A stretch of 64,000 nucleotides of DNA from Nitrospirota bacterium (GTDB lineage Bacteria > Nitrospirota > Nitrospiria > Nitrospirales > Nitrospiraceae), in assembly GCA_030682135.1 (NCBI GenBank), contig JAUXQT010000003.1, forward strand, positions 1 to 64,000, written 5' to 3'. The notes under the pieces are model-generated. The model did not search any database. It saw only the letters and a program-made list of their open reading frames with translations, and was not told the origin of the DNA. Each line of letters starts with the position of its first letter. Within the stretch, counting starts at the first letter, position 1. The position numbers and the translations under genes are program-made. Shown here one piece after another: positions 1 to 64,000 of this stretch.

Positions 1-454
1 AAATTCAATTGGTTGGAGAACGCCGGCCCTCAGCCCTTCTCTCTTCTGAGGCGATAGAAGCGGCATCGGTCGCTCTTATCCTCGGGCTAGAACAAGCCCC
101 CTCAGGTACCCCCGAGTCCCTCCCCCCAGCAGCTTGGAAGAAGTTTGACCCGCTGCTCGCGTCTCCCCTTCGGTTGCCTCCTGGCGATATCTGGTTCCAA
201 CAACGAACCCGGCGTTTGACGGGAATGCAGTCGGCAGATCATACCGACCATACCGAAATTGCAACCATCATGCTTAGCTAGCCCCCACCACTAACCCGCC
301 CAAGACAGCAGAACGAGCGCCACGGAAGAACGTTCAACCTCAACTGTTCGAGGTATTCAGCGCTTCAAACTCCGCACTTCGAATCACACCTTCTCGCACG
401 TCTCTTACCCTAGCGTTTAGTCCATGGACACCGATTGACGATTTCACCCCCACA

Positions 455-922
455 CTATACCCACTCCGTGGGCTCACGGGTGGGTCGGTCAGTCACCCTC
501 ACAGCAAGCACCTCTCTGATTGTCCGACACACCCGATCGATCTCTCCAACCTCCACCATGGGAACAATCCAAGCATCTGCAGGTTCCAGTTCAATGCGAT
601 AGTGATTTTTCCTCGCCGAGAACCACTCGATATACGGATGAGGCGCGAGGTTCGGGTGAGGGTCGAACGAAATCAAGTTGACATCCCCGATCTGGGGATT
701 CTCCATGTCGCCAATCACCTGCCCAGCAAGATCTTCGTCTTCAAACCGGGGATTCCGAAACTGTATGACCTGCCCCGCGATATCGGGCTTGAAGTTTCCC
801 CGTAAGTACAGATCGACCGGACCGATCACGGCAAACATAATCCGCCCCACAATCGTCCCCTCGATGCGATTGTCCAAAAACCCTTCCTGCACCCAACGCC
901 CATTGCCGAATTTTTGTGACAT
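455..922 (-). CDS. hypothetical protein (MSQKFGNGRWVQEGF...)
   Basis: C-terminal 155 aa of the 439-aa ORF 455..1774; internal ATG at 922 follows the end of the DMT transporter gene; the upstream part of that ORF is out of frame with the transporter. Confidence 0.75.
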   Translation of the reverse strand: MSQKFGNGRWVQEGFLDNRIEGTIVGRIMFAVIGPVDLYLRGNFKPDIAGQVIQFRNPRFEDEDLAGQVIGDMENPQIGDVNLISFDPHPNLAPHPYIEWFSARKNHYRIELEPADAWIVPMVEVGEIDRVCRTIREVLAVRVTDRPTREPTEWV

Positions 923-939
923 CCGACTCCTCCGATGTA

Positions 940-1809
940 CTAGACCGGCTGGACTGAGGCAGCGACGGGCACTGGCGCTTGCGGACCGCTGCCAAGCGAG
1001 CCCACCACTACCGCTATTAAAATAAGGCCGCTGCCGATCCATCCTTGCAGATCCAACGTTTCCCCCAGGAAATACCAGGAGAGCCAGGCTGCATAGGCCG
1101 GCTCCGAAGCAAAGATCAAGGCCACCTGTTGTGCCGGCACAATCCGTTGCACCCACATCTGAACGGCAAAGGCCCCGGTCGCAAGCCCTCCGGTCACCCC
1201 AAGCCCGAACAACAACAACGCAGTCGGCGCAAAGGCCTGAGCCGGCGCCTGCTCCATCAACATGGTAGGAAATAACAGAACCACCATGGCCATCATCTGC
1301 CAGGCAAACAGAGACGGTGCATCGACTTCGCGGGTAAACCGCTCGAGACAGGCGATATGCGCAGCAAAGGCGAAGGCACAGCCCAGCGTCATAAGGTCGC
1401 CAAGATTTCCGGATGCGCTGGGCTTCACCAGCAACCAAAGCCCCACCGTCGCGACTCCTGTGGCCAATAATACGCGCCAATCGAATCGGCGAAGAATCAA
1501 GGGAACAATCACGACATACAGCGCCGTAATGAAGGCAGAGTTCGACGAAGTGGTGTAGTGAATCCCGACCGTTTGAAGGACATAGCCGAGAAAGAGCCAG
1601 CCGGTGGCGATCGCACCGGCCCGCAACACCGCCGGGTCGCGATGCAGGCGGAGGCTCCACAGCAAAAACCCGCCCCCGACCAGCAACGCCCCAAGCAGGA
1701 ATCGCAGAAACAGAAACGACAACGGTGGAATCTGCTCCAACACCGCCTTGGTCGCGGGAAACGTCGCGCCCCAAATGAACGTTGTCAGAAGGAGTGCGAA
1801 TCGTGGCAT
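940..1809 (-). CDS. DMT/EamA-family transporter
   Basis: 10-TM-like hydrophobic protein, N-terminus LLTTFIWGATFPATKAVLEQIPPLSFLFLRFL typical of EamA. Confidence 0.9.
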   Translation of the reverse strand: MPRFALLLTTFIWGATFPATKAVLEQIPPLSFLFLRFLLGALLVGGGFLLWSLRLHRDPAVLRAGAIATGWLFLGYVLQTVGIHYTTSSNSAFITALYVVIVPLILRRFDWRVLLATGVATVGLWLLVKPSASGNLGDLMTLGCAFAFAAHIACLERFTREVDAPSLFAWQMMAMVVLLFPTMLMEQAPAQAFAPTALLLFGLGVTGGLATGAFAVQMWVQRIVPAQQVALIFASEPAYAAWLSWYFLGETLDLQGWIGSGLILIAVVVGSLGSGPQAPVPVAASVQPV

Positions 1810-1905
1810 CAGATTGAAGAAGTGCTGAGAGTTGGGTACTAAGTGCTGAGCTTGAGGTTCAGAAAATTACACAGCACTGAGTACGCAGGACTCAGCACTG
1901 CCCCC

Positions 1906-2115
1906 TCAAGCCTTGCACAGGGCGCAGCGCCGCTGATCCGTCGTCCCAGCCTGCTCCATCGCCGCGAGCGCTCGCTCCTTGTCAGGATAGTCGAACCAGC
2001 CGCCCTCCCAGAAATCGCTGGAGGAGCCGATCGTCGACGAGGGCACTTCGGCACAACGATCCTTGTGGAGCGTAACCCGATCGATTGAGCGGGCGATGTG
2101 AATCCAATAGATCAT
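1906..2115 (-). CDS. small hypothetical protein
   Basis: 69 aa ORF with gene-like composition (FWEGGWFDYPDKERALAAMEQAG). Confidence 0.5.
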   Translation of the reverse strand: MIYWIHIARSIDRVTLHKDRCAEVPSSTIGSSSDFWEGGWFDYPDKERALAAMEQAGTTDQRRCALCKA

Positions 2116-2244
2116 AGGAACAGCCCTTCACAGACAGACCGAGACACGGCCCTTGGGTTACAACTCAGGGCTCGTCCGCGCTCACGACCTGCGATCAGAT
2201 TCCACTTCGACCGACGAGAGAAGCTCGCCGGCGATTGAGACAAC

Positions 2245-2421
2245 TTACGGCAGGAGCTGCCACTCATCTTTCTCAATGAAGACCTTGACGCCGGTCTCGA
2301 GTTTCTTGATATCGTCCTTATCGAAGAGCCTCATGTAGCGCTCGATCCGATCCTCGTCATCGATCCGCTCTTCTTGCATCATTCCACCGGTACTCTTGTA
2401 TTTCCGAATCAACAGGGGCAT
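2245..2421 (-). CDS. small hypothetical protein (58 aa, below the ORF-track cutoff)
   Basis: Translated by eye: MPLLIRKYKSTGGMMQEERIDDEDRIERYMRLFDKDDIKKLETGVKVFIEKDEWQLLP*, charged soluble composition. Confidence 0.5.
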   Translation of the reverse strand: MPLLIRKYKSTGGMMQEERIDDEDRIERYMRLFDKDDIKKLETGVKVFIEKDEWQLLP

Positions 2422-2549
2422 CGAAATCCTCCTCGTAAGCCACTAGAAGTCACCTCAGCAAGGTGTGTACAATAAGGCAAAGTTCACGGGCCGGTCAAGA
2501 GCGGATTCGCACTCTGTCCCGGGAACATCCAGCATGAAGGATACGCACG

Positions 2550-2858
2550 ATGCCGATCTATGAATATCGTTGTAGAAAATGCGAAAAGCAGTTTGATGCG
2601 ACCCAATCCGTCCATGTCAGACCGGAAGACACGATCTGCCCGCACTGTCAGGCCCAGGAGGCGACACGATTGATGTCTGCCAGCACGACAGTGGTCAAAG
2701 GGACCCACAAAACCGGCTTTGCCGAACAAAAAGCCTACAACATGCTGGACGAGCGGATGGACAAATTCGCCAAGCTGCCACCGCTGATGGGGAAACGCGC
2801 CGCCCCCGAGACTGGCGGACCACCAGACCCTGCAAGCGGCGGCATCACGGAGAACTGA
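2550..2858 (+). CDS. FmdB-family zinc ribbon protein
   Basis: MPIYEYRCRKCEKQF...CPHC, the FmdB zinc ribbon signature. Confidence 0.9.
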   Translation: MPIYEYRCRKCEKQFDATQSVHVRPEDTICPHCQAQEATRLMSASTTVVKGTHKTGFAEQKAYNMLDERMDKFAKLPPLMGKRAAPETGGPPDPASGGITEN

Positions 2859-2931
2859 ACCAGACCGTGAACTGGCATCTGCACGCACAGCATCCTCGTC
2901 CCGATAGCCACCCCAACCCAATGGAGATCCC

Positions 2932-3753
2932 ATGATTGCGAGACAGGTACTCTCGCTAGGCCTCGGCCTGCTATTCAGCTGGAGCATGGCCACCAGCGCG
3001 CTGGCGGAGGTGACCGGAAACCTGATCATTGCGGGCAACGGACCGGAGCTCACGACTATTGAAGCCCTGGCCCGCGCCTTTGAAAAGGCCAACCCCCGCG
3101 CCTATCTCGATGTCGTTTGGGAGGCCAGCTCGAAGCCGGTTGAGCTGGTTAAAGCCGGCCAAGCCCACATCGCCGTGACCGGAACCGAGGACCCAGGCCT
3201 CTCGGCAGCCGTCATCGCCTGGGATGGAATCGGCATCCTCGTGCATCTCTCCAATGTGACAAAAGATGTGACGAAGCAACAGATCGCCGACATCTTCTCC
3301 GGTAAGATCACCATGTGGTCTGAATTAGGCGGCCTCGACACAAAAATACTGGTCATCGACCGGCCTCGCAATCAAAACATCCGCGATGCGTTTGAGGCTC
3401 AGCTTGGCGTGACAGGAAAGATCACCAGCAGCGCCAAAGTCATCGGCTCCGATGAGCAGGTCGTCAAAACCGTCGTAGGAACGTTACCCCCACTGTCTGC
3501 CATCACCTATCTCTCGTTGAATCAGGCCCTGTCTGCCGTCTCAGGCGGCGTCGCCGTCAAACTCTTGCCCATCGACAAGATCGAGCCGGAGGTCCCCACC
3601 GTGAAGGACGGCCGTTATCCCTTCCGGCGCCCAATCCTCCTCCTGTCCAAGAAGGAGCCGAACCATCTGGCTGAGGCCTTCACGCAGTTCGTGCTGTCCC
3701 AAGTCGGTCAAGAACTCATTGCCGACACATACATTCCGCTCAAAGAGAAATAG
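2932..3753 (+). CDS. phosphate ABC transporter substrate-binding (PstS-like) protein
   Basis: Signal peptide; periplasmic binding fold; VTKQQIADIFSGKITMWSELGG motif of PstS-like proteins. Confidence 0.85.
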   Translation: MIARQVLSLGLGLLFSWSMATSALAEVTGNLIIAGNGPELTTIEALARAFEKANPRAYLDVVWEASSKPVELVKAGQAHIAVTGTEDPGLSAAVIAWDGIGILVHLSNVTKDVTKQQIADIFSGKITMWSELGGLDTKILVIDRPRNQNIRDAFEAQLGVTGKITSSAKVIGSDEQVVKTVVGTLPPLSAITYLSLNQALSAVSGGVAVKLLPIDKIEPEVPTVKDGRYPFRRPILLLSKKEPNHLAEAFTQFVLSQVGQELIADTYIPLKEK

Positions 3754-3785
3754 TCCTGAACCGTCGTTCATTGAAGGAGGCACCT

Positions 3786-4244
3786 ATGCACATGTGGCGA
3801 TCATCGGTCTTCATGCTACTGGGGCTCATCGGAATTATGGCAGTACCGCTTCCTCTCTCCTATGCGGAAGAACCAGGAGCCATGGTGGACGGCGCGGGCT
3901 TCACCCTCTACGGGACCGAATCGATCAAGGGGTCCGATGCCGCGAAGGTCGAACGGGACCCGGTCTGCGACCGGAGCAAGCGGCCAAAGATCTTTAAGGT
4001 CGAACCGGATGAAGCCAAACCCGGCCAGAAGGTCACGATCAAAGGCGAGAATTTCGGGGCCAAAGAATGTTTCCACGGGGTAGCCTTCAGCGCGGCGGGG
4101 CCGGCCAAAATCGACTACACCTTCGTCAACGAGACGACCATCGAAGCGACCGTTCCTGACGTCCGAGCCGGCATGTCGTTCATCGATGTGGTCGCCGGCG
4201 GCGGCAACGCCAGGTCAAAGGGCTTTTTAGTCCAAGCGAAGTAG
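3786..4244 (+). CDS. secreted IPT/TIG-domain protein
   Basis: Signal peptide; IFKVEPDEAKPGQKVTIKGENFG...TTIEATVPDVRAG is IPT/TIG-like. Confidence 0.7.
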   Translation: MHMWRSSVFMLLGLIGIMAVPLPLSYAEEPGAMVDGAGFTLYGTESIKGSDAAKVERDPVCDRSKRPKIFKVEPDEAKPGQKVTIKGENFGAKECFHGVAFSAAGPAKIDYTFVNETTIEATVPDVRAGMSFIDVVAGGGNARSKGFLVQAK

Positions 4245-4426
4245 CCGGAATCCGACAATCTCCACCGGAGGCGCGGCGCTGTGCCGTGCCTCCGGTCCCC
4301 TCGATCAGGCCCATTTCCAGCCTGCGTTCCCTCGACAAGACTCTTGATCTTATGCTAGCTTACGCGCTCATTTTCGCCTGAGAACTCTCGCGGATTCGCG
4401 TGCGATCTGAGGAGACGGGGGCTGGT

Positions 4427-5845
4427 ATGTTCAAGAAGATTCTGGTGGCCAATCGCGGCGAAATCGCCATGAGGATTATTCGCGCCTGCCGCGAATTGAA
4501 CATCGCCACTGCCGCCATCTATTCCGAAGCCGATTCGACCGGTATCTACGTCAAAAAGGCGGACGAAGCCTACATGGTCGGTCCGGGACCGGTCAAAGGC
4601 TTCCTGGATAGCCAACAGATCGTCAGTCTGGCCCAACGGATCAGCGCCGACGCCATCCATCCGGGCTACGGATTTCTCTCGGAAAACTCGAAATTTGCGC
4701 AACTGTGCCAAACCTCCGGTATTACCTTCATCGGCCCATCGCCGCACGCCATCGATTTAATGGGCAGTAAGGTCAACGCCCGCGACCTCGCCAAGCGAGT
4801 GGGCGTTCCCATCGTCCCCGGCACCGAAGGCGGCGTCACCGACGTGAACGAGGCCTTGGCCTTTGCGAAAGCCACTGGGTATCCCGTCATCATTAAAGCC
4901 AGTGCAGGCGGAGGAGGACGCGGCCTCCGGGTCGTCCGATCCGACGCAGAACTCCGTGAGAACATGGCGGTGGCTTCTCGGGAAGCACAAGCATCGTTCG
5001 GCGATGGCAGCGTCTTCCTCGAAAAATATATCGAACGGCCGCATCACATCGAATTCCAGATCCTGGCCGACAAACACGGCAACATGATCCACCTGGGCGA
5101 GCGCGATTGCTCGATCCAACGCCGGCATCAAAAGCTCATCGAAATTGCCCCCTCGTTGATCCTGACGCCGAAGCTGCGCGCCGAAATGGGCGCAGCGGCC
5201 ATTACGATTGCCAAAGCGGTCGATTATGACAATGCCGGCACGGTTGAGTTCCTGCTCGACCAGGACGGCCATTATTACTTCATGGAGATGAACCCTCGAC
5301 TCCAAGTCGAACATACGGTGACCGAGCAGATCACCGCGATCGACATCGTGCGCAATCAGATCGCCATTGCCGCGGGCCTGCCTCTGGAGATCACACAGCA
5401 GGAAGTCACGCTCCAGGGCCATTCCATCCAATGCCGCATCAATGCCGAAGACCCTAAGAACAACTTTATGCCCTGCACGGGCACCATCACCGCCTATCTC
5501 TCGCCGGGCGGGATCGGGGTACGCATCGACGGAGCGGTCTACAAAGACTATACGGTGCCGCCCTACTACGACGCCCTCTTGGCTAAACTCACCGTCCGTG
5601 GCCGTACCTGGGAAGAAACCGTCAGCCGGATGAGACGGTCGCTCGAAGAATATGTCCTGCGCGGGGTGAAAACCACGATCCCCTTCATGAAAGAAATCAT
5701 GCAGGAGCCGGATTTCATGGCGGGCCGTTTCGACACGTCCTATCTCGAGACGCATCCGGACCTGTTCAACTACCACGATTTCGAACAACCGGAGGACCTG
5801 GTGTTGGCGCTCTCCGCTGCCATCGCCGCCTACGAAGGGCTGTGA
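4427..5845 (+). CDS. pycA: acetyl-CoA/pyruvate carboxylase biotin carboxylase subunit
   Basis: MFKKILVANRGEIAMRIIRACRE, KASAGGGGRGLRVV, EMNPRLQVEHTVTE; adjacent to pycB. Confidence 0.93.
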   Translation: MFKKILVANRGEIAMRIIRACRELNIATAAIYSEADSTGIYVKKADEAYMVGPGPVKGFLDSQQIVSLAQRISADAIHPGYGFLSENSKFAQLCQTSGITFIGPSPHAIDLMGSKVNARDLAKRVGVPIVPGTEGGVTDVNEALAFAKATGYPVIIKASAGGGGRGLRVVRSDAELRENMAVASREAQASFGDGSVFLEKYIERPHHIEFQILADKHGNMIHLGERDCSIQRRHQKLIEIAPSLILTPKLRAEMGAAAITIAKAVDYDNAGTVEFLLDQDGHYYFMEMNPRLQVEHTVTEQITAIDIVRNQIAIAAGLPLEITQQEVTLQGHSIQCRINAEDPKNNFMPCTGTITAYLSPGGIGVRIDGAVYKDYTVPPYYDALLAKLTVRGRTWEETVSRMRRSLEEYVLRGVKTTIPFMKEIMQEPDFMAGRFDTSYLETHPDLFNYHDFEQPEDLVLALSAAIAAYEGL

Positions 5846-5900
5846 CCGCACAGCCGCCGATCAACCACCGATAACGAATTAACCGGCAGATTAGAACATC

Positions 5901-7853
5901 ATGGCGACACGACGACCTACAAAAAAACAGGCACCCAAGAAACGAGCGGCAGCACCAGCCGTCCGGACGTCAAAAACCCGTGCCAAGGTTAGCCCCGAGT
6001 TGACCATCCAACCGGCAACCGGCAAGCCCATCCTGCTCACCGAAGTCGCCTTGCGCGATGGCCATCAGTCGCTGCTGGCCACACGCATGCGGACAGAGGA
6101 CATGCTGCCTATCGCCCAGAAGCTCGACGCCGTCGGCTATTGGTCGCTCGAAGTCTGGGGCGGCGCCACCTTCGACACCTGCCTCCGCTTCCTCAAAGAA
6201 GATCCCTGGGAACGGCTGCGCGCACTGCGTGCCGCCATGCCCAACACCAAATTGCAAATGCTGCTCCGCGGACAGAACCTGGTCGGCTATCGGCATTATG
6301 CCGACGATGTCTTGGAGCGGTTCATCGAACGGTCCGCCACCAACGGCATCGACGTCTTCCGCATCTTCGACGCCCTGAACGACATCCGCAACATGGAGCG
6401 GGCGATGCGCGAAGTGAAGGCCTGCGGCAAACATGTCGAAGCCGCCATCAGCTATACCGTCAGTCCCGTCCATAGTGTCGACCGTTTCGTCGACATGGCG
6501 AAAAAACTGGAAGACTTGGGCACCGATACGCTCTGCATCAAAGACATGGCCGGACTCTTGGAGCCACTCGAGGCCTATCACCTCATCCGCCGGATCAAGG
6601 CAGCCGTAAAGGTCCCGATCCATTTGCATTCGCATTACACCTCGGGAATGGCCTCGATGACCTCCTTCATGGCGATCCTGGGCGGTCTCGACATGCTGGA
6701 TACGTCCATCTCGCCATTGGCCGGCGGCACCTCGCACCCGGCGACGGAAACCCTGGTGGCCTCGCTGCGGAACACGCCGTACGATACGGGGCTGAACCTC
6801 GTGTCGTTTCTCCCGATCACCGAACATTTCCGCACCGTGCGACGAAAGTATCGGCAGTTCGAAAGCGAGTTCACCGGCGTCGATGCCGAAATCCTCTCCT
6901 CGCAGATTCCCGGCGGCATGCTCTCCAATCTCGCGGCGCAACTGACCGAACAGAATGCGCTCGATCGGATCAAAGAAGTCCTGGATGAAGTCCCGCGCGT
7001 CCGCAAGGAAATGGGCTATCCCCCGCTCGTGACCCCCACGAGTCAGATCGTCGGCACCCAGGCCACGCTGAACGTGCTGACGGGCGAACGGTACAAAGTC
7101 ATCACCACGGAAACCAAGAACTATTTCCTCGGACTGTACGGCAGAGCGCCGGGACCGCTCGATCACGACATCATGGCCCGGGCGATCGGGGACGACCAAC
7201 CGATCAAAACGCGGCCCGCCGATCGACTGGAGCCTGAACTCGAAGCCATCAAAAAAGATCTGCCGGCCTCGGCCACCACGGTGGAAGACCAGCTCTCGTT
7301 CACGCTGTTCCCCGCCATCGCGCGGGACTTCTTCGACGCACGCGAGAAGGGGGATCTGACGCTGGCGCCCCTCGAAAGTTTCTCGCCCAGTGGCCCGGCG
7401 ACAGCCACCGAACTCCATTTGGCCCCCGCCGAATTCAACGTCACGGTCCACGGCGAAACCTATCATGTGAAGGTGTCCGGTTCCGGGAGAAAGGTGGACG
7501 GGCGCAAACCTTACTATATCCGCGTGAACGACAAACTCGAAGAAGTCTCGCTGGAACCCATTCAAGAGATCCTGGCCGGCGTGCCGGAGGCTCCTGACAG
7601 CGGCACCAGCGCCAAACGTAAACGGCCCAGACCGTCCAAGCCGGGAGACGTCGCCCCTCCGATGCCGGGCCGCGTCGTCAAAATACTGGTGGCGGCGAAT
7701 GCCGCGGTGAAGGCCGGCGATCCCCTGCTGATCATCGAGGCCATGAAAATGGAAAGCCAGGTCCCTGCGCCGATCGACGGGACCGTCACCGCCATTCTGG
7801 TCGTAGAAGGCGACAACGTGAAGACGGATGAAACAGTCATCCAGCTGGAATAG
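5901..7853 (+). CDS. pycB: pyruvate carboxylase subunit B / carboxyltransferase with biotinyl domain
   Basis: LTEVALRDGHQSLLATRMRTEDMLPIA; C-terminal EAMKMES biotinyl site. Confidence 0.93.
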   Translation: MATRRPTKKQAPKKRAAAPAVRTSKTRAKVSPELTIQPATGKPILLTEVALRDGHQSLLATRMRTEDMLPIAQKLDAVGYWSLEVWGGATFDTCLRFLKEDPWERLRALRAAMPNTKLQMLLRGQNLVGYRHYADDVLERFIERSATNGIDVFRIFDALNDIRNMERAMREVKACGKHVEAAISYTVSPVHSVDRFVDMAKKLEDLGTDTLCIKDMAGLLEPLEAYHLIRRIKAAVKVPIHLHSHYTSGMASMTSFMAILGGLDMLDTSISPLAGGTSHPATETLVASLRNTPYDTGLNLVSFLPITEHFRTVRRKYRQFESEFTGVDAEILSSQIPGGMLSNLAAQLTEQNALDRIKEVLDEVPRVRKEMGYPPLVTPTSQIVGTQATLNVLTGERYKVITTETKNYFLGLYGRAPGPLDHDIMARAIGDDQPIKTRPADRLEPELEAIKKDLPASATTVEDQLSFTLFPAIARDFFDAREKGDLTLAPLESFSPSGPATATELHLAPAEFNVTVHGETYHVKVSGSGRKVDGRKPYYIRVNDKLEEVSLEPIQEILAGVPEAPDSGTSAKRKRPRPSKPGDVAPPMPGRVVKILVAANAAVKAGDPLLIIEAMKMESQVPAPIDGTVTAILVVEGDNVKTDETVIQLE

Positions 7854-8820
7854 CTCCCTTCACGACAGCCCGGCGCCACCACCTCGCAGCGCTCGTACCT
7901 GGCTGCGCACTTCGCTCATAGGCCTGTCGCTCATGCTGACTGCTTGCACGTCTCCCTCTTCCTTGCCTCAGTGGTTCGACGCCCTCGGGCGACTCCCGGT
8001 CAACAGCGTTACGGTCCAGGGTCAACGCATAGCGTACCTCGACGTGGGACAGGGGCCGCTCGTCCTGCTCCTCCATGGATTCGGGGGCTCGATGTGGCAG
8101 TGGGAACATCAACAAGCGGCGCTCTCCGCCCATTTCCGCGTGATTACTCCAGACCTGGTCGGCGCAGGGCTGTCGGACAAACCGGATATCGAGTACCGGC
8201 CGGATCAACTGCTGGCCTTTCTCGTGGGCTTCATGGATGCGCTCCATATTCCTCAGGCCAGCGTGGTGGGGAACTCCATGGGAGCCGGACTCGCCATCGG
8301 ACTGGCCCTCGACCACCCGACACGCGTCTCACAGCTTATCCTGATCGATGGACTCCCGGCTCATGTCATGGAACACCTGGCCAGCCCCTCGCTTCGTCGC
8401 GCCTTAACCACCAGCACCCCATCCTGGCTGGTCTCGTTCGGCAATTGGCTCTTTGGAGGCCTGATACTCGAATCCACGCTGCGTGAATTCGTCTACGATC
8501 CGGCCCTGTTGACTCAAGCCGTTCTGGACCGCTCCAACCATAACCGCCAGCAGCCAGGACTCTTCCGGGCCCTCCTCACGATCGGCACCAATCTCCCGCT
8601 GTGGGAACGACACTTCGCGCCACGCATCGGGACCATCACCCACCGTACGTTGATTGTATGGGGCGAGGAAGACCGCGTGTTTCCCCTCCCGGCCGGCGAC
8701 CAACTCCATCGAGCGATTACCGGCTCGACGTTCGTGACAATTCCTAAAGCAGGCCACATTCCTCAGTGGGAACAGCCTGAGGTCGTGAACAAGGCGCTCC
8801 TGGACTTTATGAGGCCCTAG
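7828..8820 (+). CDS. alpha/beta hydrolase with lipoprotein-like signal
   Basis: LLLHGFGGSMWQWEHQ, GNSMGAGLAIGLA nucleophile elbow; LSLMLTAC lipobox-like. Confidence 0.85.
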   Translation: MKQSSSWNSSLHDSPAPPPRSARTWLRTSLIGLSLMLTACTSPSSLPQWFDALGRLPVNSVTVQGQRIAYLDVGQGPLVLLLHGFGGSMWQWEHQQAALSAHFRVITPDLVGAGLSDKPDIEYRPDQLLAFLVGFMDALHIPQASVVGNSMGAGLAIGLALDHPTRVSQLILIDGLPAHVMEHLASPSLRRALTTSTPSWLVSFGNWLFGGLILESTLREFVYDPALLTQAVLDRSNHNRQQPGLFRALLTIGTNLPLWERHFAPRIGTITHRTLIVWGEEDRVFPLPAGDQLHRAITGSTFVTIPKAGHIPQWEQPEVVNKALLDFMRP

Positions 8821-8882
8821 CCACACCAACATAGGCCACAGGACCGCGCGACAATGCGTACGGTTGTCTTACCAAGGAGAAC

Positions 8883-9545
8883 ATGATGAGGTCAGCATTT
8901 CGAACAGTCATCGGCGCCACAATCTGCCTGACGATCGGGCTTACCGGATGCGGGAGTACCGGAAGCGGGACCAGTTTTCTCTACAAGAACCTCACCGTCG
9001 CAGATGGCAGCACCATGGCGGGTGAAGGCCATACTGTCCTCTTCAAGGGAAGCCCCCTGGTTCTCTCGGGAACCGGCATTAAAGTCGGCGATCCTCTCCG
9101 GGAGGTCAAACTGACACAGACGGATCTCTCGCAGATCAACATCACCGACACCAAGGGCAAGGGCAAGGTCCGGATCATCAGCGTCGTGCCGTCGCTGGAC
9201 ACGAAAGTCTGCGAGCAACAAACCCATTTTCTAAGCGAGAAGAATAAAGGGCTGGACAAGCTCATCGAGCTGATCACCGTCAGCATCGATACGCCCTTCG
9301 CCCAAAAGCGATTCGCGGAAGAGGCCCATATCACCAACGTGACGTTCCTCTCGGATTATCGAGGCGCCGAATTCGGAAAGACCTTCGGACTCTTCCTCAA
9401 GGACCCCCACATCCTGGCGCGCACCGTCATGGTCATCGACGCCCACAACCACGTGCGGTATCTGCAAATCACGCCCGAGCTGGCCCAACTGCCGGACATG
9501 GATGAAGCGTTTGCGGTGGCAAAGTCACTGATCACGGCCAGCTAG
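8883..9545 (+). CDS. tpx: thiol peroxidase (Tpx/peroxiredoxin family), predicted lipoprotein
   Basis: VPSLDTKVCEQQTHFL peroxidatic motif; ARTVMVIDAHNHVRYLQI; N-terminal TIGLTGCGS lipobox. Confidence 0.85.
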   Translation: MMRSAFRTVIGATICLTIGLTGCGSTGSGTSFLYKNLTVADGSTMAGEGHTVLFKGSPLVLSGTGIKVGDPLREVKLTQTDLSQINITDTKGKGKVRIISVVPSLDTKVCEQQTHFLSEKNKGLDKLIELITVSIDTPFAQKRFAEEAHITNVTFLSDYRGAEFGKTFGLFLKDPHILARTVMVIDAHNHVRYLQITPELAQLPDMDEAFAVAKSLITAS

Positions 9546-9690
9546 GCCAAAAAATGGTGCGGTCGAAGTTCAGGCCAAGGCCAAGATGTTCGCGGTTCAG
9601 CGTTCGAGGTTTTAGAACTTCGAACCTGAAACCTCGAACTGTTCTGTCGAAGCCTGAACCTCGGCCTCACCCGTTGCAGATAGGACTCTG

Positions 9691-11094
9691 ATGGCGCAAT
9701 ACGACATGCTGGTGATTGGAACCGGCCCGGCGGGCCAGAAGGCGGCGGTCCAGGCCGCCAAGCTGGGCAAAAAAGTCGGCATCATCGAACGCAAAGAGGT
9801 CCTCGGCGGCGTCTGCACGAACACCGGCACCATCCCCAGTAAATCCCTCCGCGAGGCGGTTCTCTATCTCTCGGGGTTCCGCCAGCGCACCCTGTACGGA
9901 GCCGGCTATCGACTGAAAGAATCGATCACGATCGAAGATCTCGCCTTTCGCGCCAACCACGTCATCAAGAACGAAATCGAGATCGTGCGAAACCAGATGG
10001 CCCGCAACGGCATCGATCTGCTCCACGGAGAAGCCCGTTTCCTCGATCCGCACCGGCTCCTCATTCAACGGGCCGGCACGTCGACGGAACATCGGGCGCA
10101 TGTCATCGTGATCGCGGTGGGGACAGAGCCGGCGAGGCCGGCCGACATTCCCTTCGACGATCGCACGATCATCGATACCGACGGCCTCCTCACGCTCACA
10201 CACCTTCCAACGTCGATGGTCATTGTCGGAGGCGGCGTCATTGGAACGGAGTATGCCTCGATCTTAGCGGCGATCGGTGTGCCGGTCACCCTGATCGACA
10301 AGCGGCCGCGCTTGCTGGAGTTTGTCGACGCGCAGATCATCGAGGCCTTGCAGCAGCAGATGACAAACCTCGGCGTCACACTCTGTCACGAAGAAGAAGT
10401 GGTCTCCATCCGGAAAGAATCCGATGGACAGGTCACGGTCTCGCTGGCACACCGGCCGCCGATCGCCACCACAACGCTCATGTATGCCATCGGCCGCGTC
10501 GGCGCCACGAAACCCTTAAACCTCACATCCATCGGCATCACGCCGGATGCGAGAGGCCGCATCGTCGTGAACGAGCATTTTCAAACATCCATCCCCCATA
10601 TCTACGCGGCCGGAGACATCATCGGGTTTCCCGCTCTGGCCTCCACCTCCATGCAACAGGGGCGTCATGCCGCTTGCCATGCCTTCGGCCATCCAGACCG
10701 TACGGACACGGGCCTCCTCCCCTATGGCATCTACGCCATTCCTGAAATCTCCATGGTCGGGCGAACCGAGGAAGAGCTGGAGAAGGCAGAGACTCCCTAC
10801 GCGGCCGGCATCGCACATTATCGTGAAATTGCCCGCGGACAGCTCATCGGCGATGAAACCGGCATGCTGAAGCTGCTCTTTCACCGCGAGACCCATGCGC
10901 TCCTGGGCGTCCATGCCATCGGAGAAGGGGCCACAGAGCTCGTGCACATCGGCCAGGCCGTCATGGCCTATCGGGGCAAGATCGACTACTTCATCGATAC
11001 AGTCTTCAACTACCCGACCCTGGCGGAATGTTATAAAGTCGCCGCACTGGACGGCATCAATCGATTGCCGAGACCCTGGCCGTCGCACGAGTGA
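9691..11094 (+). CDS. sthA: Si-specific NAD(P)+ transhydrogenase (soluble)
   Basis: Pyridine nucleotide-disulfide oxidoreductase fold with CTNTGTIPSKSLREAVLYLSG, the SthA version of the motif. Confidence 0.9.
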   Translation: MAQYDMLVIGTGPAGQKAAVQAAKLGKKVGIIERKEVLGGVCTNTGTIPSKSLREAVLYLSGFRQRTLYGAGYRLKESITIEDLAFRANHVIKNEIEIVRNQMARNGIDLLHGEARFLDPHRLLIQRAGTSTEHRAHVIVIAVGTEPARPADIPFDDRTIIDTDGLLTLTHLPTSMVIVGGGVIGTEYASILAAIGVPVTLIDKRPRLLEFVDAQIIEALQQQMTNLGVTLCHEEEVVSIRKESDGQVTVSLAHRPPIATTTLMYAIGRVGATKPLNLTSIGITPDARGRIVVNEHFQTSIPHIYAAGDIIGFPALASTSMQQGRHAACHAFGHPDRTDTGLLPYGIYAIPEISMVGRTEEELEKAETPYAAGIAHYREIARGQLIGDETGMLKLLFHRETHALLGVHAIGEGATELVHIGQAVMAYRGKIDYFIDTVFNYPTLAECYKVAALDGINRLPRPWPSHE

Positions 11095-11214
11095 AACTCG
11101 TGAAGCGTATCTCGTGAAGCGTGAAACGGAAAAGGCATTCACTTCCTCTCTATTTATTTCTCGCGAGATACAAGATACGCTTCACGAACGACGTTCTTTT
11201 ACGCAAGAGGTCAC

Positions 11215-11883
11215 ATGTCTTTTACAAATCACTTGAGACAACTCGCCACACCCATCTGGGACGCCCAACTCACCCATCCATTCGTCGTGGCGTTGGGCAA
11301 GGGGACCTTGCCGGAGCGCAAATTCAAGTACTACATCCTGCAAGACGCCAGGTTTCTCGGCGACCTGGCCCGCGTGTTTTCTGCCGGAGCGATGAGAGCG
11401 CCTGATTCAGAAACGGCGCTGCGGCTCACGAAGCTCGCAGAAGAAACCATCGTCGTCGAACGGAGCCTCCACGAAGGATATGGATCGCGCTGGAAGATGA
11501 GCGCCAAGGACATGTCGTCCGTATCTATGGCACCGACAAACTTTGCCTACACCAGGCATATGCTGACCGTCGCGCATACAGGCTCGGTCGCGGAGGTCAC
11601 CGTCGTCGCCCTCCCCTGCGCCTGGATCTACTGCGTCGTCGGACAGCATTTATTGAAGAACGGACCTCCGTCTAAGAATCACCCCTATCGCGACTGGCTC
11701 ATGCTCTACGCCTCGCCGGAATTTGCAGAAGTGCAGCAATGGATGCGCAAGAAAGTGGACCAGTGGGCCAAGACCGCGGGGAAGGAAGAAAAGCGGCGCA
11801 TGGAAGAAGCGTTCATCATCAGCTCGCGGTATGAGTGGATGTTTTGGGAGATGGCGTGGAACGAAGAGAAGTGGCCGGTGTGA
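11215..11883 (+). CDS. tenA: TenA family protein (thiaminase II-like)
   Basis: HPFVVALGKGTLPERKFKYYILQDARFL; ALPCAWIYCVVG. Confidence 0.85.
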   Translation: MSFTNHLRQLATPIWDAQLTHPFVVALGKGTLPERKFKYYILQDARFLGDLARVFSAGAMRAPDSETALRLTKLAEETIVVERSLHEGYGSRWKMSAKDMSSVSMAPTNFAYTRHMLTVAHTGSVAEVTVVALPCAWIYCVVGQHLLKNGPPSKNHPYRDWLMLYASPEFAEVQQWMRKKVDQWAKTAGKEEKRRMEEAFIISSRYEWMFWEMAWNEEKWPV

Positions 11884-11952
11884 GAGGCGGGCGGGCCAGA
11901 GCTGGGCGGCTCTCTCCGCTAGCAGCCACAGAGCGCCGTTGACCGCTCTGGC

Positions 11953-12072
11953 AGGGTGCTGAAAAAGTCCGCCAGCGGCGTTCTCACTTCGCTCAGAGGC
12001 TCAACGTACCGCAGCGTACGCCTCCCCTCTTCGCTTGCTGCGGCCTTGCTGGTCGGCCTTTTTGAGCACCCT
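11953..12072 (-). repeat. family-1 structured palindromic element, copy 1
   Basis: Reverse complement AGGGTGCTCAAAAAGGCCGACCAGC...GGAGGCGTACGCTGCGGTACGTTGAG...GCTGGCGGACTTTTTCAGCACCCT. Confidence 0.9.
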
Positions 12073-12289
12073 GCAAGGCTTCGCCTCCGCTTGGTGCCGA
12101 AAACTAGCCACACCGTCGCGCCGGTGTGGCGTCGAACATTCGTCGCCACTGCCTGCGGCAGATGCTGCAGCACAGCATGAGCGGTCACCCAACGGCGCTC
12201 TGATCACGCTCCGAGAACCGCCCAGCCCAGGCCCTAGAATTGGACACCGGACGAGAGGGGGAGTGAGTGAAGAAAGGCCGTATTCGGAA

Positions 12290-12385
12290 GGCAGGCAGCA
12301 GGGCCGTTCCATTGCTCGCGCAACGCGCGGCCTCAGAAGGCCCTCGTTGGACGCGCGCAGTCTGGCCCAGCCCTGCTACCTGCCC
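12290..12385 (-). repeat. family-2 palindromic element, copy a
   Basis: Core GCGCGCGTCCAACGAGGGCCTTCTGAGGCCGCGCGTTGCGCGAGC between arms GGCAGGTAGCAGGGC / GCCCTGCTGCCTGCC. Confidence 0.85.
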
Positions 12386-12480
12386 AAAGAAAACCACCGG
12401 CCACAAGATGGGGAGAAGCAGAGAGACCAAAAGGTAGCGCCACCCGTCAAGTCATGCCGTGCCTGATTGGGAGAAACAGG

Positions 12481-13299
12481 ATGAATGAAGTTACCTTGAA
12501 CACCTGGGAAGATTTTGAAAGCAAGTTGAAAGAGCTGACACAAAATCACACCGCACAAAAACAGAAGGCGCTAACCCATGTCTCCGGCATTCTTTTTCGT
12601 GGCCATTCAGACCACACCTGGCAATTAACAACTTCGCTTGAACGATATAAAGCACGCCGTTTTAGCATTGACGAGTATTACCGCATTATCTCTGCTGTGA
12701 AGCCACAAATCGAAACCCTTACGAATATGCGGTGGGACATCCCTACTCCCCCGGACTTCTCAGAATTGATGGCGCAACGCATACCTTTCCTCATCGGCGG
12801 GTTGCCCGGCTACGAGTATATGGTTCACCTCCGTCACCATGGATTCCCCTCTCCACTACTCGACTGGACCCGCTCGCCCTACGTAGCGGCTTTCTTCGCA
12901 TTTGATGGTGCTAAAGATCACACTAAAATTGTCTCGATTTTTGCGTACCAGGAATATGCGGGAATGGGGAAGAGTGGTTCTAGTGGAGAACCTGCCATAT
13001 CGAGCTTAGGCCCGTATATCAGAAGTCATCGGCGACATTATCTTCAACAGAGTGAATACACAGTCTGTACTGTCAAGAAAGGAGACGTCGGTTACTACGA
13101 ATGTCACGAATCGGCATTCGGGGAAAGTGTTACTGTTCAGGACCTGCTCTGGAAGTTCAACCTACCAGCCAGCGAGAGAGCAAAAGTCCTCAGGGCACTT
13201 GACGCCCACAACCTCAACGCCTTTTCTCTGTTTGGCTCTACAGAAAGTCTCATGAAAACATTAGCTCTTAGAGAGATCGATTTTTCGACCGAAGAATGA
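12481..13299 (+). CDS. FRG domain-containing protein
   Basis: ILFRGHSDHTWQLTTSLER and RHHGFPSPLLDWTRSPYVAAFFAFD are FRG-domain motifs. Confidence 0.9.
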   Translation: MNEVTLNTWEDFESKLKELTQNHTAQKQKALTHVSGILFRGHSDHTWQLTTSLERYKARRFSIDEYYRIISAVKPQIETLTNMRWDIPTPPDFSELMAQRIPFLIGGLPGYEYMVHLRHHGFPSPLLDWTRSPYVAAFFAFDGAKDHTKIVSIFAYQEYAGMGKSGSSGEPAISSLGPYIRSHRRHYLQQSEYTVCTVKKGDVGYYECHESAFGESVTVQDLLWKFNLPASERAKVLRALDAHNLNAFSLFGSTESLMKTLALREIDFSTEE

Positions 13300-13324
13300 C
13301 AACAAATTTCTCTGCAAGGGCACG

Positions 13325-14311
13325 ATGACCAATCGTCATATCTGGCTAAATCTTAGTGGGCTCGGGCTCTTGATTGCCCTGCTGGGGCTGACCTATTGGT
13401 TGAATACCGGTGCGCGGGCGGTGCCTGGGTTGATTGATGATTTGCAGAACGGGGATCTGCAGGCGCAGATGTTGGCGGCGGAGGGATTGAAGGAGATCGG
13501 CTCGAACGCGCAGCCGGCGGTGCCGGTCTTGGTGACAGTCGCGATCTCGGATACAAACCTCTCCTTGAGCGGTGCGGCGGCCGGGGCGTTGCCGGTGATC
13601 GATTTACGTGCGGCACGACAAGTTATGACCGCCTGGCTCCCCAAGCTCCACGATCCAGATGCTCACATGAGGGGCTATGCCGCCTCGACGATTGGCGCGC
13701 TCGGTCCTGTCGCAAAGCCGGCTGTTCCTATTCTGGTCAGGCTCTTGAGTGACGAAGACATCGCAGTCCGCGAACGGGCAACTCGTACGCTGGGCGCTAT
13801 CGGCCTTCCAATCGATATGGTCATGGGCGAATTGCTGCAAGCGCTGCGCGATCCTGAATGGACGGTTCGTTACGCGGCAGTTACGCAATTTTCATTCAAC
13901 GGTTTCTCCAGCCCGGAATCCCTCGCCGCCTTGCGCGACCTCACAAAGGATTCGAATCAGACCGTGGCTGGATTGGCTCAATCGGCCGTGGCGACAGCCG
14001 AACGATTGATACAGGCTTCTGTCTACTCCCTGATGTTGAGCCAGGGAATGAACCGCACCTATACGCTGCATCAATTGGCCAAACTCGGACCGCGCGCAGC
14101 TGATGCCGTCTCTGGCATCGCTGCGGTCCTCACCACCGGGAAACCGCTCGAACGGTATCTGGCAGCCTCTGCGTTGGAGGAAATCGGTCCGGCGGCGAAA
14201 GAATCGACTCCTGCGCTGCAAAGAGCCCTTCACGATACCGATCCGATTGTGCGCGAGGCAGCACTCGCGGCGCTGCAGTCGATCGAGAACAAGAGGGACC
14301 AGACGCCATGA
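13325..14311 (+). CDS. HEAT repeat domain-containing membrane-anchored protein
   Basis: N-terminal TM helix then repeated LxDxDxxVRxxAxxALGxIG units. Confidence 0.85.
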   Translation: MTNRHIWLNLSGLGLLIALLGLTYWLNTGARAVPGLIDDLQNGDLQAQMLAAEGLKEIGSNAQPAVPVLVTVAISDTNLSLSGAAAGALPVIDLRAARQVMTAWLPKLHDPDAHMRGYAASTIGALGPVAKPAVPILVRLLSDEDIAVRERATRTLGAIGLPIDMVMGELLQALRDPEWTVRYAAVTQFSFNGFSSPESLAALRDLTKDSNQTVAGLAQSAVATAERLIQASVYSLMLSQGMNRTYTLHQLAKLGPRAADAVSGIAAVLTTGKPLERYLAASALEEIGPAAKESTPALQRALHDTDPIVREAALAALQSIENKRDQTP

Positions 14312-14814
14312 CCGATTCAGCATCGACTCGCCGGCTCACAACCTTCACCCTCATCGTCTATTGGAGCTGTATCTTATTGGGGCTCACAGTCCCATTGCTG
14401 GCCACGGTCGGCGTCGATCTGGTCAAACACCAACAGTCATTGGGAAAGGCACTCCATCAACTGCGCCTCCACCTGTTCGCGCCAGGCTACAACCTCTTCT
14501 TGATTGCCGTTATGAACGCTGTGCCCTTCGTCCTCTTTGCCGTCTTCACCCTGTTCCATCTCGGGAACGTCCCATCAGAAGATCAGCGGCTCGCCGGTCG
14601 GCGCAAAACCGGTGTGCTCATAGCCACATTTGGGCTTCTCGGACTCGGTGCTTGGACCCATGTCATGACCCTCTGGTATCCGGATGCCCAAGGGGCGTTG
14701 GCCTACGTCTTCCTGCCATTTATGCAAGCCATCGTGCTTCCAATCAGTTATGCGGTCGGACGGCTGCTGGGGCGCTTCCTTATTCGTGAAGAGAATGTTA
14801 AAAACGCCCGCTAG
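14308..14814 (+). CDS. hypothetical membrane protein
   Basis: Four hydrophobic segments; 4-nt overlap with the HEAT gene. Confidence 0.75.
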   Translation: MTDSASTRRLTTFTLIVYWSCILLGLTVPLLATVGVDLVKHQQSLGKALHQLRLHLFAPGYNLFLIAVMNAVPFVLFAVFTLFHLGNVPSEDQRLAGRRKTGVLIATFGLLGLGAWTHVMTLWYPDAQGALAYVFLPFMQAIVLPISYAVGRLLGRFLIREENVKNAR

Positions 14815-14889
14815 ACAGGCCCTGCCCGCTGAGTATAATGTGCGCTAGCGTTGACGTGATTCCCGATCTCACAGGATGACTTTCCCGGT

Positions 14890-15870
14890 ATGAATCGCCT
14901 CCTCCTCACGATCCTCCTAGCCATCTCCACCTGCTGGACGGTTCCTGCTCACGCAGCCTCGCCATACGAGGACAGTCTGAGGCTGCTGGCGGAGGGAGTG
15001 GTCGCCGATGTCGCAAAGGCCAAAAGGGGCCGTCTGGCGGTGATGGACTTTACGGATGCGAACGGCATCGTCACGCCGATCGGACAATTTATCGCGGAAG
15101 AACTGGGCACGCAGATTTTGGTCACCGGCGAGTTCAAAGTCGTCGACCGCGCCCTCGTGAGTTCGACCTTGAAAAAGTTCCATGTCACGACGCTCGAACC
15201 GGCTCAGGCGAAAGCCGTGACGCGAGCGGCCAAAGCGGTACGAGCCGATATATTTCTCACTGGGTCCTATCTCGAATCGGCAGGAGAGGTCCGGGTCACC
15301 GTGAAGCTGCTCAGCCCCAGCACCGTCCAGTCACTGGGCGCCACACGCGGCATCCTTCCCAAAGCCGGCCCGCTAGGGGACCTGATCAAGGAAGTGAATA
15401 AGCCGCCTGTCGTCATCGTCGATCCATCCGCCAAGGCACCGCCACCCCCCGGTCTCGGCTTCCATCGTAATGAACAGTATCAGCTGGTCGTGACCTCGCT
15501 GCACCAGCGGGACAATCGGGTCACCGCCGATCTGACCGTCGAAAATACCTCTTCGCGTGACATCAAAGTCCTCTGCCTGCTGCAAAGCACCCTGCTGGAA
15601 GACAACCATGGCGCGTTGTGGAAATTAGAGGCACAAGACAATCGCGAAGGCCTCTGCGCACGTGGACTTGAACTCTCGCCGAGAGAGAAAGACCGGGCCG
15701 TGCTGACCTTCTCGGCTCCGGCCGGCACACAGGCAAACCACTTTACCCTGCGTTATCACGAGAGGATGCCACGCCCGGATGCCCGGTTCTCCATCGAGGG
15801 CCTCACAGCCGAATCGGCTGGAGCCTCTCCAGCAGTCACCGACACGACAGCACCACCTTCCACCAATTGA
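14890..15870 (+). CDS. FlgO/CsgG-like domain secreted protein
   Basis: Signal peptide; GRLAVMDFTDANGIVTPIGQFIAEELGTQILVTGEFKVVDRALV. Confidence 0.8.
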   Translation: MNRLLLTILLAISTCWTVPAHAASPYEDSLRLLAEGVVADVAKAKRGRLAVMDFTDANGIVTPIGQFIAEELGTQILVTGEFKVVDRALVSSTLKKFHVTTLEPAQAKAVTRAAKAVRADIFLTGSYLESAGEVRVTVKLLSPSTVQSLGATRGILPKAGPLGDLIKEVNKPPVVIVDPSAKAPPPPGLGFHRNEQYQLVVTSLHQRDNRVTADLTVENTSSRDIKVLCLLQSTLLEDNHGALWKLEAQDNREGLCARGLELSPREKDRAVLTFSAPAGTQANHFTLRYHERMPRPDARFSIEGLTAESAGASPAVTDTTAPPSTN

Positions 15871-15877
15871 AACTCAT

Positions 15878-16681
15878 ATGAACACATCACTCATCAAACA
15901 GGTTTTGACGATTGCCGGATCCGATTCTGGCGGTGGGGCAGGCATCCAAGCCGACATCAAATCGATGTCGGCCAACGGAGTCTATGCCATGTCGGTCATT
16001 ACGGCGATCACGGCACAAAATACGGAAGAGGTCACCCAGGTCTTCGAATTACCGACCTCGATCGTCGCGGCGCAAATCGATGCGGTGTTCGACGACTTTG
16101 ACGTCGCGGCGGTCAAGACCGGAATGTTGTCCTCCACGGCCATCGTCGAAGTCGTCGCCAAGCTTCTGAAACCTCAAAATGTCACGAATCTCGTGGTGGA
16201 TCCGGTTATGATTTCGAAGACAGGCCAGGCGCTGCTGAAGCCTGAGGCCATCGAGGCCGTGAAGACGCAGCTTTTTCCTTTGGCACTGCTCGTCACACCG
16301 AATATCCACGAGGCCCAACAACTGTCCGGCATCGAGATCAAAACCCTCGCGGACGCTCGCCGCGCCGCCAAAGTCATTCATGCATTCGGCTGCAAGTATG
16401 TGCTGATCAAGGGTGGCCACTTGCTGGCAGAACAAGGCACCGACCTGCTCTATGACGGCCGATTCTTCAATGTGTTCAAGGGGGAATTTATCGATACCCC
16501 CCACACGCATGGCACAGGCTGCACGCTCGCCTCGGCCATCGCAGCCCATCTCGCACGGGGTAAATCCATGAACGACGCCGTTCAGACAGCCAAGGCCTAC
16601 CTCACCGAGGCCATTCGCCATAGTCTGGCGATCGGCCACGGAACGGGACCCACGAATCATTTTTACTTTCTCCAGACCTAG
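15878..16681 (+). CDS. thiD: hydroxymethylpyrimidine/phosphomethylpyrimidine kinase
   Basis: VLTIAGSDSGGGAGIQADIKSMSANGVYAMSVITAITAQNT. Confidence 0.95.
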   Translation: MNTSLIKQVLTIAGSDSGGGAGIQADIKSMSANGVYAMSVITAITAQNTEEVTQVFELPTSIVAAQIDAVFDDFDVAAVKTGMLSSTAIVEVVAKLLKPQNVTNLVVDPVMISKTGQALLKPEAIEAVKTQLFPLALLVTPNIHEAQQLSGIEIKTLADARRAAKVIHAFGCKYVLIKGGHLLAEQGTDLLYDGRFFNVFKGEFIDTPHTHGTGCTLASAIAAHLARGKSMNDAVQTAKAYLTEAIRHSLAIGHGTGPTNHFYFLQT

Positions 16682-16751
16682 CAGAATGCAGAGGGAACTA
16701 GACAACATCACTCGATGGTCTGCACGTCTTGAACAATATGAATACCGTTTG

Positions 16752-16876
16752 CAGGAGGCTCAAAAAGTTCGTCCAGCAAGGCCGCAGGCGAGTCGAAACC
16801 GGAGGCGTACCCTCAGGGGCACGTTGAGGATTTCGATGAGCCGAGAACGAAGCTGGCGGACGTTTTCAGCCTCCTG
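16752..16876 (+). repeat. family-1 element, copy 2
   Basis: CAGGAGGCTCAAAAAGTTCGTCCAGC...GCTGGCGGACGTTTTCAGCCTCCTG. Confidence 0.9.
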
Positions 16877-16889
16877 TTAGGAGGACTCC

Positions 16890-18170
16890 ATGGGTCGTTT
16901 CACCGCCCGCCCACTAACGTTTCTGATCACTGGGTTCGGCTGGCTCCTGCTTTCTTCCCTGTTGGGATTAGCCATCCTCATTGGATTGATCCATGGCACG
17001 CCGCTGCCCTCGTGGTTACGGCTGGTCCATGTGCATGCCATCCTCATCGGCGGCATCCTGCAACTCATGATCGGGGGACTCTGTACGTCCCTATCGCACA
17101 GCTCCCAGGGCGACGGAGCTCCCTCGAAATCTCATCTAGGGCTGTTCGTCATCCTCAATGCCGCCACGGCCGGTTTGCTCGTGGGGTTCGGTCTCGAAGG
17201 CATGAGGATCGCCGGCCTAGCTGGGATAGTGATACTGGGAACAGTCGCCTCTCTCGCCCCGGCAGCCTGGCAATATGCTCGACAAAGCCCGGCTCAACCA
17301 GCCAATCCCTCGTGGCTCTATCGATTCTCAGTCATCGCCTTACTTGGAGGATTGGCCATCGGCATCGCGATGGCCTTCCGAGTCATGCCGGAATTCTATG
17401 CCCATGCGCGACTCCTTCACCTCCATCTGATTCTGATGGGTTTCGTGACGTTGGCCATGATCGGTGCCACGCAGCGGCTCCTGCCGATCATCTTGCAGAC
17501 CGAACTCTATAGTCCCAAACTCGCTCGGCTTGTATCGATCTTGCTTCCTGCAGGCTTCGCCATCCTCATCGGGGGATTCATCACCTCCTCCCTCAGACTG
17601 GAACTCGCGATCGGAGGACTGCTCGTCCTCAGCATCGGCCTCTACGCCTATAATCTCCTTCGTACATGGACCAGCTCAGGCCGGCCGGGGAACGCCGCTT
17701 CCGATCATCTCCTGGTCGCCACGTTCTTCCTGGTCCTCATGATGATTATGGGCGTCCTCGTCGGAGCCAACTTCCTTCCGCAACTCCCCGTATTGCCGTT
17801 TGGATCGTTGCACCTCGCAGCCTATACTCACATGGCCTTGATCGGATTTATCCTGCAGACGGTCTTGGGAGTCTTGTCCTTTGGCATTCCTGAAATGCTG
17901 GCGGCCAGCCGAGTCGCAAGCCGGAAAAAACAGGGCCCCTATCGAGAGCAACTCGCAGCCATCATGGACCGGTGGCGAGCCGTTCAGCTGGCAGGATTGA
18001 GCTTGGGAACCATGAGCTTCGGCGTACTCGCAGCGATGACCTGGAACTTCCCGCTCAATTCACTCCCCATGCAGATCGCCACCTGGGTCACCGTCGGCTT
18101 GCTCCTGAGCAGCCTGGCCCTCTTTACCGCCAAACTCGCCTGGGCCTTTGGAGTTCGTCCCCAAGAATAA
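16890..18170 (+). CDS. multi-TM, His-rich membrane protein (NnrS / haem-copper oxidase subunit I-like)
   Basis: About 12 TM segments with HVHAILIGG, HLHLILMGF, HLAAYTHMALIGF; family assignment tentative. Confidence 0.65.
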   Translation: MGRFTARPLTFLITGFGWLLLSSLLGLAILIGLIHGTPLPSWLRLVHVHAILIGGILQLMIGGLCTSLSHSSQGDGAPSKSHLGLFVILNAATAGLLVGFGLEGMRIAGLAGIVILGTVASLAPAAWQYARQSPAQPANPSWLYRFSVIALLGGLAIGIAMAFRVMPEFYAHARLLHLHLILMGFVTLAMIGATQRLLPIILQTELYSPKLARLVSILLPAGFAILIGGFITSSLRLELAIGGLLVLSIGLYAYNLLRTWTSSGRPGNAASDHLLVATFFLVLMMIMGVLVGANFLPQLPVLPFGSLHLAAYTHMALIGFILQTVLGVLSFGIPEMLAASRVASRKKQGPYREQLAAIMDRWRAVQLAGLSLGTMSFGVLAAMTWNFPLNSLPMQIATWVTVGLLLSSLALFTAKLAWAFGVRPQE

Positions 18171-18206
18171 TTACCTCTCCCATGTTGTTGGGTACTAGGC
18201 ACTCTT

Positions 18207-18986
18207 ATGGAAGAAGCCATAACTTTTCACGATCGCAATGGCCATAACGTGGCGGCAATCCTCAGCACGCCCGATAAGCCAACGGCAGGTGTCGCCGTAC
18301 TGTGCCACGGGTTTCTTTCCGGCAAGAACAGCACAACCAACAACACCTTGACCCGCCTCCTCAATGAGCAGGGCCTGGCGACCTTTCGATTCGACTTTTT
18401 CGGCCAAGGAGAGAGCGACGGACCGTTCGAAGCGATCACCACCACGCTGGCGATCGCACAAACTGAAGCCGCCCTGGATCTGGTGACCGCCAAGGGATAC
18501 AACCGAATCGGGCTCGTCGGCTCAAGCTTCGGAGGGCTCGTGGCCATTCTGACGACAGCCAGACGTCAGGACATCACCTGCTTAGCCCTGAAATGTCCAG
18601 TGGTGGATTTTGCGGAAGAGCTGCGCGTAACATTCGGACCTGAAGAATTGGCTCGATGGCAAGCCACGGACACGATTCCGAACATCATGGGCGGGCCAGA
18701 CCGGGTTCGTTTGCGGTATGGCTTTTACGAAGACTGCCTCAGACAGATTGCTTATGGGCCAGCTGAACGAATTACGGCACCGACGCTGATTGTACAGGGC
18801 GACCATGATGAATGTGTCCCCCTCCATCAAAGCCAACGATTGCACGAGGTGCTGGGAGGTCCGAAGCGGCTGGATCTCCTGCCAGGCGCCGATCACCGGT
18901 TCACGCGAGGGGAAGACTTTCTCCAGATGACCACCTCGATCAGCGAGTGGCTCGTCAGGCATCTCCTCGTGAAACGTGAAGCGTGA
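18207..18986 (+). CDS. alpha/beta hydrolase (serine aminopeptidase-like)
   Basis: VLCHGFLSGKNS, GLVGSSFGGLVA, VQGDHDECVPLHQS. Confidence 0.88.
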   Translation: MEEAITFHDRNGHNVAAILSTPDKPTAGVAVLCHGFLSGKNSTTNNTLTRLLNEQGLATFRFDFFGQGESDGPFEAITTTLAIAQTEAALDLVTAKGYNRIGLVGSSFGGLVAILTTARRQDITCLALKCPVVDFAEELRVTFGPEELARWQATDTIPNIMGGPDRVRLRYGFYEDCLRQIAYGPAERITAPTLIVQGDHDECVPLHQSQRLHEVLGGPKRLDLLPGADHRFTRGEDFLQMTTSISEWLVRHLLVKREA

Positions 18987-19019
18987 AGCGTATCTCGCAA
19001 GAATTCCGAATCCGGGTCT

Positions 19020-19063
19020 GCAACGAGACACGAACGAAGCAAGCGGGATTTTTCAGCATCCTG
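19020..19063 (+). repeat. half copy of family-1 element
   Basis: CAACGAGACACGAACGAAGCAAGCGGGATTTTTCAGCATCCTG resembles the 3' half only. Confidence 0.6.
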
Positions 19064-19074
19064 TTAGGTCATAC

Positions 19075-19527
19075 ATGATTACTGAAGGCATCCAACAAGT
19101 CTTAACCGTGTTGTATCCCCTCTACAAAGAGGAGGTCTATCGCCGACGCGAGCAGATGATGCGGCTCACGGCCTTCGGTTCACTGGGCCTGATGGCCATG
19201 CTGTTCGCCCTCCTCTTGAGCCCACAGAAGGATCGCCTCACGAGCTTCGATGCACTGGTCCTAGGCGTTGCCAGTCTCATCTGGTGCGGGCTGTTCTGCG
19301 CGTTGATCCTCCAGCAACAGTCCCGACATCGGCTGGCCAAACAAGTCCTGATTCAGCTCGAACAAGCGTTGGGGTTTTACGAAGACGGCCTTTTTGTCGA
19401 GAATCATACTCTCTACCCGGAAGGATGGAAGACCGCCTGGCAGGGTGATCGGACCGCGATCCTCTACTTTGCATCGCTCTGGTCATTGACGGGATTGTTC
19501 CTTCTCTCGCTCCTCTTCTCCTCATAG
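19075..19527 (+). CDS. hypothetical membrane protein
   Basis: 150 aa from ATG 19075; two central and one C-terminal hydrophobic segments. Confidence 0.7.
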   Translation: MITEGIQQVLTVLYPLYKEEVYRRREQMMRLTAFGSLGLMAMLFALLLSPQKDRLTSFDALVLGVASLIWCGLFCALILQQQSRHRLAKQVLIQLEQALGFYEDGLFVENHTLYPEGWKTAWQGDRTAILYFASLWSLTGLFLLSLLFSS

Positions 19528-19669
19528 AGGCCGGTCACAGCCCTCACAACATTTAGACTTCCAACGCTGCGCCCTTTCTTGCCGTCTCTAGCAGGCGGCG
19601 AAAAAACTCGGTGTATGAGAAAGAGCATAGCCAACATGCTCCGAATTGCACCGTGGCTGGAACAACCAC

Positions 19670-19792
19670 AGGATGCTCAAAAAGGCCGTCCAGCAAGGCC
19701 GCAGGCGAGTCGAAACCGGAAGCGTACCCTTCGGGGTACGTTGAGGATTTCGATGAACCGAGAACGAAGCTGGCGGACTTTTTCAGCATCCT
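19670..19792 (+). repeat. family-1 element, copy 3
   Basis: AGGATGCTCAAAAAGGCCGTCCAGC...GCTGGCGGACTTTTTCAGCATCCT. Confidence 0.92.
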
Positions 19793-19918
19793 GCTAGGAA
19801 ATTTCTTCCGGCCTTTCCCTCTTCTCTCTACAGCCATACTGGTACACCGCCATCGCAAACTGACAATTTCCTCGCCAATCGAACGATTTTCACGAAAAAT
19901 GCAGATGTACTCCCCTGC

Positions 19919-20947
19919 ATGAACAGGGCATGCGCTTTGCGTAGCTATCACCATCTGTTCCAACACCGTTTTGATTGTTTGACTGCAAGGGAAGGTACCG
20001 TGACCCCGGTCCTCACATCGTACCCCATCAAATATATCTTCCTCACCCTCACCCTGTTCGCAGGCTTCACCGCCTCGACGGTCATCGCTGCTGAACATGG
20101 CAGGGAAGGCCCTCATAGCCTGATTCATCGGCCACAGGCAGAACGCCCTGCTCCGTCCGCGCCAATCCAAGGGACCGGGGTCAGACCTCTCAACGGTCAA
20201 CCGCCTCGCCTCGCACCGCAAACCGAACTGCCAAAAACCTCAGCACCGCCAACAAGCGCGCCAGTGAAACATCATCGAAAACTCGCCACGCGCCCAACCA
20301 ATGTATCGGCCGCTCTTGCAGCCCGGGAAACATCGATCGCCGCAGCAGGGCAAGTGACGCGGACGACAGCCGATTCCAGCAAGGCGACTGCGCCTCCGGC
20401 AACGGCGCCAGGATCACAATCGACAGCAAGCCTCTTCGCAGGAGCCACCTCGACTGCTGCCGCGACGGCAACCCCAAGATCTCTCACACCATCTCCCTTA
20501 GCCAACATGGCAGCAACCAGCCCTGTAGCCTCGACTGGAAGCGGTTCCGCTCCTTCACCCGGTGGTTCGAGATCGGCAGTGAACCTGCTCAGGACCTCCG
20601 CAATTGCGAGTCTGCTCCAAGCCCCCACGCCAGTGGTCATCGCACCTCCGTCATCCCCGCCCCCTTCGACACCTCCATCGACACCTCCTCCCGGCCCATC
20701 GACTGGAAGCGTCACACTCTCATGGGCGGCAAATGGGGAACCAGACCTGGCAGGCTATAAAATCTACGTCGGCACGGCGTCCGGCCGGTACGATTTCTCT
20801 GGATCGCCTTTCATGACTGGACTCGTCACGAGCTATAGGGTCTCCAATCTTCCTGTCCCACTAACCTACTTCTTCGCCTTATCCGCCTACGACAATGCCG
20901 GGAACGAGAGTTCACTCTCGGCGGAAATCAGCAACAGCCTCTACTGA
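19919..20947 (+). CDS. Ala/Pro/Thr-rich secreted protein with C-terminal fibronectin type III-like domain
   Basis: SVTLSWAANGEPDLAGYKIYVGTASGRY...YFFALSAYDNAGNES; start uncertain (GTG near 20000 possible). Confidence 0.75.
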   Translation: MNRACALRSYHHLFQHRFDCLTAREGTVTPVLTSYPIKYIFLTLTLFAGFTASTVIAAEHGREGPHSLIHRPQAERPAPSAPIQGTGVRPLNGQPPRLAPQTELPKTSAPPTSAPVKHHRKLATRPTNVSAALAARETSIAAAGQVTRTTADSSKATAPPATAPGSQSTASLFAGATSTAAATATPRSLTPSPLANMAATSPVASTGSGSAPSPGGSRSAVNLLRTSAIASLLQAPTPVVIAPPSSPPPSTPPSTPPPGPSTGSVTLSWAANGEPDLAGYKIYVGTASGRYDFSGSPFMTGLVTSYRVSNLPVPLTYFFALSAYDNAGNESSLSAEISNSLY

Positions 20948-20948
20948 C

Positions 20949-21070
20949 GGCTGCTGAAAACGGTCCCCGGCTTCGTTCTCACCTCGCCAACATCCTCAAC
21001 GTAGCCGAGAGGCTACGCCTCCGGTGTTGCCATCGGCTGCGGCCTTGCCGGATGACCGCTTTGAGCAGCC
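20949..21070 (-). repeat. family-1 element, copy 4
   Basis: Reverse complement GGCTGCTCAAAGCGGTCATCCGGC...GTAGCCTCTCGGCTAC...GCCGGGGACCGTTTTCAGCAGCC. Confidence 0.85.
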
Positions 21071-21107
21071 TATCCTTGCTGGAGATCAGAAGAAGGTGCT
21101 CTCGTAC

Positions 21108-21258
21108 GGGATGCTCAAACAGACGAGTCCACTAGGCCGCAGGGAGTCCGGCGACTGAGGCGTACGTTTCTCTCCCGCCCACCCCGAGCTGCCGAAACCG
21201 CTCTTTCACCCGAGGTACGTCGCAAGGAGACGGACGACTGAGAACGACATGGAAAACA
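21108..21258 (+). repeat. degenerate family-1 element, copy 5
   Basis: GGGATGCTCAAACAGACGAGTCCACTAGGCCGCAGGGAG...GAGGCGTACG; right half poorly preserved. Confidence 0.5.
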
Positions 21259-21302
21259 TTTTGAGCGCTGCCTCGGATGTGAATTGCAGGCAGGGACTAG
21301 AT

Positions 21303-21425
21303 AGGATGCTCAAAGCGGTCATCCAACGAGGCCGCAGGGGAGAAATAACCGGAGGCGTACCCTCAGGGGTACGTTGAGGATTATTTCGATCCGAGAACGA
21401 AGTTGGGGATCGCTTTCAGCATCCT
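21303..21425 (+). repeat. family-1 element, copy 6
   Basis: AGGATGCTCAAAGCGGTCATCCAAC...GAAATAACCGGAGGCGTACCCTCAGGGGTACGTTGAGGATTATTTC...GTTGGGGATCGCTTTCAGCATCCT. Confidence 0.92.
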
Positions 21426-22224
21426 ATCGCGATTGGGCGCAGCGGAAGCCCGTGTAACTATTGCGGGTCTCAGGCGGAAGCTTGAAACGTCCATAGGTGA
21501 GAAGATATTTCGGCGCGTCTGACCAGGATCCGCCGCGGAGTACTTTAAATTGACCTGACTCAGGTCCTTGCGGATTGTGTTCCGGCGAGTTCTCGTAGTA
21601 GTTCACTCCGTACCAATCCTCTACCCATTCCCCGACGTTCCCGGCCAATTGGTAGAGCCCATAGGGACTCTTGCCCTGCTCATAGGATTGCACGGGCATC
21701 AAAACCTGGCTATAGCTGAACCGCGCACCCAATGCGTAATTCGCCAGTTCCTTATTCGGAACCTGATTGCCCCAGGGATACAATCGTCCATCCGTTCCTC
21801 TGGCCGACTTTTCCCATTCCGCTTCGGTCGGAAGCCGCTTCCTCTTCCACCGGCAATAGGCATCCGCATCGGACCAGTCCACGCCGATCACCGGCCGATC
21901 GCCATGCTGCGACAGCTCGACCATATTCCATTGCCACGGTGCAGGTCGATTCGTCTCAGCGAGAAACACGGCATACTGCGCCGTTGTCACTTCGTAAACG
22001 TCGATGAAGAACCTGGATAACACAACGTGATGCTTGGGACGTTCATCTTCAAGCGCCTGCATCCCGTCGACACCCATCGTAAACGGCCCTTCGGGAACCT
22101 CGACCATCGGAGTTTCAACAGGGGGCTGCAGCTCCAGGGCCTTCGATCTTCTCAGGCGATCAAGTTGAGCCTCGCTGAAAGACACGGTAATGGCCAAGAA
22201 TAGAAGAATGCTCAAAAAGGCCAT
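21424..22224 (-). CDS. formylglycine-generating enzyme (SUMF1)-family secreted protein
   Basis: VPEGPFTMGVDGMQALEDERPKHHV, LPTEAEWEKSARGTDGRLYPWGN, GGSWSD, YTGFRC; start set at MAFLSILLFLAITVSFSEA signal peptide rather than the upstream repeat-encoded ATG at 22314. Confidence 0.85.
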   Translation of the reverse strand: MAFLSILLFLAITVSFSEAQLDRLRRSKALELQPPVETPMVEVPEGPFTMGVDGMQALEDERPKHHVVLSRFFIDVYEVTTAQYAVFLAETNRPAPWQWNMVELSQHGDRPVIGVDWSDADAYCRWKRKRLPTEAEWEKSARGTDGRLYPWGNQVPNKELANYALGARFSYSQVLMPVQSYEQGKSPYGLYQLAGNVGEWVEDWYGVNYYENSPEHNPQGPESGQFKVLRGGSWSDAPKYLLTYGRFKLPPETRNSYTGFRCAQSR

Positions 22225-22327
22225 CCAACGCGGCCGCAGGCGAGAGAAAACCGGAGGCGTACCCTTAGGGGTACGTTGAGGATTTTGTCGAGCCGAGAAC
22301 AAAGTTGGTGGCATTTTTCAGCATTCT
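22205..22327 (+). repeat. family-1 element, copy 7
   Basis: AGAATGCTCAAAAAGGCCATCCAAC...GTTGGTGGCATTTTTCAGCATTCT. Confidence 0.92.
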
Positions 22328-22329
22328 TC

Positions 22330-22992
22330 TCAATGGATGATCCCGCCGACGACCCAATGCCGATCATCCGGCACATCGATGATCAACCGCGTCAAATTCA
22401 TTTGCGCCAATTGTGCGCTGATTTCATCTTCGGTGAACGCCGCTAGTAACGAGTTGTAGAAATCTCTCCTAAGAATGTCCGGAGCCCCTGAGGCATACCG
22501 GTCGACGATCGCCTGCGCCTCTTCCGGCGATTCCGGCCGCAAGAGGTCCATCACGAGCACAGGCGAACCAGGCTTCACCGCCACACGTAATTTGTGCCAG
22601 AACTGCAGCGGGTTCGGCACGTGATGTAACAGGCTATTAGACATGGCGGCATCGGCCATATTGGCCCCGGCAAGGTCCTGAAAGCGCTCACAGCGAAAGG
22701 TGATACGATCGGACAGCCCCGCTTGCCGCACCCTGTCCTCGGCCAACCGGATCATCGGAGAAGAGGCGTCGATCGCAGTAATCCGACAGCCTGGCACCGC
22801 GCAAGCCAAACGAATGGGAATATCGCCAGGGCCACAACCCAGGTCGAGCACATGGCCCTCGGAGAATTCCGGAAAGTATTCACGAAATAGATCGACGAAG
22901 CCCTGGTTCTCCTGCGAGAAGTCCGCCGCCGCATAGGCCTGGACCTGCGCATCGTCCTCCATCAATTCAGGTTCGAGCACGCGCAGCATCAT
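22330..22992 (-). CDS. SAM-dependent class I methyltransferase
   Basis: VLDLGCGPGDIPIRLA, ITAIDASSPMIRLAEDR. Confidence 0.88.
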   Translation of the reverse strand: MMLRVLEPELMEDDAQVQAYAAADFSQENQGFVDLFREYFPEFSEGHVLDLGCGPGDIPIRLACAVPGCRITAIDASSPMIRLAEDRVRQAGLSDRITFRCERFQDLAGANMADAAMSNSLLHHVPNPLQFWHKLRVAVKPGSPVLVMDLLRPESPEEAQAIVDRYASGAPDILRRDFYNSLLAAFTEDEISAQLAQMNLTRLIIDVPDDRHWVVGGIIH

Positions 22993-23010
22993 GAGATCAC
23001 TCCTTTAAAA

Positions 23011-23093
23011 GCAGATGGCCGATGGCTAATAGCAGAAAAGGATTGGACAGTCTCCCCGTTCATCGCTCTTGCCATCGGCCATAGGCTATCAGC
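23011..23093. repeat. heptad-like tandem/inverted repeat
   Basis: AGATGGCCGATGGCTAATAGC ... GCCATCGGCCATAGGCTATCAGC. Confidence 0.6.
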
Positions 23094-23574
23094 TCTTTAT
23101 CTCGACAGCGTCACCGGGCCTCACCAGCCCCTCCCGCAACACCTTGGCATAGACCCGGCTCCAGCCAGGATGCTTTTTCTGGGAGATGCGCTGATAGTCC
23201 CCGTCCTGAAACCATGGCGCGTTGTGACTGCAGGGAACCGTGTAACTCATCACTTCAAGCCGGACATCCGAACCGACCGACATCACCACGCCAGGTCGAA
23301 TGAGCTCCCAGTCCAACCCTGCCAGCGTCAGGTTCTCCCCCGACGATCCTGAGTTAATCGGATGTCCTTCATCCTGAAGCCGCTCAAGAAGCTCGAGCGA
23401 GAAGAGACAGACAGCCCGATCCGGCCCACCATGCACTTTGAGGTTTCGTTGCCGGTCGCCCTCCACACCCCGTTCCGTCAGCTTCGCTTCACGAATCGGC
23501 TTTTTCGGCACACCTCCATCAGAGACGTTGATCTGATGCACATGAGGAGAGGACGGTCGTCCTGGTGCGGTCAT
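23089..23574 (-). CDS. MOSC domain-containing protein
   Basis: GVPKKPIREAKLTERGVEGDRQRNLKVHGGPDRAVCLFSLELLERLQDEGHPINSGSSGENLTLAGLDW. Confidence 0.9.
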   Translation of the reverse strand: MTAPGRPSSPHVHQINVSDGGVPKKPIREAKLTERGVEGDRQRNLKVHGGPDRAVCLFSLELLERLQDEGHPINSGSSGENLTLAGLDWELIRPGVVMSVGSDVRLEVMSYTVPCSHNAPWFQDGDYQRISQKKHPGWSRVYAKVLREGLVRPGDAVEIKS

Positions 23575-24440
23575 CGGCCGGCTCCCTCGCAGGATTCCCC
23601 CATCAACAATTCCAATGCCACCCAGCCCTCTTGCTCGCGCCGTTGGGAGAACAACGCGCCAACCTTGGAGAAGGCGTCGAGAATCTCCTGCTCTTGATCG
23701 AGCAGAATGCCGGACAACAAGAGCCGCGCACCATGAGTCGCATATTCCCCCAGTTCATCGCACAGCAGCAAGAGCGTCTGGCGGTCGAGATTCGCCAGCA
23801 CGAGATGGGGTCGAGATGATCCGGCGACATCGCTCAGCGTCCCACAGACTAACTGCAGCTCACGTCCAAACCCGTTCTCTATGGCATAGTCTCGTGCGCA
23901 GTCCACCGCAACAGAATCGCATTCCACTCCAAGAGCCGAGGCCGCCCCGAGCCGCAGTGCGACCATCGCCAGAATCCCGCTGCCTGACCCCACATCCAGC
24001 ACGGACTCGCCGCCGTGCACGAGATCTTCCAGCCATTCGAGTAACATCCGCGTCGTCGCATGGTGTCCGGTCCCGAAGGCCTGCTTGGGGTCGAGCACGA
24101 TCTCAATATCTTGAGGGAGCAGCACCGCCTGCTCCCAACTCGGCCGGATGACAATCCGCCGACCGATCCTGATCGGCCGGACCGACTGAGCCCATTGCCT
24201 GTTCCAATCCTGATCCGGCATCGATTGCACCAGCACCTCGGCATCGGCCCCACCGAACTGCTGCAAGACCGCTCGAAGCGCCGCCACATGATCGGCACTC
24301 CACCGGTCGCTCGGCCAATAGAGATGCATCGTAGGGCCATCCTGCCAGGCCCCCTGTACGAAGGGATCCGCCAGCGCGCCCAGGAGTTCTCCCGCGTCGA
24401 TGTCGGCGTGAATCGTGACGTCTATCCAATCCTGTGCCAT
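23571..24440 (-). CDS. prmA: ribosomal protein L11 methyltransferase
   Basis: VLDPKQAFGTGHHATTRMLLEWLE, VLDVGSGSGILAMVALRLGA. Confidence 0.92.
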   Translation of the reverse strand: MAQDWIDVTIHADIDAGELLGALADPFVQGAWQDGPTMHLYWPSDRWSADHVAALRAVLQQFGGADAEVLVQSMPDQDWNRQWAQSVRPIRIGRRIVIRPSWEQAVLLPQDIEIVLDPKQAFGTGHHATTRMLLEWLEDLVHGGESVLDVGSGSGILAMVALRLGAASALGVECDSVAVDCARDYAIENGFGRELQLVCGTLSDVAGSSRPHLVLANLDRQTLLLLCDELGEYATHGARLLLSGILLDQEQEILDAFSKVGALFSQRREQEGWVALELLMGESCEGAGR

Positions 24441-24496
24441 TGAATCCTATCCTGTTATTGACGGAGGGAGGCCCATCCAGTAAGGTCGAAGCGACC

Positions 24497-26371
24497 ATGC
24501 AACAGAATCAGCACCACACAGAAGCGCCAGGACGAGAGCAGACGTTGCAGCGGCTGCTTCGACGAACCGATCGGTTGCTCCAGACAGGTCTTCGAACCAG
24601 TGCCACCTTTACCCGCTGGCGTGTCGTCCTGTTCGCCACGGCGCTGCTCTGCACAATTACGCTCTACAGACTTGGTTGGTACCAGGCCGGCAATGGTTCG
24701 CTCGCCGGGTTCCTCATCCTGTTCCTGATCGTCGCGAGCTATCATACCAGGCTGGAACAGCGGATTCATCGGCTCCGGGAATGGCAACGGATCAAGCAGA
24801 CGCATGTGGCTCGCCTCCGCCTCGATTGGGACAGAATCCCTGCACAGACCTTCGCCGGGCCGGCCCATCACCTCTACGCGAACGACCTCGACCTCGTCGG
24901 GCCCCATTCGTTGTTTCAACTGCTCAACACCACCGTCTCCTCGCATGGCCGCGAGCGATTGGCTGCCTGGCTTCTCTCACAGCCACCTGCCCCGGACGCC
25001 TGGGTGGAACGCCAAGCCTTGGTCCGTGAGCTCACGGCAAGGCCATTGTTTCGAGACCGATTGGCGCTTGAAGCCCGCTTGCTCGGTGAACAGGAGATCG
25101 ACGGCCATCGCCTGGCTGCCGTATTGCAACATCGCCTGGAGATTCCCCGGCTGCATATTATTCTGCCAATCCAGGCCCTCCTCGCCGCGACCACCGCAGG
25201 GCTTGGACTCGCCGCGTTGCTGAATCTGCTGCCAGGGTACTGGATGTTCTCCTTCGGCCTCTACGCCCTCGCCTATTTTTTCACGGACCAGGGAGAGGAA
25301 CTGCTCGAACATGCGGTCGGCCTCCACCATGAAGTCGAGAAACTCGGAACGGTATTCGGGCACATCGACCGTCATGCGAAACGATCCCGCTCCGTCCTCT
25401 TTCGCACCTGGGCCCCGCTCGCGACCAGCGCCACGTCGCCCATTCATCTGATCCGACAGGCCGCGCGAGTGCTCCATGGCATCAGCATCAAAGCCCATCC
25501 GGTCGTCCACCTTGCCGTGAATGCCCTCTGCCCCTGGGACCTCTGGTTCGCCAGGAGATTGGGCCAGATCCAGGATCAGATCCGAGATCATCTCCCCTTG
25601 TGGCTGGATCGACTGGCGGAAATTGAAGCGGCTGCGGCATTAGGCACCTTCGCCTACCTGCACCCCCGCTATATCTGGCCTTCATCGCTTCAAACCGACA
25701 ACCGACAGAACGGGGCAGCTCCACGCTGCTCCGCTCGCAATCTCGGTCATCCGCTGATCCCCCATGCGATGCGCGTGGCCAACGACTTCTCCCTTCAGGG
25801 CCTCGGACAGGTGCTGCTCGTCACCGGATCCAACATGTCCGGGAAAAGCACCTTCCTCCGGACTGTGGGAATCAATATCTGTCTCGCACAAGCCGGCGCA
25901 CCGGTCTGCGCCAGCCATTTCGAATGGACCTGGGTGCGCGTGGTCTGCTGTATCCGGGTGGACGACTCCCTCGACGAGGGGCTGTCGTTTTTCTATGCGG
26001 AAGTGAAACGGCTCAAGACGTTGCTCGACGCGACGATGGATCGATCCCGCGCCCCGGTGCTCTTCTTGATCGACGAAATCTTCAAGGGCACCAACAATCG
26101 CGAGCGATTGATCGGGAGCCGCTCCTTCATCACCGGCCTCTCGCAAGGCCATGGGTTCGGCATGGTCACGACCCATGACCTCGAATTGACCGATCTCGAC
26201 AAAACGGTGCCGGGATTACGCAACGCCCACTTTCAGGAAACGGTGGCAGCCGGCGCACTCCAATTCGACTACCAGCTCCGTTCAGGTCCCTGCCCCACCA
26301 CCAATGCGCTACGGATTATGGAATTGGAAGGGTTGCCGGTGCCAGGCACAGCACCAGGCCTGATCAACTAA
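24497..26371 (+). CDS. MutS-family DNA mismatch repair-like ATPase
   Basis: LVTGSNMSGKSTFLRTVGINICLAQAGAPVCA, LFLIDEIFKGTNNRER, TTHDLELT. Confidence 0.9.
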   Translation: MQQNQHHTEAPGREQTLQRLLRRTDRLLQTGLRTSATFTRWRVVLFATALLCTITLYRLGWYQAGNGSLAGFLILFLIVASYHTRLEQRIHRLREWQRIKQTHVARLRLDWDRIPAQTFAGPAHHLYANDLDLVGPHSLFQLLNTTVSSHGRERLAAWLLSQPPAPDAWVERQALVRELTARPLFRDRLALEARLLGEQEIDGHRLAAVLQHRLEIPRLHIILPIQALLAATTAGLGLAALLNLLPGYWMFSFGLYALAYFFTDQGEELLEHAVGLHHEVEKLGTVFGHIDRHAKRSRSVLFRTWAPLATSATSPIHLIRQAARVLHGISIKAHPVVHLAVNALCPWDLWFARRLGQIQDQIRDHLPLWLDRLAEIEAAAALGTFAYLHPRYIWPSSLQTDNRQNGAAPRCSARNLGHPLIPHAMRVANDFSLQGLGQVLLVTGSNMSGKSTFLRTVGINICLAQAGAPVCASHFEWTWVRVVCCIRVDDSLDEGLSFFYAEVKRLKTLLDATMDRSRAPVLFLIDEIFKGTNNRERLIGSRSFITGLSQGHGFGMVTTHDLELTDLDKTVPGLRNAHFQETVAAGALQFDYQLRSGPCPTTNALRIMELEGLPVPGTAPGLIN

Positions 26372-26379
26372 GGCTCACT

Positions 26380-29300
26380 GTGACGACACCCATCAGCACA
26401 GGCTCCCGCGCCACGCCCCATCCTCTCCGCGGCCTATTGATCGCGCAATTCTTCGGCGCGTTCAACGACAACGTCTGGAAGCTGATGGTCGCCTTGCTAG
26501 CCATCAGGCAGGTCACGGCCGCCGTCGGCCCGACGGGACCGGCGTTTGAAGCAGCCTCCCAGGCGCAGACCACCATCGCCTTCGTCGTCTTCAACCTGCC
26601 CCTCATGCTGTTCTCTCTGGTCGCAGGCGTCCTGTCGGACCGGTTAAGCAAACGGACCGTCATCATTGCTATGAAGATGAGCGAAGTCGCGCTGATGGGA
26701 GCCGGAACCGTGGCACTCTGGGAAAACCCGGCTGGCGGATGGCCCGCCTTGATCGTCCTGGGGGGCATGGGAGTCCACAGTGCGTTCTTCAGCCCGGCTA
26801 AGTACGGCATTCTGCCCGAGCTATTGACCTACGAACAACTTTCACTCGGCAACGGCTTGCTGAAGATGTGGACCTTCTTCGCTATCATCGGCGGCACGAC
26901 AGCAGGAGGTATCTTTCTGGGCCTCTCACACGCGAGTCCTTGGCTGGCGGGACTCGCGGTGACCGTCCTTTCCGTGATCGGATTTCTTGCTGCCTGGACC
27001 ATCCCCCGCGTGCCGGTTGCCCGATCGGAAGGCGGCGTGATTGCTACCATCGCTGTCGCCTGGGCGGCAATCCGTGAAGACCGCCTGTTGCGGCTGGCTA
27101 TTGGCATCAACATCATGTTCTGGACCATCGCCAGCCTGTTCGGCCAGGACATGCTGATCTACGCCAAGGCCAGGCTCGAATTGTCCGACGAGCTGTCCGG
27201 ACTCCCGCTCGCGGTTCTTGGGATCGGCATCGGCATCGGCGCCGGGCTCGCAGGCCGCCTCTCTGCCTCGAAAATCGAAATCGGACTGATCCTGCCAGGC
27301 TGCTTCTGTCTGGCCGGCGGACTGCTGGTGCTGGGCCTGATTCCGCCCAGCCTCACCGGTGCACTCACGCTGATGGCGGCACTCGGCATCGCCAGCGGCT
27401 TCATCAATGTGCCGATCAACGCGCTCATCCAATGGCGCGCCCCGGCCGACCGGCGCGGCGCCGTCATCGCGTTGGGCAACACGTTTATGTTCGGTGGCGT
27501 CATGCTCGGATCGCTGGGCGCGGGATTTCTGTCGCACATCGGCCTCTCCGCCACCGACATCCTCCTGGCCTGCGCAGGCGTGGCGCTGATCGGCACCGTC
27601 ACCGTCCTCTGGCTGATGCCGGACAGCCTTCTGCGGTTCACGATGGTGCTACTGCCACGCCTCTTCTATCGCCTGACCGTCATCGGAAGCGAGTCCGTGC
27701 CGCGAGAGGGCGCTGCACTGCTGGTGCCGAACCATGTGTCCTTCGTGGACGGGTTCTTGCTGATGGCGAGTCTGGACCGCCCGATCCGTTTTGTGGTGGA
27801 TGCCCGCTATGCAGAGTATCCCTTGCTCCGGCCGCTCATGAAGGCCATGCGCGTCATCCCGATCGCCTCCGGCGAAGGACCGCGCGTCATCCTGCGCGCC
27901 CTTCGTGACGCAGGCGCCGCCTTGGACAACGGCGAGATCGTCTGCATCTTCCCCGAAGGACAGATCACCAGGACCGGAACACTCTTGCCGTTCCGACGAG
28001 GCTTCGAACGCATCGTGAAGGGACGAACCGTCCCTGTCATTCCGGTCCACCTCGACCGGATCTGGGGCAGCATCTTCAGCTTTACGAACGGCCGGTTCGT
28101 CGGCAAATGGCCGGAGCGCATCCCCTATCCCGTCACCGTCTCGTTCGGAACGCCTCAACCCTCCTCGACCCCGGCCTATGAACTCCGACGACTCGTCCGT
28201 GAACTGGGAGAAACGGCCTGGTATCTGCGCAAAGCCGATCAGGAAACCCTGCATCGTCCTGTCGTGAGAGCCTGGCGACGGCATCCCTTCGCCTTTGCCC
28301 TGGCCGACGGCTCACGCCCGCACGTGTCGGCTTTGCAGGCATTGATCGGCACCATCGTACTCGCCCGAATACTCAGACCCCATTGGGAAGGACAGCAGCA
28401 TGTCGGCTTACTCCTGCCACCCAGCGTCGCCGGTGCCTTGGTCAATATCGCCGCGTCCCTGTCAGGCAAAACCAGCATCAACCTGAACTACACGGTTGGA
28501 AAGGCCGGCCTGGAATCGGCCATCGCACAGGCCTCGATCAAGACCGTGCTCACCAGCCGCCAATTTATCGAGAAGGCGAAGCTCGACATCCCGCAGGGCA
28601 CCACCATCCTCTGGCTCGAAGACCTCGCCAAGACCATTAGCGGCGGCAAGAAGTTCGTCGCACTGCTGTTCGCCCTGTTCACCCCGATACGAATCTTAGA
28701 GCGGGCCTGCGGACAGACTGGCAAGACCGGCATGGACGATCTGGCCACCATCATCTTCAGCAGCGGCAGCACAGGCGAACCGAAGGGGGTGATGCTCTCC
28801 CACTTCAGCATCAATTCCAACGTCGAAGGAGCCTCCCAGGTCATCCATATCAGCAAGGCCGATCGTGCCCTCGGCATCCTCCCCTTCTTCCATTCCTTCG
28901 GCTACATGCTCCTCTGGTTCTACTTGCGACATAACACCGGGGTCGTCTTTCATCCTTCGCCGCTCGACGTGAGCGCGATTGGAGAACTTTGCAGCCGGTA
29001 TCGCATCTCGCTCCTGGTCGCCACGCCGACCTTTCTCCAGCTCTATCAGCGGCGCTGCACGCCGGAACAGTTCAGCACGCTGCGCGTCATCATCACGGGA
29101 GCCGAAAAGCTGCCGATGCGGCTCATGCAGTCGTTCCAGGAACGTTTCGGCATAACCCCCGTCGAGGGTTATGGGGTGACGGAATGTGCGCCCGTCATTG
29201 CGGCAAACTGCCCGGACTTCCGCGCCTCTGGATTTTTTCAAGTGGCCTCGCGGCGGGGAACCGTGGGGCAGCCGCTGCCCGGCGTCTCCGTACGCATCGT

Positions 29301-29835
29301 CGATCCCGACAGCTATGAGATTCTTGCGCCAGGCACACCCGGCATGCTGCTCGTCAAGGGCCCCAACTTGATGAACGGCTATCTAGGCCGGAAGGATCTC
29401 ACCGACAAGTCTATGAAGGATGGCTGGTACATCACAGGGGACATCGCCACCCTGGATGAAGATGGCTTTCTCTCAATCACCGACCGGCTCTCGCGCTTCT
29501 CGAAGATCGGCGGGGAAATGGTCCCTCATGGCCGCGTCGAAGAGGCGCTGCAGCAAGCGGTCGGCGGCGACATGCAAGTCTTCGCCGTCACCGGCATTCC
29601 CGACGACAAGAAAGGTGAACAGCTTGCCGTGCTCCACACCCTCGATGAAGCGCAGATTCCCGGCATCGTAAGCAAGCTCGCAGCAGACGGACTCCCGAAT
29701 TTGTTCATTCCATCACGGGCAAACTTCATCAAAGTCGAGGCCCTGCCAGTATTGGGGACTGGCAAGATGGACCTGCGCGGCCTCAAGCGGATCGCCATGG
29801 AACGGCTTTCGGGGGACGTGAAGCGTCTTTCGTGA
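26380..29835 (+). CDS. aas: fused MFS transporter / PlsC acyltransferase / acyl-[ACP] synthetase (LplT-Aas type)
   Basis: MFS helices; LVPNHVSFVDGFLL (HX4D-like) and FPEGQITRTG acyltransferase motifs; IIFSSGSTGEPKGVMLSH AMP-binding. Confidence 0.92.
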   Translation: MTTPISTGSRATPHPLRGLLIAQFFGAFNDNVWKLMVALLAIRQVTAAVGPTGPAFEAASQAQTTIAFVVFNLPLMLFSLVAGVLSDRLSKRTVIIAMKMSEVALMGAGTVALWENPAGGWPALIVLGGMGVHSAFFSPAKYGILPELLTYEQLSLGNGLLKMWTFFAIIGGTTAGGIFLGLSHASPWLAGLAVTVLSVIGFLAAWTIPRVPVARSEGGVIATIAVAWAAIREDRLLRLAIGINIMFWTIASLFGQDMLIYAKARLELSDELSGLPLAVLGIGIGIGAGLAGRLSASKIEIGLILPGCFCLAGGLLVLGLIPPSLTGALTLMAALGIASGFINVPINALIQWRAPADRRGAVIALGNTFMFGGVMLGSLGAGFLSHIGLSATDILLACAGVALIGTVTVLWLMPDSLLRFTMVLLPRLFYRLTVIGSESVPREGAALLVPNHVSFVDGFLLMASLDRPIRFVVDARYAEYPLLRPLMKAMRVIPIASGEGPRVILRALRDAGAALDNGEIVCIFPEGQITRTGTLLPFRRGFERIVKGRTVPVIPVHLDRIWGSIFSFTNGRFVGKWPERIPYPVTVSFGTPQPSSTPAYELRRLVRELGETAWYLRKADQETLHRPVVRAWRRHPFAFALADGSRPHVSALQALIGTIVLARILRPHWEGQQHVGLLLPPSVAGALVNIAASLSGKTSINLNYTVGKAGLESAIAQASIKTVLTSRQFIEKAKLDIPQGTTILWLEDLAKTISGGKKFVALLFALFTPIRILERACGQTGKTGMDDLATIIFSSGSTGEPKGVMLSHFSINSNVEGASQVIHISKADRALGILPFFHSFGYMLLWFYLRHNTGVVFHPSPLDVSAIGELCSRYRISLLVATPTFLQLYQRRCTPEQFSTLRVIITGAEKLPMRLMQSFQERFGITPVEGYGVTECAPVIAANCPDFRASGFFQVASRRGTVGQPLPGVSVRIVDPDSYEILAPGTPGMLLVKGPNLMNGYLGRKDLTDKSMKDGWYITGDIATLDEDGFLSITDRLSRFSKIGGEMVPHGRVEEALQQAVGGDMQVFAVTGIPDDKKGEQLAVLHTLDEAQIPGIVSKLAADGLPNLFIPSRANFIKVEALPVLGTGKMDLRGLKRIAMERLSGDVKRLS

Positions 29836-29883
29836 ATCGTATCTCGCGAGATACGAGCGACGAACGACGAGATACGAGGCTCT

Positions 29884-30879
29884 ATGACCATGCCACCTGC
29901 CACAAAATCGCTGATCGATTGCCATGTGCATCTGGCTGCGCTGCCGGATGGCGACAACGGCTGTTTCATCTCGCCGAAGATGTTGAAGAGTCCGCTGTTC
30001 CGGTTTTTATTCTGGAAACACGGGCTTTCTGTCGATCGCCCTCGCGAAGCCAATCAGAAATATCTCGACGACCTCCTGATCGAGCTCCGCGCCTCCCGCC
30101 ATGTGCAGAAAGCCGTACTCCTCGGCATGGACGGCGTCTATGATCACAACGGACAGCTCAACCGAGAACACACGGACTTTCTCATCAGCAACGACTATGT
30201 GCTGAAGACGGCGCAGGCCCACCCGCATGAATTACTGGCCGGCGTGTCGATCAATCCTCAGCGGCGCGATGCCATCGACGAAGTCCATCGTTGCGCGGAT
30301 GCCGGTGCGGTCCTGGTAAAAGTGCTGCCGAACGCGAAACAATTCGACCCGGCCAATCCGAAGTACAAACCCTTCTACCGGGCATTGGCCGAACGGAATT
30401 TGCCATTCCTCAGTCACGTCGGCTACGAATTCAGCTTGATCGGCAAGGATCAATCGGTCGGCGACCCGGAGAGGCTTCGGGTACCGCTCGACGAAGGCGC
30501 CACCGTCATCGCCGCCCATGCCTGCAGCTACGGCCTGATCCTCTATGAAAAGTTTCTGCCCACGCTGCGGGACCTTGTGCAGCGCTACCCGAACTTCTAT
30601 TCGGACATCTCAGCCCTTACATTACCCAATCGGTTCCGGATGCTCCTGCATCTTCGCCAGTATCCCGAGGTGCATGAGCGCCTGCTCTTCGGCACCGACT
30701 ATCCCCTCTCCGTGTTCCACGTCGCAGCCTGGGGCCGCGTCGCCTTCGGGACGCTGCGCAAGATGATGAAAACCAAAAACCGCTTCGACCGCCAAGTCGA
30801 GGTCTGCAATGGGCTGAAGCTGGGCTTCCGCTCGCTCGGAGACCTGCTCCCCCACACAGCGGCGAAAACGACCAGCTAG
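29884..30879 (+). CDS. amidohydrolase family metal-dependent hydrolase
   Basis: DCHVHLAALPDG, FLSHVGYEFS, LLFGTDYPLSVFH. Confidence 0.88.
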   Translation: MTMPPATKSLIDCHVHLAALPDGDNGCFISPKMLKSPLFRFLFWKHGLSVDRPREANQKYLDDLLIELRASRHVQKAVLLGMDGVYDHNGQLNREHTDFLISNDYVLKTAQAHPHELLAGVSINPQRRDAIDEVHRCADAGAVLVKVLPNAKQFDPANPKYKPFYRALAERNLPFLSHVGYEFSLIGKDQSVGDPERLRVPLDEGATVIAAHACSYGLILYEKFLPTLRDLVQRYPNFYSDISALTLPNRFRMLLHLRQYPEVHERLLFGTDYPLSVFHVAAWGRVAFGTLRKMMKTKNRFDRQVEVCNGLKLGFRSLGDLLPHTAAKTTS

Positions 30880-31003
30880 CAGGCTGTTGATAAAGGCCGC
30901 CAGCGGCGTTCTCACGGCGCGCAGAGGTTCAACGTACTGCCGAGAGTACGCTTCGCCTCTCCGCTTGCTGCGGCCTTGCGGGACGGCCTTTCTGAACAGC
31001 CTG
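30880..31003 (-). repeat. family-1 element, copy 8
   Basis: Reverse complement AGGCTGTTCAGAAAGGCCGTCCCGC...GTACTCTCGGCAGTAC...GCTGGCGGCCTTTATCAACAGCCT, directly after the amidohydrolase stop. Confidence 0.88.
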
Positions 31004-31090
31004 CGACGACTTCTGACAGCAACTGCAACTGTTCTGGCATGCGAATTTCTGTAGTGGCTTGGTAGTTTGTCAACAACCTGCTAGAGCGAC

Positions 31091-31351
31091 ATGTCTATGG
31101 ACCACGAAGAGATACTTGCCAGCCTGCGCGAAAGGATTCTGGCCTTCGCGACATTACGGGTATCGAGGGATCGTGCCGAGGACCTTGTCCAGGACGTGCT
31201 CTCTGTCCTCCACGAAAAATATACGCGCGTCACGGAACTGACCGAACTGGTTCCCCTGGCATTTCAAATCTTACGGTTCAAGATGCTGGATGCCCATCGC
31301 AAGTCACTCCGTCGGGATACCGCTCAGTCGCTAGCGCGAGGAGTTTCCTGA
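31091..31351 (+). CDS. sigma-70 region 2-like short protein (region 4 absent)
   Basis: LRERILAFATLRVSRDRAEDLVQDVLSVLHEKY...LRFKMLDAHRKSLRRD resembles sigma-70 region 2 only. Confidence 0.65.
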   Translation: MSMDHEEILASLRERILAFATLRVSRDRAEDLVQDVLSVLHEKYTRVTELTELVPLAFQILRFKMLDAHRKSLRRDTAQSLARGVS

Positions 31352-31361
31352 ACAGCCTCGT

Positions 31362-31484
31362 AGGATGCTCAAAACGTTTGTCCAGCAAGGCCGCAAGCGA
31401 ATCGAAACCGGAGGCGTACCCCAGGGGTACGTTGAGGATTTCGATGAGCCGAGAACGAAGCTGGCGGGCGTTTTCAGCATCCTA
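31362..31484 (+). repeat. family-1 element, copy 9
   Basis: AGGATGCTCAAAACGTTTGTCCAGC...GCTGGCGGGCGTTTTCAGCATCCT. Confidence 0.92.
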
Positions 31485-31889
31485 CAAGAAGTTGATCACC
31501 ACCAGCCCGACAATCGCAGCCAATCCGCCGATGCAGCAGAGCACAAACCCGGCGGCTCCAGCGACAAACCAGGGCCTGACTCGCCTGAACTCTTGCGGCG
31601 TCAGCAACGGGTGCAACTCGACGGGAGCCCTCCACCAGCGAGGCGGGAGCATCTTGCGTGGAGCGAGCTGTGTGAAAAGCACGACGTGATACCAGAGGCC
31701 AGTAGGAATCCCAACGAGGAGGCCCACAACCAAGACCCAGAGCCCCAGCTCGATCATGATCTGCGGCGTGACCACAAGCGTGATGAGCGCGATGACACAC
31801 AGCCCTACCAGGCTTCCGATGACCAGCAACAGTTCAAGCATGAGAAGGATTGTACCGGAATCCTCTTGTAGGCGGAGGCGGTTCGTCAA
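31482..31889 (-). CDS. hypothetical membrane protein
   Basis: Three hydrophobic segments; stop codon overlaps the end of family-1 copy 9. Confidence 0.75.
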   Translation of the reverse strand: MTNRLRLQEDSGTILLMLELLLVIGSLVGLCVIALITLVVTPQIMIELGLWVLVVGLLVGIPTGLWYHVVLFTQLAPRKMLPPRWWRAPVELHPLLTPQEFRRVRPWFVAGAAGFVLCCIGGLAAIVGLVVINFL

Positions 31890-31907
31890 AAATCAGAACA
31901 CCCACGC

Positions 31908-32072
31908 AGGATGCTCAAAACGTTCGTCCAGCAAGGCCGCATCGATCGATCGTTCACTTAGGGGTGGATGGGATGATCCCAACTGCGCGCGTCCAACGAG
32001 GGTCTTCTGAGACCACGCGTTGCGCGAGCAAAGGGATCGCCCCAACCACCCCACTCCATTTTTCAGCATCCT
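31908..32072 (+). repeat. family-1 element copy 10, interrupted by a family-2 element
   Basis: Family-1 left arm AGGATGCTCAAAACGTTCGTCCAGCAAGGCCGCA and right end TTTTTCAGCATCCT enclose a family-2 palindrome. Confidence 0.85.
31954..32060 (+). repeat. family-2 palindromic element, copy b (nested)
   Basis: GGGGTGGATGGGATGATCCCAACT-GCGCGCGTCCAACGAGGGTCTTCTGAGACCACGCGTTGCGCGAGC-AAAGGGATCGCCCCAACCACCCC. Confidence 0.85.
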
Positions 32073-32083
32073 ACGGACAGGCA

Positions 32084-32902
32084 TCATGGCTGAGTACGCC
32101 CGGCGTAGCGCCCAAGCTGCGTTACGAAGGGGAACCGCAGCATCATGAACAGATTCAAACAGACCGGTGGGCCAAGGTGTTCGAGGCCGATCTTCATCCC
32201 CAGTTGCCCCAAGGCCGGCTCCGCGCAGTAGGTTCCGAATAACCGGTCCCACCAGGGCACATTGAATCCATAGTTGCTGTTGGTTTCGCGCACATCCACA
32301 GAATGATGGATACGATGCATGTCCGGCGTCACAACGAACCACCGGAGTATGCGATCAAGACTCACCGGCATCTGCACGTTGCTGTGATTGAAGAGGGCCG
32401 TGCTGTTGAGCACGATCTCGAAGGCGACCACCGCGAAAGGGGCCACTCCCAGCGCCAGCACCGCTGCGGTCTTCACCATCGTTGAGATCACGATTTCGAC
32501 CGGATGAAAACGCACCCCGCTGGACACATCCAGATCCAGATCCGAATGATGCATCATATGGAACCGCCAGAGGATCGGAACCAGATGGAACACTTGATGC
32601 TGGCAATAGATAATGAAATCGAGCGCCACCACCGCCAGCCCGAATTCGAGCCAGACCGGTCCCTCGATCCCATTCAACAGGCCCCACCCACGCTCCTGTG
32701 CCATGGCGGCGACTGCCACCACACCACCCATGAAAAACAGCCTGGCAATCACCGTATTCAGGATCACGATCGTGAGGTTGCCACCCCATCGGCAGAGCTT
32801 CGAAGCCGTCAGCTTTCGTCGCGGCGCCAACAGCTCCCATGTGGCCATGATGCCCAGCACGGAAAGATACGAACCTACTCGAATGAGGTCGTCAGAGCCC
32901 AT
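32084..32902 (-). CDS. sterol desaturase / fatty acid hydroxylase family protein
   Basis: His clusters HQVFH, HMMHH, HRIHHS. Confidence 0.9.
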   Translation of the reverse strand: MGSDDLIRVGSYLSVLGIMATWELLAPRRKLTASKLCRWGGNLTIVILNTVIARLFFMGGVVAVAAMAQERGWGLLNGIEGPVWLEFGLAVVALDFIIYCQHQVFHLVPILWRFHMMHHSDLDLDVSSGVRFHPVEIVISTMVKTAAVLALGVAPFAVVAFEIVLNSTALFNHSNVQMPVSLDRILRWFVVTPDMHRIHHSVDVRETNSNYGFNVPWWDRLFGTYCAEPALGQLGMKIGLEHLGPPVCLNLFMMLRFPFVTQLGRYAGRTQP

Positions 32903-33062
32903 ACCACCCCCTGCTCATGTTGACTCCCGCTCATTCCAATGTTCATGGATCAATGGCCCCTGGAGCCTACTGCGCGCGCACACATCACGACTGACTAGTG
33001 AAAAAGACCAGAGCCAGACCACGAAACCGGATGACACGCCGAACCGATCGACCTCGTACGGG

Positions 33063-33533
33063 CTAGAGGCCCAGGTCTGAGAGCCCTGGATGGTCATCCG
33101 GTCGACGCCCCAGCGGCCAGTGATACTTGCGCTCCGCCTCGCTGATCGGCAGGTCGTTGATGCTGGCGATACGGCGACGCATGTACCCCTGCTCGTCGAA
33201 TTCCCAGTTTTCATTGCCGTAGGACCGGAACCACCTGCCGGCATCATCATGCCATTCATAGGCAAATCTCACCGCAATACGATTCCCGGAAAACGCCCAT
33301 AACTCCTTGATGAGCCGATAGTCCAACTCCTTGCTCCATTTTCGAGTCAAAAACTGCACGATGGCGTCACGTCCCGCAAGGAACTCCGCGCGGTTGCGCC
33401 AGACACTGTCTTGCGTGTACGCCATGGCAACCCGCTGCGGGTCGCGGGTATTCCAAGCGTCTTCGGCCATGCGAACTTTTTGCGCGGCAGTTTTGGCGTC
33501 GAATGGCGGCAATGGTGGTCTTGGGGCTTCCAT
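33063..33533 (-). CDS. SnoaL-like / DUF1348 NTF2-fold protein
   Basis: [77 protein letters not shown]. Confidence 0.88.
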
Positions 33534-33661
33534 ATCGCTCCTTACGAGAAAGTTTGAGTTTGCCTATCGACTACTGCGAAGCAATAAAAGACTCTGGAAC
33601 AATTGCTCGTTCATTCTATGTACACCATCATCGATAAAAACAGCCATGCTCGAGAGGGGCA

Positions 33662-34069
33662 TCAATGACCATGGGAACACCTTTCAGTTCCCGCCTTCTC
33701 ATATTGCGGCCTGCTGTACCAATAGGCCCAGGCAATCAATATGCCTTGAAGAAAGAGCCGGAGCCATAGGCCAAGAGACGAGGCCCAGGGATACAGTTCA
33801 GGGTGCAAAGCCATGTGCACATTCGCCGGAAAGACCGCGATCAACAAAGCGATCAATCCCCAGGCCGCCAACCAGGACCACCGCTCGAACAGCAGAAGCC
33901 CTCCCAACCCGATCTCCGCAACGCCGCTGACGTATACCAACGCCACAGGCCAGGGCAGATAGGGCGGCATGATGCTCAGATAAAACGGTGTGTTGAGAAA
34001 ATGGTTCGCTCCGGCCGCCATAAAGAACAGGCCGTACAGCCATCGCGAGATGTGTTTGAGGCGATTCAT
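33662..34069 (-). CDS. DoxX-like membrane protein
   Basis: Four TM helices, FFMAAGANHFLNTPFYLSIMPPYLPWP. Confidence 0.8.
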   Translation of the reverse strand: MNRLKHISRWLYGLFFMAAGANHFLNTPFYLSIMPPYLPWPVALVYVSGVAEIGLGGLLLFERWSWLAAWGLIALLIAVFPANVHMALHPELYPWASSLGLWLRLFLQGILIAWAYWYSRPQYEKAGTERCSHGH

Positions 34070-34116
34070 CGCTCAGACTGAATCCGTCGCGGTACATACC
34101 ATGGCAGGTCAATCCT

Positions 34117-34425
34117 CTATCGCTTGTCCGGTGGGATCGTCTTGATCTTGCCCGAGAACCGTTCATGCGTCGCCGGATCGACCGGCCGATGCTTCACCTT
34201 CGTGCCAGCCGGATCCTTACCGAGAAAATTGCCGCCATTCCAATTCTCCGTGGGCCTGATCGGCCTCGGAGCGAACCCGCCGCCGCAATTCGGACAGACA
34301 TTTTCCAGAACCTGTTCGACACAGGCCATGCAGAACGTGCATTCATACGAGCAGATCCGCGCCTCAAGCGACTCAGGCGGCAGCGCCTTGCTGCAATGCT
34401 CGCAGGTCGGTCTGAGTTCAAGCAT
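34117..34425 (-). CDS. DUF1272-type Cys-rich protein
   Basis: MLELRPTCEHCSKALPPESLEARICSYECTFCMACVEQVLENVCPNCGGGFAPRPIRP. Confidence 0.9.
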   Translation of the reverse strand: MLELRPTCEHCSKALPPESLEARICSYECTFCMACVEQVLENVCPNCGGGFAPRPIRPTENWNGGNFLGKDPAGTKVKHRPVDPATHERFSGKIKTIPPDKR

Positions 34426-34459
34426 GGGGTCTTGGATGTGTTGCTGCCACTACATGCAA

Positions 34460-35302
34460 TCAGTGGCTCCTGGAACCTTTTTCAGGTTCAGCTCCCTCAG
34501 CCTGCAGGATGGTGTCTCGAATAAACTTGGAAGGGACAACCGCTGCGAGCTTTCCTCCCGTATCGTCGCTAATGGTGCCATGAACAAGGCCAACCACGGT
34601 AGTCGGCGCCGACTTATTTGGAAACACAAGACCACCACTAGAAGCGAATGGCCCAGGCATTTGAAAAACAGGTCCGCCACTGAACCCGCCAATGCTTGGC
34701 TTGTCGAGGACGAAGAACGTAGCTTCCTTCTTAATATCGGGACTGAATATTCGAAGCAATCCACTTGCAGGCTTCGCCTCACTCGTAATCGGTGAAAAGC
34801 GGCCGGTCGTTCCGAGTGCCAAAGGAAATCCCATTACCGTTACCGGGCGCTCCCGCTCTGGAGCGCTCTCCTCCGAGGCGAGCAAAACAAATCCCAGAAA
34901 GCGACCTTGCATCAGCGGAAGGGTCTTGCTATTAAGATTCAGTTTTAGAACCGCCACATCAGACTCACTATGAACCTGCCAGGACAACTTCTCGCCATCA
35001 GAAAGTAGGTCTTTCAGTAAAATCGAGACGGGGATGTCCTTTGCGGCCCGAACCGTAACAGTTGAATTACCCGTCAAGAACTGAGCTACGTGAGCTGCAG
35101 TGACTAGGTACGGCTGCTCTGCTATGCCCAAGCCCCGCGATTCTGCAGTAACAAAGAACCCTGTACCATTTTGATTGCCTTCTTTGAGGTAAGCAACCGT
35201 GACCGAGAGATCATCCAGAGTCATCGCCTGTACTCCACTATATTCAGTCAGAGTCAATGCGCTTGCAGTAAGAGACACTATAAGAAGTAGAGGAAATTTC
35301 AC
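34460..35302 (-). CDS. secreted trypsin-like serine protease
   Basis: Signal peptide; TAAHVA (His), ESDVAVLKL (Asp), GGFSGGPV (Ser) triad. Confidence 0.8.
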   Translation of the reverse strand: MKFPLLLIVSLTASALTLTEYSGVQAMTLDDLSVTVAYLKEGNQNGTGFFVTAESRGLGIAEQPYLVTAAHVAQFLTGNSTVTVRAAKDIPVSILLKDLLSDGEKLSWQVHSESDVAVLKLNLNSKTLPLMQGRFLGFVLLASEESAPERERPVTVMGFPLALGTTGRFSPITSEAKPASGLLRIFSPDIKKEATFFVLDKPSIGGFSGGPVFQMPGPFASSGGLVFPNKSAPTTVVGLVHGTISDDTGGKLAAVVPSKFIRDTILQAEGAEPEKGSRSH

Positions 35303-35406
35303 GGCACCCCCATGGCTATATACTGATGAAGATACTAAGAAACTCGATGTCCGAGTTCATGCTTTACGGAAAGGGGCAATCAATGGTTCCTGGAACCTTT
35401 ACCAGC

Positions 35407-36030
35407 TCAATCCGCCGGAAGATTCTGCGAAAGGTAGGCCAACAACTCTTCGATTGGACCTCCGTAGTCGCGATCGATGAGCGCCTGTAATTGGCGAACA
35501 GACTCCTCCTTCCACCGCGCAAGTTCTTCTACGGAAGCATCGCGTGCCGGCTTTGATGTCTTTACAGCCTTGAACGCGCGAATTCGCTCCACCAATTCAC
35601 GAAGTCGTGGTGCATCAGGGAACAAAGCACGGACCGTTCCGAGATCCTCGAAGAGGGCTTGGTTATTTTTCACGATGTCGAAAACAAGGTCCTCGCTTCG
35701 GTGCATCCAGCGCTGAGCCTCTTGCAGGTCGAGGGAATCCTTAGGCGACCCTGAACGCTTCCACCGCGCCTCGTGATAGTCAGAAAAGATCATCGCCTCA
35801 TATCGAGAGACATACAGTTGTATGGTGCCGAACTTTCGTCCGGTAAGTCGTGCATAAACTTGGCGCTGGCCCTGAACCTTTTGGAGGTGGACTTGTGACG
35901 AGAATTGAAACTGGGATGCATAATACTGCCCCACGATCCCACCACCCGCTGCAAGCACCCCACCAACAACAGTGGCGAGCAGTGTCCTCCAGGCGTCGTG
36001 CCTTCTGACACTTTGATCTTGGTTACGCAC
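35407..36030 (-). CDS. hypothetical membrane-anchored protein
   Basis: N-terminal TM (TLLATVVGGVLAAGGGIVGQYYA) then charged helical region. Confidence 0.7.
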   Translation of the reverse strand: MRNQDQSVRRHDAWRTLLATVVGGVLAAGGGIVGQYYASQFQFSSQVHLQKVQGQRQVYARLTGRKFGTIQLYVSRYEAMIFSDYHEARWKRSGSPKDSLDLQEAQRWMHRSEDLVFDIVKNNQALFEDLGTVRALFPDAPRLRELVERIRAFKAVKTSKPARDASVEELARWKEESVRQLQALIDRDYGGPIEELLAYLSQNLPAD

Positions 36031-36257
36031 TTGAACCTTTCCAGCCCTCAGTCTGCTGTTTCTTATCCTGACGGCCTAACGATTGAGTATGCTGACTGGC
36101 ACATTAGAAATTGTTCAATGGCTTCTTCCCTACAGTTTCCAATCAGGGATGAACCTCTCCGACATTGCGCTCGCCCCGATATACGACTGACGTAGAGATT
36201 CTTGCGCGCACCTAGCCACATGTCAACACTCCGTTCAGCTCTCTCGTTCTTCTCCTA

Positions 36258-36355
36258 AGAAGGGCGACCTGGTTGATCCTCGATTGCGCGCGTCGAACGA
36301 GCACATTCTTATCGTGCGCGTTCCGCGAGCAGGAGGACGACCAGGACGCCCTTCT
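36258..36355 (+). repeat. family-2 palindromic element, copy c
   Basis: AGAAGGGCGACCTGGT ... GCGCGCGTCGAACGAGCACATTCTTATCGTGCGCGTTCCGCGAGC ... ACCAGGACGCCCTTCT. Confidence 0.88.
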
Positions 36356-36505
36356 CCCATCTGAAAGGATCCCCTCCCTCGCGCCATACCCTGAGTAGGA
36401 ACCGTTATTCCTCTACTCACAAGGTGTCATATAATCGCTGCCTCCCCTCTCCCCTTCGCATGCATGTTCTTGCACCCACGGACCATTCGTGATAACTGAA
36501 GAGAT

Positions 36506-36994
36506 ATGAGCGACACCGGCCACATGACCTCGAAGGAAAGCGCCAGGGCTCAGTCTGCAATTAGACAAATCTTGGCTCGCCATCCATCTATCGCCGTGGC
36601 GATCCTCTTCGGCTCGCTCGCAGCTGGGCTCGAACGAACCGATAGCGACCTGGACCTCGCCGTGGCTTCGACCGCGCCGCTCAGTCCGCAGACCCGACTT
36701 CAGCTCATCGAAGAACTGGCGGTCGCGATGGGTCGGCCAATCGACCTGATCGATCTCTCAGAGACTCACGGACCGCTCTTGCAACAGATCCTCACAAAAG
36801 GGCGACTGCTGACCTGCACGGACAGGACACGCTACGCAGACCTGCTCCTGCGAGTGGTCTATGAAGAGGCCGACGTGATGCCCTACTACCGCCGCATCCT
36901 CGCGGAAAGAAGACAGGCATGGATCGGAACACAGCCCGCATTACCCACGGAAGCTTCTACTACAACCGCCGATACGTCGCTACGACACGCCTGA
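36506..36994 (+). CDS. mntA: MntA-like nucleotidyltransferase antitoxin
   Basis: AVAILFGSLAAGLERTDSDLDLAV; DLIDLSETHGPLLQQILTKGRLL; paired with HepT-like ORF downstream. Confidence 0.85.
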   Translation: MSDTGHMTSKESARAQSAIRQILARHPSIAVAILFGSLAAGLERTDSDLDLAVASTAPLSPQTRLQLIEELAVAMGRPIDLIDLSETHGPLLQQILTKGRLLTCTDRTRYADLLLRVVYEEADVMPYYRRILAERRQAWIGTQPALPTEASTTTADTSLRHA

Positions 36995-37117
36995 CGGCGG
37001 GCGGGCTCGCCGCTCACTCGGTCAACATACTGTGTTAAGTATGCCTCCCTCATTCACGACTCCGCACGCCCGTCTCGCTTGACGTCTCAACGGTTTCGTC
37101 ACGAACCCTCGTGAGTA

Positions 37118-37532
37118 ATGCGGGCTAGTCGAAGCCAAGCTGAAATCGCTCAGACGTTGCGTCGAGCGAATCGCAGCCAAGACACCGTCGTCTGCCGAAC
37201 TCCTGGCGCAGAGCCCGGACCTACAAGACATCATCGCGCTAAATCTCCAACGTGCCGTACAGTTATCCGTAGATCTTGCCTCCCACCTAATTGCCGAGAC
37301 CGACGCCCGTCCGCCCTCCACGATGGCGGAGAACTTCGACGCGCTCAAGAACCTTCAGATCATCACCCCTGCCCTGGCTGACCGTATGATAAAAGCGGTC
37401 GGATTCAGAAACATTGCAGTCCATAGCTATCACACCATTGATTGGAATATCGTTTATCAGATCTGCAGCCGTCACCTCGACGATTTTCGGCAGTTCGCCC
37501 AGGCGGTTACCCGCCGATTACACCTTTCCTAA
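37118..37532 (+). pseudogene. hepT: HepT-like (DUF86) toxin, apparent 1-nt frameshift at codons 3-4
   Basis: Frame continuing to 37532 reads (L)VEAKLKSLRRCVERIAAKTPSSAELLAQSPDLQDIIALNLQRAVQLSVDLASHLIAETDARPPSTMAENFDALKNLQIITPALADRMIKAVGFRNIAVHSYHTIDWNIVYQI; no ATG/GTG/TTG before the ATG at 37323; ATG 37118 is one nt out of frame. Confidence 0.75.
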
Positions 37533-37536
37533 CGCT

Positions 37537-37625
37537 CCAGCCTCAGCAAGTGCGCGCGTCTAACGAGGGCCTTCCAGGCCGTGCGTTGCACGAGCACAGG
37601 AGACCAATATTGAGCCTGGCTCTCC
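37537..37625 (+). repeat. family-2 element, copy d (less complete arms)
   Basis: Core GCGCGCGTCTAACGAGGGCCTTCCAGGCCGTGCGTTGCACGAGC. Confidence 0.7.
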
Positions 37626-37649
37626 CCGTTCATTCCCACATCGGCTACA

Positions 37650-37745
37650 GGGGAGCAGCCAGATTGTCCTTCACTGCGCGCATTGAGGGAGCACATTCTG
37701 ATTGTGCGGCCTCAGCGAGCAAGAAGGACGATCTGGCCGCTCCCC
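37650..37745 (+). repeat. family-2 element, copy e
   Basis: GGGGAGCAGCCAGATTGTCCTT ... GCGCGCATTGAGGGAGCACATTCTGATTGTGCGGCCTCAGCGAGC ... AAGGACGATCTGGCCGCTCCCC. Confidence 0.88.
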
Positions 37746-37910
37746 GCCACCCCTTATATGAACGGGAGGCCCAGACGCTCGCGAGCCTGACAGGCTGGGG
37801 CATCAGCGAGATCCGCAAGACAATGAACATCCAGACAGCATCAGCCCGAAAAGAGGTGGTATCAGCGGCTGTGGGTGAACTGAATCGGGGTCTTGTCGCT
37901 CAAACGACAA

Positions 37911-37941
37911 CGGCGAGGCCTGGGATCACCAGGCCTCGCCG
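37911..37941 (-). terminator. strong hairpin, probable terminator of the 37982..39040 gene
   Basis: CGGCGAGGCCTGG-GATCA-CCAGGCCTCGCCG: 13-bp perfect stem, 5-nt loop; minus-strand tail TTGTCGTTTG. Confidence 0.75.
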
Positions 37942-37981
37942 TGTCTTACTTGACGCCAGCCCTGTGGCTGACGCTCTTGCT

Positions 37982-39040
37982 CTACGTTCTGACGGAAAGA
38001 GAGAACGTCGTCTGTCGAGTTGACTGGTAGGCCAGATAGACCGATGGACCAGTTGTCGCGGGAGCAGTAGGAGTCGTAGGAGCCGGATTCGTCTGGGGCC
38101 CCTCAACCTGCTGCGTGTCGCCTGCCTTCTCATTCTGCGATGTCTTCCCGAAGTTCTTCAGGAATTGTGAAAAGTATTTGCCGAGCTTGTCCGTCTCGAT
38201 CCGTGCGTTTTTCGTCGCATCCAACACTTGCTGCACGATCGACGCAGTCTGGCTTGGCACGGCCGCAGGCGCCGCACCCTGGGTTGGCACCGTGATACCA
38301 GTCGACGGAGACGGGATCGCCGCTGCCGTCGTCGGCGCCTCACCTTGGGTCACGGCTTCAGTGGTTGGAGCCGGAGGTGGGGTCGCTGGGACTGTGGTAT
38401 CGGAAGACGGAGCAGGGATCGCCTCCTCCGTCGTGGGTGCCGGACCAAAGGTGACGGCCTGAGGTGTTGGAGTAGACGGAATGGTCGAAGGAGTCGACGT
38501 GTCGGGCTGCCCAGCCACCTCACCGGTCAAAGCGGCGGCAAAGCGGGTCACCGTTCGTTCGAAGTCGACGCTCAGGTCCAGACCGGACAGGGAGGAGTAA
38601 TCGCCAAAACTCTCGCTCAGTTTTGAAGCCTTAGCCAGAGCCGCATCATCCTGTCCGCTCAAGACTTTTCTGAAAATATTCGCCACTTTCCGAAACAGTT
38701 TGGAGAGGTCCTTCACCTCCTGGTCGTTCAGATCGCCTTCGACCGTCACGCCGAACTCCTGCTTGAGCGAGTACTCGGCATACTTCGCCTCAATATCCGT
38801 CGTCGTGCCGTTGCCTACGGCATGGGACGTATAATTCACTGCACGGAAATCCGATTCAATATCTGCGGAGAGGGTAATCTTGTCGCCTTCCGCCGTCGTC
38901 ACACTGAGGCGACCGGAGAAGTCGGTGGAGACCGCGACCCCGCCAACCTTCGTATCCAGCCGCTGGGCGCCCGTATTGTTCGAAGATGAGAGGTTGAAGA
39001 ACTGGTTCGGATCGACTTGGGTCAGCGCTTGAACGGACAT
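37982..39040 (-). CDS. hypothetical protein with Pro/Thr-rich imperfect repeats
   Basis: 352 aa; repeated PTTEEAIPAPSSDTTVP / PTTAAAIPSPSTGITVP segments. Confidence 0.8.
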   Translation of the reverse strand: MSVQALTQVDPNQFFNLSSSNNTGAQRLDTKVGGVAVSTDFSGRLSVTTAEGDKITLSADIESDFRAVNYTSHAVGNGTTTDIEAKYAEYSLKQEFGVTVEGDLNDQEVKDLSKLFRKVANIFRKVLSGQDDAALAKASKLSESFGDYSSLSGLDLSVDFERTVTRFAAALTGEVAGQPDTSTPSTIPSTPTPQAVTFGPAPTTEEAIPAPSSDTTVPATPPPAPTTEAVTQGEAPTTAAAIPSPSTGITVPTQGAAPAAVPSQTASIVQQVLDATKNARIETDKLGKYFSQFLKNFGKTSQNEKAGDTQQVEGPQTNPAPTTPTAPATTGPSVYLAYQSTRQTTFSLSVRT

Positions 39041-39204
39041 GATGCCACTCCTCGATTTGACAGGCTCAGTACGACTTGCCGCGTACTTCTCCTATCGGCG
39101 CCCACTCGGTTGAACTTTAGTACGCCAGCGCTCTTGTGCTATATATAACGAATACGATCTGCGATAAGACCATCGACTCCATGCCCCACAGAGGAGGGAC
39201 CGCG

Positions 39205-39585
39205 ATGACACAACGTACTGTTTGGGCCCTATTTCCGGTACTGCTGCTGTTGATGTCTGGCTGCACACTCAAAGCCACCGTCAAGGAAACGACCGATACC
39301 ACGTCCAATGTGACAGGGACGACGTCCGGACGCACCTGGTGGAATGAAGACGGGCTCCTGCATCCCGAGCATAAACTCACAGCCTTTCTGGCCCTGAACG
39401 AGGCCAATGTGGAGCAGGATCTGGCACGAGGGCGGGGGGAATATGTGACATCGCTCGGTACCCTTCTGGGATTGCCGGACGACCAGCAGGCCGCCTTTCA
39501 CAGCAAGGCCCAGGCGAACTTCGAGGCGCTCACCACATCCGATCGAGACACCCAGGTCCAACAGGTACGGACGTTGGCTCGCTAA
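39205..39585 (+). CDS. DUF3015-like putative lipoprotein
   Basis: LLLLMSGCTLKA lipobox; GAGGAGG upstream of ATG 39205. Confidence 0.75.
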   Translation: MTQRTVWALFPVLLLLMSGCTLKATVKETTDTTSNVTGTTSGRTWWNEDGLLHPEHKLTAFLALNEANVEQDLARGRGEYVTSLGTLLGLPDDQQAAFHSKAQANFEALTTSDRDTQVQQVRTLAR

Positions 39586-39610
39586 ACATTGCATAAGGAA
39601 TTATCGACCG

Positions 39611-40438
39611 ATGCTCCCATTTCGACGAATTTTTAATCCCACGGATTTCTCAGCCTTAGACTCAGCGGCATTCGCCCATGCCCTCAAACTCACCTGCCTC
39701 GTACAGGGCGAGCTGACGATGATGCATGTCGACCCCGCCGTCGGGCGCAAAGACTTCGAAGACTTCCCTCGCATCCGTCCGCTCCTCGCTCGATGGGGCG
39801 TCTTGCCGGAAGGCAGCTCGAAAGAGGATGTCGTGAAATTGGGAATTCAGATCCAACGAGTCCGCGCTATCGCAGACCATGCCACAGACGCCATCCTCCA
39901 ACAGTTGATGGCCCACCCTACCGATCTGTTGGTGCTGTCGACGCACCAGCGCGAAGGGTTCGCTCGACTCACGCACAAGGCCGTGGCCGAGCCCATCTCG
40001 CGCAAGACTCACACCAAAACGCTCTTTGTCCCGACCGGCGTCGAGGGGTTCGTCTCAACGGAGACGGGCAAGATCAACCTCACCCGCGTCTTGATCCCCA
40101 TCGTCCATACGCCGAACCCGCAACCGGCCATCGATCTTGCCGCGGAGCTGGCGAGTGCGTTGGGCAGCGAGAACGTCTTATTCGAACTGGTGCATCTTGG
40201 GAAAGAAGCCGATCTCCCAAAATTCACCAAGCCTGAGCGCCCAGGCTGGTCCTGGGAGACCCTCGCCGCGAAGGGCGATCCGGTCGAATGGATCTTGGCA
40301 GCGGGAGCGGAGTTCGACGTGGACCTGATCGTGATGATGACGGAAGGTCACAGCAGCCTGTTCGACCTGCTTCGCGGCAGCACCACCGAGCGGGTGGTCC
40401 GTGGGGCCCGTTGCCCCTTACTCGCTATTCCTGCATAG
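39611..40438 (+). CDS. universal stress protein (two UspA-like domains)
   Basis: FRRIFNPTDFSALDSAAFAHALKL; C-terminal DVDLIVMMTEGHSSLFDLLRGSTTERVVRGARCPLLAIPA. Confidence 0.9.
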   Translation: MLPFRRIFNPTDFSALDSAAFAHALKLTCLVQGELTMMHVDPAVGRKDFEDFPRIRPLLARWGVLPEGSSKEDVVKLGIQIQRVRAIADHATDAILQQLMAHPTDLLVLSTHQREGFARLTHKAVAEPISRKTHTKTLFVPTGVEGFVSTETGKINLTRVLIPIVHTPNPQPAIDLAAELASALGSENVLFELVHLGKEADLPKFTKPERPGWSWETLAAKGDPVEWILAAGAEFDVDLIVMMTEGHSSLFDLLRGSTTERVVRGARCPLLAIPA

Positions 40439-40523
40439 CCTCTACCGTTCGGTTGACAGGAAAATAGGCGGCGATTACAGTGGGCCCCACCTCGCACCCC
40501 ACCTTCTTTCGACAGGGAGGCCT

Positions 40524-41108
40524 ATGCAACAACTCAGACTCTCATCCATCCTCAATATCGCCTGGCTCTTCGCCTCAATCTTTCTAGGCCTCTTCCTCAT
40601 CTCCGTCCCTCCGGCATCGAGCGGAAATCCCGAATACCTGCCGATCTGCAACCTCCCAAAATGTCTGAATCCTCAAGTGACGACCAAATCAGGAATCGGC
40701 ACAGCCGCAGCGACGGCTGAAGCCAAAATCTCTCCCGACGATGCGGCGAAATGGTGCACGACATACAAACCGCGCGACAAGTACTGCCCGAAAGAGCAGG
40801 TCCAATCGGGCTGGATCGGTTTTCGTCCGCTCTATCGCGCCAGCGCGGATTGTCTCGCCGGTCGGCTGACCGCCATCGATGGCGGAACCTACAACTACGT
40901 CGGCATCTGGGAAGAAGGCGCTGGCAAGGGCCTGCCTCGGTTCCGCGTCAAGGGTGACGCGAAAGACCTGAAATGGGAAGGGTCAGGAGCCGACGTCGAC
41001 CATACGGGAACCTTTTTGGGATGGGGCGGGGGAAGTGCGAATCTGGCCGCGCAATGGAACGTGCTCTGTGCCGGCGCCTCTGTGCCGGCGCCCCTGCGCC
41101 AGCCATGA
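40524..41108 (+). CDS. hypothetical secreted protein
   Basis: Signal peptide/TM; AGGGAGG upstream of ATG 40524. Confidence 0.75.
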   Translation: MQQLRLSSILNIAWLFASIFLGLFLISVPPASSGNPEYLPICNLPKCLNPQVTTKSGIGTAAATAEAKISPDDAAKWCTTYKPRDKYCPKEQVQSGWIGFRPLYRASADCLAGRLTAIDGGTYNYVGIWEEGAGKGLPRFRVKGDAKDLKWEGSGADVDHTGTFLGWGGGSANLAAQWNVLCAGASVPAPLRQP

Positions 41109-41135
41109 AATAACCATCGCTCCGTGCGCATCGAA

Positions 41136-44100
41136 CTAATGCACGACCTGCGCGAGGCCAATCGATCGGTCTTCGCCTCCCCGTCCGATAACCGTTCGCA
41201 CGATCGTCCCGTCTTTGAACACCAGGATGTTCGTTGGGACCGCCGGTATCCGCGGTCCCGGGAGAATCACACCGGCCAGATTCAGCGGGTCGCAGGCGGA
41301 CAGCTTGACCTCCTGAGCCAGACCGAAACCGGTCTGGCGTAACGCCCGCATCGACTGGACCGCCTCCGGCAACGCAAATTGCTCCCCGACAAATCCCGAC
41401 ACGAAACGTCCCCCGCGAATCTCGCCTTGCAGCTCCATGCGTCGATATTGCACCAGCAGATCGCGCCAGGACTGAACCAGAGATTCACGGGCCAGCAAAT
41501 CGCGGAACACCACGCCATAACGACGAAGGAGCTGGCGCGCAACGGACTCGATACGAGGTGATGCGTGATGAGTGATGGGTGATGCGCCGGACACCATGCG
41601 CTGAGCGCTGATAGCTGAAGGCTGATAGCTGCCAGCTTGCCTCAAGAGCGACCACCGCCCGGCTGAATGACGAGGCCGGCGAGACCGCCCCCGCCCCTCC
41701 GCCCGGCGGCGACGCGGATCCATGAGGGCGCGGAGGTTATCGAACCCATCGGCCGTGACCAGGCCTGTGGCCACGAGTTCCCACAGCCCTTCTTCCACTT
41801 CCGTCGGAAGATGGTTGGTCATTCGCACGAGATCGGCAAAGAAGCTGGCCCCTCGCTCAGACAAGGAGCGACGCAGGTCTTGCGCCACGGCACTCAACGG
41901 GACAAAGGGGTCAGGCCCGGCCGAGGCGGCATCAGCGTGGAAGGCCTCCATCAACCACTCGCTCGCCTCACGTGGAAAGACACCGATCGGCGCCACACTC
42001 GTCGGGACGATCCGACGCCGGTCAAGATCGCTGCCCTGGGCCAACCGCGGATGAGGAGACAGCCGGCCCCAACTCACGGCCCCGCTCAGACAGAGCCGGT
42101 CCAGATACTCCGGCTCATACTTCGCCAACCTCGCCCGTAACAACTGTGGCTCCCAGGCCGAAGCAGCCGTTTCGAAACCGGCCAACTGCGCGATCACGTC
42201 AGCCAGCCCCGCCTCTCCATGCAGGCGAGCCCCAGGCGCCGCATGCTGCCACCGCAAGAGAAAGGACATGAACTCAGCCGCCGTAACCGGCTCGATTTCC
42301 TTCCTCAGCCTGCCAATGGTCAATCGATGGATGCGGGCCAGCAACCGGCGATGGCACCATTCTGGCGCGCCCGCGCCCGACAGTGCTGAGTCCTGAGTGC
42401 TGAGTGATGAGTCCGGTCGAAATCGTCCTCGGAGCACTTGGCCCTGCGACTCCAAGCGAAGGAACGCATGCTCCACTTGATTGACAGGAAGATGCAGACG
42501 AGCTGCCAGCTCACTGCCCATTGTCGGCCCGATGCTTTCCATCCAGCCAAGCACGATGGCATCGAACGTCGTCTCATCGCCTCCCGCCAGTGCTGCTTCG
42601 ACTTGAGCCTGATGTTCCTTCGCAACCCATCCCCTAGCCTCTCGCCCCGCGCCCCGCGCCACCAGCTCAATTGCCCGCCCTTCCTCAATCAATCTCGGCA
42701 GATGAATCGCCCAGTCCTTGAGTTCCTCGACCGGCAGCCAGACCAACGTGAGCAAGGCATCGTGCAATTCATCCGGATCGCGCACGACGGGCCAGGATTC
42801 GCGCTGCACTTCCTCAATGGCCGCAGGGTCTAACGCCCCGACCTCGCCGGCCAACTGAGCCGGCAGCGTGCGCCGCATCTCCACTGCCCGCGCGCGCCGC
42901 TCTTCCAGCGGTGCATCGTCGAGAAACGCATAGGGGTTGGCATTCAAGATCTCGTGCGAGAACGGCGAGGGAATCGGCGTATCGACCGCCACACAACGAA
43001 TGGCCCCTGCTTCAATCTGCTTGAGAATTGCCGTCAACCCGTCGAGATCCATCGCCTCCGTGAAACAATCCCGCAGGGTCTCGTTCACAAGCGGATGATC
43101 CGGAATCTGGCGAGTCCGTTCGCCGACGATATTGTCCTGACAGGCGATGGCATCGGGGAAGACGGCGCCGAGCAGATCCTCCGCCTTCATCCGTTGAATC
43201 TGCGGGGGCACTTTGTTGCCGTGAGAGAACCGCAGCAACAGCAAGGCACGACTGACATTCCAGCGCCAGCGGGTCGTAAACATCGGGGCCTGAAGCACGG
43301 CGGGCAGCAGGACCTCGCGAAGCGTCTGGCTATGCAGGAAGCCGAACACCGAATCGAGCGGAAAACTGTGCTTTTCGCCCAGCGAGATCACAATCCCGTT
43401 GTCGGTCGCCGCCGCTTGCAGTTCGAAATCGAACGTCACGCAAAATCGCTTCCGCAAGGCGAGGCCCCAAGCCCGGTTGATCCGCCCGCCGAAGGGCGTG
43501 TGCAAGACGAGCTGCATCCCGCCGCTTTCATCGAAGAACCGTTCCGCCACGATCGTCTGTTGGGTCGGGACCGTTCCGAGCACCGCGATTCCCGCGGCGA
43601 TGTAGGCGACAGCTTGCTCCGCACCACGTTGGTCAAGCGCACATTCTTGTCGCAACCAGGCAAGTACCGAGTACTGAGTGCTGAGTGCTGAGTGTTCGGA
43701 ACTGACGCCTGAGGAAAGGGCTCGCTCGGCAATTGCCTGCCGCAGCGCTGCCACTTCGGCCGACAGTTCTGCCGTGCGCGACGGCGCTTCGCCACGCCAG
43801 AAGGGAATATTGGGCGGTGCCCCTTGCGCGTCTTCCACCCGCACCTTGCCTCTCTCAATGCCCTTGATGCGCCAGGAGGTGTTGCCCAGCAACATGATAT
43901 CGCCGGTCAGACTCTCCACCGCAAAGTCTTCATCGACCGACCCCACAACCGTGCCGTCTGGTTCCGCGACGACTGCATAGTTCGCCGTGTCAGGGATGGC
44001 CCCGCCGGATGTGATCGCCGCCAGTCGCGCCCCTCGCCGGCCTTTGATGCGACGATTGATCCGATCGTGAAACAGATAGGCCTGCCCCCGCCCGCGATTG

Positions 44101-45512
44101 GTCGCAATCCCATCCGCCAACATCTTCAGCACCTGATCGAAATCCGAGCGAGCCAAGTCCCGATAGGGATCGGCCCGCCGGCAGAGATCGAACAGATCGT
44201 CCTCTTCCCAGGTCTGGGTTGCCGCGGCTGCCACTATCTGCTGCGCCAAAATATCGAGCGGAGCCGGAGGCACGGCGATGCGATCCAGAACTCCTGTCCG
44301 AATCGCACGCATCAGCGCCGCACATTCGAGCAAGTCGTCCCTCGTCATCGCAAAGAGACGGCCCTTGGGAATGGCCTTGATCCAGTGACCGGCCCGGCCG
44401 ACCCGCTGCAGACAGGTGGCAATCGCACGGGGCGAACCGATCTGACAGACAAGGTCCACGGCCCCAATATCGATGCCGAGTTCGAGCGAGGCCGTGGCGA
44501 CGACGACGCGCGTTTTGCCGCTCTTGAGCCGTTCTTCAGCCGACAAGCGAATCTGGCGCGAGAGGCTGCCATGGTGCGCCGCCACGGCATCGGCGCCTAA
44601 GTCTACTAGTCGTTCTTCCAGGAAGTGCGAGACTCGTTCTGCGAGGCGTCTCGTATTGACGAAAACCAGGGTCGAGCGATGCTGCCGGACCAGTTCGGCG
44701 ACACGATCGTAGATATCCGCCCAGATCGCATTTGTCGCCACAGCGCTCAATTCGTCCTTCGGCACCTCCACCGCCAGATCCATCTCGCGCTTGTGCCCTA
44801 TGTCGATGATGTTGCAGGGAGCCGTGAGGAACGAAGGGATACAGGCTGAAGGTTCACGATTACCGACCAGGAACTGTGCCACGACTTCGATGGGCCGCTG
44901 CGTCGCAGAGAGTCCGATCCTTTGAGGCTTCGTGAGGGTCAGCGCTTCCAATCGCTCCAACGATAGAGCCAAGTGGGCTCCTCGTTTATTCGGCGCCACG
45001 GCATGGATTTCATCGACGATCACGGTTCGGACCGTCTGAAGAAGTCGGCGGCTCTTCTCCGCGGTTAACAAAATATAGAGCGACTCCGGGGTCGTGACGA
45101 GAATATGGGGTGGCCGCTTGAGCATCTGCTGGCGCTCAGCCATCGGCGTATCGCCGGTACGGACCAGCACACGAAGTTCCGGCATCAAGAGCCCTGCAGA
45201 CAAGGCTGCGTTTCCTATTTCAACGAGCGGCTGTTGAAGGTTTTTCTGGATGTCGTTGCTGAGCGCTTTCAGCGGCGAGACATACAACACTTGCGTATGG
45301 TCGTCGAGTTCACGCGCCAGGGCCTGTTTGAAGAGGTGGTCGATGCAGGAGAGAAAGGCGGCGAAGGTCTTACCGGACCCGGTCGGCGCGGCGATCAACA
45401 CATCGCCACCGGATTGAATGGCGGGCCAAGCCTGCACTTGCACATCGGTCGGCCGACCAACCTGAGCCTGAAACCATTCGGCGATGAGAGGATGGAAGAG
45501 AGAGAGCGGCAT
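41136..45512 (-). CDS. lhr: Lhr-like large DEAD/DEAH-box ATP-dependent helicase
   Basis: LIAAPTGSGKTFAAFLSCIDHLF, VDEIHAVAPNKRGAHLALSLERL, VVVATASLELGIDIGAVDLVCQIGSPRAIATCLQRVGRAGH. Confidence 0.92.
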   Translation of the reverse strand: MPLSLFHPLIAEWFQAQVGRPTDVQVQAWPAIQSGGDVLIAAPTGSGKTFAAFLSCIDHLFKQALARELDDHTQVLYVSPLKALSNDIQKNLQQPLVEIGNAALSAGLLMPELRVLVRTGDTPMAERQQMLKRPPHILVTTPESLYILLTAEKSRRLLQTVRTVIVDEIHAVAPNKRGAHLALSLERLEALTLTKPQRIGLSATQRPIEVVAQFLVGNREPSACIPSFLTAPCNIIDIGHKREMDLAVEVPKDELSAVATNAIWADIYDRVAELVRQHRSTLVFVNTRRLAERVSHFLEERLVDLGADAVAAHHGSLSRQIRLSAEERLKSGKTRVVVATASLELGIDIGAVDLVCQIGSPRAIATCLQRVGRAGHWIKAIPKGRLFAMTRDDLLECAALMRAIRTGVLDRIAVPPAPLDILAQQIVAAAATQTWEEDDLFDLCRRADPYRDLARSDFDQVLKMLADGIATNRGRGQAYLFHDRINRRIKGRRGARLAAITSGGAIPDTANYAVVAEPDGTVVGSVDEDFAVESLTGDIMLLGNTSWRIKGIERGKVRVEDAQGAPPNIPFWRGEAPSRTAELSAEVAALRQAIAERALSSGVSSEHSALSTQYSVLAWLRQECALDQRGAEQAVAYIAAGIAVLGTVPTQQTIVAERFFDESGGMQLVLHTPFGGRINRAWGLALRKRFCVTFDFELQAAATDNGIVISLGEKHSFPLDSVFGFLHSQTLREVLLPAVLQAPMFTTRWRWNVSRALLLLRFSHGNKVPPQIQRMKAEDLLGAVFPDAIACQDNIVGERTRQIPDHPLVNETLRDCFTEAMDLDGLTAILKQIEAGAIRCVAVDTPIPSPFSHEILNANPYAFLDDAPLEERRARAVEMRRTLPAQLAGEVGALDPAAIEEVQRESWPVVRDPDELHDALLTLVWLPVEELKDWAIHLPRLIEEGRAIELVARGAGREARGWVAKEHQAQVEAALAGGDETTFDAIVLGWMESIGPTMGSELAARLHLPVNQVEHAFLRLESQGQVLRGRFRPDSSLSTQDSALSGAGAPEWCHRRLLARIHRLTIGRLRKEIEPVTAAEFMSFLLRWQHAAPGARLHGEAGLADVIAQLAGFETAASAWEPQLLRARLAKYEPEYLDRLCLSGAVSWGRLSPHPRLAQGSDLDRRRIVPTSVAPIGVFPREASEWLMEAFHADAASAGPDPFVPLSAVAQDLRRSLSERGASFFADLVRMTNHLPTEVEEGLWELVATGLVTADGFDNLRALMDPRRRRAEGRGRSRRPRHSAGRWSLLRQAGSYQPSAISAQRMVSGASPITHHASPRIESVARQLLRRYGVVFRDLLARESLVQSWRDLLVQYRRMELQGEIRGGRFVSGFVGEQFALPEAVQSMRALRQTGFGLAQEVKLSACDPLNLAGVILPGPRIPAVPTNILVFKDGTIVRTVIGRGGEDRSIGLAQVVH

Positions 45513-45684
45513 CGGCGATATTTTAACATGCGCAGGAGCGGCGCTCTACGTGGCTGACAGCCTCCCATCTCTTCGATCTCTGGGAGGCCTCAAGTCCCTA
45601 CATCGTTGACCGATAAAGCAACGGAGAAACCTCAACATCTCAATGTCGCGATGCACTGTCACGGCCTTCCACACAAGGACGATC

Positions 45685-46116
45685 ATGAAGGAACCGGCAC
45701 AAGCCACGACCGCAGCCAAATCCTCGACCAAACGGGGCAACATTCTCTCCATCATCGTCATCCTGCTCGCGTTCGGCATGATCGGAGGCGTGCTCTCCGC
45801 CATCAACAGCACCCCTTCCTGCCCTGATGAATTAATCGGCTCCTGGACCACGACCGCGCAGGGCTACGACGACAAGGTACTCTTGATCACCCGGAAAGGG
45901 ATCGTGTTCAGCGCGGGAGAGGACGCGGTCGAGGGGCTGGCCGTTCGGGGATTACAGGCCATGCCGGATGAATCGGGAATATTCTATACCATCACCTACG
46001 GCACCTCGAGAAGCGATGAGCAAGTCTTGTCCTTTCACTATCACCCTCGCAGGCACACCATCACCTTCAACAACCAATCGCATCTGGTCTGGACCAGAAA
46101 AACGGTGGAGTCCTGA
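45685..46116 (+). CDS. hypothetical membrane protein
   Basis: 143 aa, one TM helix, overlaps next gene by 1 nt. Confidence 0.75.
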   Translation: MKEPAQATTAAKSSTKRGNILSIIVILLAFGMIGGVLSAINSTPSCPDELIGSWTTTAQGYDDKVLLITRKGIVFSAGEDAVEGLAVRGLQAMPDESGIFYTITYGTSRSDEQVLSFHYHPRRHTITFNNQSHLVWTRKTVES

Positions 46117-46781
46117 TGGCCCGCTTCAAGCGCCGACAGCTGTTCGTCCACCCGCTTCAGCATTGGTTCGTGGTCACGGCAGTCATTTACTTTGCCTGCC
46201 TGTTACTCGTGCTGTACGGCATCGTGTTCCTTCCGATGGTCCAGTCTCTGGATGACCCCTCCGTCACATGGCAGGAGCGGGCTCAGGTGGCGTCTCAATT
46301 CCTCGACTTTAATGCCAGGGTCTGGCCCTGGCTGCTCGTGACGTTCCTCGGACTCCTCCTCCATTCCATCTACGTCATGCACCGCATTGCCGGTCCCCTC
46401 TATCGCTTTACGGCGCTCTTCCAGTCGGTTGGAGCCGGCCATTTACATCTGCGGGCCCACCTCCGCGAACACGATTATCTCCATCGGGAAGCACGGGACT
46501 TCAACGCGATGCTGGACCGGCTGGAGCAGAAGATCGAAACCTTGAACCTGCATTGTGCCGCTGTCACAGAGGCCTACGAGGATGTGGCGCTGCTTGTGCG
46601 AGGAAAATCACCGGGCCACGCGAATGCCGCACTCGCGAAGCTCGAAACAGAACTCCACCAGTTCAGAACCAGCATTGATGCATTCACGGTACAAGCCCTG
46701 CCGCCGCCACGAGAACAACAAGGGGTCGACTCCGCCGCTCCTGGTGCCATGGATTCACCGGCTAATACGAAAGCCGCATGA
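46116..46781 (+). CDS. two-TM HAMP-like membrane protein
   Basis: Two TM helices then HRIAGPLYRFTALFQSVGAGHLHLRAHLREHD (HAMP-like). Confidence 0.75.
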   Translation: MARFKRRQLFVHPLQHWFVVTAVIYFACLLLVLYGIVFLPMVQSLDDPSVTWQERAQVASQFLDFNARVWPWLLVTFLGLLLHSIYVMHRIAGPLYRFTALFQSVGAGHLHLRAHLREHDYLHREARDFNAMLDRLEQKIETLNLHCAAVTEAYEDVALLVRGKSPGHANAALAKLETELHQFRTSIDAFTVQALPPPREQQGVDSAAPGAMDSPANTKAA

Positions 46782-48136
46782 CCATGAGCCGACTGTACTA
46801 TGCGGGGAATACACCGACAGATGCCGCCCATTCTCCATCGGGGGAAGCTCCATCGGGAGACCGTCCCACCAGCCAAGTCCAAGCCGGACCTGGAATTCAG
46901 CCTTTTCACCGGCGACGATGGGCCATAGTCCATCCGCTTCAGATTCGCATGCTCACCATTGTGCTCGCCTATTCACTGACGATCCTCGTCATGTTGGCCA
47001 TTCCCCTGTTCTCCCCTTTGATGCAGGGGCTCGACGATCGAACACTCCCCTGGCAAGAGAAGGCCCTCATCGCCAACAATTTGCTCGACCTGCATGACAG
47101 GTATTGGCCCTGGGCGCTCGGCGCCGTCCTCGTGCTCCTGATCCATTGCGCCCACTCCATGCTGGCCATGTATCATGTTGCAGGCCCCCTCTATCGCCTG
47201 AAGACCGTATTCCTGCAAATCGGCCAGGGCAACCTCTCGATCAGAACGACGCTTCGGAAAGGGGATTTCCTGACCCCTGAAGCGGACCTCGTCAATCAGA
47301 TGACCGCGCAACTCCAGGCGAAAATTACCTCGATCAAGACGGCACAAGCGGCGGTCGCCCTCGACATCGGCCAATTGCATCAAGCCGTCACGGCCATGGA
47401 CAACCCAGGACTCACCGCACTCGTGAGGAAGACGGAACGGGATCTGGCAGAGATGCAGTCTTCGCTCGACACGTTTAGAACTGACCGAGGCTTCACCCTC
47501 ATTGAACTTATGCTCGCCGTGGCCATCGTCGGAGTCCTGAGCAGCCTGGCGATCCCCAACTATCTGGGTTTTCTTGAGAAGGCCCGTATTGCCAGGACCG
47601 TGGCCGAGATGAACGGGGTCGCGAAGGAAATTTACGGCTACGCGCACCCCGATGGACAATATCCCGATAGCTTAGCGCAGATAGGCTGGGACCAGCGGCT
47701 AGACCCTTGGGGTAATCCCTACCAGTACTACCGGCTCAATTGCGCGAATCCGGCCTTCAGCCGTCTCGACCCCATCGCACCGTCTGGCAATGAGGCTGAT
47801 GGGCTCATCATTCCTGCAAGCCATTACCCTCCGTACCACCCGGCCCGCCTCTCTCTCGCAGTAGATACGGGCAGTCATCAGAGTCTCATCCGGCTTGTTG
47901 CTCAAGGTGGCAACTCGGGCAACGGAGGTGGTAACGGGGGGGGAGGGGGGCCTCCCTGCGGCAGCATCGGACATGCGAGGAAGGACCGATTCCTGGTGCC
48001 GATCAACTCGGACTTCGACCTCTACAGCATGGGAAAAGACGGACAATCTGTCGGTCCATTAACAGCACAAAAGAGTCACGATGACGTCATTCGGGCCAAC
48101 GATGGCGGGTATTACGGCTTGGCCTCCAATTTTTAA
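46778..48136 (+). CDS. HAMP-like membrane domain fused to type IV pseudopilin (GspG-like)
   Basis: N-terminal half resembles 46116..46781; then RTDRG/FTLIELMLAVAIVGVLSSLAIPNYLGFLEKARIARTVAEMN prepilin motif at residue 238. Confidence 0.85.
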   Translation: MTMSRLYYAGNTPTDAAHSPSGEAPSGDRPTSQVQAGPGIQPFHRRRWAIVHPLQIRMLTIVLAYSLTILVMLAIPLFSPLMQGLDDRTLPWQEKALIANNLLDLHDRYWPWALGAVLVLLIHCAHSMLAMYHVAGPLYRLKTVFLQIGQGNLSIRTTLRKGDFLTPEADLVNQMTAQLQAKITSIKTAQAAVALDIGQLHQAVTAMDNPGLTALVRKTERDLAEMQSSLDTFRTDRGFTLIELMLAVAIVGVLSSLAIPNYLGFLEKARIARTVAEMNGVAKEIYGYAHPDGQYPDSLAQIGWDQRLDPWGNPYQYYRLNCANPAFSRLDPIAPSGNEADGLIIPASHYPPYHPARLSLAVDTGSHQSLIRLVAQGGNSGNGGGNGGGGGPPCGSIGHARKDRFLVPINSDFDLYSMGKDGQSVGPLTAQKSHDDVIRANDGGYYGLASNF

Positions 48137-48148
48137 GATGCCGCGATT

Positions 48149-51100
48149 ATGACGACCGCCTTTTCCCTTTCGCTATTCCACAGTCGCGTCGCACGCCGCA
48201 TTGTCGGGCTCTTCGTCCTCTGTGCCCTGATTCCAACGTCGATCCTTGGATGGATTGCATACAGCCAGGTCACAGATCAGCTGATTCTGCAAGCGTCAGC
48301 CCGTCTCAGACAGGAGAGCAAGGCTCAAGGGATGGTCATCTACGACCACCTCCTCTCACTGAAAGCCGATCTCGATCGCACGGCCGCAACATTGTCCACA
48401 GAGAGTCCCGTCACGCAGGACAAGACGATCACGGCTTCGGTCAAGGAACTGGGCCACCGATTCCGCGAACTCCGACTGCTCACATACGGCAGCCCGGATC
48501 GTCACCATTTGAACGATGAGCAACTGAAACACCTTCGAGCCGGCAAGACACTGTTACGGTTCCAGCCGACACCCGACCAGTCCACTGGGATGGCGATGAT
48601 CCGAGCGGTCAACCGGGATCAGTTGGAAGCGGGACTGCTGTCAGCCCAGGTTGACGTCACCCTGCTCTGGAGCGCACAGGTGAAAGAAACCCTGCCGTCC
48701 GATACGGATCTCGTCGTCGAGGATCAAGGACGGCGGGCTCTCTATTCAACCTTTCCGCGCCAAATCAATCTACCGGACTTCCGCAGGCAGGACCTTGCCG
48801 CTCCCATGACGGACGCGTTTGTGTGGCAGACTGGCGGCCACGAGTACATCGCGGGAGTCTGGACGATTCCATTGCGATACCTGTTTCTCGCGGATCCCTG
48901 GATCATCGCGCTGAGCCAATCCAAAGAATCCACGTTAGCGCCAGTCGACCAATTTCGTCACACCTTCTTGCTGGTCATCGCCTCGGCATTGACGGTCGTG
49001 CTGCTGCTCAGCCTCTCGCAAATCCGCCGGCAGCTCCAGCCCCTGACGCTCTTACAGGAAGGCACCGCCCGTCTCGCCGGAGGAGACTTTACCACTCGCG
49101 TCACGGTGGCCAGCCACGATGAATTCGAAGATCTGGCGGCCTCCTTCAACAACATGACCGGCACACTCAGCCGGCAATTCCACCTCTTGGAAACCCTCTC
49201 CGCGATCAGTCATGCCATCCTGTCCAGTCACGAACCGACGGCGATGATGAAAATCCTCCAATCCAGGATCTCCGAAACCATTGCCTGCGACGCGATCGGC
49301 TTGACCTTGATCGATCCTGACCAACACAGACCTGCCATGATGTCCCTGCGGCATCTGACCGGGCCATCCGAGCATGAGATCACAGAGCGTGCCTGTCAAT
49401 TCTCGACCGGCGACCTCGCCCACCTGCAAGCCCACCCACACCATGTGATGGTATCGCCGCCCGCCTTGCCAGGCTATCTCGCGGCGATGGCTCGGCCCGG
49501 ACTTTCCTCCTTCGCCATCTTTCCGATTCTTGTGAACCATGAGGTGGACGGCACGCTGATCCTCGCGTACCGCGAGGGGAACGAACCCTCGACTAACGAT
49601 ATGGCCTATGCCCGCCGCCTGGCCGATCAAGTCGCCGTCGCCCTCACGAACAGCCGGGCCATTGAATCGCGCATACGTGCCCAGGTGGAGTTGGTGGGAG
49701 CCGTCGATGCCAAGCACCAAGCCGAAGAACGGGCCGATGTGCTCCAGGCCGCCAACCGGTCGCTGGAAGCGAAGGAAGAACGGCTGCGGCAGCAACAGAG
49801 CGCCATGCTGGCGCTCGTGAAAGACCGCACCGTCTACGAAGGCTCTCTTGGAGAGACTGCCAGACAGGTCACCGCCACCGCAGCCCAGGCGCTTACCGTG
49901 GAGCGAGCCAGTATATGGATCTTTGCCGCCCCGGCGCGGGCCCTCTACTGCCTCGACAGCTATGAGCGCACCGTGGGTCGCCACAGCCCTGAGGACAAAC
50001 TCACAAGAGCGCTCTATCCTCATTATTTCGACGCGCTGGAGCGCGAGAGCCTCCTGGTTGCGGCCCAGGCCGAACACAGCGAGCACTTCAAGGAGTTGGC
50101 CACAGGGGTTCTTGCGCCGCGACTCGTGACCTCACGATTGGATGCCCCCTTCAAGACCAATGGTGAATTAACCGGAGTGGTGTCGTTCGAACATGTCGGC
50201 CCTCCACGAGACTGGGCGCTCGACGAACAACAGTTTGCTCAGGCGCTCGCCAATTTCATGACGCTCGTCCTGGAGGCGACCCGCCGCAGCGAGGCGGAAC
50301 AAGCGCTCGCGATGGCCAAGACCGCGGCAGAAGAGGCGACCAAGGCCAAGGCAGAGTTTCTGGCCAACATGAGTCATGAGATCCGTACGCCCATGAATGG
50401 GGTGATCGGCATGACCGAGATCCTCGCCCGCACCTCTCTCTCCGAAACACAACGCCACTATGTGGAGACCATTCACAACTCAGGGGACACACTGTTGACC
50501 CTCATCAACGACATTCTCGACTTTTCCAAGATTGAAGCCGGCAAGCTGGACATCGAAACGACCGCGCTCGACCTCAGAGAGGTGGTCGAACGCACCGCGG
50601 AGCAGCTCGCCGAGCGCGCACAGCGAAAAGGCCTGCAGCTGCTAGTGCTGTATGAATCGTCTGTTCCCACCGCCGTCCTCGGCGATTCCACTCGTATCCG
50701 TCAGATCCTCACAAATCTCATGAGCAATGCCATCAAATTTACCCAGCAGGGCGATGTGAGCGTGCTCGTCACCGTCGATCGACCCCAGTCCGGAGACACC
50801 GGCCCTCCCACCATCATGCTCGCCGTCTCAGATACGGGGTCCGGCATCAGCCCGGAGGGCCAGGCGAAACTCTTCCAATCCTTCTCCCAAGTGGACGGGT
50901 CCTCGACAAGGGTCCATGGCGGAACCGGGCTGGGACTCAGTATTTGCAAGCAGCTGAGCGAATTGATGGGCGGCACGATCGGCGTACAAAGCCTGATCGG
51001 ACAGGGCAGTACGTTTTGGGTCACGCTCCCGTTACCGTTGCAGTCCGGCTCCGGCGCACTGAACGCACCGCGTCCCTCACTCGCAGGCCTCAGGGTCTGC

Positions 51101-52339
51101 GCCGCCGTGAGCCACCCCCCGACCAGGCACCTGCTCACCCGTTACCTTTCGAACTGGGGCATCACCTGTCGAATGGCCGGCACCGGGGCTGAGTTCCTCG
51201 AACAGGTCATGGACGAACTGGCCACAGAAGGCGGCCGGGTGATTGCGCTCGTGGACGAAACGTTCACGGACATGACCGATATCCAATTGCTGCACGCGCT
51301 GGCATCCGACTCCGTCCTCGCCTCCGTCGGGATTCTGCGCCTGGTGTCCTTTATTCGCCGTGCAGACGTGGAGCAAGAGCCGCTGTTTGGCCACATGCCC
51401 TTCGTCACCAAACCGCTCCGCTACGAGGCCCTCCATCTGGCGCTCCAGAGTTTCCTCGACAGCCCGCACGTCGTCGTACCTCAACTGAGTCCGTCGCCGG
51501 CACGGTCTCCTCGTGTCATCGGCCGCATCCTCGTGGCGGAAGACAACCCTGTGAACCAGGAGATTGCACTCTTGATGCTGGAAAGCCTCGGATGCACCGC
51601 GACGATTGCCCAGACCGGACAAGAGGTGCTCGACACGGCACAGAAGACCCGCTACGACCTCATCCTGATGGATTGCCAGATGCCGGTCATGGACGGATTT
51701 GAAGCCACCCGCCGAATACGGGAATGGGAAGCGGTGATCGGCAACGGCCATTCACATCATCCCATTCCCATCATCGCACTCACCGCGCATGCCTCACCGG
51801 AAGACCGCGAGCACTGCCTTGCCACCGGCATGAACGACTATCTGTCAAAGCCCTTCACCAGGGAAGGGCTCCAACAAATGCTCCTGTCATGGCTCCAGCC
51901 AGGGCCGATGGCACAGAGAGATGGACAGATCCAGCTGGAGAAGGCCTCACGAGAGGCAACGACGACGCTGGTCGAGGCATCCGCTGCGATCGACCGCCAG
52001 GCCTGGAGTTCGATTACCGCACTGCAGCGGCCTGGCCAACCGGACGTCCTGGCAAGAATCCTATCGCTCTATCTCAAGGACTCGCAGCAACTGGTCGACA
52101 ACTTACGGGTGGGGCTGACCACCAACGCCGCTCAACTCGTCAACGAAGCCGCGCATAGCCTGAAATCACGAAGCGGCATGCTCGGGGCGATCTCCCTCTC
52201 AGACTTGTGCGGGCAGATGGAAACGATCAGTCGCCGTGGCCCACTGGTAGAAGCTGAGCCTCTACTCGAACCACTCGAAGCCGCATTCGCCCAAGCCTGT
52301 CTGGTGTTTCAAGCCGAACTCGACAAGAGAATGCACTGA
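48149..52339 (+). CDS. hybrid sensor histidine kinase (HAMP-GAF-HisKA-HATPase-REC-REC-HPt)
   Basis: FLANMSHEIRTPMNGVIGMTEIL; GGTGLGLSICKQLSELMGG; VAEDNPVNQEIALLML...LMDCQMPVMDGFEATRRI; HPt-like EAAHSLKSRSGMLGA. Confidence 0.92.
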   Translation: MTTAFSLSLFHSRVARRIVGLFVLCALIPTSILGWIAYSQVTDQLILQASARLRQESKAQGMVIYDHLLSLKADLDRTAATLSTESPVTQDKTITASVKELGHRFRELRLLTYGSPDRHHLNDEQLKHLRAGKTLLRFQPTPDQSTGMAMIRAVNRDQLEAGLLSAQVDVTLLWSAQVKETLPSDTDLVVEDQGRRALYSTFPRQINLPDFRRQDLAAPMTDAFVWQTGGHEYIAGVWTIPLRYLFLADPWIIALSQSKESTLAPVDQFRHTFLLVIASALTVVLLLSLSQIRRQLQPLTLLQEGTARLAGGDFTTRVTVASHDEFEDLAASFNNMTGTLSRQFHLLETLSAISHAILSSHEPTAMMKILQSRISETIACDAIGLTLIDPDQHRPAMMSLRHLTGPSEHEITERACQFSTGDLAHLQAHPHHVMVSPPALPGYLAAMARPGLSSFAIFPILVNHEVDGTLILAYREGNEPSTNDMAYARRLADQVAVALTNSRAIESRIRAQVELVGAVDAKHQAEERADVLQAANRSLEAKEERLRQQQSAMLALVKDRTVYEGSLGETARQVTATAAQALTVERASIWIFAAPARALYCLDSYERTVGRHSPEDKLTRALYPHYFDALERESLLVAAQAEHSEHFKELATGVLAPRLVTSRLDAPFKTNGELTGVVSFEHVGPPRDWALDEQQFAQALANFMTLVLEATRRSEAEQALAMAKTAAEEATKAKAEFLANMSHEIRTPMNGVIGMTEILARTSLSETQRHYVETIHNSGDTLLTLINDILDFSKIEAGKLDIETTALDLREVVERTAEQLAERAQRKGLQLLVLYESSVPTAVLGDSTRIRQILTNLMSNAIKFTQQGDVSVLVTVDRPQSGDTGPPTIMLAVSDTGSGISPEGQAKLFQSFSQVDGSSTRVHGGTGLGLSICKQLSELMGGTIGVQSLIGQGSTFWVTLPLPLQSGSGALNAPRPSLAGLRVCAAVSHPPTRHLLTRYLSNWGITCRMAGTGAEFLEQVMDELATEGGRVIALVDETFTDMTDIQLLHALASDSVLASVGILRLVSFIRRADVEQEPLFGHMPFVTKPLRYEALHLALQSFLDSPHVVVPQLSPSPARSPRVIGRILVAEDNPVNQEIALLMLESLGCTATIAQTGQEVLDTAQKTRYDLILMDCQMPVMDGFEATRRIREWEAVIGNGHSHHPIPIIALTAHASPEDREHCLATGMNDYLSKPFTREGLQQMLLSWLQPGPMAQRDGQIQLEKASREATTTLVEASAAIDRQAWSSITALQRPGQPDVLARILSLYLKDSQQLVDNLRVGLTTNAAQLVNEAAHSLKSRSGMLGAISLSDLCGQMETISRRGPLVEAEPLLEPLEAAFAQACLVFQAELDKRMH

Positions 52340-52404
52340 ACGCCCACACTCACTCGATACTGCCTCAGGCCTTGGCCATCAAAGTCGCGCTACCTGCTGT
52401 TTAG

Positions 52405-52593
52405 TTAATTATGGGGATCGATGCAGGAGAGAAAGGCGGCGAAGGTCTTACCAGAACCGGTCGGCGCGGCGATCAGCACATCGCCCCCAGACTGAATGGC
52501 CAGCCAAGCCCGCACTTGCATATCGATCGGAACACCGACGCTCGAACGAAACCAGTCAGCGATGAGAGGGTGGAATCGGGAGAGCGGCATGGT
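52405..52593 (-). pseudogene. truncated duplicate of the Lhr-like helicase 5' end
   Basis: MPLSRFHPLIADWFRSSVGVPIDMQVRAWLAIQSGGDVLIAAPTGSGKTFAAFLSCID matches helicase residues 1-58 at 48/58 positions (hand count), then PHN-stop. Confidence 0.88.
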
Positions 52594-52632
52594 ACGGGGA
52601 CCGTAGCATGCCGCAACATGCAGCTCTACCGG

Positions 52633-54210
52633 CTAAGGCAGGGCGCGGACATACGTGTGCTGACCGCCACCAGTGCCCAGATTGCTCGCCAACGAGGCGA
52701 ACGCAACAAATCCTCCGCTCCCATTCATAGCAGGGATATCGCTTGCGGCATCACCCGCGACGACACTTCCGCTCGTATTGTCTCGAGACACCAGGCTCGT
52801 TGTCGGCCCAGTACGGTCGTGCAGATATACTTGTTGCCCACTGATCAGAGCGATGAGATTGGTTGAGGCCGACACAAAAGCGACGTAACGTCCGTCGGCG
52901 CTGATGGACGGTGTATTGCTATTTTGGTTCCCGGCATTAGGGGTCCCACTATTGTCTCGCGAAATCAGACTATTGGTGCCGTTCGGGCCCGTATTCCGGT
53001 CGTGGATATACACCTGCTGCCCACTGAACCCGGCCACAATATTGGTGGCCCCTGAGACAAAGGCTACATACCGGCCATCGCCGCTGATCGATGGGACACT
53101 GCTATTTCCGTTGCCGACCGTGCCTGCACTATCTTTCGAAACCAGGCTGGTCGTACCGTTGGGCCCATTCAAGCGATCATGAACATAGATCTGCCGGTTG
53201 CCCCCGGCGGCGCCTAGGTTGGTCGACAACGAAGCAAAGGCCACAAACTGGCCGTCTGAACTTATCGTCGGGGTGGAGCTATTGTCATTGCCAGGTATGG
53301 GAGTCAGGTTGTTGTCCTTCGAAACCAGCGTCGTCTGCCCCGTTTGCCGATCATGCACGTAGACCTGTGTCCCGCTGACACCAGACACTAAATTCGTCGA
53401 TGCCGAAACAAAGGCAACATAGCGCCCGTCTGCACTGATCGCCGGCGCACTACTGATACCAGTACCGGCCACGCCCGCACTGCTCTTCGAGATGACGGAG
53501 GTCTGGCCGGTCTGACGATTGCGCACATAAATCTGTTGGCCGCTGACTCCGGTCACGAGGTTCGTAGCCAGCGAGACAAATGCCACGAGGCTCCCATCGC
53601 TACTGATTGAAGGCGCGCTACTCCCACCGTTTCCCGAGATGACGATTGTTGTGGTGCTATCGCGTGAAACCACTTCGATTTGATTCGTCTGCCGATTGTG
53701 CAGGTAGATCTGTGAGCCGCTGACACCGGCGACGAAATTTGCCGCTTGAGAGGTAAAGGCCACGAGGCTTCCATCACTGTTGATGGAAGGAGCCGAACTG
53801 GCGCCGCTACCTGCCACACCAGTACTATCGACTGATACTCGATCTGTCCTCGGATGCACCGCAAACAATACCGAGCCGGTCGCGGTCTTGCCCGTGCCGT
53901 CCCTTACAGTGAGCACCGCAGTAACATTTCCTTCTCCCGTCGGGGTGCCGCTCACGACACCTGTGCCTGCATTGAGGGAGAGGCCACTCGGCAGGGTGCC
54001 GCCAAACAAGGTCCAGGTGAACGGAGCCGTGCCCCCTGTGGCAGCCAATGTCGAGGAATAGGCATTCCCGACTACGCCATACGTGGCCGAGGTCGTCGAT
54101 ACCGCAAAGGTCTGAGGATTGCCTCCTCCCGCACCACTCCCGCCGCCGGAACAACTGAAGAGACTCAACCCGAGGATCAGGGTCGACACTGTTGCGGCAA
54201 TGTGTTTCAT
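52633..54210 (-). CDS. lipoprotein with putative-Ig (He_PIG) domain and 7-repeat TolB/PD40-like beta-propeller
   Basis: LGLSLFSCSGGG lipobox; seven SISxDGxxVAFVSxATNLV-type units. Confidence 0.85.
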   Translation of the reverse strand: MKHIAATVSTLILGLSLFSCSGGGSGAGGGNPQTFAVSTTSATYGVVGNAYSSTLAATGGTAPFTWTLFGGTLPSGLSLNAGTGVVSGTPTGEGNVTAVLTVRDGTGKTATGSVLFAVHPRTDRVSVDSTGVAGSGASSAPSINSDGSLVAFTSQAANFVAGVSGSQIYLHNRQTNQIEVVSRDSTTTIVISGNGGSSAPSISSDGSLVAFVSLATNLVTGVSGQQIYVRNRQTGQTSVISKSSAGVAGTGISSAPAISADGRYVAFVSASTNLVSGVSGTQVYVHDRQTGQTTLVSKDNNLTPIPGNDNSSTPTISSDGQFVAFASLSTNLGAAGGNRQIYVHDRLNGPNGTTSLVSKDSAGTVGNGNSSVPSISGDGRYVAFVSGATNIVAGFSGQQVYIHDRNTGPNGTNSLISRDNSGTPNAGNQNSNTPSISADGRYVAFVSASTNLIALISGQQVYLHDRTGPTTSLVSRDNTSGSVVAGDAASDIPAMNGSGGFVAFASLASNLGTGGGQHTYVRALP

Positions 54211-54305
54211 ATCGGAGGTTCTCCTGCGTATTCTCAAGGCAACGGTTGTGCCATCTTACCCGACTGTGAAAATATGGGGCAACCTTACGGATGGGGGGTT
54301 ATTGA

Positions 54306-55100
54306 GTGAGTCAACCTTCGACTTCGCCGCTCGTAGTGCTGGGCTCAGGCTATACGGGGCATCTGTTGCACGCCATGGGAGCCGCTCAAGGACGGACGAT
54401 CCTAGCCACGAGCAGGAATCCTCTTCGCCATCTCGCCGAGATGCCCTCGGAACAACGTGTGATGTTCGACCTGGAACAGCCCTCGACCTGGATGAATATC
54501 CCTACAGGCGCCGATCTCATCTGGTGCTTTCCGGCGACCCCGCTTCGTCAGGTAGAGGCCTTCGCAGGTTGGCTCAACGCCTCAGCCAGACGCCTCGTCG
54601 TACTCGGCAGCACCTCGGCCTATGAGGTCGGCGAATCTCAGGACTATCCGCCTGAATGGATCGATGAAACCGCGCCCATCGATCTGACTAAACCCCGCGT
54701 TCAGGGTGAGGAGTTCTTACGACACACATATGGAGCGATCGTCTTACGCGTCGCGGGCATCTATGGGCCAGGGAGAAATCCGTTAAATTGGATCAGGCAA
54801 GGCCGCGTCGGCCGATCACGGAAATATGTGAACTTGATTCACGTCGAAGATCTGGCGGCCATCTGCCTCGCCGCCATCGAACAAGGAACCCCTGGCGAAG
54901 CCTACAACATCAGCGACGGCCAACCCCACACATGGAGCGAGATCTGCGCCACGGTACAACAACGATGGGGCGTGACCGGAACACCAACAAAGGAAGATCA
55001 CTCAACAGGCAAACGCATCAGCAATGCCAAGCTTCGAACAACACTCGGATATACGTTGAAGCACCCAAACCTCTATGAAGCTCTGCAAACTCTGACATAG
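54306..55100 (+). CDS. NAD(P)-dependent epimerase/oxidoreductase (SDR)
   Basis: VLGSGYTGHLLHAMG, VLGSTSAYEVGESQDYPPEWIDE, YNISDGQPHTWSEICATV. Confidence 0.85.
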   Translation: MSQPSTSPLVVLGSGYTGHLLHAMGAAQGRTILATSRNPLRHLAEMPSEQRVMFDLEQPSTWMNIPTGADLIWCFPATPLRQVEAFAGWLNASARRLVVLGSTSAYEVGESQDYPPEWIDETAPIDLTKPRVQGEEFLRHTYGAIVLRVAGIYGPGRNPLNWIRQGRVGRSRKYVNLIHVEDLAAICLAAIEQGTPGEAYNISDGQPHTWSEICATVQQRWGVTGTPTKEDHSTGKRISNAKLRTTLGYTLKHPNLYEALQTLT

Positions 55101-55123
55101 AAACTTCACCTATTGTGTATCTT

Positions 55124-55247
55124 GCGGACGATCAAACTGGTTCTCCAACTAGGCCGCAGACGAAACCCAACCGGAGGCGTACCCGTAGGGTACGTTGAGG
55201 ATTGGGTTGAGTTGAGAACGACGTTGGAGGCCAGTTTCATCGTCCGC
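55124..55247 (+). repeat. family-1 element, copy 11 (fully different terminal arms)
   Basis: GCGGACGATCAAACTGGTTCTCCAAC...AACCCAACCGGAGGCGTACCCGTAGGGTACGTTGAGGATTGGGTT...GTTGGAGGCCAGTTTCATCGTCCGC. Confidence 0.92.
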
Positions 55248-56749
55248 TACCGTAACAACGCCATGACGGCCAAACAGACCAGTAGATTATTGATCGCATG
55301 CGCCAACATTCCTGGCAAAAGACTCCCCGTCTTTTCATACATCCAGGCCCAGAGCAGACCACTCCAGAGCACACTGATGAAACCGACTAACCCATAACCA
55401 TGAGCGATGGCAAAGATGCTTGCACTGATCAATGCGGCAGGCAGGAAGCGGAACCTCCGGCGTAGAATCGCGAACAGGAGCCCGCGAAACGCGAGTTCTT
55501 CAAACACGGGGGCAAAGATCACATACTCGACTAAACTGATCGCCGTCAAAGCAGGCGAGGCCCAGACAAGATCTGCGTCGAACCATTCAGCCCAATGACT
55601 CGTCAGATGGAGCGGCTCCGACAACCAATCCATCACCCACTCGCCCCACAACCCGGCAGCCACCACCGCCAAGACCGCAATCGCCAGACGTCCGGCACGG
55701 GCCCATCCGATCTCCAGCCCAAACCCTTCGTCGAACGTCATTCCGGCCGGCCGGAAGAGGTGGCGATGGGCCAAAAAGAGTAACGGCAGATTCGTCATCG
55801 GAATGGCCAATGCCCGAAGCGACGCATTGTCGGGCGGCGCATAAATCAAAAATAGCGCAGTAAACATCGCACCGATCGCGCCACCGCGCAACAACACTGC
55901 CGCACCGATTCCGCCTGGCCAGGGCGGCGGCACGCCCGGTTCATGGAGCCTGACGAAACTAGACGGCTCCTTCCGCCTCAGCCAGATGAGGACTAAGGCC
56001 ACCGTCCCGAGGACCAGCGCGCTGAGCTCGACAAGCGTGACACGCTGCGACCGGACAAATTGACGGTCGACGCGGACCGCAGCCTGTTCCTGAATCCTGG
56101 CCACGAGCGCGTGGTCGTTGGCACGGCGAGCCAGCCCTTCAGCCAGGCGATCGTAAAACCAGCCGGCGGGCAACAGCTCTGCCAGCTCGGCTTGCCACAC
56201 AACATACCGGTCCGCATCATGAGCCGGTCCTTCGCCATAGGCGGCCATCACTAGATCGGCAAACTGCGGCAGCGGATCCTCCGCTTCGGCCCAGTCGTGC
56301 GCAGAGAGAAGCGCCTGCGACACATGGCCGGCCTCGGCTTGAAGAATCGCTAACTGAAGCGGCACGACAGGATCGGCAGAGACCCTGGCCAATTCTCGAT
56401 ACCATTCAATCGCATGGATCTGCTCAGCCTCGCGATCGCCGGAGGCCCAGGTAAAGAGCCATTGCTCCCATGGTCTCGCGCGCGTGAGCCCTTCGTGAAC
56501 ATCCATCGTCCGGCTGACCATCAGACTGAGCGCTTGCTCAGGTGCCTCGATCCGCTCCAGCTTGGATGACGAGGCGGACAGCCACACCACCATGGCCAAG
56601 GCCCCCACAAGAAATATGGCTGCCAACAGCGTGATCTTGGGGGAAAACCGTCCGGGATAGATTCCGACCGGCGGCGGCGCGTCCGTAGATCGCCACCAGG
56701 ATTGTGGCGGCTGCGGCTCGTTGAGGGGCACCGTTTCTCTCTCCATCAT
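55247..56749 (-). CDS. CPBP family intramembrane metalloprotease
   Basis: FEELAFRGLLFAILRRR, FAIAHGYGL, GMLAHAINN. Confidence 0.88.
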   Translation of the reverse strand: MMERETVPLNEPQPPQSWWRSTDAPPPVGIYPGRFSPKITLLAAIFLVGALAMVVWLSASSSKLERIEAPEQALSLMVSRTMDVHEGLTRARPWEQWLFTWASGDREAEQIHAIEWYRELARVSADPVVPLQLAILQAEAGHVSQALLSAHDWAEAEDPLPQFADLVMAAYGEGPAHDADRYVVWQAELAELLPAGWFYDRLAEGLARRANDHALVARIQEQAAVRVDRQFVRSQRVTLVELSALVLGTVALVLIWLRRKEPSSFVRLHEPGVPPPWPGGIGAAVLLRGGAIGAMFTALFLIYAPPDNASLRALAIPMTNLPLLFLAHRHLFRPAGMTFDEGFGLEIGWARAGRLAIAVLAVVAAGLWGEWVMDWLSEPLHLTSHWAEWFDADLVWASPALTAISLVEYVIFAPVFEELAFRGLLFAILRRRFRFLPAALISASIFAIAHGYGLVGFISVLWSGLLWAWMYEKTGSLLPGMLAHAINNLLVCLAVMALLR

Positions 56750-56988
56750 GGTTCGAACTATAACATGCTGATTTTCAGACTCGAAACCCCTCAAAGTGAC
56801 TAGACCACGCAATAGACCCATCAGAATACCCGTGGCCGAGAGTGATTGAAGTCCGCTATACTTGCCTCTTGATTGAGGCGTGAGCGAGACAAGCAAGACG
56901 CGCGCGACAGGCACGACGCGCAAAAATACAACTTCCGCCTAGTCGCGCTTTTCTCGCAAGTCACGCGAGTCTCGCATTTTGGAGTGTT

Positions 56989-58176
56989 ATGCCCGTTCCA
57001 AACTTTACCCCCCCACGCCGGCTGCTCCTTGGCCCAGGACCCAGCATGGTGCATCCACGAGTGCTCCGCGCGCTCTCGACTCCTCTGGTCGGCCACCTGG
57101 ACCCGGCCTTTCTCGGGATCATGAACGATATCCAAGCCCTGTTGCGCGGCGTCTTTCAGACCAAGAATCGGTTCACCATCGCAGTCTCCGGCACCGGCTC
57201 AGCCGGGATGGAAGCGTCGATGGTGAATATCGTTGAACCGGGCGATACCGTGATCGTCGGGATCAATGGTGTGTTTGGCACAAGATGGGCCACCATCGTC
57301 GAACGTTGCGGTGGCAAGGCCATTCGCGTGGAGGCTCCCTGGGGACAGATCATAGAACCAGAGGCCATCGAGCAGGCACTCCGCCAATCCGGCCCGGTGA
57401 AGGCCGTGGCCATCGTCCATGCGGAAACTTCGACCGGCGTCTGGCAGCCGCTTGAGCTTATCGCCCGCCTCTGCCGCGAGCATGACAGCCTGTTCCTCGT
57501 CGATGCCGTGACTTCGTTGGGAGGCGCCCCGGTCGAGGTCGATCGTTGGGGCATCGATGTCTGTTATAGCGGCACACAGAAATGTCTGAGTTGTCCCCCC
57601 GGCCTGTCTCCCTTCACCCTCAGCGAGCGCGCATGGGCCGCGATCAAAGCCAGGCGCACGCCCTGCCAGAGTTGGTACTTGGATCTATCATTGATCTCGG
57701 ACTACTGGGCTGAAGGCACGAGGGCATACCATCACACGGCCCCGATCTCCATGCTCTACGCGCTACGGGAAGCGTTGCGCCTCGTCGACGAAGAAGGATT
57801 GCCGACACGCTTCGCGCGCCATCAACTCAATAGCGACGCCTTGACCGCGGGCTTGATCGAACTTGGACTTCAGCCCCTTCCCCCCGCGGGATATCGACTC
57901 CCGATGTTGACCTGTGTCACAGTCCCCTCCCATATTCCTGAAGCGGAGATACGGGCGGATCTGCTCACGATGTATGGCATTGAAATCGGCGGGGGGCTCG
58001 GCCCTCTCACTGGTAAGGTCTGGCGTATCGGCTTCATGGGCGAATCATCGACCGAAGCCCATGTCTTAACCCTGCTCAATGCGTTGGAAGAACTATTTAT
58101 TCGCGGCGGGTGGTTGTCCACTCCCGGAGTCGGACTCCAAGCCGCAGCACGAGTCTATAACCGCAAGGCGTCTTAA
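56989..58176 (+). CDS. alanine--glyoxylate / serine--pyruvate aminotransferase family protein
   Basis: LLLGPGPSMVHPRVLRAL, VDAVTSLGGAPVEVDRWGIDVCYSGTQKCLSCPPGLSP. Confidence 0.92.
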   Translation: MPVPNFTPPRRLLLGPGPSMVHPRVLRALSTPLVGHLDPAFLGIMNDIQALLRGVFQTKNRFTIAVSGTGSAGMEASMVNIVEPGDTVIVGINGVFGTRWATIVERCGGKAIRVEAPWGQIIEPEAIEQALRQSGPVKAVAIVHAETSTGVWQPLELIARLCREHDSLFLVDAVTSLGGAPVEVDRWGIDVCYSGTQKCLSCPPGLSPFTLSERAWAAIKARRTPCQSWYLDLSLISDYWAEGTRAYHHTAPISMLYALREALRLVDEEGLPTRFARHQLNSDALTAGLIELGLQPLPPAGYRLPMLTCVTVPSHIPEAEIRADLLTMYGIEIGGGLGPLTGKVWRIGFMGESSTEAHVLTLLNALEELFIRGGWLSTPGVGLQAAARVYNRKAS

Positions 58177-58196
58177 CGGCAAAGGACATCGATCTC

Positions 58197-58799
58197 ATGG
58201 ATAACAAACCATTACTCTGGGTACTCGGTGGCGCGTCCTTTGCGTTTGTCGCCGTCATCACCTACTGGGTCTTTGCCCTGACATTGGCCAATCAGATGAA
58301 GGCTGATCTCGTTCCGCCGGCAAAGGCCGCGTCGTATATCCACGCCTTGATCGAAGCCAACCGGAAAAACTACACGGAAAACGTCGTGGACAAACTCCGC
58401 AAGGCAGGACTCGCGGTCGCGATCGAACATTGGCGGGACGAAAAAGGCGTGCCCCTTCCTGCCCAATTTCTCTTGGAGTCCGGGCGGCTGGTCGCACAAA
58501 AGGATCTCAAGTTCACCTTCCGGCTCGCCAGCATGACGCCGATCTACGTCTGGAATGGTGCCACGACGGACTTCGAGCGAAAAGGGCTCGACACCGTCAC
58601 CAAAGATCCCTCAAAACCATTCGGGGGGTTCGTCAGGCTCGACGGTGGCCGCTACTATCAAACGATTTATCCGGATCTCGCGGTCGCTCAATCCTGCGTC
58701 ACTTGTCACAACGAACATCCCAACAGCCCGCGCCGCGACTACAAAGTCGGCGATGTGATGGGCGGCATCATTATCACCATCCCCATCGATATACCATGA
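58197..58799 (+). CDS. DUF3365-like membrane-anchored c-haem protein
   Basis: N-terminal TM; ...DLAVAQSCVTCHNEHPNSPRRDYKVGDVMGGIIITIPI with CxxCH. Confidence 0.85.
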   Translation: MDNKPLLWVLGGASFAFVAVITYWVFALTLANQMKADLVPPAKAASYIHALIEANRKNYTENVVDKLRKAGLAVAIEHWRDEKGVPLPAQFLLESGRLVAQKDLKFTFRLASMTPIYVWNGATTDFERKGLDTVTKDPSKPFGGFVRLDGGRYYQTIYPDLAVAQSCVTCHNEHPNSPRRDYKVGDVMGGIIITIPIDIP

Positions 58800-60010
58800 T
58801 GCAATCCTTTGCCATTCGCTCCGTGCGTGCCATCGATGGGACCGGTCGAACGATCGAACGGGCCACGGTGATTATTCGAGGAAAGACCATTGCCGCCGTC
58901 GGGCCGGATCGAGAGCTCGCGATCCCGCGCGGTGCGACCAAGATCGATGGCCGGGGACTAACCCTCTTGCCGGGATTGATCGACTGTCACGTGCACTTCT
59001 GCCTCGGAGCCGAGCCGGATGTCGTCGAGGCGATTGCGAACGAGACGCCCGCGCTGACATTGCTCAAGTCGAGCCGGGCGGCGCACCAGACCTTGGAGGC
59101 AGGTGTGACCACCGTGCGCGACGTCGGGTCGCGAGACCATGCCATCTTTACGTTGAAGCAGGCCATCGATACGGGCCTCGTGCCAGGTCCCCGCATCGTC
59201 GGAGCGGGCCTGGCGATTTGCATGATCGGCGGCCATGCCCGGTTTATCGGTCAGGAAGTGCAAGGGGTCGAACAAGTCCGCGCTGTCGTACGAGCACAAA
59301 TCGCCGCTGGAGCCGGCGTCATTAAAGTCATCGCCTCGGGCGGTGTCCTCACGCCTGGCACTTCGCCGGACCAGGCCCAAATGACCGTGGAAGAACTCAG
59401 GGCCGCCGTGGAAGAAGCCGGGCAAGCGGGGCGGAAAGTCGCTGCCCATGCCCATGGATCGTCGGGGATGAAAAATGCCGTGCGCGCCGGAGTCCATTCG
59501 ATCGAGCATGCCACGCTCATGGACGAAGAAGCCGCCAGCATGATGCGAGGACAGGGGGTCTTCATGGTCCCAACCCTCTCCGCGCTGGCCACCACTGCCG
59601 CCTGCCGCCTTGGGTGCGGGGTGCCGGACAGTGCTCGCGACAAGGCCAAATCGATGACGAAACGTCATGCCGTCAGCTTCAAGAACGCCCTGCGTGACGG
59701 CATCCAGATTGCGATGGGCACCGACGCGGGCACGCCCTTTAACTTTCATGGCGAGAACGCCCAGGAGCTCGAACGGATGGTCGCCTTCGGCATGAGCCCG
59801 ATGCAGGCCATTCTCGCCTCGACCTCCGCCGCCGCGCGTTTAATCGGCATTCAGGATCAGGTGGGAACCATCGAGAAGGGGAAAGTGGCCGACCTTCTGC
59901 TGATCGAAGGCAATCCGATCCGCCATATCGACCTGCTCCGCGACCGGAGCCGGATTGTCGGGGTCATGCAGGCGGGCAAGTGGGCGGCAGGGCCTCTCTC
60001 CAAGACGTGA
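58796..60010 (+). CDS. amidohydrolase family protein (imidazolonepropionase-like)
   Basis: LTLLPGLIDCHVHFCLG, AAHAHGSSGMKNAVRAGVHSIEHATLMDEE; ATGA overlap with upstream gene. Confidence 0.92.
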   Translation: MMQSFAIRSVRAIDGTGRTIERATVIIRGKTIAAVGPDRELAIPRGATKIDGRGLTLLPGLIDCHVHFCLGAEPDVVEAIANETPALTLLKSSRAAHQTLEAGVTTVRDVGSRDHAIFTLKQAIDTGLVPGPRIVGAGLAICMIGGHARFIGQEVQGVEQVRAVVRAQIAAGAGVIKVIASGGVLTPGTSPDQAQMTVEELRAAVEEAGQAGRKVAAHAHGSSGMKNAVRAGVHSIEHATLMDEEAASMMRGQGVFMVPTLSALATTAACRLGCGVPDSARDKAKSMTKRHAVSFKNALRDGIQIAMGTDAGTPFNFHGENAQELERMVAFGMSPMQAILASTSAAARLIGIQDQVGTIEKGKVADLLLIEGNPIRHIDLLRDRSRIVGVMQAGKWAAGPLSKT

Positions 60011-60066
60011 ACAGTGATGAGTGACGCGTGAAAGGTTTTCCAGACCCGCCTTTCTACATTGTACGT

Positions 60067-60708
60067 CTAACGTCTTTCATAGAACAATTCGAGCGCACTG
60101 GCAAAGCCCTTGATGCGTCCGTTGCGGAACACGTCCTCGAGCTGACCACGTAGCGATCTGACACCTCCCTCGTCACCACGATTCGCCACCCCTTGGGACA
60201 GCAGCATCTCCGTGGCCACCTCGACGAGCCGCTGCTTGCGCCCCTCCATCTCAACCGTGACGAGCTCCTCCATGGCCTCCGAGGCCCGTTCCCGAATGAT
60301 GGCTTCCTTGAACGTGTCGTATCCTTGATCCGCCACCGTCCGCTCGCGAATCACGGCGAGTTCCGCTTTGATCCGCTTCACGTCTTTCATCAAGACCGCA
60401 AAGATTTCCTTCCGCCCCTCATCGAAGAGCTTTTGCTCCATCTCGTCGAGAATGATCGCAGGGTCGGCGACTTCCTCCCGTGAGGTTTCATCCCCCCAAT
60501 TGAGCCGATCGTAGTTCCGCCGCTTCTCCGGATCGCCAACGATTTCATACGCCGCATTGAGCTCACGGATCTTGGCTTCCGCTTGTGTGCTCTCGGGGTG
60601 GCGATCAGGATGGTGCTGAAAGACCAGCTTCCGGTACGCCTTCTTGATCGCGTCGTCGGACGCGTCGCGTGAGACCCCCAGCACCCGATAGAAGTCGATT
60701 CGTGCCAT
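60067..60708 (-). CDS. DnaJ domain-containing protein
   Basis: DFYRVLGVSRDASDDAIKKAYRKLVFQHHPDRHPES (HPD present). Confidence 0.92.
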   Translation of the reverse strand: MARIDFYRVLGVSRDASDDAIKKAYRKLVFQHHPDRHPESTQAEAKIRELNAAYEIVGDPEKRRNYDRLNWGDETSREEVADPAIILDEMEQKLFDEGRKEIFAVLMKDVKRIKAELAVIRERTVADQGYDTFKEAIIRERASEAMEELVTVEMEGRKQRLVEVATEMLLSQGVANRGDEGGVRSLRGQLEDVFRNGRIKGFASALELFYERR

Positions 60709-60878
60709 GGCGGCGACTATAGCATGGGACTTCGCCGGGCTTCACCTCGTCCTCTGCATTGAAACAGTCGCACCTGGCGTGACTCCCAACGGCCTGCGGC
60801 GTGTGAATTAATCGCTTCAAAATCAGCCTGAATCGCGCGCCCCCTTGACATCCCCTTAAAGCGGCTTATGGTGTAAGC

Positions 60879-61550
60879 ATGACTAACACACCGCCACCCA
60901 AAGCCCTGACCCACGACGAGAAGAAAGCTGCCGATGCGGCCTTTGCCGGTCGCCCCTTCGATGAGTCCTGGTCTGCTGCCGCCCGAGCCGTCTACGACGG
61001 TATTGTGAAGGCCTTGCCCCCCGCAGACGCTGTGAGCCCTGCTCCCTCCACCGTGGAAGAATCCGCAGAGGCTCCGTCCGCGCAGCATCAAACGCACGAG
61101 GCTCAAGAGCCTCTCTCGCTCGAACCGGTCGATGGGCAAGAGTTGGTAGAGGGGACGGTCCTGCCTCCGGCCATTCGCGACCGGGACGCAGCCATTCAAG
61201 CCGGGACCTTGATCGACGTGACACCGACTGCCCTGCAACTCGGCATCACCTTCCCGGTCACGATCACCAGGCCGCTCTGGGAAGTGGGCATTGTCACCAC
61301 CCATGCACTCCCTGAAGCAGATCAAACCAACCGGTTGCGCGACATTCTCATGGCCTTTCGCCTGCGCCTGGCCAGTCTGACCACCGTGTCGCCCCTGCTC
61401 GACTTTCCCGTTCTTCTGGCCTTACCGCCAAGCACGGTGCCACAACCAGTGCCCTTGTTCGCGCTGATTCAGCCGGATCCCACGCACCAGGCGAATGTGA
61501 CGCTGCTGCTGCCGAACGAAGTGTCGCTCTCCATTACCTCACTGAATTGA
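60879..61550 (+). CDS. hypothetical protein
   Basis: 223 aa ORF with coding-like composition between convergent/divergent neighbours. Confidence 0.7.
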   Translation: MTNTPPPKALTHDEKKAADAAFAGRPFDESWSAAARAVYDGIVKALPPADAVSPAPSTVEESAEAPSAQHQTHEAQEPLSLEPVDGQELVEGTVLPPAIRDRDAAIQAGTLIDVTPTALQLGITFPVTITRPLWEVGIVTTHALPEADQTNRLRDILMAFRLRLASLTTVSPLLDFPVLLALPPSTVPQPVPLFALIQPDPTHQANVTLLLPNEVSLSITSLN

Positions 61551-61612
61551 CAGGCTGTTCTCAGACAGCGAGTCCAACACCCGTGAAGCGTATCTCGTGA
61601 AGCGTCGTTCGT

Positions 61613-62959
61613 TCAGGATTCAGACGCTTCACGTTTCACGAACGACGAGAGTCCCTTTTTTAGCAGCTTGCAGGCTAGCGCACGTTCGTCCGCCTCCGTT
61701 GTAATCGTCCCATCGATGCGCGCATCTAATAATTTCCCCAAGATCGTCCCGTACTGCGGTCCTGGCTGCAGCCCCATGGACTGAAGATCTCGTCCCATGA
61801 GTGCCGTTTTGATCGTTCGATTCTTCATATAGGCCACAAGTTGTCTCTTCAGGCGGCTCAATATCGCCGCTTGCTGTAGACGCATCTGCTTTGCCAGAAC
61901 CAGGACGAGCGTCTCATCAGGAAGATCGACCAAGAGGCGATAGACCTGCGACGGGTGTACAACTCTCTCATCGGCCAGTCTCTTCAGAACACGATCGGCC
62001 AACGGTCCACCGGCACGCACCTTCCTGGCCTGTTCCCGTGACAACGCGAGCCGCCTGATCATCGCCGCCACCACAGCCTGGCTCGACTCGCTCGAGAGAG
62101 CCATGAAATAGACGATCGGCTTGTCGATCTCACGATCCGGGAATCGACCTGTCCACCAGACAAGCGCCTTGGGAAGGGTCGTCACCACTCGCTTCACGTT
62201 CGTCGTGTAGCTCAAACGGCGATGAAGAAACCGGAGCAGCGTCAACTGCGACAACCGCGCCATCACTCGCACCGGATCGCGCTCGCCGAGCAGCAACAGA
62301 ATTTCGTTCTGCAATCGAGGACCGGAGAGTTGCTGGATCAGATTCGTAGAGGCCGCCTGCGCAAGCAAGCGACTCGTATTCCGCTCAAGGCGGAACTTGA
62401 GCCGTTGTTCGAACCGGATCGCTCTGAAGATGCGAGTGGGATCGTCCTGAAAGCTGCCTGCGTGCAGCACGCGGATCGTACGCGCACGAAGGTCGCGCTG
62501 CCCTCCATAGGCATCGAGCAGCCGTCCGAACTGTCCAGGATTCAGCTGCAGCGCGATGGCATTGATAGTGAAATCACGCCGGTAGAGATCCTCTTCGATC
62601 GACGCAGGCTGAACCGTCGGCAGAATACCTGGCAAGGCGTAGGACTCTCGCCTGGTCGTCGCGATATCCATCTTGAGCCCGTCAGGAAATACTAACCTCG
62701 CCGTTGCAAACCGTTCGAATACCGCAAGCCCGGCGCGATAGCGGTCGGCAACCAGTCGAGCGAAGGCAACACCGTCTCCCTCCACCGTCAGATCGAGATC
62801 CAGGGTCACATGCCCCAGCAGCAAATCCCGAACCACGCCGCCCACGAGATACAGGGACGCACCCCGTTCATCCGCGAGAGCTCCAAGCTCACGAAGAAGA
62901 GAGTGACGCTCTTGAGGGAGGCGATTCAATAGATTGCGACTAGTCATCCGACCCTTCAT
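61613..62959 (-). CDS. CCA tRNA nucleotidyltransferase / poly(A) polymerase-family protein
   Basis: LYLVGGVVRDLLLGHVTLDLDLTVEGDG, RRDFTINAIALQL, LDAYGGQRDLRARTIRVLHAGSFQDDPTRIFRAIRFEQRL. Confidence 0.92.
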   Translation of the reverse strand: MKGRMTSRNLLNRLPQERHSLLRELGALADERGASLYLVGGVVRDLLLGHVTLDLDLTVEGDGVAFARLVADRYRAGLAVFERFATARLVFPDGLKMDIATTRRESYALPGILPTVQPASIEEDLYRRDFTINAIALQLNPGQFGRLLDAYGGQRDLRARTIRVLHAGSFQDDPTRIFRAIRFEQRLKFRLERNTSRLLAQAASTNLIQQLSGPRLQNEILLLLGERDPVRVMARLSQLTLLRFLHRRLSYTTNVKRVVTTLPKALVWWTGRFPDREIDKPIVYFMALSSESSQAVVAAMIRRLALSREQARKVRAGGPLADRVLKRLADERVVHPSQVYRLLVDLPDETLVLVLAKQMRLQQAAILSRLKRQLVAYMKNRTIKTALMGRDLQSMGLQPGPQYGTILGKLLDARIDGTITTEADERALACKLLKKGLSSFVKREASES

Positions 62960-63186
62960 GGGACGTCATTGTAGCAACCTCCTGCACTGGGAGGAACAGT
63001 GGTTTTCGGCATAGGCTTGCCCACACAAGGAAGCGGCGAAGATGCGCCGCAAATTTCACCGCAGTTCTCCGTCGCACATCGAGTAATGCAACTATCTGGG
63101 AAAGGCCGATGGATGTCCTCGCAAAGCTGGCGCTCAATGCCCCAATAGGGCTCTGGCTCATCGGCGAAGACGACGATTTCGCCCAT
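62956..63186 (-). CDS. small Cys-rich hypothetical protein
   Basis: MGEIVVFADEPEPYWGIERQLCEDIHRPFPDSCITRCATENCGEICGASSPLPCVGKPMPKTTVPPSAGGCYNDVP; stop overlaps the next ATG as ATGA. Confidence 0.5.
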   Translation of the reverse strand: MGEIVVFADEPEPYWGIERQLCEDIHRPFPDSCITRCATENCGEICGASSPLPCVGKPMPKTTVPPSAGGCYNDVP

Positions 63187-63643
63187 GACACCCCCCCATT
63201 CGGGGGATGCCCGACTCACCGATACGCCGTTTCCTCCCTGAGCCACACTCATCTGCAGGCTGCGATACGTTACCCTGCACATATTTATCGCAGCACCTTG
63301 TTGCAATTTGCGCCAGGCGACTCTAGAGCATTGCCCTTAATTTACTCACGTTAGCGACGGTCACTCCCTCCGTACCCTCTCACCACGCTGAACGCAACGC
63401 CTCTATCTATGCGGAATTAACGACCTCGCGCCTAGCGGATCACTTCGTTCGTGCGCACGGCACACCTCCTGCTATTCAACTTCACACATGCGTGATTTCA
63501 CCAAAATATCACCACCGGTGAGCAACGTGAGAGCGGCCGGCGGTCAGTGATCTGCGTAGTTTTCAGTTGGGGGTGATCACACGAATCCTTTTTCTCACAT
63601 CACGCTCTCATTTTCACGAACTTCAACCATCGAGGGGTTTCAC

Positions 63644-64000
63644 ATGTCGGACCTAAGACGCACGAAGGAAACGACGGCCGTGATACCAATGCGCCAATCG
63701 CTCGGGAGAGGTGTGCTGCACCTGGCCATAGCATCGAGTAGCGTCATGCTGTTAGTTGCGTGTGGGAGCGAAGACGCTGCAGCACCACCGGCTCCAGTCG
63801 CGAGCGCCTGTTCCAGCGCGATCAGCAACGCGACCGGCAAATGGGTGACGGTGGCCAACAATTCATTCGTACCCCCTGGCGGGGCGGGGAAGAGCTTCTT
63901 CAGTTTTAATCAACCCTCGATCAACAGGGATGGCAAAGTCGTCTTTCGGGCACGGGCGAAGGCGGCAGGGGGGGGTGCGGGTGGAGAACCACATCGAGGC
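63644..64000 (+). CDS. lipoprotein, possible tandem-repeat anchor protein (truncated by window end)
   Basis: VMLLVACGSED lipobox; FNQPSINRDGKVVFRARAK resembles DGxVVFRA repeat units; no stop before the window end. Confidence 0.7.
   Translation, partial: MSDLRRTKETTAVIPMRQSLGRGVLHLAIASSSVMLLVACGSEDAAAPPAPVASACSSAISNATGKWVTVANNSFVPPGGAGKSFFSFNQPSINRDGKVVFRARAKAAGGGAGGEPHRG

Follow-up and report, generated by a model that had tools for sequence, protein, structure and literature searches.

Predicted repeat-derived signal peptides, in-frame MITEs and MITEs at the 3´ ends of genes are already known, and the Nitrospira repeat family described here adds a variant. Specifically, the enterobacterial repeat unit RU-2 contributes to the predicted signal peptide of Yersinia YPO1552 (PMC2759123), and Rickettsia palindromic elements are ~150-bp palindromic repeats that become in-frame coding sequence (PMC10969869). 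QMITE2 of Coxiella burnetii is a MITE found mainly 3´ of genes, where it sometimes provides C-terminal codons or the stop; it has 7- to 11-nucleotide direct repeats of variable sequence, and no effect on the 5´ ends of genes of known function was noted (PMC5896051).

Whereas YPO1552 is one gene in one species, the Nitrospira case involves two element subfamilies at one locus in 18 species, with the start codon lying inside the element arm and with leaders that are mosaic between species. The Rickettsia elements are internal insertions in many genes, whereas the Nitrospira element appears to replace the N terminus of a single gene and most of its copies merely adjoin stop codons. QMITE2 is alike in its position on the 3´ side of genes and unlike in its direct repeats. 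ERIC/RU-1 is a 127-bp palindrome, which we compare with the Nitrospira repeat by size and palindromy as given in the literature. With IS5-family MITEs the repeat shares a YTAR target, about 4 bp of CTAG on both sides, and ends of the form CAGG[CA]TG[CT]TGAAAAA, as at the IS5-family transposase genes of related genomes; it differs in that nearly its whole ~125 bp forms one hairpin, in having a tailed form of ~205-209 bp, and in the lack of a matching full IS in the draft genome. Compared across many species, the locus shows a mobile repeat that probably gives a conserved gene its start codon and part of its export signal; the earlier cases that we found are single-species predictions.

The window, the whole 64,000-nucleotide stretch analyzed here, comes from a draft genome of 113 contigs (G000) that falls in a gyrB tree inside one genus with G001-G031. 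A scan of named genomes with its SUMF1-like gene returned Nitrospira MAGs as the nearest named relatives and otherwise only distant homologues. The relevant features are as follows.

22330-22992, minus strand: class I SAM methyltransferase gene, upstream of SUMF1 (PF13649 and others).
22205-22329, minus strand: copy 7, an IS5-type MITE-like palindrome with the stop of the methyltransferase gene on one side and the signal peptide of SUMF1 on the other, forming one long hairpin.
22222-22224, minus strand: likely SUMF1 start codon ATG within the 3´ arm of copy 7, chosen by NTG frequency in orthologues.
22168-22224, minus strand: predicted signal peptide MAFLSILLFLAITVSFSEA, with codons 1-7 from the repeat arm and the remainder outside the repeat; its n-region has no basic residue.
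21424-22224, minus strand: SUMF1-like (FGE-sulfatase domain) gene, 266 amino acids from the repeat ATG, product predicted to be exported; PF03781, 192 bits.
21424-21426, minus strand: SUMF1 stop codon TAG, with one base in common with copy 6.
21304-21424, minus strand: copy 6, of the same element family as copy 7; its first base is part of the SUMF1 stop, and its far end has CTAG beside it at 21297-21300.
20949-21071, plus strand: a further repeat copy, opposite in orientation to copy 6 and directly after the stop of an fn3-like gene (19919-20947); inverted repeat I2/I15.

These coordinates bear out the first-pass annotation of this DNA, which had placed the SUMF1 gene between two family copies, its TAG at the end of copy 6, and its start and first signal-peptide codons inside copy 7. 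Both copies belong to the direct-repeat family D1 (131 nt) and are 76-77% identical to the reference copy. At the SUMF1 end the minus strand reads TCG CGA TAG GATGCTGAAAGCG, such that base 21424 is both the last of the stop and the first G of copy 6. The first seven codons from the repeat ATG, MAFLSIL, are one arm of copy 7, the arm away from the methyltransferase gene, where the ATG at plus-strand positions 22224-22222 lies in GGATGGCCTTTTTGAGCATTCTTC. The other end of copy 7, which that annotation had passed over, adjoins the methyltransferase TGA (plus-strand 22330-22332) at a distance of 0 nt. Upstream of the ATG the reading frame stays open through the repeat, yielding a 296-amino-acid ORF that begins MPPTLF. 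The element family overlaps both start and stop codons, and automated calls of gene ends in Nitrospira are therefore likely to err there.

The product matches PF03781 at 192.3 bits, above the curated cut-off of 23.3. In FGE, an active-site cysteine pair precedes the GFRC motif. This pair is absent from the SUMF1-like protein, where the region reads GGSWSDAPKYLLTYGRFKLPPETRNSYTGFRC. Orthologues are present in 30 of 30 clade genomes examined, and the methyltransferase-SUMF1 synteny is kept at 27 of the 28 orthologous loci whose upstream sequence was long enough for comparison.

Stretches fetched from G000, rather than the whole genome, form the basis of the repeat census and hold at least 80 distinct full copies. 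The element is a ~125-bp imperfect palindrome with the consensus AGGATGCTCAAAAAGGCCGTCC...GGACTTTTTCAGCATCCTGCTA. The fold of the SUMF1 leader copy has a z-score of -5.9 as RNA, a value reached by 0 of 200 shuffles, and of -4.8 as DNA. Across species, the arms of this leader pair at about 16.5-17 of 20 positions, compared with 14.6 for arms matched to partners from other species, and a G.G mismatch in them is nearly invariant (23 of 24). This arm pairing and the long hairpin provide the terminal inverted repeats typical of an IS5-family MITE. No Rfam family corresponds to the repeat, and a literature search that reached few subscription papers found no published description of it. A long form of ~205-209 bp occurs at 19588-19800 and 30876-31084, with an extra tail past the palindrome, YTAR at both ends, and many copies in relatives. 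Short repeats of another kind, the GTGAAGCGT type, recur in the window at 11096-11122, 18965-19005 and 61579-61619.

Comparison of SUMF1 orthologues from 30 genomes reveals that 18 (17 of the 25 within the genus) have their likely start inside an arm of this kind of element, drawn from one of two subfamilies. The ten class A loci read RPRW[MVLI]AFLSILL, and eight class B loci, which carry the second subfamily, read RPCWM[TI]VLTILL or close variants. Orthologues that start outside the repeat do not have this N terminus, whereas the first-pass annotation had named a common N terminus in repeat-free orthologues as a refutation of its reading: in the eight class C loci a different signal peptide (MRFSLGFFSLIPLL..) follows at some distance from the element, and the four outgroup loci begin with MNARRDVLVV.. 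or MNRPRRCFFG... Two outgroups have no element between the methyltransferase and SUMF1 genes, which in G035 meet as TAG-ATG.

At the start position, 16 of 18 class A and B loci have ATG, GTG or TTG, whereas only 8 of 79 other G000 copies do (Fisher p ~1e-10, uncorrected for relatedness) and ACG dominates among the latter (49 of 79). The exceptions are ATA in one class A orthologue and TCG in one class B orthologue. Distances from the element end to a conserved Gln codon are 27, 33, 36, 39 or 42 nucleotides, all multiples of three. Because of this start-codon enrichment and these in-frame distances to the mature part, the repeat arm is very probably translated as the SUMF1 N terminus, and the earlier suggestion that the repeat was co-opted as a translation start gains support. 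Read from the repeat ATG, class A and B signal peptides have a hydrophobic core (9-mer Kyte-Doolittle 2.6-3.5), and an Ala at -1 is present in every class. There is no K or R among the first eight residues in any class A or B species, and thus no basic n-region, whereas class C and outgroup proteins have one or two.

Of the at least 80 G000 copies, only copy 7 has an ATG in this arm that opens a long ORF, and no other gene convincingly started by the arm was found among 80 G000 copies or 12 pattern matches in G011. The ATG sits in the stem; no Shine-Dalgarno-like sequence was found before it, and copy 7 holds no sigma-70-like promoter above chance. Coupling through a ribosome on the methyltransferase stop was set aside: folding under this constraint clearly opened the start region in few species, and inconsistently. 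As a separate observation, class C loci (L020, L021, L026-L028, L031, L032, L034) share a conserved TATGCT box a few bases 5´ of the SUMF1 ATG, which suggests a leaderless transcript.

We consider it probable, from comparative sequence evidence, that an IS5-type MITE supplied the SUMF1 start and the beginning of its signal peptide. Non-autonomous IS5-family copies (MITEs) would insert at YTAR, typically CTAG, and, given that YTAR includes TAA or TAG, would settle directly after stop codons and leave the gene undamaged. Almost throughout the genus, one such copy lies behind the methyltransferase stop and before SUMF1. Its far arm would then, in many lineages, have been joined in frame, by deletion or fusion, to the SUMF1 signal-peptide region, replacing the native leader and signal-peptide start. 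Translation would begin at an ATG (rarely GTG or TTG) in the arm, which codes for M-[AT]-[FV]-L-[ST]-I-L as a new hydrophobic start of the signal peptide. The protein would be secreted, with expression perhaps depending on read-through from the methyltransferase gene, and the leader made of repeat plus signal peptide would later have been exchanged between species.

Because the signal peptides of classes A and B lack a basic residue when started at this ATG, and because the frame is open upstream with the arginines of RLRPRW, initiation at a more upstream position of the repeat must be taken seriously as a rival, albeit one that we regard as unlikely. Translation would then begin at the ATG of KMPPTLF, the TTG of ..PTLF.. 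or the CTG of CTGCGGCC; the start would still be repeat-derived, and the repeat would encode an arginine-containing n-region (..RLRPRW) plus part of the hydrophobic core. Indeed, the frame is open through the element at 18 of 18 class A and B loci, as against 25 of 79 other copies, RLRPRW or LRPCW would furnish the missing basic n-region, and the orthologue with ATA would be rescued. Openness, however, is a property of the subfamily, since copies of the same subfamily 3´ of SUMF1 in G026 and G012 are also open, and LRP.W is ordinary repeat sequence. Moreover, the frame differs between class B groups (SINPQDGENS.. and MVKTIPSFVLG..), with indels, and the upstream ATGs are not common to orthologues. 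The upstream extension is rejected as conserved coding sequence because its frame and sequence differ between subfamilies. The first-pass annotation had called the extension probably spurious; the lack of conservation makes that judgment reasonable, whereas the want of a basic residue in the ATG-started signal peptide keeps the extension from being dismissed entirely.

In 35 of 80 copies, an incoming open frame of 100 codons or more has its stop within a few bases of one end; for the other end this holds in 2 of 80, and displaced control positions give 0-8. Copy boundaries read YTAR-CAGGATGCTGAAAA, equally with or without a frame ending there. The target consensus of the IS5 family is YTAR. 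Two empty sites match this behavior: the window insert at 19588-19800 lies between CTAG and CTAG where four relatives read GTCTCTAGGAAG with CTAG once, and the insert at 16689-16889 lies between CTAG and TTAG where close relatives read CCTAGGAG. Both loci therefore display the YTAR target duplication of an IS5-family MITE. Copies would land directly behind stops because YTAR contains TAA or TAG, which is a simple, testable reason why small palindromes are so often found there.

Target choice thus explains stop adjacency, and selection for position need not be invoked. The opposite explanation, that the repeats are selected transcription terminators or mRNA-stabilizing structures placed behind stops for their function, would account for strong hairpins immediately after stops, for the 35:2 orientation bias, and for paired arm changes around an invariant G.G mismatch. 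We judge it rather improbable, given that YTAR is equally present at copies without an adjoining ORF stop, that the element end has no U-tract, and that element subfamilies would also produce paired arm changes. The orientation bias could nevertheless reflect selection alongside target choice. The earlier proposal that copy 6 was co-opted as a terminal boundary finds no support as a special adaptation, because YTAR insertion puts copies after stops genome-wide. An element or its remnant begins at, or 0-2 nt from, the SUMF1 stop in nearly all orthologues, and YTAR flanks are decayed at both SUMF1-end copies.

It is also very unlikely that translation starts past the repeat and yields a protein that has lost its export, with a fortuitously open frame over the arm. 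Such a start, which the first-pass annotation had named as refuting its reading, would fit the weak n-region and the missing Shine-Dalgarno-like sequence, but in-frame lengths are conserved over five length variants, both subfamilies retain the hydrophobic core and -1 Ala, and non-fusion orthologues retain signal peptides. In G000 the interval from the repeat to the mature part offers no good start codon; the next in-frame TTG leaves only LAITVSFSEAQ and no signal peptide.

The probable link between the repeat and IS5-family elements comes from related genomes. IS5-family transposase genes occur there (NF033581, 236 and 267 bits, cut-off 140), and their boundaries in G008 and G014 read YTAR-CAGGCTG[TC][TG]GAAAAA. 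One G008 gene is flanked by CTAG-CAGGCTGCGGAAAAAC...GTTTTTCCGCAGCCTG-TTAG and a second by CAGGCTGTTGAAAAACG...CCTTTTTCAACAACCTG-CTAG, where the left end is the contig end. About 13-15 of 16 end positions are alike between the repeat and these elements. In G000, a draft of 113 contigs, no full-length IS whose ends match was seen. From the shared ends and targets, the repeats are best read as IS5-type MITEs that were presumably moved by such a transposase. Three loci in these two relatives (L214, L216, L228) carry IS5-family elements with CTAG-type flanks and repeat-like ends, and are a likely source of the repeat family. IS1182 was rejected as the partner IS, with NF033551 below its cut-off and NF033581 (IS5) above. 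Spread as REP/REPIN elements by a RAYT (Y1) transposase is most improbable: the repeats are palindromic and abundant, with a TAG-like tag conserved at one end, and Y1 genes occur in several relatives, but Y1_Tnp (PF01797) has no match in G000 or in several element-bearing relatives, only 5 of 17 Y1 loci have a copy nearby, relatives show no consistent neighborhood, and the empty sites, which point to CTAG at either side in the manner of a DDE element, and the matching IS5-family ends favor the IS5-type origin.

On trees of SUMF1, the methyltransferase and gyrB, the N-terminal class has to change 10-13 times, and for each class several of these changes are forced by starred branches. Leaders are mosaic: G000 and G017 are 93% identical in mature coding sequence and 74% in the leader, whereas G000 and G027 are 88% identical in the leader and 79% in coding sequence. 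Because the signal-peptide portion beyond the repeat also follows class, the most economical interpretation is that species have exchanged leaders, the alternative being repeated independent fusion. More tentatively, and with a probability that we hold to be low, stop-anchored hairpin MITEs might act as exchangeable 5´ modules, such that species trade repeat-encoded starts and signal peptides at a single locus, via recombination or element-for-element replacement, repeatedly changing the start and export of one exported protein across the genus.

IS1272, from a related DDE transposase group, undergoes stem-loop-replacing transposition, in which target hairpins are replaced by its own ends (PMC5678879). 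By analogy, a similar replacement of hairpins could explain why one and the same stop carries differing subfamilies from species to species, and we offer it as a lead; unlike IS1272 replacement, the two Nitrospira empty sites show ordinary CTAG insertion. At three loci 3´ of SUMF1 (L013, L024, L032), differing element subfamilies, sometimes in reversed orientation, occupy the same post-stop position across species. Finally, at 20949-21424 in the window, the fn3-like and SUMF1 genes converge, and the two oppositely oriented copies that follow them make up a 77-bp inverted pair enclosing ~320 bp.
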